Of a stretch of DNA of 40,304 bases, positions 1 to 40,304 are shown piece after piece. A model generated the notes under the pieces. The model was not told the DNA's origin. It saw nothing but the letters and a program-made list of their open reading frames with translations, and ran no database searches. Source of the DNA: a virus. A program made the position numbers and the translations under genes. The DNA is taken from positions 1 to 40,304 of IMG/VR virus record IMGVR_UViG_3300036832_000676; one strand, written 5' to 3'. The stretch's first letter is position 1. The number at the start of each line of letters is the position of its first letter.

Positions 1-150
1 ATGCGACCTGCGATCGCCATGGCCCCGGCATAATCGCCGTTCTTCAGCGCGTCGCCGAGCTGCTGCTGCTGGCCGAAATTGTAGGAGTTTTGCAAGCCGG
101 TGCCGAGCGCATTGATGCCCGACTGCGCCATCTGGAAGAACGGCGAAATC
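1..150. repeat. Terminal overlap, left copy (partner 40155-40304)
   Basis: Bases 25-150 are identical to 40179-40304, and bases 1-24 match with two substitutions. A 126-base exact end overlap is what a circular assembly graph leaves when linearised; it also fits a circularly permuted virion genome. It does not look like a biological terminal repeat, because it lies inside a coding gene and the reading frame closes perfectly across it. Confidence 0.9.
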
Positions 151-173
151 TGCGAGATCGACGGCATCGACAT
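1..173 (-). CDS. 5' piece of junction-spanning ejection protein gene
   Basis: This is the true start of the large virion protein whose remainder lies at 37412-40304. Reading leftward, ATG at 173-171 begins MSMPSISQISPFFQ, which runs in frame into the MAQSGINALG start visible near the right end of the window. A GAGAGG ribosome site lies 9 bases upstream of 173, whereas the downstream ATG (131, equal to 40285) has no comparable site. Bases 1-150 duplicate 40155-40304 because the genome is circular. The two mismatches, at 9 and 24, are both silent third-codon changes. The gene follows the 454-residue ejection protein after a 13-base gap. Confidence 0.85.
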   Translation of the reverse strand, partial: MSMPSISQISPFFQMAQSGINALGTGLQNSYNFGQQQQLGDALKNGDYAGAMAIAGR

Positions 174-186
174 GGTGCAAGACCTC

Positions 187-1551
187 TCAGAGCATGCTGA
201 ACAGCGAGCCAGCCAGCGTCTGGCCGCCGCCCAGGCTCATGCCGCCCAACGAGCCCAATAAGCCGCCCGCGCCGAGCAAACCGCCCAGGCTGTTCATGCT
301 CGCCTGCGTGCCCGCCATACCGGCGTTGGTGGCGGCCCCCGACATGATCGACATGGCCGGGTTCATCGCCGCCAGATAATTCGCGGCGTTCTGGTCCCAT
401 TGCCCGGCCTGTGCCGCCGCGTTGGCGCCGGTGACGTTCGACAGGCCTTGCCCCATGCCGGTGTTGATGCCCGCCTGCTGCGTCGCGAGATTGCTCGCCA
501 AATTGGCGAGCTGCGAGCCCTCGCCGGTGAACAGATTGCCGAGCTGCGTGCCCTGGCCGATCTGCTGGTTGGCCAGCAAATTTTGTTGGCCGGTGGTGAT
601 GCCAGCGGCGTTGGTGCCCGCCTGGTTGGCCATGCCGCCGGTGGTCAGCCCGGCCTGGTTCAACATGCTGCCGATCTGCGAACCGGCCGAGCCGTAGGCG
701 CTCGCCGCGGCATTGCCCGCACCCGCTTGCGTGCTGGCGAGATTACCGGCGACGCCGCTCTGGCCCGAGAGCGCGTTCAAGCCCTGCCCGGCCGTGCCCG
801 AGAGATTGTTGATCCACTGATTCCAGCTCTGATTGGCGAGCTGGTTGCCCTGGTTCTGCAGCGCGGTCAGCGTGTTGCCCGACCCGGTCATACCCGCCGC
901 CGAGGCGTTGCGCATCACCGCGTTCATGGCCTGGTCGGTCTGCCACTGATAGCCGGGACCGGCCTGGAAGGCCCCTTGCGCTGCCTGGTTGCCAGCGGCG
1001 CCGCCGAGCCCCAGCGCATTGCCGAGCATGCCGGAAGCCGCCTGGCCGGGCTGGATGAAGGGCGAGTATTGCCCGAGCTGCCCGCCCAGCGTGTTGGCGG
1101 CCGCGCCATAGCCCTGGCCGATCGCGCCGAGCTGGTTGCCGAGCGCGCCGGAGATGGCGCCGGTGCCCGCCTGAGCGCCCTGGTTCACCGTCTGCGCACC
1201 CTGCGCCGCGCCGCCGTAAAGCTGACTCAGCGCATTGGTCAGGCCTGCGGTGACATCGCTCCCGGCGGCGCCGTAGCCCGCCTGGATGCTCGGGATCGCG
1301 GCGTTGACGCCGCCGGTGATCGCGCCCTGCGCCTGCTGATAACCCGCCAGCAGGTTGGCGAGCGACTGATTGCCGTATTGCTGCAGGAAGCCTTGCTGCT
1401 GCGGCAGCGCTCCTTGCAGCTGACTCAGCGCCTGGTTGGTGTCGAAATTGGAAGCGGTGACATCGTCGCCAGCAATGGCCGAAGCCATGTTGGCGCCCAT
1501 GATGTTCGCGTTGCGAGCACCGGTGCCGGAGAAGGCTCCCATGAAGGACAT
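187..1551 (-). CDS. DNA ejection (internal virion) protein, Gly/Ala/Gln-rich
   Basis: The 454-residue product is dominated by Gly, Ala, Gln, Asn and Ser, with pseudo-repeats such as QAGTNAAG and NQLGAIGQGY and no long charged stretches. It has the composition and place of P22 gp7/gp16-type pilot proteins, which leave the capsid with the DNA and form a channel across the cell envelope. A segment near residues 195-245 (PGYQWQTDQAMNAVMR, then ALQNQGNQLANQ) is typical of podoviral DNA-transfer proteins. The C-terminus (about 415-454) is glycine-rich and hydrophobic, which could help membrane insertion. It starts just after the 70-residue protein and precedes the 971-residue ejection protein. Function is inferred from composition and synteny; no catalytic motif is visible. 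Confidence 0.7.
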   Translation of the reverse strand: MSFMGAFSGTGARNANIMGANMASAIAGDDVTASNFDTNQALSQLQGALPQQQGFLQQYGNQSLANLLAGYQQAQGAITGGVNAAIPSIQAGYGAAGSDVTAGLTNALSQLYGGAAQGAQTVNQGAQAGTGAISGALGNQLGAIGQGYGAAANTLGGQLGQYSPFIQPGQAASGMLGNALGLGGAAGNQAAQGAFQAGPGYQWQTDQAMNAVMRNASAAGMTGSGNTLTALQNQGNQLANQSWNQWINNLSGTAGQGLNALSGQSGVAGNLASTQAGAGNAAASAYGSAGSQIGSMLNQAGLTTGGMANQAGTNAAGITTGQQNLLANQQIGQGTQLGNLFTGEGSQLANLASNLATQQAGINTGMGQGLSNVTGANAAAQAGQWDQNAANYLAAMNPAMSIMSGAATNAGMAGTQASMNSLGGLLGAGGLLGSLGGMSLGGGQTLAGSLFSML

Positions 1552-1554
1552 CGA

Positions 1555-1767
1555 TCAGCGTCCCTTCTTGCCGAGCTTGCGGTTGGCCTTGGCGAAGATC
1601 GCCGCCTTGGCCGAGCTCGAGAGCTTGCCGCGCTTCGCCATCTGCGTCGCCCGCGCCTTGGCGTTAGCGGCATGCGCCCGATCGGGCATCGGATACTTGC
1701 GGCTTCCCGGCAAGCCGAAGCTCGATTTGGGGAGCTTGTTACGGGCGCGGGCGCGCAGCTTGGGCAT
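1555..1767 (-). CDS. Small basic conserved phage protein (70 aa)
   Basis: The product is lysine/arginine-rich: an LPKSSFGLPGSRKYPMPD core is followed by an Ala/Lys helical stretch ending in GKKGR. The pattern 'FgLP..RkYPmpD..HA..A..RA' recurs as a stand-alone small protein, or at protein termini, in many tailed phages; I know of no established role. The start at 1767 is supported by AGGAGG six bases upstream; an earlier in-frame ATG at 1785 lacks such a site. It overlaps the 3' end of the preceding gene by 29 bases and lies among late virion genes, so a minor structural or DNA-binding role is possible but unproven. Confidence 0.75.
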   Translation of the reverse strand: MPKLRARARNKLPKSSFGLPGSRKYPMPDRAHAANAKARATQMAKRGKLSSSAKAAIFAKANRKLGKKGR

Positions 1768-1939
1768 CGGAAACCTCCTGAGCACTGCGCGTGGCCGGGA
1801 TGGCCGCCGCCATGTCCTCGAGCCATTTCAGCAGCCGCCGCTCGTATTCGACCTGCACGCGCAGCGGCCGCCCCTGGCTGTCGTAGCGCGGCACGTTGGG
1901 CGGCAGCGGCGTCGGCGGCTTCTCGGTGAACAGCGCCAT
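1739..1939 (-). CDS. Small conserved phage protein (66 aa)
   Basis: The product starts MALFTEKPPTPLPPNVPRYD and continues with an amphipathic helix (YERRLLKWLEDMAAAI). The proline-rich N-terminus with 'PPNvPRYDsqGRP' followed by an 'E.RLL.WL' helix is a small phage protein type found among late genes; its function is unknown to me. Its ATG overlaps the stop of the preceding gene (TGATG at 1937-1941), and its 3' end overlaps the next gene, so it is translationally coupled on both sides. The last 20 residues are low-complexity Ala/Arg. Confidence 0.7.
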   Translation of the reverse strand: MALFTEKPPTPLPPNVPRYDSQGRPLRVQVEYERRLLKWLEDMAAAIPATRSAQEVSDAQAARPRP

Positions 1940-2112
1940 CAGACGTTGAACGGCAAGCGCTTGCCGCTCTGCTTGGTCATGCGGTGGCCACCGCCCTTGT
2001 GATCGGTCACCGGGTGCGAGTCGCCGTGCCGGGCACTCAGCACGCCCTTGTGCGGCTTGCGGATCGGAATGCGCGGCTTACCCTTCGACGCGGGTGCGGT
2101 GTACTTGGCCAT
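1939..2112 (-). CDS. Small His/Lys-rich protein (57 aa)
   Basis: The gene runs from ATG at 2112 to TGA at 1939-1941 and encodes MAKYTAPASKGKPRIPIRKP and then a His/Gly/Lys-rich stretch (HGDSHPVTDHKGGGHR) ending SGKRLPFNV. An AGGAG site lies six to seven bases upstream, and the stop overlaps the next start (TGATG), as in the rest of the operon. Net charge is strongly positive, with seven histidines in the middle. No family is recognised. Its place directly after the gp10-like tail factor suggests a minor virion or nucleic-acid-binding protein; that is inference. Confidence 0.65.
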   Translation of the reverse strand: MAKYTAPASKGKPRIPIRKPHKGVLSARHGDSHPVTDHKGGGHRMTKQSGKRLPFNV

Positions 2113-2121
2113 GCTGATCTC

Positions 2122-3552
2122 CTACGGGGGGTTGAACCACTGCACGTCACAGCGGCCGCCGCGACAGGTGGTGTAGACGGGCGATGAGGAATCGACCCGA
2201 AAGCGCAGGCCGTGCTGCGAAAAGTTGCCGCCGATGCGATTGACCTTGACCACCCGGCGCCAATCGCCTTGCACACCGGTCGATTCGCGTACCACCGGCG
2301 AGGTCCAAGTGCCGCCGCCGTCGCGCGAGGTCGAGATCGACAAGCTCGGACTGACCGCGTCGGGGTTGCCGGAGATCGGCGCCTGGCCGGTGGTGAAATC
2401 GAAGAACGCCACGCTGCAACGGCCCCGGCTCGGGAAGTTCTTCACCGGCCCTGATTCGAGCCTGGCCGTGAAGCTCACGCCGAGCTCGTCATAGGCCGCC
2501 GCCGAGATCGCCACCAGCTGCGTCGAGAGGATGTCGCCGAAGAGCCAGCGGCCGTTGAAGGAGCAGCTCTGCGAACAGCGCCAGCGCTGTTGTCCCGGCG
2601 ATTGGCGCTCGTTCCACAAGTTGGTCATGGCGTTAAATTCCCAGGTGAAGGTCGGACCACTGACCACCACCACCGCCCGGCCGCCTTCGACGTAGCAGCT
2701 CATCTCGATCTTGCTTTTATCGACCACGCCTTGGATCAGGCGCTCGAGGTCGTTCACGCTCACCACCGTGGCGCTGTAGCCGTCGAGACGACGCACCGTG
2801 CAATCGTCGGCGACGAAGTATTGCTGCAAACTCCAATGCGGTTCCCAGCCGGTGACGGCGCCGAAGGTCAGCAGGCCGACCGGAATGATCGCCGTGCGCC
2901 CGAGCGGGAAAGGATAGGTCGCCGCATTGGTGTAGACGGTGCAGGCCTTGCCGCCCCAGGCGAAGAACTGCTCGGCCCAGACCGTGCCGCGCAACAAGCC
3001 GCCCGACTGATCGGCGAGCGTGTAGGAAAGCGCGTTCTGGGTATGATCCGAATCATCCACCCAGATGTCGTTGACGCCGCTCGCATAAATATGCCCGTCC
3101 TGGGTGGTGAAAAGCAGGTAACCGTCGAGCATGGCCACGCTGTTGGCGACCGGCAGCGCGGTGTCGGGATAGGCCGACACGCCGGTCGAAGGATCGACAG
3201 TGAGCGCCCCCACCTCCTGCGACACGAAAACGATGTCCGGCGTCGGCGCCCGGTTGTTGTGCGCCCAGGAGCCCGGCAGCACGCCGTTGAGCGTGCCCGC
3301 GAGCGGCGTCACCACGCCATTGACGTTGACCTGCAGCGCCGCCTGCGCCCGCGCCGTGTAAAGCGTGTTGCCGACCACATGCATGCCGCGCGGCACCGAC
3401 ACGCCGGGGTCCGCGAAAGGCACCAGGCCGGGCACCAGGCGCCACATATTGACCTGCTGGTCGGCCTCGAAATAGCGGTTGAGAAGCCGTCCCAGGCCCT
3501 CGCCCGGCGCCGCGCCCGGCTGATTGGATTGGGGGAAAGGGATGTCCACCAT
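2122..3552 (-). CDS. P22 gp10-like tail hub / packaged-DNA stabilisation protein
   Basis: The 476-residue, beta-rich protein follows a gp4-like adaptor. Its N-terminus (VDIPFPQSNQPGAAPGEGLGRLLN) is followed by repeated short beta blades, such as TVDPSTG, DGYLLFTTQDG, YFVADDCTVRRLDG and TWEFNAMTNLWNER. This matches the phage stabilisation-protein (P22 gp10) family, a hexameric hub that plugs the portal channel and carries tailspikes. Length is close to P22 gp10 (about 470). The stop lies 10 bases upstream of the next start, and the gene begins immediately after the gp4-like gene. Assignment rests on overall pattern plus order, with good confidence. Confidence 0.8.
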   Translation of the reverse strand: MVDIPFPQSNQPGAAPGEGLGRLLNRYFEADQQVNMWRLVPGLVPFADPGVSVPRGMHVVGNTLYTARAQAALQVNVNGVVTPLAGTLNGVLPGSWAHNNRAPTPDIVFVSQEVGALTVDPSTGVSAYPDTALPVANSVAMLDGYLLFTTQDGHIYASGVNDIWVDDSDHTQNALSYTLADQSGGLLRGTVWAEQFFAWGGKACTVYTNAATYPFPLGRTAIIPVGLLTFGAVTGWEPHWSLQQYFVADDCTVRRLDGYSATVVSVNDLERLIQGVVDKSKIEMSCYVEGGRAVVVVSGPTFTWEFNAMTNLWNERQSPGQQRWRCSQSCSFNGRWLFGDILSTQLVAISAAAYDELGVSFTARLESGPVKNFPSRGRCSVAFFDFTTGQAPISGNPDAVSPSLSISTSRDGGGTWTSPVVRESTGVQGDWRRVVKVNRIGGNFSQHGLRFRVDSSSPVYTTCRGGRCDVQWFNPP

Positions 3553-3921
3553 CTACATGAAACTGACCTGCTGCGGGCCGTAGCCGGGCTTACCGGCCGA
3601 CATGCGCCGCAAGGCGTCCTCGGTCACCGCCGGTGGCGGAATGTTCGCTTGCTGCGCCTGGGTGCCGAAATCCGGCATGAGCGAAAACGCCAGCGCATTC
3701 GCCAGCTGTGAAGCGGCCCCGCTCGGAACCTGATCCATGTCAGCCACAAAATAAACGCCAAGGAGCGCCAGCTCGCCGCAGACCACATCCAGGCGATCGA
3801 GCGCGAGCTGAAAATCCGCGGCGTCGGCTTCCGGCACATCGACGCTAATCACGCCGAGGCGGGTGAGCGCCTGGTTCACAATCCATGTCGAATCTCGATA
3901 CTGGGTGACCGGTGCGCTCAT
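3553..3921 (-). CDS. P22 gp4-like head-tail adaptor (tail accessory factor)
   Basis: The 122-residue helical protein (TWIVNQALTRLGVISVD, then QLALDRLDVVCGELALLGV and ASQLANALAFSLMPDFG) has the helix spacing of the P22 gp4 / gp6-type adaptor that adds a ring under the portal. P22 gp4 is 166 residues, so this is a compact version; its peptidoglycan-hydrolase-like extension is not evident. It overlaps the preceding RMF-like gene by four bases (ATGA) and abuts the gp10-like gene, reproducing the portal-coat-gp4-gp10 order of P22-like phages. Confidence 0.75.
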   Translation of the reverse strand: MSAPVTQYRDSTWIVNQALTRLGVISVDVPEADAADFQLALDRLDVVCGELALLGVYFVADMDQVPSGAASQLANALAFSLMPDFGTQAQQANIPPPAVTEDALRRMSAGKPGYGPQQVSFM

Positions 3922-4301
3922 TGTCGTGCCTTTCGCCGGGCCCGGTCAAAGCCCTCTAGCCAGGCTTTCCGTTGCGCCGCCGAGTAATGGGCCGGAGCCT
4001 TGCGATGATGACCAGAGACGTACGCATCGCGGCCCCACGCCCGCGCTTCGCCGATGCTGATGGCGGGGAGGGGCTCGGAGGTTTTGTCGGTTTTGTCAAG
4101 GCGCGGGGGCTCGTCAGGTTTGTCGGTTCCGTCAGTTTTGTCATGCCCCCCCTCCACGCTGAAGAACGGATGCCCGCGCACCAGCTCGAGGCCCGACCAA
4201 TCGGCCGGGACCTCGACCGCCTGGTCGTGCTTGAATTGCACCTTGTGAAAGGTGACGACCGGGGCGGCTTGCTCCCGGTCGTGATAGGTGACTTTGATCA
4301 T
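3918..4301 (-). CDS. Hypothetical protein with RMF-like C-terminal segment
   Basis: The start at 4301 gives MIKVTYHDREQAAPVVTF. The N-terminal half (1-50) is a compact beta/alpha segment, and residues about 55-80 are a Lys/Asp/Thr/Pro-rich linker (HDKTDGTDKPDEPP). The end, AISIGEARAWGRDAYVSGHH then YSAAQRKAWLEGFDRARR, resembles ribosome modulation factor (A..eG..A...G......Y......W..Gw..a). RMF-like ends occur on some phage proteins of unknown function, so hibernating the ribosome is a possibility, not a conclusion. The gene lies between the capsid and the gp4-like adaptor, where a decoration or adaptor role is equally reasonable. ATGA overlap with the next gene indicates coupling. Confidence 0.65.
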   Translation of the reverse strand: MIKVTYHDREQAAPVVTFHKVQFKHDQAVEVPADWSGLELVRGHPFFSVEGGHDKTDGTDKPDEPPRLDKTDKTSEPLPAISIGEARAWGRDAYVSGHHRKAPAHYSAAQRKAWLEGFDRARRKARQ

Positions 4302-4302
4302 C

Positions 4303-5514
4303 TCAGGTGTCAGGCGTCGCGGCGACGAAGAACGTGACCACGCCCCAATCCTTGAGGTCGGTGTTGGTGCCGGGCGAGCCCACCGGCGCCTTGGCCAGCT
4401 TGCCGTAGGCGTATTGCAGCTCGACGCCGATGCCGTCGAGGAACTCGTAGTCGTCCTCTTTGCGGCGCGTGGCGCGCGGCAGCTGCCCGAGCACATAAGC
4501 ATAAGCGCTCTGGCCGCACAGGAAGCAGGGCGCCACGTCGATGCCCGCCGCGCCCTTGCCCGCCAGCGGGCCGTTGGGCGTAGTCGGCGTGCCCGTGCCG
4601 ACGATGTAGTAAGAGTCGATCTCGGGAATCTCGCGGTAGATGATACCGTCCTTCACCAGGTGCGCGCCAGTGAAGATCGGGTTGCCCTTGAGGGCATCGG
4701 TCTCGCGCGAGCGAGCCTGCAGGTTGGCGTTGTACATGGCCGGGTCGGCGGCCAGATCGCGCATGGCCCGCGAGCCCATGAAGCAGACGTACCATTCCTG
4801 ATCCGTCTCGACCACCTGATAAGGCTTGATGGCGGGCCAGGATGCCATGGCGGTGGTGGCCTGGGCCTGGCGCTTGGCCATGAGGCCGATGGCCGCCGAC
4901 ATCTTGTCGGTGGCGGCCGCGAGCAGCACCAGCGAGCTGGTGACGTTCCCGGCCACGGTGTTCGAGTGCGCATGCCCGAAGAGGATGCGATCGGTGTTCG
5001 CCGTCAGCCAGTTGTTCTGCTGCGTCGCCGTGGCCGAGCCCCAGGTAATGCCGTTCACCCGGTTGCCCGCCCCGACATGGTAGTTGGGCGGGATGGCCGC
5101 CGTCGGGATCGAGAGCAGCGCCGCCACCGTGTCGTCGCGCCGGATGCGCTTGGCCCAGCCCTGCAAGGCAGGCGTCGCCGCATCGCGGATGTTGATGGCG
5201 GTTTCCTTCTTCACCGCCTTGTTGAAGAGCACGGCGTTGCGGGCCCAATCGGCCCACAGCGGCATGCCGTAGTTGTCGAGCACGTCCTCGTTGCCGACCA
5301 GGGCCGAGGTGGCCACGCCGTTGCCGCGCAGCTGGTCGAGCAGCGGCACGTTGATCTGCTTGCCGTTGGCCTCGAGGTCCATGATACGCTGAATGATATT
5401 GGTCGGCGCATCGCCGGTGTAGGCATCGAAGCGGGAATCCCGCAGGAACGTCCAGGTGAGCTTTCTCTTAAATTTGATAAGCTCAAGATTTACGTTGTTA
5501 GCTGAGAGCGCCAT
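4303..5514 (-). CDS. Major capsid protein, N4 gp56 / DUF4043 type
   Basis: The 403-residue protein directly follows a scaffold gene. The stretch NIIQRIMDLEANGKQINVPL, then DQLRGNGV, LVGNEDVLDNYG, and WARNAVLFNKAVKKETAINI, is characteristic of N4 gp56-family (DUF4043) coats with the HK97 fold. The C-terminal half carries the beta-rich P-domain (QEWYVCFMGSRAMRDL, GNPIFTGAHLVKDGIIYREI). Many copies assemble the icosahedral head. The start at 5514 has an AAGGG site eight to nine bases upstream, and the bases around 5455-5500 are locally AT-rich for this genome. No delta-domain or internal protease was found, as expected when a separate scaffold is used. Confidence 0.88.
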   Translation of the reverse strand: MALSANNVNLELIKFKRKLTWTFLRDSRFDAYTGDAPTNIIQRIMDLEANGKQINVPLLDQLRGNGVATSALVGNEDVLDNYGMPLWADWARNAVLFNKAVKKETAINIRDAATPALQGWAKRIRRDDTVAALLSIPTAAIPPNYHVGAGNRVNGITWGSATATQQNNWLTANTDRILFGHAHSNTVAGNVTSSLVLLAAATDKMSAAIGLMAKRQAQATTAMASWPAIKPYQVVETDQEWYVCFMGSRAMRDLAADPAMYNANLQARSRETDALKGNPIFTGAHLVKDGIIYREIPEIDSYYIVGTGTPTTPNGPLAGKGAAGIDVAPCFLCGQSAYAYVLGQLPRATRRKEDDYEFLDGIGVELQYAYGKLAKAPVGSPGTNTDLKDWGVVTFFVAATPDT

Positions 5515-5544
5515 GACGCTAGCCCTTCATCACGCCAACCCGGC

Positions 5545-6384
5545 TCACTCGTTGAGCTTGCCTGGGTTGGTCATCTCTTCGTAGAGGTCCGCGTCCGCGC
5601 CATCGCCCAAGGGCGGCGGCTGGCCGCCGGGCGGCCCTTGCCGGTTGAGCGACGGCGGAAGCGGGGTTCTACCGGTGTGAGTCGCCGGTGCGCTCGAGGC
5701 TCGCGGCGCCTGCCGCTGCGGCGCGACCGTCACCGGTCGCCCCGCTGCCTGGGATCGGGCTGCCTCGAGCGCGCGACCCAGGAAATCGGGGTCCGCGAGC
5801 GCCTCCTGCAGGAGACGATCGCGGTAGGCTTGGGGATCGTTGCCGACCTCGGCGAGCAGCTTGCGATTGCGATTCCAATCCACCGCCGCCGCGAACGGAT
5901 TCGGAGCGCTCCAAATCCGCTGATGGTCAGAGGGGTGCAGCCTGCCTTGCTGCACCTCGGCGTCGAAGGCCTTCTGTGCCTCCTCCACCACCTCGGCCCC
6001 ATGCTGGGCAACCGCGATCGACTTGTTGGCATGCGCAAGCTGGATCGTGACTTGCCGCCGCAGCGGGTCGAGGGCCTCATTCAAGCGCCGGTCGAAATAC
6101 TCGTCCGGCTGCATCAGGAAATCGGGACGCGGCTGCTGCTTCTGCCGCTCGGCCTCGATGTCCTGCAAACGCCGTTCGGCCTGCTGACGCCGATCGCGCT
6201 CATCGAGCAGCTCGTTGAGCGGGACGGTGTGGCGTGGCGGCGGCTCGGTTGGCGGCTCCGGCGCGGGGGCCGGTTCCGCCGAGGTTTGGTCGAACTCGCG
6301 AGCGCTGGGCGCATTGACCGCCTGGTCAAACAGCTCCTCGTCGCGCTCTGCGGGGGCCGCAGGCGCGTTGCGTGTATTAGCCAT
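5545..6384 (-). CDS. Scaffolding protein
   Basis: The 279-residue protein has an acidic, Pro/Ala/Glu-rich N-terminus, then a helical coiled-coil stretch (NELLDERDRRQQAERRLQDIEAERQ), the segment DFLMQPDEYFDRRLNEALDP, more helix (KAFDAEVQQGRLHPSDHQRI) and a disordered Pro/Gln tail. This is the usual make-up of podoviral scaffolds, which guide coat assembly and leave before DNA packaging. It ends 30 bases before the capsid start. A GGAG site lies about 10 bases upstream of the ATG, which is longer than ideal. The P22 equivalent is gp8 (303 residues). Confidence 0.82.
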   Translation of the reverse strand: MANTRNAPAAPAERDEELFDQAVNAPSAREFDQTSAEPAPAPEPPTEPPPRHTVPLNELLDERDRRQQAERRLQDIEAERQKQQPRPDFLMQPDEYFDRRLNEALDPLRRQVTIQLAHANKSIAVAQHGAEVVEEAQKAFDAEVQQGRLHPSDHQRIWSAPNPFAAAVDWNRNRKLLAEVGNDPQAYRDRLLQEALADPDFLGRALEAARSQAAGRPVTVAPQRQAPRASSAPATHTGRTPLPPSLNRQGPPGGQPPPLGDGADADLYEEMTNPGKLNE

Positions 6385-6547
6385 GTCTTAGGTTCTCCAG
6401 AGTGTCGTCCTGGGAGACGAGCTCGGCCTGTATCGTCGGCCGCATCACGAAAGCAGCGGTATTAGCAGCCCCGCCGAAGGCGGCCACTCACCCGTGAGGC
6501 CGGTGGCCCGCCCCGTTCCTGTGTCGCCGGAACGGCTCGCGAACTCT
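6385..6547. other. Intergenic gap upstream of scaffold
   Basis: These 163 bases separate the DUF3309-like gene from the scaffold gene. They contain several short GC-rich inverted repeats, for example CCGCC-GAA-GGCGG near 6470 and CCGTTCC/GGAACGG near 6520. None is followed by a T run on the minus strand, so I cannot call a terminator. No convincing promoter hexamers were seen either. It may hold a processing or translation-control structure for the highly expressed scaffold/capsid pair. Confidence 0.4.
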
Positions 6548-6712
6548 TCAGTAAAAGGTGCCGGGACGAAACAGCAGGATCAGGATCAGGATCAGGACGA
6601 TCAGGCCGATGCCGCCGCCGTAGTAAGGCCCGCCGTAGTAGCCCGAGCGCCAGCCGTAGCCGCCCAGGCCAAAGACGATCAGCAGGATCAGCAGCAGGAG
6701 CACGAGCGACAT
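6548..6712 (-). CDS. DUF3309-like small membrane protein (54 aa)
   Basis: The gene runs from ATG at 6712 to TGA at 6548-6550. The protein has two very hydrophobic segments, SLVLLLLILLIVFGLGG (about 2-18) and IGLIVLILILILLF (about 35-48), separated by a Gly/Tyr loop (WRSGYYGGPYYGGG). Layout and composition match the DUF3309 family of short proteobacterial membrane proteins of unknown role. GGAGG lies six bases upstream of the start. Sitting between virion genes it is transcribed late, so it could be a lysis accessory (holin-like) or envelope factor; nothing in the sequence decides this. Confidence 0.75.
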   Translation of the reverse strand: MSLVLLLLILLIVFGLGGYGWRSGYYGGPYYGGGIGLIVLILILILLFRPGTFY

Positions 6713-6789
6713 GGCGAGCCTCCAAATGAAACGGGCGCCCCTACCGTGGCCACGGCCTAAGGACGCCCGCTAGTCGCAGGGAGCCGGGA

Positions 6790-8872
6790 TCAGGAGCTCA
6801 GACTGCGATCGGGTTGGAAGGGATCACCGGCGACCGGCTCGGCATCAGGAGCCGCCGTAGGGGTCACCAGGGACGGACTCGAGCCCGGCTGGCTCAAGCG
6901 CTGCGCCCGCATCCGCGCCATCGCGTTGCGCGCCGCCCGCTGGGACTGCTCCCGAGACATCGGCGGCGGCGGCGGATCGGGGTCCTCCAGATGCGGATAG
7001 TAGTGGCGGTTGCGGGTCACGAAGCGGGATTCCTTTTTGTGCCGCCCTGGCACGCAGGGCCGTGGCGTAATCGACGTTGTAACCCCCCGAAGGCGTGCCG
7101 CCGAGCTTGGCGTAGAGGTCCTTTTCAGGATACCACATGATCGCCTGCAAGTCAGCTGGGGTGACGGCGTAGCCCTGCTGACCAAGCAAATCCCGTGCCC
7201 GGTAGACCGTGTTGCGCATCCACTGGCGCTGACCGCCCGAGGTCGGCGACTGATTGATGCCGTTGACCGCTTGCTGCCAGCGCTGCGCCGCGTTCGTCAG
7301 CTCGCTCTTGGTGCGCGCCCCGCTATCGAACTCGCTGCGGTAATTCCTGAAATCAGATTCGTGCTGGGCCGTGATAGCATCGGCGGCGTTAAGCAGCCCC
7401 GGCACGGTGCGCGGCACCCCCTGGTTGGCATCGTTCAGCGCATCCTCGAAACGCTGTCGCTGCGGTGTCCAATCCACGGCCCCGACGAGGTTGCCGGTCT
7501 TGCGGTTCCACTGGCGCTGCCACCAGAGGTCGAAGGTCACCGGGTCGAAATTGCCGCCCAGGTTCTGGTAAAAGCCGTTGCCGATCTTGGCGCCCAGGAT
7601 GTGCGAGCCATACACCGGCGTATCCAGGGATTCGCTGGTGCCGACATTGAAGCCGTCAGCCTTGAGCTGCCGTGGCGTGGTCGGCGCGTCGAGGAACTCA
7701 CGCACGTCGTCCAGATTGCCGCCGGAAGCGTCAATGAGGTCATTGAGCTTCTGGAAATTACCATTGATCGCTGGCCCTTGCTTGGCCACCCGATCGGTCG
7801 GAAAGCGGCCGTTCTGCGCGAAATACTCGTAAGCATCGGTCGCCAGGCGGGTGTTGGAAGGCACCGTCTCGCCCTGCGAAGTGATCGCCAGGGCCGCCCG
7901 AAACGCCATCTTGTGGTTGGGGTCCTCGGCGACCTGCGGGTACATCTGGCCCGCGACATCCATCGCCTCGTTGACCTTGCCGGTGTACCAATCCGAGGCA
8001 TTAGCGCCTGGCCGCTCGAGCGCCGCTTGTGCCTCCGAAGCGATCGAGCGCGCCAGGAGCTCGTCGGTGACGTCGTCGGGCCCGGTGATGCGGCCAGAGC
8101 GCACGCCCAAATCCTTCAAGGCCTGCTGGCCGCGATCGTGCAGATCGGCGGCGATGTCCTCGACATTGCGCGAGCGCGGCGGCAGCGCGGGCGTGTCGGG
8201 ATGCAAGATGTCGTTGACGGTCAGCGCCTCCTCGGCCGGATGAGTGCCGATCGGGTTGTCGTCGCCGAAAGGCTCATCCTGGCGCACCAGCGGCACCGGC
8301 TTCGACGGCTTGGCGGGCGCCATGGGGGCAGGCGCCAGCGCCTCGGGCGGCTGATTGTGCCCCATCGGCGGCGGCGCCGCCTCAGGCACGTCTTGGGTGT
8401 AGGCCGAAGGGCGCCGCAGGCGCAGCGCCCCGCTCTCGTCACCGGCGAGCGCCCGGCCGAGCGTCGGCAAGTCGGTGGCCGCCGCCTCCTCGGCACCGCC
8501 GGGCAAGATGGGCAGGCTTCCGACATCGGCGATGGCCCGACCGGCTTGCGGCGAAGCGCCGTAGGCCTCGGCGGTCTGCCCCAGGCTCGCCGGGTCGAGG
8601 ATGTCGCCCAGGCTCGACAGGCCGCCATAGAGGTTGGCTCGCGCTCCGGCGTGATTGCGCGCCGCGATCGCCGCCTGGTCGTAGAGCGCCGGGTCGAAAG
8701 GCCCGAGCGAGGGCGTCGGCTGCACGCCCTGACCGCCCGCGATCGGCACCACCGGCGCCACCTGGCTCGGGTCGTAATGCAGCAAGGGCGCCCGATGCAG
8801 CACCGAATAGGGATCACCGGCGACCGGCTCGAGTAGCAGATCGTCGGCGCCGATCGCCGGGACGGCGCTCAC
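6790..8872 (-). CDS. Large virion-associated phage protein, 3' end probably frameshifted
   Basis: Read in one frame from 8872, the protein stops at 6845 (675 residues). It has a disordered Pro-rich N-terminus with PMGHNQPPE and a conserved central domain (about 330-480): ALAITSQGETVPSNTRLA, INGNFQKLNDLIDASGGN, VYGSHILGAKIGNGFYQNLG and VTFDLWWQRQWNRKTG. I have seen this domain in large phage structural or polyvalent proteins, without a known activity. After the AAAAA run at 7034-7038 (T5 on the plus strand) the +1 frame, open to 6790, has much higher GC at third positions. It reads HKKESRFVTRNRHYYPHLED and ends EPVAGDPFQPDRSLSS. The peptide EPVAGDP also occurs near the N-terminus. The real product is therefore probably about 690 residues, by sequencing indel or programmed slip. 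Start overlaps the portal stop (ATGA). Confidence 0.7.
6819..6841. repeat. 23-bp direct repeat, copy 1
   Basis: An exact 23-base repeat, identical to 8809-8831. Both copies encode EPVAGDP on the minus strand. This copy does so only in the frame that ends at 6790, which supports that frame as the true 3' end of the gene. Confidence 0.8.
8809..8831. repeat. 23-bp direct repeat, copy 2
   Basis: This copy lies near the 5' end of the large virion-associated gene and encodes its N-terminal EPVAGDPY. It is identical to 6819-6841 at the other end of the same gene. Confidence 0.8.
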
Positions 8873-11268
8873 CGCCGCTTGACCCGCCGATACAAGCCGC
8901 CGGGATGCGGCGCATGCACATAGAGCTGCCCGTCAGGGGCGGGCATGGGCGGCCCGCCCGGCACCGGCCGCTGGAAGCCGCCGGGAAGGCCCATGGGAGG
9001 CCCGCCAGGCGGCAAAGCCCCAGGCGGGGGCATCATGGGCGGGGGGCCTCCGGCCGCTGCCAGCGGCCCCCCTGGAGCCGCTCCCGGCGGGCCGGGCGGG
9101 AGCCCGGCGGGCGAAACCGGAGGCGGGCCCGCACCGGGAGAAGGCGGTCCTCCCGGCGCCGGTGGCTGACCGCCGGGCAGGCCGGTCGGGGTTGGAGGAC
9201 CCCCGCCCGGTTGGCCCGAGGCGGCCGTGAGCAGCTGATCCATCAGGTCTGAGTCGTGCGAGCGCATCCCCTGCATCGAATCCATGGCGGTGCCGCGCTC
9301 GGTCGCCTGCGCCTTCTGCACCTCGTGGTGCGACATCGCCAGGCGATGAATGGCACCGGCGCGGGCCTGCATGGCGTCGGCCTGTTTCTTCTGCGTGTCG
9401 GCCGTCTTGTTCTGCAGCATCGCCTGCTGCGCCGCCTGCGCCTGCGGCTGCGGCTGCTGCGCCTGCGTCATCATGCCGATGATCTCGCGCTTCTTCGAGG
9501 CGGGCAGCGGCGACACCTCGAGCAGAACCTGCGGCGGAATCGGAATCTTCTGCTGCGCCATCACGGTGAGAATGTCGAACACCGAGCCCATCACGTTCGT
9601 GGTGTCCGGCCCCTCGTCGGCGATGATGTCCACGTCGATGTTGCCGAGCTGGTTAACCAAGACCGGCCGACCCCACTGATCGGTGCGCACGGCGTTGACT
9701 TGCACATACTGCGCCAGGCCCTGGTCGGAGGTGACGCGCAACACCCGCTCGGCCGTCCAGTTGCGCTGCTGCTGTACCCAGATCAGCCGGTAAATCCGCT
9801 GCCGCCAGTTGCGCCATTGCGTTAAAAATTGCCCCATCTCGGCCAGGCCCGCCTGCTGCTGCGCGAAGAAGGCCCGACCGGAAACGTCGGGGTTCTGCGA
9901 CAAGCTCGCCAGCATCGCCTGATTCGACGGCCCCCAGGAATCAAGCTCCTGCTTGGCCTCCTGATAGAATTGCGCCTGCTTCAGAAACTCCTGATCGGCC
10001 GAGGAAAACTCCGGCTTGTTCTCCGGCGGCCCATCCCAGACGATCACCCCGTCCGGCCTGGCGCTCTCGCGCCTTATGTCCTCGACATCGGCATCCTCGT
10101 CGCCGCCCAAGGCGCCGCGGCGCACCACCAGCTGCCGGGTGTTCATGATGTGAACCGACTTGGCGCGGTGATAGTTCAAGGCCCGCTGCGGCCCCTTCAA
10201 GGTGCGCACGAAGCCGTAATGGTCACCGGCGGCATCGACCTTGATGGCGAAGGCGATGAAACGCGACACCGTCTTGCCCTTCTCGTCAAAGAACGGCGAG
10301 GTGCCCGATTGCAGCACCGTGTCACCGGCGTAGAAGCAAAAATGCCAATCGCCCTTCATCCGATACCAGTGCTCGACCACCCTGATCTTGGTGCGGCCCT
10401 GGCTCCACAAATAGCTCTTGTCGGTGTCGAAGATGGTGTAACCGATGCTGTCGAGCGAGCCGATGGCGTCATCGAACTTGTCCGGCCAGAGCTCCTCGAA
10501 CTCGTCGCGCGTGCAGAGCTTCGAAATGCCCATGTAGCGGCAATCGCTAAAATCCAGCTTGAGCGAGCGCGGGTCGTAGAAGAACGTCGTCTGATCGACC
10601 GCCGCGATCTCGAGGTCGGGGTCGCCCTTGTCGCCCGGCACCATCACCAGCTCGGCCACGCAGTAGCCCATGCACATCGCCTTGAGCAGGTTCTCGCTCT
10701 CGGCCGCCACCCAGCGCGAGGCGTCCAGGCAGTAGCGGATGCACTGCGTCGCCACCTCGGCGCCCTGCTCGTCGGGCTGGTTGCGGCCGAAACACTTGGG
10801 GTCGCCGCGCAAGCGCTGAATCACCCCGACCACGCCGTCGAGCTTCTTGTCGATGCGGTTGAAGGTGATGTCCGGCTGGCCGCGCTCGGCCAGCTTCTTC
10901 AGCTCCTCGCCCGTCCACTGCATGCCGTCGTAAAACGCCAGCGCATCGCGCTGCTCGTTCATCTCGTCATACTTGATCGACTGAAAATCGGTGTACTGGC
11001 GGCGGAAGCCCGCGACGTCGATGTCCTCCTCGTTGTTTTTGACCGCCTTCTCGTGGCTCGACTGATCGGACGGGTTCTCGCCCGCGTAGTCGTAGCGCAC
11101 CACATTGGCCACCGGCCCCTGCACCGGCCCATTGGGATCAGGCGGCCGCGCCTGCGACGGCTGACTGTTGAACAGCGGATTGCCACCGGCCGCCGCCGCC
11201 ACCCCAAAGGGCGGCGTGCCCGGCGTCGGCGGCGCACCTTGCATCGGCTGACCCGGCGCACCCGGCAT
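8869..11268 (-). CDS. Portal protein, P22-like
   Basis: The 799-residue protein carries the body of P22-type portals: EQRDALAFYDGMQWTGEEL, FNRIDKKLDGVVGVIQRL, VATQCIRYCLDASRW, a stem/wing region (about 330-520) and helix QFLTQWRNWRQRIYRLIWVQ. Residues about 640-700 form a Gln-rich coiled coil (the barrel), followed by a roughly 110-residue Pro/Gly tail. Twelve copies form the DNA entry/exit channel. The ATG at 11268 has no Shine-Dalgarno site. The frame is open upstream (LANIFPFPGAQPP) into the end of the Acb2-like gene, so a non-ATG start near 11305 is possible. ATGA coupling links it to the next gene. Confidence 0.88.
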   Translation of the reverse strand: MPGAPGQPMQGAPPTPGTPPFGVAAAAGGNPLFNSQPSQARPPDPNGPVQGPVANVVRYDYAGENPSDQSSHEKAVKNNEEDIDVAGFRRQYTDFQSIKYDEMNEQRDALAFYDGMQWTGEELKKLAERGQPDITFNRIDKKLDGVVGVIQRLRGDPKCFGRNQPDEQGAEVATQCIRYCLDASRWVAAESENLLKAMCMGYCVAELVMVPGDKGDPDLEIAAVDQTTFFYDPRSLKLDFSDCRYMGISKLCTRDEFEELWPDKFDDAIGSLDSIGYTIFDTDKSYLWSQGRTKIRVVEHWYRMKGDWHFCFYAGDTVLQSGTSPFFDEKGKTVSRFIAFAIKVDAAGDHYGFVRTLKGPQRALNYHRAKSVHIMNTRQLVVRRGALGGDEDADVEDIRRESARPDGVIVWDGPPENKPEFSSADQEFLKQAQFYQEAKQELDSWGPSNQAMLASLSQNPDVSGRAFFAQQQAGLAEMGQFLTQWRNWRQRIYRLIWVQQQRNWTAERVLRVTSDQGLAQYVQVNAVRTDQWGRPVLVNQLGNIDVDIIADEGPDTTNVMGSVFDILTVMAQQKIPIPPQVLLEVSPLPASKKREIIGMMTQAQQPQPQAQAAQQAMLQNKTADTQKKQADAMQARAGAIHRLAMSHHEVQKAQATERGTAMDSMQGMRSHDSDLMDQLLTAASGQPGGGPPTPTGLPGGQPPAPGGPPSPGAGPPPVSPAGLPPGPPGAAPGGPLAAAGGPPPMMPPPGALPPGGPPMGLPGGFQRPVPGGPPMPAPDGQLYVHAPHPGGLYRRVKRR

Positions 11269-11299
11269 CGGGGGCTGCGCGCCAGGGAAGGGAAAGATG

Positions 11300-11542
11300 T
11301 TAGCCAGAGGTCGCCGCCTTCACGGCCCACATCGCCGCGTCCTCGTAATGCGTCATGGCCAGCGACCACAAACGCTGCGCCTCCCCGTCCGTCCCTTGCC
11401 CAGCATCCATTTGCTTCGCGCACAAATCGATCAGCTCGGCCGTGTCGGCCTTGAGCTGCTCGACCAAATGATTGTCGCTCGGGTTGAAACTCTTGCGCAC
11501 CCGCCGCGCCCCCAAACTCTCAGCCGCCTGCACTGCCTTCAT
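11300..11542 (-). CDS. Acb2/Tad1-hairpin-like small protein (candidate anti-CBASS/Thoeris sponge)
   Basis: The 80-residue, all-helical protein has a loop FNPS (19-22), helix DNHLVEQLKADTAELIDLCA (23-42), a GQGTDGEAQRL turn and a last helix with MTHYEDAAMWAVKAAT (63-78). This two-helix layout, with 'fNPS....V..iK...A.lID' and 'EA.R....A....EdA.MWAVKA.T', is what I associate with the Acb2/Tad1 hairpin family. Acb2 proteins bind cyclic oligonucleotides from CBASS and Thoeris defence and stop abortive infection. Members often sit near terL and portal, as here. Family membership is recalled, not searched; signal-binding residues were not checked. It overlaps the terL stop by four bases, so it is made late, or at a low level if terL has its own early transcript. 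Confidence 0.62.
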   Translation of the reverse strand: MKAVQAAESLGARRVRKSFNPSDNHLVEQLKADTAELIDLCAKQMDAGQGTDGEAQRLWSLAMTHYEDAAMWAVKAATSG

Positions 11543-13041
11543 AACAATGATCCTCCCGCCTCGAGCCGCCGATCGGCTCCCTCGTCCTCACGCCAGGGCA
11601 AATAATCCGACAGCGGGATCACCTTGCGCTCCGGCACATACGGCATCCACGGCCGCGCCAAACAGGCATAGCGCAGCTCGTCCGCGATGTGGTCCTCGCC
11701 GTCAGTGTCGAGGTCCTCGATATTGTCCTTGTCGTGCTGCAATAGCGGCAAGGTCTGAATGAAGGCCGGACAGCTCGAGAACACATACAGCATCGGCACC
11801 CCGTCCCGACCCTTCAAGCGCGCCCGCACCGCCGCCCAACCCGACAACGCCCCATACTTCGCCGTGCGCGTGTTGTCGGCCCGCGAAAACGACGGCCCCC
11901 TATAGCCGTCCACCCGCCGCATCATCTCAGCAATCGACGGCCCCCCGTCCTCGCGGAAAGCGCTCGGGTCCAAAACCCGAAAACGCACGTTCTCGCCACG
12001 CTCGCGCCGCTTGATGCCCCGCCCCACATCGTCGGCACTCAGCTTGAGCCCAACATTCGTCTGACCCTCAACGCAGCCATACCACTCCCGATAACGGATG
12101 AGCGAACCCCTCGGGATGACGATCTTCCTCGAGCCGCAACGAGCAGCATGATCGTCGGCAGCCACTGCCCACCAACCCACACTGAAAGGCCGGGCAGAAC
12201 CCCAATCCATCGCACAATAACGCAACCAATCAGGGGGCAGCACAAAAGGTGCCACCACATGACGCCCCTCCGACCACTCATCGAAAAAAGCACCCTCGAC
12301 CGCATTCCAGTCGCCCTCGAGCCAAGCTCGCACCAGCGCCGCCTTGCCCACCAAATGCAGCCGCTGAACGTAGCCAGGATCGCGCTTCATCAACAATAAA
12401 TTGTCGGTCAATCGCGACGGGATCACCGCAACCTCGTGAACGCCGGAACCCATCGGCCGCCGCAAAATTCGCGCGCCCTCGGGAAACGGCACCAGCTCGT
12501 AACGGTCCCGAATCCACTTCTGCCCAGGACCCCCAGGGTTGGCGGTGAGGATCATCTGCACCGGCACCCCCTCAGCCGAGCGCAACGTCCCGTAAAGCCG
12601 CCAAATCGGCGCCGGATCAGGATACTGACCCGCCTCCTCAACCCAAACATCCGTCAAATTGCGGCCCTGATACTCCTGCGCGTCATCGACCGAATCCAAA
12701 TAGGCGAAACCCACCCGACCGCCATTCGGCATCCGCCAGGTCAACGGAGCCCCAGGCTTGCTCTCGTAAAACCGACCCCCCAACAACCCGTAAATCTGCT
12801 TCGACCGATCAATCGCATCGATCGAACTCACCGTCGTCCGACGCAACATCATGGCGTTGAACGAAGCCCCGTAACGAGCCTCCTTGATCAGCCATTTGCC
12901 CAACACCCCATCCGTCTTGCCGCCCCCACGGCTCCCCCCAAAAAAAATCTCAGCCGCCGGACAGCGCACCAGCAACGTCTGCGGACCCGGCTGCGGCCGC
13001 CATACCAATTGCCGCTGCGCATCCCGCGCCCGAAAACTCAT
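11539..13041 (-). CDS. terL: Terminase large subunit
   Basis: The 500-residue packaging ATPase-nuclease has Walker A GGSRGGGKT at 35-43 and Walker B DVWVEEAG at 131-138, with the catalytic Glu at 135/136. A motif III-like ILTANPGGPG follows. The nuclease half begins with YCAMDWGSARPFSVGW (metal-binding Asp) and ends with an acidic EDLDTDGEDHIADELRYA segment. It drives DNA into the procapsid and cuts the concatemer. Length and order are normal. It overlaps the upstream 38-residue gene and the downstream Acb2-like gene by four bases each, so all are translationally coupled. Confidence 0.93.
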   Translation of the reverse strand: MSFRARDAQRQLVWRPQPGPQTLLVRCPAAEIFFGGSRGGGKTDGVLGKWLIKEARYGASFNAMMLRRTTVSSIDAIDRSKQIYGLLGGRFYESKPGAPLTWRMPNGGRVGFAYLDSVDDAQEYQGRNLTDVWVEEAGQYPDPAPIWRLYGTLRSAEGVPVQMILTANPGGPGQKWIRDRYELVPFPEGARILRRPMGSGVHEVAVIPSRLTDNLLLMKRDPGYVQRLHLVGKAALVRAWLEGDWNAVEGAFFDEWSEGRHVVAPFVLPPDWLRYCAMDWGSARPFSVGWWAVAADDHAARCGSRKIVIPRGSLIRYREWYGCVEGQTNVGLKLSADDVGRGIKRRERGENVRFRVLDPSAFREDGGPSIAEMMRRVDGYRGPSFSRADNTRTAKYGALSGWAAVRARLKGRDGVPMLYVFSSCPAFIQTLPLLQHDKDNIEDLDTDGEDHIADELRYACLARPWMPYVPERKVIPLSDYLPWREDEGADRRLEAGGSLL

Positions 13042-13154
13042 TTCTTCTCGTGCCGCTTGCTCTTCTTGCGCGCCTCCTCAGCACGCTTCGCCTTGGGCAA
13101 AACCTTCCCCTTCGACGGAGGCGGCCACCCCTTGGTCTTGCGACGACTAGCCAT
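13038..13154 (-). CDS. Small basic protein between terS and terL (38 aa)
   Basis: The gene runs from ATG at 13154 to TGA at 13038-13040. It encodes MASRRKTKGWPPPSKGKVLP followed by KAKRAEEARKKSKRHEKK, with about 17 Lys/Arg in 38 residues. GGAG lies nine bases upstream, and the stop overlaps the terL start as ATGA. No family is recognised. Such charge suggests nucleic-acid contact or simply a short leader whose translation couples terL expression. The gene comes after a roughly 230-base untranslated gap, so it may be first on its own transcript. Confidence 0.6.
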   Translation of the reverse strand: MASRRKTKGWPPPSKGKVLPKAKRAEEARKKSKRHEKK

Positions 13155-13383
13155 CTTGATGCGCTCCAAGTTAGAGTTGCTCGAGGTTAACAAAATCGGA
13201 AACTCCCAACACGGTCAAAAATTTTAGGAGGGGGTGCGAAATTCGAAATCGACCTCCCCGACCCTCCCCCCACCCCCCGGCCCTTGCTTCGCCTTTGAAT
13301 CAAAGGCTCTTCTATTCGACAGCTAACGATTGCGCCGGGGGTGGGTCGCGTCGATGCCGATGCCTGTCAAGCAGCAACAGCGA
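13155..13383. other. Untranslated gap between terS and terL cluster
   Basis: These 229 bases hold no plausible gene. They contain an AT-rich patch (13195-13240), a C-rich run (13254-13284) and an almost perfect palindrome at 13291-13307. A weak leftward promoter candidate is TTGACC (minus strand, 13213-13218) with TTTGTT 18 bases downstream (13189-13194); its -10 is poor. The gap is notable inside an otherwise tightly packed late operon and may start a separate terL transcript. Confidence 0.4.
13291..13307. promoter_or_regulatory. 17-bp palindrome GCCTTTGA-a-TCAAAGGC
   Basis: Two perfect 8-base arms flank one base. As RNA, the loop would be too tight for a good terminator hairpin, and no T run follows on either strand, so a dimeric protein-binding site is the more likely reading. 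It lies between terS and the terL cluster. Confidence 0.45.
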
Positions 13384-14040
13384 CTAGCGCAAGCGCTTGG
13401 TTTCATTGGTCTTTGGGGTGGGGTGGTCTGGCACCCCCGCCACATCTCCAGCCTCGGTCGCCTGCAGCTCGATCTCTTTCTTCCAATCGTCCATGCTCGG
13501 CGGCTTCTCGGTGAAGTAGTTGGCGACGTTCAGATTCAGCACGCTCGGGTCCACGAACAAGCCGAGATGGCGGCCGAGGTCCACGAGCGCCTGGCGCTTG
13601 TCGGCGAGCTTGATGCGAACCCGCTTCACCTCGCGCGCATCCTCGCCGCGGCCATCCTTGTATTCGTCCACTACAATCTCTGAAATCGCGGCGCCTTGGT
13701 CGCGAGTAATCTTCGAAAGATCGAGCTGCGGCTGACCTTTACTGTCGATCGTCCAGTAATCCATAGAGTTGGCGAACGCTAGTCTTGCCAGCTCGGCCAC
13801 GACGCGGTCGGTGGTGACGGCGTAGCGCTCGGCCGTTCGCTCGAGCCGGGCGCGCTCGCGGGCGACCGCCTGGCCGTTCAATTCGGCAATGCGCCTGGAG
13901 CTATCAGGATGGTGCCTGTAGGCCCAGGCTGACTTGCGATTGGGCTTGAGGCCGGTGGCGGCGTAGGCTTCATTGTGCGTCTTTCCCTGCACGATGAGCT
14001 GGCAGAATTTCTCGCGCTTTTCGTCTCGCAGCGCAGGCAT
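13384..14040 (-). CDS. terS: Terminase small subunit
   Basis: The product begins MPALRDEKREKFCQLIVQGK and continues THNEAYAATGLKP, then a helix-turn-helix: this is the N-terminal DNA-recognition domain of the Terminase_2 family. The middle (VTTDRVVAELARLAFANSMD) and the KRQALVDLGRHLGLFVDP segment are the usual oligomerisation region. It recognises the phage DNA and hands it to TerL. I chose ATG at 14040 (218 residues) because AAGGGG lies six bases upstream; the earlier ATG at 14055 overlaps that site. It is the first gene of the late block and is divergent from the DpdA-like gene. Confidence 0.9.
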   Translation of the reverse strand: MPALRDEKREKFCQLIVQGKTHNEAYAATGLKPNRKSAWAYRHHPDSSRRIAELNGQAVARERARLERTAERYAVTTDRVVAELARLAFANSMDYWTIDSKGQPQLDLSKITRDQGAAISEIVVDEYKDGRGEDAREVKRVRIKLADKRQALVDLGRHLGLFVDPSVLNLNVANYFTEKPPSMDDWKKEIELQATEAGDVAGVPDHPTPKTNETKRLR

Positions 14041-14049
14041 ATTTTCCCC

Positions 14050-14078
14050 TTGCATGATAGGACGTTTCGTCCTATATC
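14050..14078 (+). promoter_or_regulatory. Probable sigma70-type promoter of the dpdA-like operon
   Basis: TTGCAT at 14050-14055 and TATATC at 14073-14078 are separated by exactly 17 bases. Transcription would start near 14085, giving a leader of about 30 bases before the ATG at 14117. The spacer and -10 are occupied by the palindrome at 14057-14075, so a bound protein would block it. Confidence 0.6.
14057..14075. promoter_or_regulatory. Palindromic operator ATAGGACG-TTT-CGTCCTAT
   Basis: Two perfect 8-base arms lie around TTT in the 76-base gap between terS and the divergent DpdA-like gene. They lie within the promoter spacer and -10 box. The HTH protein encoded as second gene of the operon (14995-15195) is an obvious candidate ligand, by position only. 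Confidence 0.6.
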
Positions 14079-14116
14079 TCTCCTCGGGCCGGAGAGCCCT
14101 TTTGGAGAGTTGTGTG

Positions 14117-14998
14117 ATGACCTTAGAAAAGACCGCGATTTACGGCCTGCCCTTGAACCCGATGCCTTTGCTCGCCGAGCTCGCGGGCGCTTCGTTCTGT
14201 GTGTCCTACGCCACCCGGCAGAAGCTGGGCAAGCAGCTCGACCAGGCGATTGAGCTGGTCGGCGCCGAGGGCATCCTGCTCGTGGACAACGGCGCCTTCA
14301 GCTTGCACAAGCAGGGCCTCTCGACCCGCGATGAGAGCTATCTCGAGGGCTACGAGGCGTGGGCTAGCTCGATCCTCGAGCGTTGCCCGCAGGCGATCGC
14401 GGTGATCCCTGACGTGATCGACGGCAGCGAGGAAGAGAACGCGCAGATGGTGCGTGAGACGCTGCTGGACACTGAGCGTGCGATGCCGGTGTGGCACATG
14501 CACGAGAGCTTCGATTATCTGCTCTGGCTTTGCGAGAGCTTCGACTATGTCGGCATCGGCTCGAGCGGCCAATACTGGCAGGTAGGTTCGGCGGCCTGGC
14601 ACGCTCGCATCGAGGCGATGTTCGCGGCGATCGCCGCCTGGGAGGCGACTTCGAACGGCGCTTACATTCGGCCGCGCTTGCACATGATGCGGGCTCAGAG
14701 CCAGGCGCATCTCTACGGCTTCGACAGCAGCGATTCGACCAACGTGGCGATGAACCACGGCCGCTATCGGGCCGAGGGCGAGGGCCACGTCGAGCGCTTC
14801 GCGGCGCGGGCTACCGCCAAGATCGCGGCCACATCGGGCGTGGAGGCCGAGCACCAGGCGAAGCGTCCTTTGCTTGGCCATCTCGAGACGGCCGCCGCGC
14901 GGGCTTGCTGGGCGGCGATTTGGGCCGACGATCGCGCCCGGCGCGCGGTCAACGACAACGCGCATGCGCTGTTGGCTGATCTGGAGCTCGCGGCATGA
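14117..14998 (+). CDS. TGT-superfamily / DpdA-like DNA base transglycosylase (candidate)
   Basis: The 293-residue predicted TIM-barrel carries, in order, DNGAFS (57-62), IPDVID (97-102), PVWHMHES (124-131), YVGIGSSG (144-151), RLHMMR (187-192) and FDSSDSTN (202-209). This order parallels tRNA-guanine transglycosylase (substrate Asp and SGGF loop, second Asp, Gly-rich loop, nucleophile Asp), as in phage DpdA, which exchanges guanine in DNA for a 7-deazaguanine to evade restriction. The CxCxxC zinc site of canonical TGTs is absent, as I would expect for a DpdA variant. No preQ0 synthesis genes are present in this genome, so the host would have to supply the base. GGAGAG lies seven bases before ATG. 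It overlaps the next gene (ATGA). Substrate and DNA-versus-RNA target are inferred. Confidence 0.7.
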   Translation: MTLEKTAIYGLPLNPMPLLAELAGASFCVSYATRQKLGKQLDQAIELVGAEGILLVDNGAFSLHKQGLSTRDESYLEGYEAWASSILERCPQAIAVIPDVIDGSEEENAQMVRETLLDTERAMPVWHMHESFDYLLWLCESFDYVGIGSSGQYWQVGSAAWHARIEAMFAAIAAWEATSNGAYIRPRLHMMRAQSQAHLYGFDSSDSTNVAMNHGRYRAEGEGHVERFAARATAKIAATSGVEAEHQAKRPLLGHLETAAARACWAAIWADDRARRAVNDNAHALLADLELAA

Positions 14999-15195
14999 GC
15001 GCCCAGGAATTGCGTGAGCTGCTCGAGCGCCTGGAGCTCACGCAGGGCGCGGCGGCGGCATTGGTTGGCGTGGACATCCGCAGCGTGCGTCGCTGGCTTG
15101 CCGGTGACGCTGCGGTGCTCGAGCCTGCGGCTCGGGTGCTGCGTTTGGCGTCGCGTCTGGGGGTATCTCGGGTGCTGCGGCTGCTCGATCTCTGA
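14995..15195 (+). CDS. Small HTH protein, partner of the DpdA-like gene
   Basis: The 66-residue protein (AQELRELLERLELTQGAAAA, LVGVDIRSVRRWLAGD, then ARVLRLASRLGVSRVLRLLDL) has a helix-turn-helix of XRE type at about 14-37 (LTQGAAAALVGVDIRSVRRW). Its start overlaps the upstream stop (ATGA), so both are made from one message. It may autoregulate the operon through the palindrome at 14057-14075, or help target the transglycosylase to DNA. It is too short to carry a separate effector domain. Confidence 0.75.
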   Translation: MSAQELRELLERLELTQGAAAALVGVDIRSVRRWLAGDAAVLEPAARVLRLASRLGVSRVLRLLDL

Positions 15196-15252
15196 ATTTC
15201 AGGCGAGCAACTCACCGATGCCGCGAAAACTGCGCCGGGGTACGCCTGGTTG

Positions 15253-15828
15253 TCAAGTCTCGAGGCGAGTGCCCTGCCAGAAGGCGGCGAGATCGTGCAG
15301 GGCCTCGACCAGGCGCTGCGACAAGGCGAAGATGCGATATTTGCTGTTGCCGCCGGTGAGCTGCACGAGCTCGGTGAGTGTCCAGGCCTGGCTGGTATCG
15401 GGATTAGCTTCGACAAGCACGGCTCTAAGCAGGCGTTCTGATCTTAGCCCGATGAGCGTACGAATGCGCGTAAGCTCGCTATTGACGCGCTCAGCGCGAA
15501 CGATGGAGCGCACGACCAGATCGTCGGCCTGGCTGGAGCGCACGCCGCCGCCCTCGAGCGCGGGGCCGCCCAGGCTGATCTCGAGGAGGCGCTGATAGCA
15601 GCGACCGGCGGCATATTCGCCGGGTCCGATGCGCCGGGCCATGAGCAGGCGATCGAGGACATCGAGCGCCACGGTGACGCGCACCGGCCGTTTGTCAAAT
15701 TTGTAGGGATCGGGCACGGCGGCGAGCGCCAGGTCGCGGTTGGGGTAGAGCCCGACCGGCTGGGGTTGTTCGACGGCCTGGCGCTGTTCGAAGCGCGAGG
15801 CTTTCCAGCTGATTCGACTTACCATCAT
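15253..15828 (-). CDS. Hypothetical protein (191 aa) downstream of primase-helicase
   Basis: I do not firmly recognise this protein. It has a basic N-terminus, a middle with VALDVLDRLLMARRIGPGEYAAGRCYQRLLE (about 50-82; a 'D.Ld.L...g.I...qy.AG..y.r' pattern seen in small alphaproteobacterial phage and host proteins) and a helical C-terminus whose WTLTELVQLTGGNSKYRIFALSQ stretch could be a winged or HTH element. Two consecutive ATGs (15828, 15825) are possible starts, with only a weak GGGG site. It lies after the iteron/cruciform element and is convergent with the HTH gene. A replication-control or initiator role is a guess from position. Confidence 0.6.
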   Translation of the reverse strand: MMVSRISWKASRFEQRQAVEQPQPVGLYPNRDLALAAVPDPYKFDKRPVRVTVALDVLDRLLMARRIGPGEYAAGRCYQRLLEISLGGPALEGGGVRSSQADDLVVRSIVRAERVNSELTRIRTLIGLRSERLLRAVLVEANPDTSQAWTLTELVQLTGGNSKYRIFALSQRLVEALHDLAAFWQGTRLET

Positions 15829-15840
15829 TCCAACCCCGAC

Positions 15841-15900
15841 GACAGGGGTTCCAACACACTCACACCCTCTTTAGAGGGTGAGTGTTGGTAACACCCTGTC
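15841..15900. repeat. 60-bp imperfect palindrome (cruciform/hairpin)
   Basis: Outer arms GACAGGG/CCCTGTC, then GTT/AAC, CCAACAC/GTGTTGG, TCA/TGA and CCCTCT/AGAGGG close on a two-base loop, with bulges of one to two bases between blocks. About 26 base pairs form in total. No T run follows on the minus strand, so it is not a simple terminator for the primase gene. Together with the adjacent GTTGGAAGG repeats it looks like a replication-origin or regulatory element. Confidence 0.65.
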
Positions 15901-15909
15901 TCTGTGTGA

Positions 15910-15951
15910 GTTGGAAGGCGTTGGAAGGCGTTGGAAGGGAGAGTTGGAAGG
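15910..15951. repeat. Iteron-like direct repeats GTTGGAAGG x4
   Basis: Copies start at 15910, 15920, 15930 and 15943. The first three are spaced exactly 10 bases, one helical turn, and the last is 13 away. Inverted TTCCAAC copies lie at 15828-15834 and 15849-15855 on the other side of the palindrome. They end two bases before the stop codon of the primase-helicase gene. Confidence 0.7.
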
Positions 15952-15952
15952 T

Positions 15953-18133
15953 TCATGGCGCAATCACCAGGCGACCGCGTTGATGGGACTGGGGGCCGAC
16001 CATTTCGAGGATGATTTTTTTCTCCTGGAAAAGCCGGTTCATGGCTTCTGCCAGGCGCTGCTTGGTGACGCCCTCGGCGCGGTGATCGGCGGCAAACACG
16101 GCGGGTGCGTAGGTAGGGCCTGGCTTGTCGCTGACGTTGCGTCGGTCGCGGTTGTAGATGGCCAGCATTTTGAGAAAGATTTCATCGGCGAAAGCGCGCC
16201 CGGCGCTGCGGTCGAGGCTCGAGCCGCCGGGCGCTAACTGGGGCACGAACACGCCCTCCTGCCATCTAAGTTGCAGCTCAAATCCGCGCTGCGCATAATT
16301 AGCCTTCATGGAGCGCAGCAGGCGCAGATCGGCATCGGGTTCGCGCCTGTCCTCGGTGAGCACGCGCTCGAGGTAGAGGCGGGAGCGGGCCGAGTTGTTC
16401 CAGGCGGTTGAGCCGGAGGTGCCGCTGCCGCTGTTGAGGCCGGAGAGCGAGGGTTGGGCGCAGAGCACGATGCTGGTGTCGTGGCGCAAGGCGAGGCCGC
16501 GCAGCAGGCGCACGAATTGTCCGACCTGGCGCCGGTCGTTTTCGTTGCCGCCGTAGGTGTCGGCGGCGGTGTCGATGACGACCAGAGCGGGCTCGAGGTC
16601 GGCGATCTCGGTTTCAAGCATGGCGAAGCGCGGATGGGCGACGAGCTGCTGGCGTTGGTCGGGCACGGCGAGGGTGGCGTCCTCGCCTGCCAGCGAGATG
16701 ATGATGATGTCGGTGAGCTCCTCGAGCGGCACGCCGTGCTGTTCGCAGATGGCGACCAGGCGCCGGTGCAGCTCGGCGGGTTCTTCCTCGGCCGTGTAGA
16801 CGAGCACGCGGCCGCCCGCGACGGGCAGGCCGAGCCAATTGAGGTTTTCGCGGGTCTGCATGGCCACGGCGAGCTGTAGCACGAGCAGGCTCTTGCCGGT
16901 GCCGCCGTCGCCGTAGAGCAGGGTGACCTCGCGGGTGGGCACCAGCTGATCGACCACGAAGCTGCGTTCCTCGAGCGGCTGGCTGGCGAACGCGGCGACG
17001 CTGAACGAGGCGAAGCGCGGCGGGGGTTTGGTGTCTTTGGTGTCTTTGTGAGGCTCGCTGCCGCCGTTTAGCCGCACCGGGAAGCTGACCACGTTCTGTG
17101 TCTGTGCCGATTGTGCCGATAGTGCCGTTTCGGGCGGATGCTTCTCGAGCCAGGTGATGCACATGCCAAAGAGATTTTCCTGTTCGCGCTTCAGGTCCCA
17201 ATCGGACTGCGCCACCTTGATTGTGGCGTTGAACACCAGGGCCACGGTGTCGGCGAGCGGCATGCCCGCGTTGAGCAGCGAGGCGGTCGTGGCGAGTTGG
17301 GTGGCGTGGACGTTGCCGGGGTAGTGCATGGCGGCCAGCGCCGCCTCGACATCGACCGGCGGCTTCCAGGCGTCGGCGCCATAGGCCTCAAACGGGTTTC
17401 CAGGCGGCTGGGCGGGCGGGACGTTCGTGGCGACCTTGGGACCGGGTGAGCGTCCCGTGGCCGCTGGCGCCTCTGGCGCGGGCGTTTCGGCGGGTTCGGC
17501 GGTGAGCTCCTCGAGCTCGGCCCAGGACACCCGGCCGTCGCTGTGGTTCTTGGCGATCATCGCCGGGCGCTCGTCGCCGTATTTGCTGTTGGTGGTGCCG
17601 GGCAGCCGCATCAGGCGCGAGACATCGCTCACCGCCGGGTCCGAGCCGAAGCGCTGGATCAGGCGGCGCAGCATGCTTTCGGCGGCGGCGAACCGCTCAG
17701 GCTCGAGCGGCTGCTCGAGTAGCCAGTAGGCGTGCAGGCCACGGCCCGAGAGCACGGTGAGCTGCGGCGGCACGGCGGCGCGCTCGAGCATGCCGATGGC
17801 GATCGCTTGCGGGTTGCCGTACGGCGGCTCGCGGCACCAATCGATGTCGATCGGCAGCGCGGGCACACGCCAGATATTCTGCTTGGTGCGGTAGGAGCCG
17901 CGCTTCGACGGCTTGGCGCCGGGCCGGATGGTGCCGATGCAAAAATACAGGCCCCGGCCGGGCTGGTCCCAGCGCTCGATGAAGCTCTTGATGTCGGCCG
18001 GGACGCGGCTGCGCAGGCTCACCTCGCCCGGCTTGCCGCCTGGCTTGTTGGGCAGCGAGCACAGGAAGATGTCGCCCTCGACGCCGTGGAACAGCGTCTT
18101 GAGAAACGCCACTGCGCTCGCCGCATCGGTCAT
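15953..18133 (-). CDS. Replicative primase-helicase (RepB-like primase plus RepA-type ATPase)
   Basis: The N-terminal half is an archaeo-eukaryotic-type primase: IDIDW (95-99, catalytic acids), SGRGLHAYW (129-137) and VSRLMRLPGTTNSK (171-184). A disordered linker contains GNPFEAYG (245-252). The C-terminal half is a RecA-fold helicase with Walker A GDGGTGKS (408-415), VLVYTAEEE, Walker B ALVVIDTAA and a SIVLCAQPS sensor strand, as in plasmid RepA / AAA_25 hexamers. It would unwind and prime phage DNA. At 726 residues both modules are complete. AGGAGG lies a few bases before the ATG at 18133, and the gene follows the SSB-tailed gene by 19 bases. No phage DNA polymerase is present, so the host replisome must elongate. 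Confidence 0.82.
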   Translation of the reverse strand: MTDAASAVAFLKTLFHGVEGDIFLCSLPNKPGGKPGEVSLRSRVPADIKSFIERWDQPGRGLYFCIGTIRPGAKPSKRGSYRTKQNIWRVPALPIDIDWCREPPYGNPQAIAIGMLERAAVPPQLTVLSGRGLHAYWLLEQPLEPERFAAAESMLRRLIQRFGSDPAVSDVSRLMRLPGTTNSKYGDERPAMIAKNHSDGRVSWAELEELTAEPAETPAPEAPAATGRSPGPKVATNVPPAQPPGNPFEAYGADAWKPPVDVEAALAAMHYPGNVHATQLATTASLLNAGMPLADTVALVFNATIKVAQSDWDLKREQENLFGMCITWLEKHPPETALSAQSAQTQNVVSFPVRLNGGSEPHKDTKDTKPPPRFASFSVAAFASQPLEERSFVVDQLVPTREVTLLYGDGGTGKSLLVLQLAVAMQTRENLNWLGLPVAGGRVLVYTAEEEPAELHRRLVAICEQHGVPLEELTDIIIISLAGEDATLAVPDQRQQLVAHPRFAMLETEIADLEPALVVIDTAADTYGGNENDRRQVGQFVRLLRGLALRHDTSIVLCAQPSLSGLNSGSGTSGSTAWNNSARSRLYLERVLTEDRREPDADLRLLRSMKANYAQRGFELQLRWQEGVFVPQLAPGGSSLDRSAGRAFADEIFLKMLAIYNRDRRNVSDKPGPTYAPAVFAADHRAEGVTKQRLAEAMNRLFQEKKIILEMVGPQSHQRGRLVIAP

Positions 18134-18152
18134 AACCCCTCCTCATGCGCGG

Positions 18153-19019
18153 CTAGAACGGGATGTCGTCGCCGTCGTCGCCCTCGCCCGCGTAGGCGGG
18201 CTCCGGCTTCTTCTCCGGCGCATAGTCCTTGTTGGGGGAGGGCTTGCCTTTACGCTCGCTCTTGCCCTTGGCCGCCGCGTAGGCGTAGGCGTTGGCCTTG
18301 GGCTCCGGCGCCGCTTCGATCGCGGCGGCGTCCTCGTCCTCGCGCTCCTCGTGCGCCGCCATCTCGGCCTTGGCCAGGGCCTTCTCCAGGCGCTTGGCGG
18401 CCGTCCAGCCGGAGATGGCGAACAGCGGCACCCAGATTTTGCCCAAGCGCTTGTCGGCGTGCCGGTAGCTGTCCATGGCCAGCGTCACGATCGGCAGCTC
18501 GTCGGGGTGCTGGCGCATGCGCTTGCCGTAGATTTTGGCCAGCTCCTTGAGCGCGCTGTCGCCGCCTTTCGAGCCGGTGACGAAGGTGTAGACAACGCCC
18601 TTCTCATCGACCAAGGGCATGGCCGAGGCCTTCTGCCAGGGGTCGCGCGGCTTGCCGTAGTCGCTGTCCATCTCCGAGCGCGGCCACTCCAGCGTGTTGA
18701 GGAAGCCGAGCTCGGAGCGCCGGGGCGGCACGAAGCCCTCGCCGATGCGGCCCATCACCACGTCCATCGGCCGACCCTCCTGCCAGAGTATCCAGCCGAC
18801 CTCGATCAGCGAGGCCCCAGCGATCAGCCGCAGGCCGTCCTTCATCTCGAGGTTGTCGCGGCCATGCACCCACTCGCCTTTGGAAAACTTCAGCATCTCG
18901 CCGAGGATGCGGGTGCCGCCCGAGTCGCCGTAGGCTTCGAACGGGTTCTTGGGCTCCGGCATGGCCACGTTGCTCGCCGGTCCAGAGGCGTCACGCCTGG
19001 TTGCGATGTCGTTTGTCAT
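18153..19019 (-). CDS. Replication-associated protein with SSB-type DDIPF tail
   Basis: The start at 19019 gives MTNDIATRRDASGPASNVAM, then NPFEAYG (25-31), ILGEMLKFSKGEW (38-50) and a conserved beta-rich body (WILWQEGRPMDVVMGRIGEG, YTFVTGSKGGDSALKELAKIYG, MRQHPDELPIVTLAMDSYRH). A Lys/Glu/Ala-rich disordered tail ends in GDDGDDIPF. I recall this body type as a common uncharacterised protein in alphaproteobacterial phages. The last residues copy the SSB C-terminal tip that recruits replication and repair proteins, so a ssDNA-binding or replisome-scaffold role is likely, although I do not recognise an OB fold. ATGA overlap with the gene upstream; 288 residues. Confidence 0.7.
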   Translation of the reverse strand: MTNDIATRRDASGPASNVAMPEPKNPFEAYGDSGGTRILGEMLKFSKGEWVHGRDNLEMKDGLRLIAGASLIEVGWILWQEGRPMDVVMGRIGEGFVPPRRSELGFLNTLEWPRSEMDSDYGKPRDPWQKASAMPLVDEKGVVYTFVTGSKGGDSALKELAKIYGKRMRQHPDELPIVTLAMDSYRHADKRLGKIWVPLFAISGWTAAKRLEKALAKAEMAAHEEREDEDAAAIEAAPEPKANAYAYAAAKGKSERKGKPSPNKDYAPEKKPEPAYAGEGDDGDDIPF

Positions 19020-19219
19020 GTCTCTCTCTCTTTCGTTCTCTCTCTCGGTTGGCTCCCCAGCCTGGCTTCGTAGTCTCGGATGATCTCCTGCATGATCGCG
19101 ATCTCGTGGGCGGCCACCTCCGGCGGCATCAGCCCGGCGCGCTGCCGCTTGGCGTAGACATGGCGGCGCAGGGCGAGCTCGCGCTCGAGGCATTTGAGCT
19201 TGGCGCGATCATTGAACAT
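19016..19219 (-). CDS. Small conserved phage protein (67 aa)
   Basis: The product is MFNDRAKLKCLERELALRRH followed by VYAKRQRAGLMPPEVAAHEI and AIMQEIIRDYEARL, then a polar tail. The pattern 'dRaK..CL.RElalR..vY.k.v..G.m....A..Ei..M..Ii.dYe' is, to my recollection, widespread among small phage proteins in replication and recombination clusters, with no known function. It overlaps the Cas4-like gene by 11 bases and the SSB-tailed gene by four, so it is coupled to both. Two charged helices make a helical-hairpin fold likely. Confidence 0.75.
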   Translation of the reverse strand: MFNDRAKLKCLERELALRRHVYAKRQRAGLMPPEVAAHEIAIMQEIIRDYEARLGSQPRERTKERET

Positions 19220-20219
19220 GCCGCACCTCCAGCCGGTCGGAGGGGTTGCCGGTGGTCTCGTAGATCGACAGGTCGAGCCCGACCTTCTCGGCCGCCGCGC
19301 GCAGCTTGGGCCAATCCCAGGAGGGCCGTCCCTTCAGGGCCGACCAGACGATGCGCATGCCGTCCTGCTCGACGCGCCGCGTCTCGGCCTGGCGCAAGAT
19401 GTCCTTGATCTCCTGCTCGGCCTCGCGCTTCGACCGCTCGAGCTCCTCGATCGCCGCGACGTGCGCCTGGCGCTCGCGTACCAGGCGCTTGAGCAGGGCC
19501 ACGGTTTGCGGCGGCAGCTCGTCGCGCCCCGCCTCGCGCCCCGGCACCGCAGCGTGACGGATGGCCGAGCAGCTCGAGCGGAAGGGGCAATACTCGCATT
19601 CCTGGCCCCCGGCGATCACGCCCTCGGGCCGGATACTGTCGGCGCTGTTGGCCGCCAGGATGGCGAGCGCGCGGGATCTGAGATTGAGGAAAACCTGCTC
19701 GTCGTAAGGCACGCGAAACTCCCGCACCTCGTCCAGAAAACTGGCGTCGATGTAGGACACCAGCGCCTCGCGCGGACGGTAGCGCGTGGTGGCGTTGAGG
19801 ATGCCCATGCCGACCTGCACCTGGGCCTCGTGCTCCGGCTTGATGCTCTCGATCTTGGCGCGCGGGTCGATCGACTTGCACTCGAGCAGCAGCTCCTCGC
19901 CGTCCTGCTCGAGAATGCCGTCCGGCGTCGCCGAGAGCGGCGACTGATCATCGAAAAAGGTGCGCTGATAGCGCCCGGCGAAATGCAGTTTGCGGCGCCC
20001 GGCATACTCGCGCATTGCCTTCGACCACAGCACCTCGATCAGGTTGCCGCGCTCCTGCGCCCCCCAGCGCTCGGCCTGGTCTTTCTCGCCGCCATGCTTC
20101 AGGAACCACAGCTTGCGAGCGCATTGCCCGATCTCGGACGAGCCGATCGTCTTGGTGCGGTCGTGCGTGAAGGCGCGCCGGTTCTCGGTGACGTAGGCGT
20201 GCAGGGCCTCCTTGATCAT
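19209..20219 (-). CDS. Cas4/RecB-like PD-(D/E)XK exonuclease with Fe-S cysteines
   Basis: The 336-residue nuclease has ATPDGIL (Asp100) and LLLECKS (Glu113, Lys115), the D-ExK metal site. Four cysteines, Cys33 in IGQCARKLWF and Cys208, Cys211, Cys217 in ECEYCPFRSSC, match the iron-sulphur staple of Cas4 and AddB nucleases. A coiled coil follows at about 240-280 (VRERQAHVAAIEELERSKRE). It would resect phage DNA ends for recombination-dependent replication. It is part of the leftward early operon, overlapping the genes on both sides. No Cas1 or CRISPR array is present, so an adaptation role is not indicated. Confidence 0.82.
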   Translation of the reverse strand: MIKEALHAYVTENRRAFTHDRTKTIGSSEIGQCARKLWFLKHGGEKDQAERWGAQERGNLIEVLWSKAMREYAGRRKLHFAGRYQRTFFDDQSPLSATPDGILEQDGEELLLECKSIDPRAKIESIKPEHEAQVQVGMGILNATTRYRPREALVSYIDASFLDEVREFRVPYDEQVFLNLRSRALAILAANSADSIRPEGVIAGGQECEYCPFRSSCSAIRHAAVPGREAGRDELPPQTVALLKRLVRERQAHVAAIEELERSKREAEQEIKDILRQAETRRVEQDGMRIVWSALKGRPSWDWPKLRAAAEKVGLDLSIYETTGNPSDRLEVRHVQ

Positions 20220-20650
20220 GTGAGCATCTCTCTGAGCTTGAGGAACACGCTTGGCCGACCGTCGAAGATCGGGTCGTCAAAGGGCGGCAGGCCCTGGCTC
20301 TCGCGCAGCGAGATGATGGCGCCCGAGATCAGATGCAGCGCCTCGAAGCGCAGCGCCGGGCTGGCTTCTTTGAGCCAGGTGAGGGCTTGCACCCAGCGCA
20401 CCAGCTCGGCGCCACGCTCCGGCGTCAGCGTCTCGAGGTAGGCGATGACCTCGCCGAGCTCGGCGCCGTGCGGCCCGGCGAGCAGCCGGGCCCGGTCCTC
20501 GGCCTTGACCGCCTGGTAGCGCCGCTCGAGCTCGCGCTTCTCGGCCATGACGGCGGCCAGCTTCTTCTGCCGCAGCCGGGCGCGCGTCTCGAGGCGCTCT
20601 TGCCATTTCGGCTTCTCGGCCTCGGCCCAGGCTTCAAACGGGTTCGACAC
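20216..20650 (-). CDS. Hypothetical replication-module protein with NPFEAW motif
   Basis: I chose GTG at 20650, preceded by GGGAGG eight bases upstream, giving (M)SNPFEAWAEAEKPKWQERL and 144 residues. An upstream in-frame ATG at 20731 would add 27 low-complexity residues inside the VRR-NUC gene and has no good site. A basic helix (RARLRQKKLAAVMAEKRELE) is followed by a helical body (ALTWLKEASPALRFEALHLI) and FDDPIFDGRPSVFLKLREML. No family is recognised. The N-terminal NPFEAW parallels NPFEAYG in two neighbours, suggesting a shared binding partner. It overlaps the gene before by 17 bases and the gene after by four. Confidence 0.65.
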   Translation of the reverse strand: MSNPFEAWAEAEKPKWQERLETRARLRQKKLAAVMAEKRELERRYQAVKAEDRARLLAGPHGAELGEVIAYLETLTPERGAELVRWVQALTWLKEASPALRFEALHLISGAIISLRESQGLPPFDDPIFDGRPSVFLKLREMLT

Positions 20651-21023
20651 GTCGCGCCTCCCGCGTGCGGATGCCCCACAGCCTGAGCGCGTCGCGGATG
20701 TCCTCGATGCTCTTGAACACGCACACGCCATGGCCGCGCTCGCCGAGCTCGAGGATCATGTCGCGTTGCTCGTCCGACAGCCGGGCATGGGAGCGGTCGG
20801 CCTTGGCCTCGAGGAAGTAGATGCGCTGGCCATAAAGCATGCCGAGGTCGGGCATGCCCGGCTTCAGGCCCGGCACGGCGTTGCCCGCCTTGCCGTTCTT
20901 CTGGCGCTTGGCGGCGTTCGGAATCGCGAACACCAGCGGCTTGGGCAGCACCACTGCCTCGAGAAAATCAATGGCAGCGCGCTGCACCGCGTTCTCGCGC
21001 GCGCCGGGTCCGCGTCGCGGCAT
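20634..21023 (-). CDS. VRR-NUC domain nuclease
   Basis: The 129-residue stand-alone VRR-NUC has RENAVQRAAIDFLEA (9-23), FAIPNAAKR, GMPDLGML (Pro58-Asp59) and IYFLEAKADRSHARLSDEQR with the ExK pair Glu72-Lys74. This PD-(D/E)XK subfamily acts on branched DNA; phage members often sit next to replication genes and probably resolve junctions. Start at 21023 is preceded by GGAG six bases upstream, overlapping the stop of the XRE regulator three bases away. Confidence 0.85.
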   Translation of the reverse strand: MPRRGPGARENAVQRAAIDFLEAVVLPKPLVFAIPNAAKRQKNGKAGNAVPGLKPGMPDLGMLYGQRIYFLEAKADRSHARLSDEQRDMILELGERGHGVCVFKSIEDIRDALRLWGIRTREARRVEPV

Positions 21024-21026
21024 GAC

Positions 21027-21239
21027 TTACTCCGCAGCGGTCGCGGTCGGCTTGGTGACGAAATCCCTGGCCGTGACCCGACCCTTGGTCAGCACCTCGA
21101 GGCGCTCGAGCACCTCCCAATCCGGCCGCCGGTCGCCGCGCAGATAGCGATGCACGCTGTTGCGATGCACGCCCAGGCGCCGGGCGAGCTCGGCCGGGCT
21201 CCAGTTGCGCATTTTGCAGTAGGCTTCCAGCTTGTTCAT
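21027..21239 (-). CDS. XRE/Cro-type regulator heading the replication operon
   Basis: The 70-residue protein has a helix-turn-helix at about 15-36 (SPAELARRLGVHRNSVHRYL) and a Cro-like end (LTKGRVTARDFV). Start at 21239 has GGAG seven bases upstream. As first gene of the leftward early operon it probably represses or modulates its own promoter. The near-palindrome GCACGTTTAACTTGG at 21295-21309 just upstream, and its perfect relative at 22231-22245, are candidate operators. It has no C-terminal dimerisation or S24 self-cleavage domain, so it cannot be a classic LexA-sensitive CI repressor. Confidence 0.82.
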   Translation of the reverse strand: MNKLEAYCKMRNWSPAELARRLGVHRNSVHRYLRGDRRPDWEVLERLEVLTKGRVTARDFVTKPTATAAE

Positions 21240-21264
21240 GGGAGGGCTCCAGACGGGGGTCTTA

Positions 21265-21292
21265 AAGCTAATCCGAGCTGGCCAAGATGCAA
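21265..21292 (-). promoter_or_regulatory. Candidate leftward early promoter
   Basis: On the minus strand, TTGCAT (21292-21287) and TAGCTT (21270-21265) are 16 bases apart. Transcription would start near 21258, about 19 bases before the regulator's ATG. The operator-like site at 21295-21309 sits just upstream of the -35 box. The -10 is imperfect, so confidence is limited. Confidence 0.4.
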
Positions 21293-21294
21293 TC

Positions 21295-21309
21295 GCACGT
21301 TTAACTTGG
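21295..21309. promoter_or_regulatory. Operator-like site GCACGTTTAACTTGG
   Basis: It differs from the perfect palindrome CCACGTTTAACGTGG (22231-22245) at two of 15 positions. Both sit directly in front of rightward genes or the divergent regulator, which suggests a common DNA-binding protein. Confidence 0.5.
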
Positions 21310-21369
21310 TGTGGAAAAAGGGCTGCGGCGGGCTTGTGAAACCGGTTCGGCCCCGCTAGCGTCCCGGCC

Positions 21370-21726
21370 ATGCAGCGACGCGACATCCTGCCGTGCGGCA
21401 TCCTGTCGGTTCTCCTCGGGCTGGCGAGCTCGTCGGCCGAGGCCGCGCATTGCCCGCATGGCCAGATGTGGCGCGTGCATGCCCGCAAGTGCGTGTTCAA
21501 GGATCACCGCTATATTGCCGCCCTTCCTCCCCGGCGTGTTTTCATTCAACAGCCACGGGAGGCTCGCCCCGCCGTCAAGCCGGAGCCCCCTGCGGCGGCG
21601 GGGCTGACCCCTCGCGATCGAACCCCCGCGACGACCACGCCGCCGGTGGCCTTCTCGCTGCCCTTCACGCTCCCCGGCTCGCGCCTCGACCATGTCGCCA
21701 CGATCATCTGGAGACTGCCGAAATGA
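21370..21726 (+). CDS. Small secreted protein with two-cysteine motif
   Basis: The 118-residue protein has a clear signal peptide (basic MQRRDI, then LPCGILSVLLGLASSSAEAA, probable cleavage after AEA). The mature part starts AHCPHGQMWRVHARKCVF, a C..G...R.......C pattern common in small exported proteins of Hyphomicrobiales, followed by a Pro-rich, low-complexity tail. It is first in a rightward string of overlapping genes. No strong ribosome site precedes the ATG. It may be a lysogenic-conversion or envelope factor; function unknown. Confidence 0.6.
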   Translation: MQRRDILPCGILSVLLGLASSSAEAAHCPHGQMWRVHARKCVFKDHRYIAALPPRRVFIQQPREARPAVKPEPPAAAGLTPRDRTPATTTPPVAFSLPFTLPGSRLDHVATIIWRLPK

Positions 21727-21932
21727 AGGACAGTCACAAGACGCTCTACGACGAGATTTACGGGGCCCTCGTCAGGGCCACCGTCTATCTCGACATCCTG
21801 CTTGACGCTCCTAACGAGCGGCTCAAGGCGCACATGCTGCGCACCACGCTGTGCTTCGTCCTCGATGAGATTGACGATTGGGAGGAGACGCAGCGCCACC
21901 GTGATCTGCAACCCCAGGAGAAAGCCCTATGA
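21723..21932 (+). CDS. Hypothetical helical protein (69 aa)
   Basis: The product, MKDSHKTLYDEIYGALVRAT then VYLDILLDAPNERLKAHMLR and TTLCFVLDEIDDWEE, is a predicted all-helical, acidic protein. It overlaps its neighbours with ATGA at both ends, a strong sign of genuine coupled translation. I do not recognise a family. Confidence 0.65.
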   Translation: MKDSHKTLYDEIYGALVRATVYLDILLDAPNERLKAHMLRTTLCFVLDEIDDWEETQRHRDLQPQEKAL

Positions 21933-22120
21933 CCGACACCGAGAAGCTGCAGGCCGCCATGACGGCGGTCGATCGCGACATCGCCAACGCCGCCCAAGCT
22001 CCGGCCAAGCCGCAGCGCTTTCCCGCCCCCGCCCTGGCCAGCGGGCCGCGCAGCATCATGGAATGCCTGCGCGCCATCGACCAGCGTCTGGCCAAGATCG
22101 AGCGCCTGCTCGGTGATTGA
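21929..22120 (+). CDS. Hypothetical small protein (63 aa)
   Basis: The N-terminal helix (MTDTEKLQAAMTAVDRDIAN) is followed by an Ala/Pro-rich linker and a C-terminal helix (SIMECLRAIDQRLAKIERLL) with heptad spacing suited to coiled-coil pairing. It is linked to the previous gene by ATGA overlap. No family recognised. Confidence 0.6.
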   Translation: MTDTEKLQAAMTAVDRDIANAAQAPAKPQRFPAPALASGPRSIMECLRAIDQRLAKIERLLGD

Positions 22121-22199
22121 GGTCCTGAGCTTGGCGACCCCTTGGATCGTCATTCTGACGGTCACCGTGGCGGCCTTCCTGTGGATGCCGCCACGCTAA
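22113..22199 (+). CDS. Possible 28-residue membrane peptide
   Basis: GTG at 22113 overlaps the end of the preceding gene and opens a frame to TAA at 22197-22199. The peptide, VIEVLSLATPWIVILTVTVA then AFLWMPPR, has one good transmembrane segment. There is no clear ribosome site and it is very short, so it could be chance; the hydrophobic design and tight packing make it worth listing. Confidence 0.35.
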   Translation: MIEVLSLATPWIVILTVTVAAFLWMPPR

Positions 22200-22230
22200 T
22201 CCACTGTGGTTGTTTTTTCGGCTGGACACC

Positions 22231-22245
22231 CCACGTTTAACGTGG
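22231..22245. promoter_or_regulatory. Perfect palindrome CCACGTTTAACGTGG, operator candidate
   Basis: Seven-base arms flank a central T, 20 bases before the ATG of the excisionase-type HTH gene that leads into the integrase. A near copy stands at 21295-21309 next to the XRE regulator. This is probably where a phage repressor controls integration functions. Confidence 0.6.
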
Positions 22246-22265
22246 TAGGGGAAAGAGGTTCCTCG

Positions 22266-22559
22266 ATGCCTACGGCACGCCTGCTGACCCGCCGACAAGC
22301 CGCCCGCTTCCTCTCCGTCTCGGAGACGACCGTCAAGACCGAGACACGCGAAGGGAGGTTGCGGGCGATCTACCTGGGAAGGCTGGTGCGCTACGACCGC
22401 GAGGACCTCAACGCCTACATCAACAGCAAAAAAGGTGCCCTATGCCCATCGTCAGAGACAGCCGCTCCCCCTTCTTCTACGTCGATGTCCGAGTCGGAGG
22501 TCAGCGCTTCTATCAATCGACTAAGATCAAGCAGACGCGCTCGGAGCGCGAAGCGCTGA
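22266..22559 (+). CDS. Excisionase-type HTH protein (HTH_17), overlapping int
   Basis: Residues 1-57 form a MerR/excisionase-like winged helix: LLTRRQAARFLSVSETTVKT, then GRLRAIYLGRLVRYDREDLN and AYINSKKG. These small proteins bend DNA at att sites or act as transcription regulators. The remaining 40 residues (Ser/Arg-rich) are encoded entirely within the overlapping first 118 bases of the integrase in another frame. AGAGG lies seven bases before ATG at 22266. An AAAAAA run at 22428-22433 precedes the integrase start and is part of its ribosome site; a -1 slip there would fuse the two proteins. Role in excision versus control is not resolved. Confidence 0.72.
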   Translation: MPTARLLTRRQAARFLSVSETTVKTETREGRLRAIYLGRLVRYDREDLNAYINSKKGALCPSSETAAPPSSTSMSESEVSASINRLRSSRRARSAKR

Positions 22560-23539
22560 AGTTTGAGGTCGATTTCATCCGCCGCAAGGAGCAGGAGCTC
22601 GCGGCCCACACCCCGGCGGGCCTCGCCGAGATGACTTTCGAGCAGGCGGGCCAGCGCTGGTTCGAGGAGCGCGTCGCTACCGGCTGGACGAACGAGCACA
22701 ACAAGGAGTGCGCGCTGGTCTATCTGGCGTGGCTCTACCGCCGCATCGGCAAGCTCAAGCTGCGCGACATCTCCACCGCCGTCATCCTCGGCCTGCGCGA
22801 CGAGCGCGCCAAGGAGACGGTGCGCGGCGAGCCGATCGCCAACGCCACCGTCAACCGCTCGATGGAGCCGGTGCTGCGCGTGCTCAACCGCGCCAAGGAG
22901 GTCTGGAACGTCACCGGCCTGCAGAAAATCCTCAAGGACGAGATCAAGCTGCGCGAGCCCAACGAGAACCCGCGCTGGGTGCGTGAGGACGAGGAGGCGA
23001 TGCTGCGCACCGCCTTTACCGACAAGCCGCATTACGACCGCCTGGTGCGCTTCCTGCGCGCCACCGGCCTGCGCATCTCCGAGGCCCTGATCCGCTGGGA
23101 CGCGATCGACGGCAACGTCATCGTCTCCAAGGGCAAGGGCGGCAAGGTGCGCACGCTGCCCATCTCGTCGGAGGTGCGCGGCATCCTCGAGGCCTGCCGC
23201 GTCGGCAACGACACGCCCTTCGTGTTCGTCACCCGCTACAACGGCGCCGTGCGGCCGATCACCGTCACCGCGGTGTCGAACACCTGGCAGGAGGCCCGCC
23301 GCGAGGGCAAGCTCCCGGCCGACCTGCGCATCCACGACCTGCGCCACGATTTCGCGACGCAGTGCGTCAACGACGGCGTGGACATCCGCACGCTGCAGGA
23401 GTGCATGGGGCACTCCAAAATTCAGACGACGCTGAAATACGCGCACGTCAACCCGACCCGCCTGACCGCCGTCTTTGAGATGCGCGGTGCCAAGCTCGAC
23501 GGCGATCGCCGGGCCGCCTCCCTCTCGGTCGTAGCGTGA
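22442..23539 (+). CDS. int: Tyrosine recombinase integrase
   Basis: The 365-residue integrase has an N-terminal arm-binding-like region, a SAM-like core-binding domain (about 65-165: MTFEQAGQRWFEERV, LYRRIGKLKLRDIS) and a catalytic domain with Arg211 (ATGLRISEAL), Lys235 (GKGGKVRTLP), His298 and Arg301 (IHDLRHDF), His324 (MGHSKIQTT) and nucleophile Tyr333 (LKYAHVNP). All catalytic residues are present, so the phage should be able to integrate. AAGG is six bases upstream of ATG. No tRNA-like core was found beside it, so the att site remains unidentified. Confidence 0.93.
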   Translation: MPIVRDSRSPFFYVDVRVGGQRFYQSTKIKQTRSEREALKFEVDFIRRKEQELAAHTPAGLAEMTFEQAGQRWFEERVATGWTNEHNKECALVYLAWLYRRIGKLKLRDISTAVILGLRDERAKETVRGEPIANATVNRSMEPVLRVLNRAKEVWNVTGLQKILKDEIKLREPNENPRWVREDEEAMLRTAFTDKPHYDRLVRFLRATGLRISEALIRWDAIDGNVIVSKGKGGKVRTLPISSEVRGILEACRVGNDTPFVFVTRYNGAVRPITVTAVSNTWQEARREGKLPADLRIHDLRHDFATQCVNDGVDIRTLQECMGHSKIQTTLKYAHVNPTRLTAVFEMRGAKLDGDRRAASLSVVA

Positions 23540-23550
23540 GGGGGGAAGCC

Positions 23551-23823
23551 ATGGCAACGATCATCGCATTCGGCATCTGGTGGGGCATCGGCTGGCTCTA
23601 CGGCGTCGGCTCCGTTGCCGACCAGCCGTTGAGCACCTTTACGGTCAGCCAGCTCGCGGGCGCTGTCGCTTACATCGGCCTCCTCTATTGGCTTGTGGAT
23701 TTTGGTCGCGCGATCGACACCGGTCGCGCCGAGGAGCGGAGCGAAAAGAGGCGCGAGCGCAGCCAACAGGAGCGCGAGCGCGAGCGCGTTCTTGAGGGCC
23801 TGAGCCGGGGAGGCGAGTCATGA
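23551..23823 (+). CDS. Small membrane protein (90 aa)
   Basis: Two predicted transmembrane segments (IIAFGIWWGIGWLYGVG, about 4-20, and LAGAVAYIGLLYWLVDFG, about 35-53) are followed by a highly charged Arg/Glu helix (RAEERSEKRRERSQQERERE). Start at 23551 was chosen for the AGGGGGG site seven bases upstream; the ATGA stop overlap couples it to the next gene. It could be a superinfection-exclusion or lysis-control protein; the sequence alone does not say. Confidence 0.65.
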   Translation: MATIIAFGIWWGIGWLYGVGSVADQPLSTFTVSQLAGAVAYIGLLYWLVDFGRAIDTGRAEERSEKRRERSQQERERERVLEGLSRGGES

Positions 23824-24083
23824 AAAACGGCCTCATCATGTTTGCCATCGGCTTGGCGCTGTGCGGCTCGCTCCTGCTGATCCCGACAGGACCGGACCTC
23901 TTCCTCGACCTCGACCACATGACCCCCGAGCAGGTTCGCGCCGCAATCGTTCGCGACGCGGAACGGGAAGGGCCGCCTAAGCCCAAGGCCGCGCCGCGCA
24001 ACCAAGCCGCGATCGACGGTGCGATCGCCGTCCTCAAATACGAAACCATGCTGATGGAGACGCACCAAGGGGGGTTCAAATGA
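23820..24083 (+). CDS. Small membrane-anchored protein (87 aa)
   Basis: An N-terminal anchor or signal (LIMFAIGLALCGSLLLIPTG, about 5-24) contains a cysteine at 15 in ALCGSLL, but not in a convincing lipobox. The rest is soluble and helical (MTPEQVRAAIVRDAERE, AAIDGAIAVLKYETMLMETH). It has ATGA overlaps on both sides. No family recognised. Confidence 0.6.
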   Translation: MKNGLIMFAIGLALCGSLLLIPTGPDLFLDLDHMTPEQVRAAIVRDAEREGPPKPKAAPRNQAAIDGAIAVLKYETMLMETHQGGFK

Positions 24084-24274
24084 TCACGTTCGTGATCGAG
24101 TTCATCGTCACCTTCGTCGTGAGTGCCGTTGTCATCAACGCGATCGACGCCGTGTCGGGGTCGAAGCGCCGCCACGAAGCCCGCTGGCGCGCCATGGAAG
24201 CCCGCTGGCGCCGAGCCGACGAGCTTGAGGCCGAGCGGCGCCAGCGGAATGACCGCAAGCGGGGGAGGGTCTGA
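24080..24274 (+). CDS. Small membrane protein with basic coil (64 aa)
   Basis: One transmembrane helix (FVIEFIVTFVVSAVVINAI, about 4-22) is followed by an Arg-rich helix (RRHEARWRAMEARWRRADEL) containing the repeat ARWRAME-ARWRRAD. The basic side would stay in the cytoplasm. It overlaps the gene before by four bases and the next by one (TGATG). Confidence 0.6.
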   Translation: MITFVIEFIVTFVVSAVVINAIDAVSGSKRRHEARWRAMEARWRRADELEAERRQRNDRKRGRV

Positions 24275-24480
24275 TGCACAAGATCATGATCACCCCGCAC
24301 GCCTACGCCGCGATCGTCGGGCGCATGCCGCGCCGCGACGAGCTCGACCACACCGGCAAGATCGGCTTGTGGCTGTCGCCGGAAGTGGCGCAGGACCTGC
24401 GCCGCCAGCGCCTGCCGCATGAGGACTACTCGGCTGCCATCATCCGCCTGGCCGAGCGGATCAGGAGCGCACCTGTATGA
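24274..24480 (+). CDS. Hypothetical protein (68 aa)
   Basis: The product, MHKIMITPHAYAAIVGRMPR followed by DELDHTGKIGLWLSPEVAQD and LRRQRLPHEDYSAAIIRLAE, reads like a compact alpha/beta or ribbon-helix-helix-like protein. The 'iWLspevaqdLr.qRlphEdySaaIiRLae' end resembles small DNA-binding or antitoxin folds. No partner toxin is seen next to it. Coupled by TGATG to the gene before. Confidence 0.55.
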   Translation: MHKIMITPHAYAAIVGRMPRRDELDHTGKIGLWLSPEVAQDLRRQRLPHEDYSAAIIRLAERIRSAPV

Positions 24481-24569
24481 AGAATGCCGAGCAAAGGGAG
24501 GCGTCACGGTGCGGTAGGAGTCCGCATAATCCCCCTGCATCGAGCTGGGCCGTGACATGGGCTACATGA
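24477..24569 (+). CDS. Possible 30-residue ORF
   Basis: ATG at 24477 overlaps the previous stop (ATGA) as in this whole cluster, and the frame runs to 24569, overlapping the zinc-protein start. The peptide (MKNAEQREASRCGRSPHNPP and ten more residues) has no visible features. It may simply be the spacer between genes. Confidence 0.2.
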   Translation: MKNAEQREASRCGRSPHNPPASSWAVTWAT

Positions 24570-24772
24570 TTGCGATGGGCGGCTGCATCATTTGCGGCCG
24601 CCCTTTTTCGTTCAACCCGCACAAGGTGCCCTCAATCATCGTCAGAGGGCGCAGGGAGCCCGTTTGCCGCGAGTGCATGGAGATGGCCAACCGGCGCCGC
24701 GAGGCCGCTGGCGTGCCTCCGCACGCGATCCTGCCCGATGCCTACGAACCCATCGAGGAGAGCGAGCTATGA
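24557..24772 (+). CDS. Small zinc-ribbon protein (71 aa)
   Basis: Two CxxC knuckles, GGCIICGRPFSFNPHKVPS (Cys10 and Cys13) and EPVCREC (near 37-40), should bind one zinc. 'CI.CGrpFsFNP.kVPSi...' followed by 'EPvCreCm' is, from memory, a recurring small phage and actinobacterial/proteobacterial protein, probably DNA- or protein-binding. It overlaps the next gene by four bases. Confidence 0.7.
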   Translation: MGYMIAMGGCIICGRPFSFNPHKVPSIIVRGRREPVCRECMEMANRRREAAGVPPHAILPDAYEPIEESEL

Positions 24773-24999
24773 GCACGCCCAAAGTGATGTTTACCCCTGA
24801 GATATTGCGCAGGCTGTTCCTCGCAATCGGAGAGCACCACGATGCCTTGAATGCGCTCCATGCCGCGCGCGAGCACGATACGAACCTCGAGGAAACGAAG
24901 AAGCTGTCGAGCCATCTCGCCGAGATCGTTCTTGAGGCCGAGCGCGACATCTTTGGAGTGAGCAAAATCGCGCAGACATTCCCCGACGATCAGGAGTGA
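24769..24999 (+). CDS. Hypothetical helical protein (76 aa)
   Basis: The product, MSTPKVMFTPEILRRLFLAI then GEHHDALNALHAAREHDTNL and EETKKLSSHLAEIVLEAERD, is almost entirely helical with heptad spacing. Start at 24769 overlaps the zinc-protein stop (ATGA). No family recognised. Confidence 0.6.
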   Translation: MSTPKVMFTPEILRRLFLAIGEHHDALNALHAAREHDTNLEETKKLSSHLAEIVLEAERDIFGVSKIAQTFPDDQE

Positions 25000-25006
25000 G
25001 CGAGCT

Positions 25007-25276
25007 ATGAAAGGCATTACCATCATCAGCCTCAGCGACATCGCTGAAGCGTTCGCCGAGGTCCACAACGCCATCGCCGAAGCGGCCGGAGAAGCGCCCC
25101 TGATCAGCCGCGACGACGAGATCGCCGCGCTGCGCGCCCGCTTGTCACAAGTCGAGGCCGAGCTGGCCGAGGCCAACGATCTGCTCGAGCTGGCGGAAAG
25201 CGTGTTCCGCGAGGTCGATGATTTCTTCAGGCTGCGCGAGACGGCTGGAGACTTGGCTGGAAAACCTCATGCTTAA
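25007..25276 (+). CDS. Coiled-coil protein (89 aa)
   Basis: A first helix (IAEAFAEVHNAIAEAAGEA) is followed by a long coiled coil (DDEIAALRARLSQVEAELAE, ANDLLELAESVFREVDDFF; about 36-75). It is acidic and probably oligomeric. It ends the tight gene row; the regulatory gap 25277-25480 follows. Function unknown. Confidence 0.6.
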   Translation: MKGITIISLSDIAEAFAEVHNAIAEAAGEAPLISRDDEIAALRARLSQVEAELAEANDLLELAESVFREVDDFFRLRETAGDLAGKPHA

Positions 25277-25480
25277 GCGCTTTCCCCTGGGGAAAATCCA
25301 GCTCTGTGGTTGTCCGCCCGACACCGGCAGTGGATTGTCGCGAGCGGCTTTTTCGCTGTTTCCCCAGAGCATTAGAAGCAAACCCGAGGCGCGTGTCGAA
25401 TAATCCACTTGCGTCGCCCGCCCCTCAGGGAAGGCAGGTGTCAGCAGGCGATCTAGCGGGACTTTTAGCGGGAGATTCGG
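25277..25480. other. Regulatory gap upstream of Cro-like gene
   Basis: These 204 bases have no gene. They hold a perfect palindrome (25281-25295), a matching half-site TTTCCCCAG at 25359-25367, two copies of AATCCACT in opposite orientation (25329-25336 reversed, 25402-25409 direct) and CTGTGGTTGT near 25304. The last two motifs also occur together upstream of the excisionase/integrase genes. The region probably carries operators or recombinase arm sites. Confidence 0.5.
25281..25295. promoter_or_regulatory. Palindrome TTTCCCC-T-GGGGAAA
   Basis: Perfect 7-base arms flank one base. CTGGGGAAA (25287-25295) reappears inverted as TTTCCCCAG at 25359-25367, so the pair could bind two dimers or form a 64-base loop. 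Confidence 0.45.
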
Positions 25481-25720
25481 ATGGACCTGCTCACCTATTT
25501 CAAGCGCTCCGGCGTCGGGCCGGTCGGCTTCGCCAAGCGCGTCGGCGTCTCCTACGAGAGCATCAGGAAATATGGGCTGGGCGAGATCGTGCCGCGCGCC
25601 AAGATCGCCGAGAAGATCAGGAGGCTGACCGGCGGCCAGGTTCGCGCCGATGACTTCCTGCGCGTGCATGTCGCCTGGCAGCGCAAAAAAAAGGCCGCCG
25701 AGAGATCGGCGGCCGAGTGA
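25481..25720 (+). CDS. Cro-like HTH regulator
   Basis: The 79-residue protein has a helix-turn-helix at about 14-34 (VGFAKRVGVSYESIRKYG) and then VPRAKIAEKIRRLTGGQVRADDFL, the Cro/CI-type ending that matches LTKGRVTARDFV in the XRE regulator at 21027-21239. The basic tail (WQRKKKAAERSAAE) is encoded by a leftward terminator sequence. GGGAG is six to seven bases before ATG. With no large repressor gene in the phage, this and the other small HTH proteins must form the lysis-lysogeny switch. Confidence 0.8.
   Translation: MDLLTYFKRSGVGPVGFAKRVGVSYESIRKYGLGEIVPRAKIAEKIRRLTGGQVRADDFLRVHVAWQRKKKAAERSAAE
25685..25714 (-). terminator. Leftward intrinsic terminator inside the cro-like 3' end
   Basis: On the minus strand, GGCCGCCGA-TCTC-TCGGCGGCC (9-bp stem, 4-base loop; 25693-25714) is followed by eight Ts (25692-25685). 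It is a textbook Rho-independent terminator for leftward transcription. On the plus strand the same bases encode KKKAAERSAA of the Cro-like protein. No leftward gene is nearby, so it blocks antisense read-through or a leftward non-coding transcript. Confidence 0.75.
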
Positions 25721-25752
25721 TGCCTTATGCGAGGGCAGGCTTAACAGATCAA

Positions 25753-25787
25753 ACAACTAATGACAACCACTGACAACTCCTTACAAA
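25753..25787. repeat. Helically phased ACAAC repeats
   Basis: ACAAC starts at 25753, 25763 and 25773, and ACAAA at 25783, a strict 10-base period in an AT-rich patch. Two copies extend to TGACAAC. All would face the same side of the helix, suggesting cooperative protein binding or intrinsic bending, near the second control region. Confidence 0.45.
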
Positions 25788-25842
25788 GCCAAAGAAATCT
25801 GCACTCCCTCTGGAGTAGCTCGGATTTTTAGCCGCTCACTTA

Positions 25843-25871
25843 TTGATGCCAGCTCGGTTTCGGCGTAGAAG
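25843..25871 (+). promoter_or_regulatory. Candidate promoter TTGATG-N17-TAGAAG
   Basis: The -35 at 25843-25848 and -10 at 25866-25871 are 17 bases apart, and the likely start near 25878 is about 27 bases before the ATG at 25905. It would drive the 141-residue hypothetical gene. Confidence 0.45.
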
Positions 25872-25904
25872 GCGATCATCAACCAAAAAAGAAAGGAGAT
25901 GCCG

Positions 25905-26330
25905 ATGCCAAGACGCAGCCTCGTGCCTATCCCGCCGCCCCTGCCGGTGAAGCTGTCACCGCCAAAGGAGCGGCCGACCAGCCTCCTCGACCACGTCCAC
26001 TCGCTGACCATGAAGCGCTACAACGGCGAGGACGAGCGCTCGGAGGAGTTTCGCGCGCTCATGAACACGGTCGATACCGTGGATGCCCAGACCGGGCATC
26101 GCAAGGGCGACGCGATCATGGCGGCGAACATCATCCGAGAAGATGCCCGCGAGAGCGGCATTTTCCCCGATGTGGCCGCCGCCAAGCTGAACGACATCGC
26201 GAAAAAGTTTCAGCCCGCGATGCGCCGCCATGACACCGCCGAGCTCGGCTTCTCCCGCTCGGCGCGCTTGAAGCTCCTCGCCGCGCCGACACCGGCCGAC
26301 GAGCATCTCGACGCTACCGGCGCCGAATAA
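25905..26330 (+). CDS. Hypothetical protein (141 aa)
   Basis: The start at 25905 (MPRRSLVPIPPPLPVKL) was chosen because AAGGAG is six bases upstream; the ATG at 25899 touches that site. A Pro-rich N-terminus is followed by helices (TSLLDHVHSLTMKRYNGEDE, FRALMNTVDTVDAQ, DAIMAANIIREDARESG, AKLNDIAKKFQPAMRRHDTA). No family recognised. It stands alone between a promoter candidate and a strong terminator, so it forms a single-gene transcription unit; such isolated units in a temperate phage are typical of genes expressed from the prophage. Confidence 0.65.
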   Translation: MPRRSLVPIPPPLPVKLSPPKERPTSLLDHVHSLTMKRYNGEDERSEEFRALMNTVDTVDAQTGHRKGDAIMAANIIREDARESGIFPDVAAAKLNDIAKKFQPAMRRHDTAELGFSRSARLKLLAAPTPADEHLDATGAE

Positions 26331-26337
26331 TGAAAGA

Positions 26338-26365
26338 GGGCCGGGATCGCCTCCCGGCCCTTTTT
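26338..26365 (+). terminator. Rightward intrinsic terminator
   Basis: GGGCCGGGA (26338-26346), loop TCGCC, TCCCGGCCC (26352-26360), then TTTTT (26361-26365). It is a strong Rho-independent terminator eight bases after the stop of the preceding gene. Confidence 0.9.
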
Positions 26366-26392
26366 GCATCCACAAACCCGAAAGACTGATCA

Positions 26393-26980
26393 ATGGATGA
26401 CGGTGTAATCCCACCGCTGCCTGACAAATTAGGCGCGCCGGTGCGCGGCATCAAGCCGAAGCGCAAGTACAACCGGCGGGCTCCTCTCAAGAAAGCTCCA
26501 GACCGAGTGCAGCGGCAGGCCTCGGTCAATTTCCGGCCGACCGATTGGGAGGCTTTCAAGCAGGCCGCAAAGCGTGAAGGCCTGTCGGCGGCCGACAAGC
26601 TCGGCAAGATCATCAGCCCCGAGGTCGATCTGGCGATCCTGTCGCGCACGGCCCGGCAAAAGCTCGAGACGGCGCTGCGCCAGGAGAGGGAGGGCCTCGA
26701 GCGCAAAATGCGCGCGGCCCTGGCGGCCGAGATCGAACGCCACATCCGGCGCCTCAAGGACGAGCACCTGCCGCGCTGGAAGGCCGACGCCGAGCGTGCC
26801 TACCGTGACCGGGTATTCTACGAGAAGCTCATCAATGACCGCCAGGCGCTGTTCTCGGAGGCAGAGTTTAAGCTGATCCTGTCGTGCCTGCATCCTGACG
26901 GCGAGCGCACCCAGGAGCGCAAGCAAGAGGCCTTCCGCTTGTTCATCGCCAGGAAGCTGCAGCTCACCAAGGCGCCTTGA
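26393..26980 (+). CDS. Hypothetical basic helical protein (195 aa)
   Basis: A Lys/Arg-rich N-terminus ([20 protein letters not shown]) leads into [30 protein letters not shown], which is like the strand-helix-helix of a ribbon-helix-helix or related DNA-binding fold. A long coiled coil follows (about 90-145: [20 protein letters not shown]) and a C-terminal helical part. Its start lies only 27 bases after a strong terminator, with no room for a full promoter, so expression may depend on read-through. It overlaps the next start (TGATG). Possibly an antitermination or partition-like factor; this is conjecture. Confidence 0.6.
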
Positions 26981-27447
26981 TGCCGCGGCGACCGCACCCC
27001 AATCAGTCTGACCTGTTCAAGTTTCTCGATGGCGACGGGTCACCGCCGCTGCCCCCACCACCACCACCACCGCCCCCACCGCCGCCGGAGCCGGACCCGC
27101 TGCCGCCGATCGACATCCCCGGCGTGCGGCCCGACGACCCCATCACCAGCCACCTGGCGGCCGATCGCGACAAGCTGCTCGATTCCGAAACCCGGCAAGA
27201 GGTCCTGCTGCTGCACGCGCGAGCGTCGGCGGGCCTGACCGACGACGAGCTCCGGCTGCGCAGCAGCAACCCCTCGCCGCACAAGATGTGGCGCAAGCGC
27301 CGCCAGGAGCTCCGCGATGTCGGCCTGATCGAGGCCGTGCGCCTGCCGAGCGGCGAGGAGATGACCCGGCCGGGCCCGACGCGCAGGCAGATGATCGTTT
27401 GGACACTCACCGACGAGGGCAGGGAATATGCCCGCAGGCTCATGTAA
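26980..27447 (+). CDS. Winged-helix protein with polyproline run
   Basis: Residues 1-22 ([20 protein letters not shown]) are followed by a run of about 12 prolines (26-37), a linker, and then a winged-helix domain (ITSHLAADRDKLLDSETRQE, LLLHARASAGLTDDELRLRS, KMWRKRRQELRDVGLIEAVR, MIVWTLTDEGREYARRL). The helix-wing layout is that of small phage regulators. Translating the proline run needs EF-P, so output could depend on host physiology. It is coupled to the previous gene by TGATG. 155 residues. Confidence 0.65.
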   Translation: MPRRPHPNQSDLFKFLDGDGSPPLPPPPPPPPPPPPEPDPLPPIDIPGVRPDDPITSHLAADRDKLLDSETRQEVLLLHARASAGLTDDELRLRSSNPSPHKMWRKRRQELRDVGLIEAVRLPSGEEMTRPGPTRRQMIVWTLTDEGREYARRLM

Positions 27448-27480
27448 GGGTAGCAGCGTTCCAGAAAGGGAGATTGAATC

Positions 27481-28830
27481 ATGGCCAAGATCAAGACCCG
27501 ACCCACCCCCCAATCCGCGACCTTCAATGCCGTGGTCACCGTCCAAGGTGACCCGACCGAGGGCAATTTCGAGCTCTCCCTGATTCAGGTGCCTGCGGAG
27601 GAGAGGCCGCCCATCGAGCCGCCGCCGATCGACCCGCCGGTCGAGCCGCCGGTGGAGCCGCCCGACATCGAGGAGCCGCCCGCGACCGGCTGGTCGCCGC
27701 CGGACTACCTGCGCACCGACACCGACAAGGTGAGCGTGCCGAGCATCCCGCGACCGGCCCATCTCACGGCCTTCAAAGACCCGAATTTCCACACCACCAT
27801 CACCCGCATCTCGGGCGACCCCGGCGCCACGATTCAGGGCTTGTCGGGTGCGCGTTGGGGCAACGAGTGCCGACATCACTACAACAGCGACCAGGCCTGG
27901 AGCCCCGACGAGCGCCTGATCTATCTGGACACCAACAACGGCGGCTCGCCGAGCTCGCTCTTCCTCGACGGTGAGACTTATCGACCGGCCTTCGCGCCGC
28001 AGAACAAGCCGTCGTCGGCCGACATCCGCTGGGACCCGGCGAACCCCGATTGGATGCTGTGCGCGGCGAAGAACAAGCTCTTGGGCTGGAACCCGGCGCG
28101 CGGCGAGCAGGTCGTCATCATGACTTTCGACGGCTTCGATGATCTGACGTTCGGGCCGTGGGAAGGCAGCCCCAGCCGCGACGGCAAGCTCGTCGTGCTG
28201 ACCTCGGACAGCCAGGGCGTGGCCTTCGTCTACGACATCGAGAACGACGAGAAGCACCCGACCATTAAAGGCAGCAAGTTCGGCGAATTTTCCGACTGCC
28301 GCATCTCGCGCGGCGGCCAATACATGGTCTGGAAAATAAGCCCCGATGAAGTTTTCGTGACCGACTTTGACGGCAACGAGATCACGCATCTGCCCAATAA
28401 TTTCGTCAGCCATTTCGACATGGCGGTCGATGCCGATGGCGACGAGGTCCTGTGCGGGCGCGTCAACTCCTCGAGCGTCAATCAGGGGCCGTCCGGCTAC
28501 ATTTCGAAATACCGGCTCAAGGATGGCCACAGGCTCGGATTGCAAAAGGGCAAGGGCTGGTCGAGCCATACCAGTTGCCGCTCCGAATCGTTCTATTGCG
28601 TCTCGGCACCGACGCTCGAGGGCGGCGATTATGCCTACAACGGCGAGCTCATCATGTGCGCCTACGACGGCTCCAACACCTGGCGCCTGGGCCATACGCA
28701 CACCAATAAAGACGTGAGCTACGTTCAGGAGACGCAGCCTTGTCACTCGCCCAAGGGCACGCGGGTGATCTTCGCCAGCCCCTGGGGGCATGACGGCGTC
28801 GGCTGCTACGTCTGTGACTTTCGCGGATGA
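27481..28830 (+). CDS. Beta-propeller protein with phage-type N-terminal domain
   Basis: The 449-residue protein has an N-terminal beta domain (1-40: TPQSATFNAVVTVQGDPTEG), a Pro/Glu hinge (EERPPIEPPPIDPPVEPP) and a seven-bladed-propeller-like body. Landmarks are NFHTTITRISGDPG, CRHHYNSDQAWSPDERLIYL, FDDLTFGPWEGSPSRDGKLV, SHFDMAVDADGDEVLCG, SSHTSCRSESF and QPCHSPKGTRVIFASPWG. The RHHYs.DQaWs motif and blade pattern recall oligogalacturonate-lyase-like (TolB-type) propellers. HTSCR, GHTHT and QPCH supply metal-binding-type residues, but I cannot confirm catalysis. No signal peptide. Outside the late block, it is likely a lysogenic-conversion or accessory gene, or an auxiliary fibre/depolymerase. 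GGGAG precedes ATG by eight bases. Confidence 0.65.
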   Translation: MAKIKTRPTPQSATFNAVVTVQGDPTEGNFELSLIQVPAEERPPIEPPPIDPPVEPPVEPPDIEEPPATGWSPPDYLRTDTDKVSVPSIPRPAHLTAFKDPNFHTTITRISGDPGATIQGLSGARWGNECRHHYNSDQAWSPDERLIYLDTNNGGSPSSLFLDGETYRPAFAPQNKPSSADIRWDPANPDWMLCAAKNKLLGWNPARGEQVVIMTFDGFDDLTFGPWEGSPSRDGKLVVLTSDSQGVAFVYDIENDEKHPTIKGSKFGEFSDCRISRGGQYMVWKISPDEVFVTDFDGNEITHLPNNFVSHFDMAVDADGDEVLCGRVNSSSVNQGPSGYISKYRLKDGHRLGLQKGKGWSSHTSCRSESFYCVSAPTLEGGDYAYNGELIMCAYDGSNTWRLGHTHTNKDVSYVQETQPCHSPKGTRVIFASPWGHDGVGCYVCDFRG

Positions 28831-29012
28831 GCCGCGCGGATGATCTCGAGTTCAACACTCGTGCTTACAAAGCTTATTGCGCCCTGCAGGACGAGTGCGA
28901 GGCGCTGCGCAAGGCGCTCGCGATCTGCCGCATCCGCTGCGAGCGCGCCGAGAAGAGAATCGGTGAGCTCCTGCGCCAACAAAAAAGAGGCCGCCCCGAA
29001 GGGCGGCCTTGA
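28827..29012 (+). CDS. Small coiled-coil protein (61 aa)
   Basis: The product, MSRADDLEFNTRAYKAYCAL then QDECEALRKALAICRIRCER and AEKRIGELLRQQKRGRPEGR, is a helical protein with four cysteines in heptad positions. Its last codons form the leftward late terminator (28981-29008). ATGA overlap couples it to the propeller gene; it converges on the proline-rich late gene 31 bases away. Confidence 0.6.
   Translation: MSRADDLEFNTRAYKAYCALQDECEALRKALAICRIRCERAEKRIGELLRQQKRGRPEGRP
28981..29008 (-). terminator. Leftward late-operon terminator with UUCG tetraloop
   Basis: On the minus strand, GGCCGCCC-TTCG-GGGCGGCC (29008-28989) is followed by TCTTTTTT. The C(UUCG)G loop is exceptionally stable. It lies 36 bases after the last late gene and inside the end of the convergent 61-residue gene, stopping late transcription from running into the accessory region. 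Confidence 0.85.
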
Positions 29013-29043
29013 GGGGGGAGTTGTCCTTGGAGGAAGGACCTGG

Positions 29044-29682
29044 TTACGGAATCTTGCGATCCGATTTGCTGTGTTGCGGCGCCTGCTGCGGCGGCGCGAT
29101 TGGGTGCGTCGGCTGTCCGCCGGGGTCCATCGGGTGCTCGGGATGCGGCCCGCCGCTCTCGCCACCGCCGCCACCCCCAACATTCGGCGGATGCGGCTTG
29201 TCGCCACCGCCCGAAGGCAACCACACCCAGCCATAGACCGGGGAATAGGCCCAACGGCCGCCCATGTCCTCGGTCGGAGGGGTTCCCGGCTGGCCGCCAG
29301 GCGCGATCGGGTGCGTCGGTTGGCCGGGCTGGTAGATCGGGTGAGAGGGATAGCCAGGCTGGTAGATCGGGTGAGAGGGATAGCCAGGCTGGCCGCCACC
29401 GCTGGGCGGTTGGCCACCGGGGGCGATCGGATGTGCCGGATAGGGCGGCAAGGAGCCAGGGCCGCCCCAGATGCCGGGAGGCTGACCGCCCGGCGCGATC
29501 GGGTGCGCCGGTTGGCCGGGCTGATAGATCGGATGAGAGGGATAGCCAGGCTGGCCGCCGCCGCCTGAAGGCGGGTAGTAGATGGGCGGCATGACGCCGG
29601 GTCCCCCCGGCATCGGCCCGCCGCCGATCTCGAGGCCCGCATAGGTCAGGACGCCGGTAATCTGGATAGGGATAGAAGGCAT
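29044..29682 (-). CDS. Proline/glycine-rich repeat protein (212 aa)
   Basis: A short N-terminal beta segment (PSIPIQITGVLTYAGLEIGG) is followed by imperfect repeats of QPGYPSHPIY, QPGQPAHPIAPGG and similar units, then WAYSPVYGWVWLPSGGG and another Pro/Gly tail. Such extended low-complexity proteins occur in late regions of alphaproteobacterial phages; a structural or adhesive role is possible. AAGGAG is six bases before the ATG at 29682. It is the last gene of the late block, after the endolysin. Confidence 0.65.
   Translation of the reverse strand: MPSIPIQITGVLTYAGLEIGGGPMPGGPGVMPPIYYPPSGGGGQPGYPSHPIYQPGQPAHPIAPGGQPPGIWGGPGSLPPYPAHPIAPGGQPPSGGGQPGYPSHPIYQPGYPSHPIYQPGQPTHPIAPGGQPGTPPTEDMGGRWAYSPVYGWVWLPSGGGDKPHPPNVGGGGGGESGGPHPEHPMDPGGQPTHPIAPPQQAPQHSKSDRKIP
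29327..29386. repeat. Tandem 30-bp exact duplication
   Basis: Two identical 30-base units (29327-29356 and 29357-29386) encode QPGYPSHPIY twice in the Pro/Gly-rich protein. They form part of a wider set of diverged copies and point to recent expansion by replication slippage. Confidence 0.85.
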
Positions 29683-29736
29683 TGCATTCTCCTTCGATGG
29701 TTGAGGAAAAACCCGCCACGGCCGTGACGGGGCAGG

Positions 29737-30387
29737 CTAGGCGACCTTGTCCGAATCATCCTCTTCGACCGGCCCAAACCATTGGGCGCAGTGCTCGGGC
29801 TCGCCGTTGAACTGATTGCAATCCATGGGGGCCTCGACGCCGGGCACGACGCGCGGCTCACCGCCGACGCTGCCGTCCGTATACTGCCACAGGCTCCAAT
29901 GCTTCCAAGTGCCTTTCGGCCAGGAGATTTTGGCCACGTTGGCGTTGTATTGCGCCAGCCACAACGAGGTGCGGGCGAGCTGGCGATCGTGCTTGTCGCC
30001 TAACTGCTCCTTCAGCAACGAACCGGCGTAGATGCAGATTTGCATGCTCGAATCGAGCCCGGCGATCGCGGCCACCGCCTCGTGCAGGTCGGTCAAGGTG
30101 CAGAGCGGGTCCTCATAGTCGATCGCCACCCGCGAGCCTGGCGGCAGCTCGGCATACTTGAGGAAATGCTTCATCTGCTCGGCCGCCTTGCCGTGCTTCA
30201 GGAAGTGATAGGCGCCCCATTTCAGGCCCGCGTCGAGCGCGTTGCGCATGCGGTCGGCATAGGTCTTGTCGGTGTAGGTGTGGCCCTCGGTGGCCTTGTG
30301 GATGACGCCGATGACACCGGCGTCGGCGACCTCGGAGAAGCTATCGACCTCGTTCCAGTGCGACAGATCGAGCGCGTCAATTCGCAT
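29737..30387 (-). CDS. Endolysin, GH25 muramidase
   Basis: The 216-residue enzyme has the GH25 pattern: IDALDLSHWN (3-12), VIHKATEGHTYTDKTYADR, WGAYHFLKHG (57-66) and VAIDYED with the catalytic Asp90-x-Glu92. It ends near SLWQYTDGSVGG and a short acidic tail. It cuts the MurNAc-GlcNAc bond of peptidoglycan at lysis. No signal or anchor is present, so release through a holin is required; the gene just upstream supplies the candidate. It overlaps that gene by 11 bases. Confidence 0.92.
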   Translation of the reverse strand: MRIDALDLSHWNEVDSFSEVADAGVIGVIHKATEGHTYTDKTYADRMRNALDAGLKWGAYHFLKHGKAAEQMKHFLKYAELPPGSRVAIDYEDPLCTLTDLHEAVAAIAGLDSSMQICIYAGSLLKEQLGDKHDRQLARTSLWLAQYNANVAKISWPKGTWKHWSLWQYTDGSVGGEPRVVPGVEAPMDCNQFNGEPEHCAQWFGPVEEDDSDKVA

Positions 30388-30583
30388 TGCGATTCTCCGG
30401 CAGGCAGCGCTCGAATAGCATCTTTGTCTCGAGGTGTCGCTCGCCGCGCTCGGCGCGCAGCGAGAGAAAGATGGCGACCAGGAAGGCGGCGTTGAGCAGC
30501 ACCAGGGCCAGCAGCATGGGCTGGCCGCGAAAACCCTTGGCCAAGCCCTCGCTGACGCTGGTGACGATCGAGGCCGGGCTCAC
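30377..30583 (-). CDS. Holin candidate (68 aa, one transmembrane helix)
   Basis: The product is MSPASIVTSVSEGLAKGFRG then QPMLLALVLLNAAFLVAIFL, and a charged tail (RAERGERHLETKMLFERCLP). An amphipathic N-terminal helix plus one strong membrane span (about 21-42) directly in front of the endolysin gene fits a class III holin. It could instead be an accessory of a different lysis system; no antiholin dual start is evident. Overlaps both neighbours. Confidence 0.7.
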   Translation of the reverse strand: MSPASIVTSVSEGLAKGFRGQPMLLALVLLNAAFLVAIFLSLRAERGERHLETKMLFERCLPENRNAN

Positions 30584-30984
30584 TTATGCCTGCGCCTGCG
30601 CCCGTTCCCGTTCTCGCCGTTCTCGCCGTTCTCGCCGTTCTCGTCGGCGGGGGCCTCGCCGCTGGGACCGCCGCGGTGCTTGCCGCGCTTGCGCGGGTGC
30701 GTCATGTCCTCGCCGCTGCCGTGCGCCTCGACCTCCTGCTTGCGCCTCTCGACCAGGGCCTCCATGGCGGCGCGGGCCTCCTCGCTGTCGAGCGGGTCCC
30801 TGATCTCGTCCAGCATCTCGGCGAAGTTGTAGTCGTGCCGCTCGAGCAGCGCGCGGTAAGCCGGATCATCGCCATCGACCTTGACGAAGAACAGGCCTGG
30901 CCCTTCGTGTTGGCCGAGCTCCTCGTCATCCTCGAGGATCGCTTGGATGGTGGTGCGGGTGGAGCCGCCATAGGTGAGTAGCAT
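30580..30984 (-). CDS. Hypothetical late protein with GEN repeats (134 aa)
   Basis: The N-terminal two thirds (TTIQAILEDDEELGQHEGPG, FFVKVDGDDPAYRALLERHD, NFAEMLDEIRDPLDSEEARA) form a plausible small fold. The C-terminus is charged low-complexity with tandem NGENGENGENG from 9-base DNA repeats near 30610-30640, ending RRRRHK. AAGGAG is seven bases before ATG. It sits between the fibre genes and the lysis genes. Function unknown. Confidence 0.65.
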   Translation of the reverse strand: MLLTYGGSTRTTIQAILEDDEELGQHEGPGLFFVKVDGDDPAYRALLERHDYNFAEMLDEIRDPLDSEEARAAMEALVERRKQEVEAHGSGEDMTHPRKRGKHRGGPSGEAPADENGENGENGENGNGRRRRHK

Positions 30985-31009
30985 TGGGGTTCTCCTTCAG
31001 TGAACGAGG

Positions 31010-31231
31010 TTAGACAGGCTTGGGCGGCCTGGCCGGTTTGATCGCCGTGGGGATCAGGCCCGCCGCCAGGGCCTGGGTGTAGTAGCGGTTGGTGCCGTCC
31101 ACCGGGAAGAACAGGGTGGCCGGTCCCGGCACGGCGGCATAGCCGCCACCGGCGGCGAGCGTGTCGCCGGTCTGCAATGTCATGCACATCCAGCTCTCTT
31201 GCTGGTTCGTATAGGTGAGGGCGAGGGCCAT
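31010..31231 (-). CDS. Small late protein (73 aa)
   Basis: The product starts MALALTYTNQQESWMCMTLQ, continues TGDTLAAGGGYAAVPGPATL, and ends PTAIKPARPPKPV. AAGGAGG is seven bases upstream of the ATG at 31231, and the gene starts three bases after the fibre gene stop. A beta-rich sequence next to a fibre suggests a fibre accessory or capping protein; no family recognised. Confidence 0.65.
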   Translation of the reverse strand: MALALTYTNQQESWMCMTLQTGDTLAAGGGYAAVPGPATLFFPVDGTNRYYTQALAAGLIPTAIKPARPPKPV

Positions 31232-31233
31232 GA

Positions 31234-33456
31234 TCAGCCTCCTTCTAGTTGAGCGACGCGGCGCCGGAGCGCTTGCAGTTCGGCGACCAGGTAAGGCACC
31301 AGCTTCGAGGCATCCAGGCCGTAGGGGCGGAAGGCCTCGTCGTCGGGGTCCTTGTCGTTGCCGCGATGCACGGCATTGGGCACGTCCTCGATCAGCTCTT
31401 GCGCCACAAAGCCGTGATCGGGAAACGCTTCGCCCGTCTCGCGGCCTTTGACATCGCGAAGGACCCATTCGAAGGCGCGCGGTTTCAGCGCGTCGATGAG
31501 GCTGCCGGTGTCGATGGCCTCGCCGAGGGGGCGGATATTGCGCTTCAGCCGGGCGTCCGAGGAGGTGTTGTAGGCGACGTTGGCGCCGTTGGTGGTGATC
31601 GAGCCGACGAAGCCGCCCGAGCCCCAGAGGAAGGCTGCCAGATAGCAGGTGGTGAGATCGTTGCGGCAAACGATGGAGCCGTAGCCCGCATAAGCGGCGT
31701 AGCAGCCCAAGGCATAGTGACTGGGGTCCGCGCACATATTGACCAGGGCCTGGGTCATGATGTTGCCGCTGCCGCCAGGGGAACTGAGGTTGGGCTGGAC
31801 GCCACTCGCCAGGGTCAGGCCACCGCTCATGGTGCCGCCGCTGAGACTCAGCTTGGTGGTGTCGTTCGGATGCACATGGTCGCCACGGCTGAAGGTCGTG
31901 GCCACGCCGGGGTTGACGCTGCCGGGCGCGCTCGGGTTGGCGCTCGAGGCTGCGGGCACGCCGGAGAGAGTGACACCGGCGGAAATCGTGCCGCCGGTGA
32001 AGGCCACGGCACTGGAGCTCAAGCTGGTGAAGTGACCGGCGACCGGCGTGCTGCCGCCGATGACGGCGTTGTCGATCGCGGTCCCGGTCAGCGTGCCGCC
32101 GACGATGCTGCTGCTGCTCAGGGTGCCGCCGCTGATGGCGGTGTTGCTGATGGTGCCGCCGCTGATGGCGGCGCCGCTGGCGCTCATGGAGGTGAAGTGA
32201 CCGGCCGTCGGCGTGGTGACGCCGATCGGCGTGTTGTCGATGGTGCCGCCGACGATGGTGTTGTTGTTGGCCTGCACGCCCGCGATGGTGCCGCCGGTGA
32301 TGGCCACGTTTGACGCCGCTTGCGTCGCCATGGTGCCGAGGCCGAGCGCCGTTTGGGCCGCCGCCGGTGTCGCCGCGACGAACACGCTCGAGCCGACTGT
32401 CGAGGCGCCGATCGCCGTCTGCGCGGCGCCGGTCGAGGCCGCCGCAAACACCGCCTGGCCGACCGCCGAGGCGCCGATCGCCGTTTGCGCCGCGCCCGCA
32501 TTGGCGGCGGTGAGCACCGCTCGGCCGACGGCGGTGGAATCGGAAATCTGCGTCGAGACGATGGTCGTGGCCGCCGCCGCCGTGCCGCCGCCGGTGACGG
32601 CCCAGCGCGACACGCCGTCCGACTGCAGGGTGATGAAGAAATACGGCGCGTTGAGCGTCGCGGTGAGCGGCGCGGGCACGCCGTTGATGAGGTCCGAGCC
32701 GGAGCGCGCCACGGTGATGGTGTTGGTGCTCGAGCAGCTCCCCAGGAGATCGAGCACGGTGATGGTCTTGCCCGCCGCCACGCTGGCGGCGAGCGGCAAG
32801 GTCGCGGTGACCGGGCCGGTGAGCGTGCCGAAGCCGACCGAGGTGTCGTCCGGCGAGATGGCGTAATTGGCAGTCGGCTCGCGCAGGCCGGTGACGCGGT
32901 TGAGCGTCCATTTCGAGCTGCCGTCGCAGGTAAGCGTCAGGCCTGCGTAGGGCCGCGACAGGATGCGGTTCGGCCAGCCGTTGATGCTGTCCGAGCCGCT
33001 CGTTTGCACCACCCAGTGATTGGTGGTCGAGAGGCCGCCGACCTCGTCTTGCAGGGTGACGGCGTGGCCAGGCGCGACGGTCGCCGCCGGGGGCAGGGTC
33101 AGGGTGCGGGTGGCGGTGAGCGGCGCCGTGAGGCCGACATAGCGATCGCCGAGGGCCACCGCATAGTCGCTGTCGCCGACAGCGCTGCGCTGGTCGATGG
33201 TTTGGATCTGATTGATCAGGTGATCGAGGCGGATTTTGTCGTAATTGCCGGTCGTGTTGTCGAGCACCGCCGTGTAGAAATTGCTGGGCGGCGTCAGCAC
33301 CGTCTCTTCGAAGAGCGGCGCGTAATCGAGCGTCATCGCCCAGGCGCTCGGGTCCTGTTTCTCGATTGAGATTCCCGGCCCCGAGATGATGGTCGCCGGG
33401 AAGGGCACATCGGTCAGGACGGTGATGCTCGGTGCCGAGGAATCGAAGAGCGACAT
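31234..33456 (-). CDS. Tail fibre with C-terminal S74 intramolecular chaperone
   Basis: The 740-residue protein has an N-terminal part with YVGLTAPLTATRTLTLPPAA-type beta repeats (about 100-270) and a middle of Ala-rich (GAAQTAIGASAVG) and GGT-rich (GGTISNTAISGGTLSSSSI, AGHFTSLSS) repeats likely to form a trimeric triple beta-helix. The end begins at about 632 with SSDARLKRNIRPL, the Peptidase_S74 domain that helps trimerisation and then cuts itself off; it ends in a coiled coil (ELQALRRRVAQLE). The conserved Ser and Lys of the SDARLK motif are present. It probably recognises the host surface. AGGAG is six bases before ATG. Confidence 0.88.
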   Translation of the reverse strand: MSLFDSSAPSITVLTDVPFPATIISGPGISIEKQDPSAWAMTLDYAPLFEETVLTPPSNFYTAVLDNTTGNYDKIRLDHLINQIQTIDQRSAVGDSDYAVALGDRYVGLTAPLTATRTLTLPPAATVAPGHAVTLQDEVGGLSTTNHWVVQTSGSDSINGWPNRILSRPYAGLTLTCDGSSKWTLNRVTGLREPTANYAISPDDTSVGFGTLTGPVTATLPLAASVAAGKTITVLDLLGSCSSTNTITVARSGSDLINGVPAPLTATLNAPYFFITLQSDGVSRWAVTGGGTAAAATTIVSTQISDSTAVGRAVLTAANAGAAQTAIGASAVGQAVFAAASTGAAQTAIGASTVGSSVFVAATPAAAQTALGLGTMATQAASNVAITGGTIAGVQANNNTIVGGTIDNTPIGVTTPTAGHFTSMSASGAAISGGTISNTAISGGTLSSSSIVGGTLTGTAIDNAVIGGSTPVAGHFTSLSSSAVAFTGGTISAGVTLSGVPAASSANPSAPGSVNPGVATTFSRGDHVHPNDTTKLSLSGGTMSGGLTLASGVQPNLSSPGGSGNIMTQALVNMCADPSHYALGCYAAYAGYGSIVCRNDLTTCYLAAFLWGSGGFVGSITTNGANVAYNTSSDARLKRNIRPLGEAIDTGSLIDALKPRAFEWVLRDVKGRETGEAFPDHGFVAQELIEDVPNAVHRGNDKDPDDEAFRPYGLDASKLVPYLVAELQALRRRVAQLEGG

Positions 33457-33465
33457 GGGGAGCTC

Positions 33466-33897
33466 CTAAGCCGTGGCCATTGCCTGCGGCTGCATGACGA
33501 TGCCGTCACGCACCGGCAGGTAGCCGATGGCGACCTGGATGGTCTGGGCGCCGTTGCTGCAAGTCAGTCCGACCTTGTACATGCCCGCCGGGAGTGAGCG
33601 CATCGAGGCCACCGGGAAATAGACATAGAGCATGCCCGGCCCGGTGACGGTGAGCTCGCCGGTGAGCGTCGAGCCTTGCAGCACCGCCGTGCGTCCGGCG
33701 TAGGCGTTGCCGTAACCCGAGCCGTAGTTGAAGCTGCGATAGCCCGAGCCTGGCGGCGGCGCCGTGGGCACGACGGCGATATAGAAATCATCGCCGGAGA
33801 GGTCCACGAGCTGGCCGCTCGAGCGCTCGAGGAACTGGATGGGCAAGGCCCAATCGCTCTGGTTGGAGGCTTCCTTGAGCTTCGCGTGAAAAGCCAT
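33466..33897 (-). CDS. Fibre-associated hypothetical protein (143 aa)
   Basis: A beta-rich protein: WALPIQFLERSSGQLVDLSG, DDFYIAVVP, a Gly/Tyr loop (GSGYRSFNYGSGYGNAYAG), LTGELTVTGPGMLYVYFPVA and MYKVGLTCSNGAQTIQVAIG. It looks like a small beta-sandwich that could bridge or cap fibres. It shares one base with the previous stop (TGATG), and its own stop overlaps the ribosome site of the next fibre gene. No family is firmly recognised. Confidence 0.65.
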   Translation of the reverse strand: MAFHAKLKEASNQSDWALPIQFLERSSGQLVDLSGDDFYIAVVPTAPPPGSGYRSFNYGSGYGNAYAGRTAVLQGSTLTGELTVTGPGMLYVYFPVASMRSLPAGMYKVGLTCSNGAQTIQVAIGYLPVRDGIVMQPQAMATA

Positions 33898-35189
33898 CAG
33901 AGCACCAAATAAAAGGTGACGAGGATCGCTGGCGGCACGGTGTTGTGCGGCGTGTTGCCGCCGACCGGGTCCGAGGTCAGCGTGTGAAAGTGCGCGCCGC
34001 CGGTGTCGGTGGTGAAGGGATGCGTGTGCGGCTGCGTGGTGTCGTTGAAGTTATGCAGATGCGAGCCGTCGGCCGAGATGCCGTGCGTATGGGCGGGCGA
34101 GGCGTTGAGGATCAGGGTGTGCGAATGCTGGCCGTCGGTGGCGATGCCGTGCGTGTGCGGATTGCTCTCCGTGCCGGTTTGTGCCGCGCCGCCGCCCCAC
34201 CAGTAGGTCGAAGAGGGGCCAGGTCCGGCGCCGGTGTTGACGCTGGCAGGCACCCAGGAGCCATGCGTATGCGATTGCAGGTCGCCGCTGGTGGCGTTGC
34301 CATGCGCGTGCTGGCCTTGCGTGTCGGTGGAGCCGGTCGGCGTGAAGGCGCCGCCCGACGCCGTCAGGCCGCCATGCGCGTGCGTGCCCTGCACGTCGGT
34401 GACCTCGGCGACCGAGATCAGCGGGTTGGCGTTGGTGGTGCCGGTGTGCTGATGCGCGCCGCCGGTGGCGGTGGTCGCCGTCACCGTGAAGATCGGCATC
34501 TCGGTGACGGTGACCAGATGCGTGCCTTCGCCGAGCGTCGAGCCGAGCTGCGTGGCGTTGCCGGTGTGGAAGGGCGCGCCGTTCAGCCGACCTGACGCCG
34601 AGGCGTCGAGCATGAACGGCGTGCGGCCGGAAAAATCGGGCAGGGTGAGCGGCTTGTCGGCAGCGAAATCGGCGGCCGCGGTGGCGCCACGGCCGCCTTG
34701 CACCGGCAAGGTGGCGTCCTGATCCCAGAGCCAGACATAGAGATTTTGCGCGGTGGGGTCGGCGAACTCGGTGGCGCCGGAGAGCTCCGAGCCGATCGAC
34801 TTGCCGTTGCAGCGCACCCGGCCGGTGATGATCGCCGTGCCGTAATTCCAGACGAGATCGCCGGTCATCAGCGGCTTGTCGAGCGAGCCGACCGGCGGCG
34901 GTGGCGGCGGCGGCGTGGGGTCGCCGGGCAGGTTGTCGATGTCGCGGATCAGGACCCCGGCCGAGCTCAGGATGCGCATGCGGTAGGGGTTGCCCTGCAG
35001 CCAGGCGGGCGGAATGCAGCTCGAGGCGTCGGTGAGCAGCGGCTGCTGCCAGGGATGCTGCAAGAGGCCGTCTGAATAGGCCACGCGCGGCGTCAGCGTG
35101 CCCGCGTCGTAAAAGCTGACTTGCGCCCCGACTTGCGGCCGCGCCTGAAAGAACACCGGCTGCGTGGAGAGCGGGCAAAAGACGGTCAT
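33897..35189 (-). CDS. Collar-type tail fibre with HxH array
   Basis: Residues 1-90 form a phage fibre N-domain (CPLSTQPVFFQARPQVGAQV, FYDAGTLTPRVAYSDGLLQH, PPAWLQGNPYRMRILSSAGV). After a polyproline hinge comes a collar-domain region (FADKPLTLPDFSGRTPFML, EMPIF). Residues about 240-420 carry around ten HxH motifs (HQHTG, HAHGG, HTHGS, HSHTL, HLHNF, HFHTL). The protein closes with NTPHNTVPPAILVTFYLVL, as tail-collar proteins do. In the T4 gp37 tip, HxH pairs bind iron along a slender trimer; the same design is likely here. Overlaps the upstream internal protein gene by four bases. Confidence 0.82.
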   Translation of the reverse strand: MTVFCPLSTQPVFFQARPQVGAQVSFYDAGTLTPRVAYSDGLLQHPWQQPLLTDASSCIPPAWLQGNPYRMRILSSAGVLIRDIDNLPGDPTPPPPPPPVGSLDKPLMTGDLVWNYGTAIITGRVRCNGKSIGSELSGATEFADPTAQNLYVWLWDQDATLPVQGGRGATAAADFAADKPLTLPDFSGRTPFMLDASASGRLNGAPFHTGNATQLGSTLGEGTHLVTVTEMPIFTVTATTATGGAHQHTGTTNANPLISVAEVTDVQGTHAHGGLTASGGAFTPTGSTDTQGQHAHGNATSGDLQSHTHGSWVPASVNTGAGPGPSSTYWWGGGAAQTGTESNPHTHGIATDGQHSHTLILNASPAHTHGISADGSHLHNFNDTTQPHTHPFTTDTGGAHFHTLTSDPVGGNTPHNTVPPAILVTFYLVL

Positions 35190-37411
35190 CGGCCGAGCAC
35201 GCTTTGGGCGGCACCGATCGCGCGGTTGCCGAGCGCCTGATACTGGTCGCCGCTGCCACTCGCACCCGCCATGACGGCAAGGCGCGCGACCAGCCTGGCC
35301 GCTCGCGGCGAGCCTTGCGGCTCTTTCATCAGCTGCCGAAAGCGCATTTGCGCTTCAGGCTGGGTGAGCAATTTGCCGAGCTCATCGAGGTTCTGCCCGA
35401 GCTGCCATTTCTGGATCATTTTGAGCGGTCGAGGCGGCAGCCTGACGCCTTTCGCCTCGTCCAGCATTTCCCCTTTTTCCGCAGTCATCGACTGTGCCGG
35501 AAGCCGAGAGCGAGAGGCCCCCCAATAGTCCACAAATTTCTGAAAGCCCGCGTAGGTGTCCTTGCCGTTGGGCAGCGCCTCGACCGCGGCTTTGAAGTTG
35601 TCGGCAGATCGATCGCCGCCCGCCAGGTTCTTGACGATGTTGCCGCCCGCCATCGGGTTGGCGCCTTTTTGCGTCTGCTTCATGGCCTTGTCGGCGACAT
35701 CGGCGAAGTGCTCTTCGACCAGAGCGTTGGCGAGCCTCTGATTGCGGCCACCGATGCGCTTGATGAAATCGCCGACATCCTGGGGCGCGATGTCGCCGCT
35801 GAAAAGCTGCCGCGTCATGGCTTGCGTCGAGGCGTCGGAAGCTTGGTAGAGCTTGCCGCCAGGCCCGCGCATGAAGGGCTCGAGCCGCTCCTGTGACAGC
35901 GCCGCATGCGTTTCCTGGGCCTGCTCGTAGGCGCCCTTGGCCGCGACATTCGTCGGCCCGACCGCGCCAGGCGCGGGCGCGCCGATTCCCCGCGAGCCCG
36001 TGGCGTTCTTGAGCGTCGCCTCGACCGCGTCGGCCGCCGCCCCGACATTGCCGCTCTTCAGCTTCTCGCCATTGGCCCAGAGGGTCTGCGCCCGCTCGCG
36101 CAAGAGCTTGCGCACCTGATCGTTGACCATCACCGAATCAGGGCCGTGGCCCGCCAGCGTCGCGTTCAGCTCGTGGTCGTTGAGCACCTCCTCGCGCGCC
36201 CGCCGCACGATCTCGTTCTTGTCGAGCTCCTGCATCATGTTCGGCGTGAGCTTCTGCGTCTCGGCCTGGCGATAGAGCGGCTGTGTCTCGGCCTGGATGC
36301 CCTTCTCGATGTCGCCCTTGGCGCCGCGTGTCTCGGCCTGTGTCTCGGGTCCGATGTCGCGCCGGTTCATCGGTGTCTCTCGGCCGCGCAACACGCCTTT
36401 GGCCTCTTCCACCGAGGCCGGAATATCCTCGCGACCGCGCTGCTCGACCATGCGCGTGATGTCGCCCTGGCCGCGCGCCTCAGCTAAATGCTGCGCCGTG
36501 CGCATGTCGATGCGGCCGTCCGAGGCATGATAGATCGCCTCGGCCCGCGTCAGCGTCGGACGCCCCTCGCGGACATTGGCCTGGTAGAGCTGCTCGGCCT
36601 TGTCGAGCACGCCTTGCGCCTCGCCGGGATCAAGCCCTTTTGTCGATCGGCGCAGGATGTCGCCGACTGCCTCGGGACCACGATTGAGCAGCCCGGCGGC
36701 GCCGCCGGTCGCCAGCTCGATGCCGCCCTTGACCAGGTCGGCGCTCTTGCGCAACGGCTCGAGCACCGGCGTATTCTCGACGGCCTGCTTGTAGCCCTCC
36801 CCCGCCACGCCAGGGGCAACCGCGTAATTGACGAGCGGGTTGGCGAGCGGGCCGTGGGTGCCAGGCCCGATCAAAGCCCGCTTGACGCCTTGCTCCCCGA
36901 TCCTCCCGGCCGCGCCGACATCGGCCGCCAGCTCGGGAGCCGCCTCGGGCGCCACCGCCAGCGGCGCCAGCGTGCCGACCTCCTTGGAAATCGCGCCTGG
37001 TGTCGTCGTGGGCTGATAGTTCGGATCGGTCTTGAACACCGGCGAGCTCACCTCGCCCGGCCGCAAGGCCTCGCCGACCCTTTTGAAAGTGCCCGCCGAG
37101 GGCTTGTCGCCAAACCATTTCGCGGTGCGCCCGAGAGCGCGCACCGCCGCGCCTGGCGCGTCGCCGATCATCTGCACGCCCTTCGTCGCCCCAGCGTCGA
37201 AGCCGCGCTCGATGTCGTGCCCATAGCGCGCCGCGCCGCTGGCCAGGCTCTCGCCGCGTGTCGGCGGCGGCAGAGAGCCCGCCTCGTCGCGGCTCGATCT
37301 CGCCAAATCTTGCACCATTTGAGGAGCGGGCCCGGCGGGCGGCGCCGTCAGTTTTGCATGATGCTGATCCACCTCATCGGAGGTGGAGGGAGCGTCGTTG
37401 AGCATGCCCAT
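35186..37411 (-). CDS. Large internal virion (ejection) protein, 741 aa
   Basis: A long helical protein with a disordered start (MGMLNDAPSTSDEVDQHHAK), an Ala/Gly/Pro region with possible membrane-active stretches (GTLAPLAVAPEAAPELAAD, GGIELATGGAAGLL) and charged helices (LTRAEAIYHASDGRIDMRTA, EIVRRAREEVLNDHELNATL, RNQRLANALVEEHFADVADK). Length, composition and place between the muralytic ejection protein and the fibres fit the P22 gp20/gp16 or T7 gp15/16 class that enters the host envelope with the DNA. No enzymatic motif is visible. Its ATG directly follows the upstream stop (TAG-ATG). Confidence 0.7.
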   Translation of the reverse strand: MGMLNDAPSTSDEVDQHHAKLTAPPAGPAPQMVQDLARSSRDEAGSLPPPTRGESLASGAARYGHDIERGFDAGATKGVQMIGDAPGAAVRALGRTAKWFGDKPSAGTFKRVGEALRPGEVSSPVFKTDPNYQPTTTPGAISKEVGTLAPLAVAPEAAPELAADVGAAGRIGEQGVKRALIGPGTHGPLANPLVNYAVAPGVAGEGYKQAVENTPVLEPLRKSADLVKGGIELATGGAAGLLNRGPEAVGDILRRSTKGLDPGEAQGVLDKAEQLYQANVREGRPTLTRAEAIYHASDGRIDMRTAQHLAEARGQGDITRMVEQRGREDIPASVEEAKGVLRGRETPMNRRDIGPETQAETRGAKGDIEKGIQAETQPLYRQAETQKLTPNMMQELDKNEIVRRAREEVLNDHELNATLAGHGPDSVMVNDQVRKLLRERAQTLWANGEKLKSGNVGAAADAVEATLKNATGSRGIGAPAPGAVGPTNVAAKGAYEQAQETHAALSQERLEPFMRGPGGKLYQASDASTQAMTRQLFSGDIAPQDVGDFIKRIGGRNQRLANALVEEHFADVADKAMKQTQKGANPMAGGNIVKNLAGGDRSADNFKAAVEALPNGKDTYAGFQKFVDYWGASRSRLPAQSMTAEKGEMLDEAKGVRLPPRPLKMIQKWQLGQNLDELGKLLTQPEAQMRFRQLMKEPQGSPRAARLVARLAVMAGASGSGDQYQALGNRAIGAAQSVLGR

Positions 37412-40304
37412 CTAGCGAGCGTCCTCCGTCTTTGTATGGGGCTTGCCGTCGAGCGGGCTGATGTAAACGTCGCCCTTGCCGAGCGCCTTGTAGGCCGGGT
37501 CACTGTCGCTGGTCGGGCGCGGCAACAACGGCTTGCCGTCTGCGCCCTTGGCACCGAGGGGCTGGTTGGTGAACGGGTCAAGAAGCTGATGCGCCGGATC
37601 CGCGAGATACGCCTTGGTCTTGGCCTGGTAGTCGGCATAGCTCGTCGCCGACGAGGCAATCTCGCCGAGGTCGGCATTGCGCTGCGCCGTCTGCGATAGA
37701 ATCTTCACCAGGAGACGGTTGCCGGAGACGGTGTTCATCAGCCCTGGATAGGCCACCAGCATTTTCTGGAACTCGAATTGCGTCGGCCGCGCGGTCATCC
37801 CCTTGCTCGCTTGGGCCGCGAGCTGCGTGTTCATTTTCTGCAAGACCTGCTGGGCATCGACAACCGGGCTGGTGTCGCCGGTTATTGAATTGAGGGCCTT
37901 CCCGGCCTCCAAGATCGTCTCCGAGCCAGGGCCGGTCGTGCCGCCGCCCTTTTCGATCTGATCGAGCGCGCCCGAGACGATCGGCAGGCTGTCGAGCATG
38001 TCACGCGAACCGCGCCCGGCATCGGTGACCTTCTGCATCTCCACGGCTTGATCTTCGCCGCGCTTTTTATCGAAGGCCGTCTCGCCAGCCCCAATCAGCG
38101 GCTGCTTCTTCATCTGCAGGAACTCAGCAAAGCTTTTGTCGTAGCCTTGCTTTTTGGCGTATTCGTATTCGGCGATGTCGGCCGGGTCTTTGGTCTTATC
38201 CTGATACTCGTTGAAGGTGCCGGTGTAGCCGCCCGCCTTGGCGTATTCGTATTCCTTCTCGGTGGTGGTCTTCTCCATGTCCTTCTGCGCCTGGTCGGCG
38301 ATCTTGCCGAAAATCTCGGCGTAGCCGGTGGCGCCCATGGCCGTGTACTTTTGCTGCATGCGCAGGGCGTAGTTGTAGCGGTCCTGCGCCGACATGCCGC
38401 CAGCGGCCGCCTGGTTGTTGGCCGTGGTCGCCACCTGGGTGGTGGTGGCCGCGCTCGGTGCCTGAGCGCCCGGCGTGCCATAGGTGTATTTGCCGCTCGC
38501 CAGGTTCTTCGCGACATCGTCGGCCTCGTCGTCGGACGCGACCCCCTGAATACCTTGCAGCTTGGCCACGTCCGCGACATTCGGCGCCGACTTGTCGCTA
38601 TCGTCGGCGGCGTCGGCCGCAGCCCGCGTCCAGGGCTTGCCGTTGATCATCACCGCCGGATCGGGATTGGCGGCCGAGGCGATCGCAGTCGGAGCCGCGC
38701 CCGGCCCGGCCGGTGCCGCCGGAGCGGCTGCGGGAGGTGCTACCGGAGCGGCGACAGGAGGAGCGACCGGAGGCGCGACGGGAGGAGCTCCCGCACCCCC
38801 GACCCGTGGAGGCGGCGGCAAGGCCGCTGGGACGGCGCCTGGCTGGGGTCCTGGCGCGCCGGGCATGCCACCCCCACCGGCGAAGCCAGCCGCTCCCTGG
38901 CCCTGCAAGAGGCCTCCTAGCCCACTGAGCAGATGCCCTGGGATGCCGAGGACGCCGCCGAGCAGGCCACCCAGGCCGCCGCCGCCAGGCCGCGCCGCTG
39001 GCGCGCCCGCGCCGGTCGGCAAGCCGCTCGGCGTCACCGCAGGCTGCGGCGCTTGCGGCTTGTAGGTGGTGCCGCCGGGAATCGCCGTATTCCAGGCATC
39101 ACCCGCGAACGCGGTCGGCCGCGAGGGCGGCACCGGCGCCTGCGTCGCGGACGGTGGCGACACACCGGTCGGCGTCACCGTCGCCGGGGGCGCGCCCCCT
39201 CCGCTCGGCGCCGCCGAGCCGGGTCCCGAGGCGCCGGGCTTGTTCAAAGCCGCGATCTGCTTTTGCTGCACCTCGACCTTTTGCGCCGGTGTCAGCTTGG
39301 CCATGGCGTCGGGATTGTAGGGATTGATCAGCGTGCCATCGGCGAGCGTGATAATGTTCGGCGTCGCTGCCGCCGCAGGCGCCGCAGGCGCCGCGATCGG
39401 GTTGCCGTTCGCGTCAACCCGATCCTCGTCGGCCAGCGTCGTGCCGACATTCGTGCCACCAGTCGTGGCGGCACCGGGTCCCGCGAATTGCTGACCCCCG
39501 CCCGGCAAAGCCGAGCGCGGCGACACCGGCGGCGGCGGCGACGGCTGCGTCAAATGTCCAAACATGCTCGCCAGCCGGGGATTCCCCGCCTCGACCACCG
39601 ACATGGCCGCCGCGACCCTGGGGATGTCGGTAGAACTGAGCGGCTGATTCGGATCGAGGCCGGTCTGTGCCGCAACCCGCTGCGCGTAAGCTGCGGTCGA
39701 ACCGGCGGCATTGGTGGGGTCCTTCACCGGCGACCATCTCGCGATGATGCCGTTTATGGTATTATTGCCCCCGGCCAGATAGAGGTGCGAGTTCTGCAGC
39801 AACGAGGTCATGGCCGAGGCACCGGCCTGCGGCGTCTCAAACTTGGCGAAACGCCCGTCGCTGCCGACATAGCCAGGCTGCTTTTGCGCGAATTGGCCAT
39901 CCTCGATATTGCCGGGGTTGTTGTTGCGCTCGGCCCGCGAGGTGCCGCCGGGGCCATAAGCCTGCGAGCCAAAACCGCCCGCGCCGATGGTGCCGGTGGT
40001 GGAGCTCGTCGGTCCCGGTACGCCTAGCGTGCCCGCCGGGCCTCCCGTGGCACCACCACCGCCGAGGAGCGGCGCCAGATCGTCCGCCGCGCTCTTCCCC
40101 GCCTGCTGGTTCTGCACCAGGCTGGAGAGCTTCATCATCAGGTCGGGGTTGCCCATGCGACCGGCGATCGCCATGGCACCGGCATAATCGCCGTTCTTCA
40201 GCGCGTCGCCGAGCTGCTGCTGCTGGCCGAAATTGTAGGAGTTTTGCAAGCCGGTGCCGAGCGCATTGATGCCCGACTGCGCCATCTGGAAGAACGGCGA
40301 AATC
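37412..40304 (-). CDS. Ejection protein with virion-associated lytic domain (continues at 173..1)
   Basis: With the start at 173 across the junction, the protein has 971 residues. Residues about 130-235 hold RNNNPGNIEDGQFAQKQPGY, GSDGRFAKFETPQAGASAMT and GIIARWSPVKDPTN, a recurring phage structural lysozyme-like domain that likely opens peptidoglycan during DNA entry. A very long Pro/Ala/Gly linker (about 240-600) follows, with tandem VAPPVAPPVA repeats, then helical C-terminal parts (QDRYNYALRMQQKYTAMGAT, EYEYAKAGGYTGTFNEYQDK, TAQRNADLGEIASSATSYAD). EYAK-GY units recur twice. The next gene starts one base after its stop. Confidence 0.82.
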   Translation of the reverse strand, partial: ISPFFQMAQSGINALGTGLQNSYNFGQQQQLGDALKNGDYAGAMAIAGRMGNPDLMMKLSSLVQNQQAGKSAADDLAPLLGGGGATGGPAGTLGVPGPTSSTTGTIGAGGFGSQAYGPGGTSRAERNNNPGNIEDGQFAQKQPGYVGSDGRFAKFETPQAGASAMTSLLQNSHLYLAGGNNTINGIIARWSPVKDPTNAAGSTAAYAQRVAAQTGLDPNQPLSSTDIPRVAAAMSVVEAGNPRLASMFGHLTQPSPPPPVSPRSALPGGGQQFAGPGAATTGGTNVGTTLADEDRVDANGNPIAAPAAPAAAATPNIITLADGTLINPYNPDAMAKLTPAQKVEVQQKQIAALNKPGASGPGSAAPSGGGAPPATVTPTGVSPPSATQAPVPPSRPTAFAGDAWNTAIPGGTTYKPQAPQPAVTPSGLPTGAGAPAARPGGGGLGGLLGGVLGIPGHLLSGLGGLLQGQGAAGFAGGGGMPGAPGPQPGAVPAALPPPPRVGGAGAPPVAPPVAPPVAAPVAPPAAAPAAPAGPGAAPTAIASAANPDPAVMINGKPWTRAAADAADDSDKSAPNVADVAKLQGIQGVASDDEADDVAKNLASGKYTYGTPGAQAPSAATTTQVATTANNQAAAGGMSAQDRYNYALRMQQKYTAMGATGYAEIFGKIADQAQKDMEKTTTEKEYEYAKAGGYTGTFNEYQDKTKDPADIAEYEYAKKQGYDKSFAEFLQMKKQPLIGAGETAFDKKRGEDQAVEMQKVTDAGRGSRDMLDSLPIVSGALDQIEKGGGTTGPGSETILEAGKALNSITGDTSPVVDAQQVLQKMNTQLAAQASKGMTARPTQFEFQKMLVAYPGLMNTVSGNRLLVKILSQTAQRNADLGEIASSATSYADYQAKTKAYLADPAHQLLDPFTNQPLGAKGADGKPLLPRPTSDSDPAYKALGKGDVYISPLDGKPHTKTEDAR
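40155..40304. repeat. Terminal overlap, right copy (partner 1-150)
   Basis: It is identical to bases 1-150 except at 40163 (G against T at 9) and 40178 (A against C at 24). Both differences are silent in the ejection gene (Ala and Gly codons), so they look like natural variants in the sampled phage population rather than random errors. Confidence 0.9.

Follow-up and report, generated by a model that had tools for sequence, protein, structure and literature searches.

A conserved short motif in three unrelated phage replication proteins, a candidate docking site for one shared partner

Why do three otherwise unrelated proteins of one viral operon carry almost the same short string of residues? 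The window, that is, the whole stretch of DNA analyzed here (40,304 nt; IMG/VR virus record IMGVR_UViG_3300036832_000676, positions 1 to 40,304), contains a replication operon in which NPFEAYG occurs in a primase-helicase and in an SSB-like protein, and NPFEAW in a third protein, P3 (region under study, 15,953-20,650). A preliminary description had located these copies and suggested that they dock on a single partner; their positions were confirmed in the sequence, with all three on the minus strand. The genes and features are as follows.

20634..21023, minus strand: VRR-NUC-like nuclease (P0005), which opens the operon; phrog_824, E 3.2e-16, VRR_NUC just below the cut-off; no motif
20216..20650, minus strand: P3 (P0003), 144 aa, GTG start; homologues in IMG/VR loci (alignment A5)
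20627..20644, minus strand: motif copy 3, NPFEAW, P3 residues 3-8 numbered from the GTG start; N-terminus, context VSNPFEAWAE
19209..20219, minus strand: RecE/Cas4-like PD-(D/E)XK exonuclease (P0004); phrog_434, E 6.5e-28; no motif
19016..19219, minus strand: 67-aa protein (P0007); phrog_19667, E 1.6e-5; no motif
18153..19019, minus strand: SSB-like protein (P0002), 288 aa; phrog_9528 family; beta-rich core in the AF2 model, weak Foldseek matches to SSBs
18927..18947, minus strand: motif copy 2, NPFEAYG, SSB-like protein residues 25-31 with the ATG at 19019 as start; flexible N-tail, context KNPFEAYGDS
18156..18182, minus strand: acidic C-terminal end (GDDGDDIPF) of the SSB-like protein, similar to the C-terminal tip of bacterial SSBs
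15953..18133, minus strand: primase-helicase (P0001), 726 aa; AAA_25, E 1e-30; RepB_primase, E 1.2e-5; AF2 model
17378..17398, minus strand: motif copy 1, NPFEAYG, primase-helicase residues 246-252; inter-domain linker, context GNPFEAYGAD

Binding of single-stranded DNA by the SSB-like protein is predicted; its family phrog_9528 is matched by all members of SSB alignment A4 (43/43), and some relatives share C-terminal ends of the form DDIPF, DEIPF, EEIPF, or EDIPF. The primase-helicase consists of a RepB-type primase domain, a linker, a helical domain, and an AAA_25 helicase, as seen from Pfam and AF2. P3, which had neither a Pfam nor a PHROG match in profile searches, has an N-terminal motif, then a variable basic stretch and a conserved C-terminal region, and looks helical (alignment A5). 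Sequence searches of the PDB with the SSB-like protein and P3 returned nothing useful.

No NPFEA beyond the three copies, and one additional NPF, were found in a six-frame scan of the window. A 7-mer common to two and a 5-mer common to three of the operon's seven proteins arose in 1 of 5000 shuffles, a statistic picked post hoc, and such sharing is common across all 48 window ORFs; on its own, therefore, the window makes only a moderate case. The decisive support for the motif is its conservation in relatives. The frequency of 7-mers common to some ORF pair over the whole window would agree with an origin of the copies by chance or by DNA duplication inside the window, but synonymous codons differ among the three sites, their 60-nt DNA flanks are only 23-38% identical, and the motif is conserved in more than 100 homologues. 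We consider this origin practically negligible, and the conservation data rule it out.

Conservation of the motif in relatives and in large phages

Relatives were gathered by scanning IMG/VR with aligned exonucleases and with aligned close SSBs, so that the loci are partly selected by the exonuclease. Among non-redundant relatives, the motif is present in 78 of the 89 SSB N-tails (shuffled maximum 6), in 40 of the 49 primase linkers (5), and in 34 of the 52 P3 N-termini (4), with the pattern refined on the same data that scored it and with some overlap between the two IMG/VR sets. The alignments give the consensus [ND]-x-[FWY]-x-x-[YFHALV]-[AGS]. Thus the NPFEA(Y/W) of the preliminary description is a real conserved motif, and its exact letters are only the version of this window, the general form being [ND]x[FWY]xx[hydrophobic][AG]; substitutions of D for N, of V, A, Y, or F for P, and of W or Y for F are all frequent. 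Residue Y30 of the SSB motif is invariant in 14 close relatives. The motif forms a short conserved island within variable SSB tails and primase linkers. In other ORFs of the same loci its strict form occurs in 5 of 1243 and 2 of 1093 cases, several of which are explained, and it is nearly exclusive to the SSB, primase, and P3 families. It is absent from the P3 homologues of loci L181, L187, L202, and L203, and one marine clade lacks it in SSB and primase alike.

Searches with single sequences were less productive: IMG/VR scans with P0002 or P0003 yielded no relatives, the scan with P0001 yielded AAA-domain relatives only, and with P0003 a scan of genome contigs produced a single doubtful match. 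When DNA encoding NPFEAYG was sought, 14 contigs were retrieved, mostly with unrelated proteins and at about the chance level by a rough estimate. One of these contigs, L016, has NPFEAYG at the N-terminus of a Cas4-like exonuclease; tblastn with this exonuclease found one distant relative only, in which the match stops short of the motif.

Nine to eleven large alphaproteobacterial phages, in which the helicase half belongs to another class, also carry the motif in SSB and primase. Here too, the island lies in the primase-helicase linker and in the SSB tail; in Citromicrobium phage RXM, for instance, the SSB has NPWADQ and the primase NPWSDQ. Caulobacter phage phiCbK likewise carries the module. 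Among the ORFs of large phages, motif matching gave an outlier in RXM only, and the remaining primases were found by homology; the 16 named-phage SSBs, aligned together, diverged too much to serve as a scan query. Overall, the motif is retained while the helicase half switches between D5/SF3, VapE-like, AAA_25, and DUF3987 types, and in locus L151 a motif-like TDWSRYA was observed in an unrelated primase-helicase. The preliminary description would have been contradicted by homologous operons that keep the proteins and lose the motif; the search across homologues revealed operons retaining both, and the motif is common to otherwise unrelated proteins in these operons and in another phage lineage.

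Predicted structure and covariation

In the AF2 models, the copies in the SSB and the primase-helicase lie beside confident domains in regions with pLDDT mostly of about 40-68, values that come from 26-43 sequences and are not proof of disorder. The SSB N-tail has pLDDT of about 50-68 with a short helix at 26-33; the primase-helicase linker falls under 50 at 221-246 and 248-256, with a short helix at 247-255. Both modeled copies are probably in disordered segments, in agreement with the earlier proposal, and are located outside the confidently folded domains rather than buried in them.

Over 48 SSB-primase pairs, the aromatic residue of the motif (F or Y) covaries between the two proteins (partial Mantel r 0.63, 0/5000 permutations), and the SSB tree needs four or more changes to account for the F/Y switch. 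P3 does not track this switch. Part of the covariation may come from common descent or from joint transfer of the whole module.

The primase motif stands at a fixed distance from the next folded domain, with PP[VL]D approximately eight residues downstream, and therefore it could pack on that domain instead of on a partner. More generally, each motif could be a local helix cap packing on its own protein, with no common partner and with [ND]P[FWY] representing convergence on a good helix start. Indeed, Asn/Asp-Pro-aromatic is a natural helix N-cap, and AF2 begins a short helix at the motif in both modeled copies. Such convergence is quite improbable, however, given the low pLDDT around the motif, its near-exclusive occurrence in three functionally linked families, the F/Y covariation across two different proteins, and its recurrence on helicases of different classes.

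A candidate docking code and its receptor

Since the motif is kept through deep evolution and lies in flexible parts of three unrelated proteins, it probably has one common partner. We consider it likely that it is a short linear motif by which these proteins dock on a common receptor, whatever the identity of that receptor; all three replication proteins are probably plugged by it into one partner holding the viral copying machine together. The motif would be an N-capped amphipathic helix, [ND]-(P)-[FWY]-x-x-[hydrophobic]-[AG], forming on binding and displayed on the SSB N-terminal tail, the primase-helicase linker, and the P3 N-terminus of one replication/recombination module. The aromatic at position 3 and the hydrophobic residue at position 6 would share one helix face and insert into one shared pocket, which could keep SSB, P3, and the priming helicase assembled on single-stranded DNA.

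As to the receptor, our tentative first guess is the SSB core itself, with the syntenic exonuclease or a factor from the host as the next candidates. In the SSB-core model, the tail of each SSB would dock on the neighboring SSB, and the primase-helicase and P3 would ride the filament via the same motif. Column-wise covariation did not single out one protein as the receptor. We propose, with a probability of roughly 0.38, a phage-encoded docking code in which one pocket, most simply on the phage SSB, organizes a modular replisome by recognizing the motif at three places: the SSB's own tail, primase-helicases whose helicase engines can be swapped, and a third protein. This code would be conserved from small temperate phages up to large and jumbo alphaproteobacterial phages and would co-evolve through the F/Y switch.

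The exonuclease P0004 could instead be the receptor, recruiting SSB, primase-helicase, and P3 in recombination-dependent replication. It is syntenic with SSB in nearly all relatives, adjoining it in nearly every locus, and itself lacks the motif; moreover, phage Mel-JY33, which has no homologous exonuclease, has an SSB without the aromatic motif. Yet Mel-JY33 is a single case, the loci were chosen in part by this very gene, its best covarying column (r 0.38) is weaker than two columns of the SSB core, and a primase would hardly be organized around a nuclease, all of which makes this receptor rather unlikely.

A host replication protein, through which a polymerase-less phage captures the host machine, is an unlikely receptor. 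No DNA polymerase was recognized among the window proteins tested, and the window SSB also ends in the host-like SSB tip; but large phages with their own DNA polymerase retain the motif, and the F/Y switch would need repeated parallel changes in hosts. Furthermore, the bacterial sliding-clamp binding motif is QLxLF / QxxLxF, and the phage motif differs from this consensus when the letters are compared.

If true, the docking code would supply a simple rule of assembly for a large group of phage replisomes that has been little studied. It would explain swaps of helicase type without loss of the complex, hint at what the P3 family does, and allow the machine to be dismantled by changing one residue (F/Y to A).

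Comparison with known docking motifs

Literature searches for such a motif in phage replication proteins found none described. Bacterial SSB is a hub for SSB-interacting proteins via its short C-terminal tip (DDDIPF). The window SSB has a similar end, GDDGDDIPF; this tip is confined to the C-terminus of SSB, whereas the NPF-like motif occurs in the SSB N-tail and in two other proteins. The FxxA of RAD51 and of the BRCA2 BRC repeats is a self-association motif mimicked by a partner, with a RecA-fold ATPase as the receptor. Many phage primase copies read F-x-x-A, but most SSB copies do not, and SSB and P3 mostly have Y, F, or L at the A position.

The N-terminal LAST motif of T4 gp32 docks on the neighboring SSB core and confers cooperativity (PMC12893549). 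Being likewise an N-terminal motif of an SSB, it suggests by analogy the model favored here for the phage receptor. LAST is basic (KRKST) and has no aromatic residue, whereas the phage island is aromatic without a basic K/R and S/T cluster and, unlike LAST, is repeated in other proteins.

In human cells, an NPF motif in disordered regions of the unrelated replication proteins DONSON, WDHD1, and TTF2 docks on one hub, the DNA polymerase epsilon subunit POLE2 (PMC12808100). NPF motifs are also recognized by EH domains. With the POLE2 case the phage motif shares the placing of an Asn-Pro-Phe string in disordered parts of replication proteins that are unrelated to one another. It is broader ([ND]x[FWY] in place of a strict Asn-Pro-Phe core), also needs a hydrophobic residue three positions on and A/G, and no POLE2 or EH-domain homologue was seen for it; it is a parallel rather than a member of this class. 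The phage docking code, if true, would be an independent counterpart to the NPF hub recently described for human DNA polymerase epsilon.

Motif-bearing proteins of the replication operon

The window, a virus record of 40,304 bases with 66% G+C, contains a minus-strand operon with the following genes in the order of transcription:

VRR-NUC-like nuclease (P0005)
144-residue protein P3 (P0003)
RecE/Cas4-like exonuclease (P0004)
67-residue protein (P0007)
SSB-like protein (P0002), 18153-19019
primase-helicase (P0001)

Between the terminase small subunit gene and this operon lies a plus-strand gene (13976-14998) whose product resembles phage queuine tRNA-ribosyltransferase-like proteins (phrog_887, E 1.7e-31). 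No DNA polymerase was recognized among the tested proteins of the window.

The preliminary description placed NPFEAYG in the primase-helicase (residues 246-252) and the SSB-like protein (25-31), and NPFEAW in P3 (3-8); all three positions were borne out, and a six-frame scan of the window revealed no other NPFEA. A copied DNA segment was ruled out as the source, since synonymous codons differ and the flanks are unrelated at these sites. Shuffling the seven operon proteins under test gave comparable sharing once in 5000 trials, although across all window ORFs it is not rare. We suggest that the motif would be a docking tag for one receptor.

In the AlphaFold2 model of P0002 (43 sequences), the core has pLDDT about 97 and the tail about 50-68, with a short helix at 26-33. 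In the P0001 model (26 sequences), the primase domain (about 1-215) and the helical domain (about 261-331) are confident, and the linker between them falls below pLDDT 50 at 221-246 and at 248-256, with a short helix spanning 247-255; the C-terminal helicase is modeled poorly, a shortfall probably due to the different helicase that most homologues carry. By inference, the motif resembles a helix that would firm up on binding, with N or D as N-cap, then Pro, and with the aromatic residue and the hydrophobic residue three positions on sharing one face.

The P0002 family, phrog_9528, is labeled 'nucleotidyltransferase' and occurs in phages of Caulobacter, Brevundimonas, Sphingobium, Erythrobacter, Citromicrobium, Mesorhizobium, and Phaeobacter, usually close behind a P0004 homologue in named phages. 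The P0002 model has a beta-rich, possibly OB-like core and a disordered, acidic or low-complexity C-terminus. In Foldseek searches it clearly matched unnamed phage proteins, the phiCbK homologue first, and weakly bacterial SSBs. The label is apparently wrong, and phage SSB seems the better description of the family. The best PDB match, the phiC31 excisive complex of integrase with its directionality factor (9teh), is weak (E 0.025, probability 0.92) and hints that this factor may derive from a P0002-like replication protein. Some family members end in DDIPF, DEIPF, EEIPF, or EDIPF, similar to the bacterial SSB tip (window 18156-18182; loci L176, L193, L236, L246, and L283), and others have basic ends of the RRF, TRF, or ARF type; this switch may mark the use of host partners.

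Distribution of the motif in related phages

The SSB tails of named phages are variable save for one island directly ahead of the core, in the versions NPFASA, DPFASA, NPWAEA, NPWADQ, and NPFAAA, or D[YF]YAA[LI] in Caulobacter-type phages. In Citromicrobium phage RXM, comparing the SSB motif NPWADQ with the other ORFs gives NPWSDQ as the best match, located in the primase-helicase between its two domains, in the linker (score 35, next 23). Alignment of primase-helicases from eleven phages places the island at the same linker (SNPWSDQ, SNAFTDA, ANAFTDA, SNAFTAA, MSAWDVA, SDPFDQA, DDPFEAE, LNAFEMA, and VNAFTMA); it is degenerate in CcrColossus and Kikimora. The helicase half of the RXM enzyme and its close relatives is unlike the AAA_25 type of the window.

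Scans of IMG/VR with the exonuclease and SSB alignments yielded 80 loci each, the two sets partly overlapping, where the SSB, primase-helicase, and P3 homologues sit in the same module. In non-redundant sets, the pattern [ND]x[FWY]xx[YFHALV][AGS], refined on the same data in which it was counted, matches 78 of 89 SSB tails, 40 of 49 primase linkers, and 34 of 52 P3 N-termini (NPFEAFAD, NPFDAYAE, NPFEALAD, MNAFLEFAE, and similar), with shuffled maxima of 6, 5, and 4, respectively. In most off-pattern linkers the sixth residue is I or M (NPYLAIA). Among the other ORFs of these loci, the strict form [ND]P[FWY]xx[YFHAW][AG] matches 5 of 1243 and 2 of 1093; one of these seven is an SSB fragment, and three are methyltransferase-like DPFGGAG sites.

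The primase linker consensus is [ND]P[FYW]..[hydrophobic]A, with PP[VL]D about 8 residues further on. In loci L150-L207 the helicase fused to the primase part belongs to one of at least four classes (D5/SF3, VapE-like, AAA_25, and DUF3987), and the linker motif is retained. The neighboring primase-helicase of L151 is of another type, yet in its 681 residues the pattern x-x-[FWY]-x-x-[YFH]-[AG] matches only once, at TDWSRYA in the linker. In L150, the closest relative of the window, the primase-helicase (12107-14411) occupies two overlapping frames, a frameshift or sequencing error, and its linker motif is NLFERHG.

The aromatic motif is absent from the SSB tails of a marine group (L217, L223, L225, L226, L228, and L229) and, in the five of its loci examined for this, from the short stand-alone primases as well. 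It is lost or blurred in P3 of L181, L187, L202, and L203 and in the SSB of L205, L208, and L209, and ambiguous in Mel-JY33. In a marine phage contig, a Cas4-like exonuclease (L016, 4465-5289, minus strand) carries NPFEAYG N-terminally and is encoded beside an unrelated SSB-like protein.

Aromatic covariation and candidate receptors

A shared pocket predicts covariation of the SSB and primase aromatic residues, a test weakened by relatedness; the 48 pairs are F/F 33, Y/Y 9, Y/W 1, F/Y 2, F/W 2, and Y/F 1. The F/Y association survives once the distances of the SSB cores and of the primase domains are regressed out (partial Mantel r 0.63, 0 of 5000 permutations), as does N versus D at the motif start (r 0.31, 5 of 5000). 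On the SSB tree the aromatic residue changed at least four times, with Y in both proteins in three separate lineages. The P3 aromatic does not follow this switch.

Since the receptor should occur both in small temperate phages with no recognized polymerase, such as that of the window, and in large polymerase-bearing ones, three candidates are left: the core of the SSB, the exonuclease, and a protein of the host. We favor the SSB core (probability about 0.35-0.4), because one contact then explains the motif in all three carriers: the tail of one SSB would contact the core of the next, and the primase-helicase and P3 would board the SSB filament through the same contact. In a column scan for the pocket, the two strongest associations fall in the SSB core, at P0002 S184 (r 0.45) and S46 (r 0.44), and the best exonuclease column reaches 0.38, a ranking that does not decide between the candidates. 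We consider the exonuclease an unlikely receptor, a host factor somewhat less likely, and the absence of any common partner less likely still. The remaining probability goes to something not considered.

Comparison with known systems

A full-text search of open-licence papers found no account of the phage motif. Bacterial SSB works through its C-terminal tip, and the window SSB seems to have such a tip too (DDIPF). In T4 gp32, a motif at the N-terminus docks on the neighboring SSB core, but it is a basic one (PMC12893549). Recent work showed that several human replication proteins carry Asn-Pro-Phe motifs for which POLE2 is a receptor (PMC12808100); because the phage motif follows a longer and broader consensus, we regard POLE2 as a parallel and do not count the phage motif as a member of that class.
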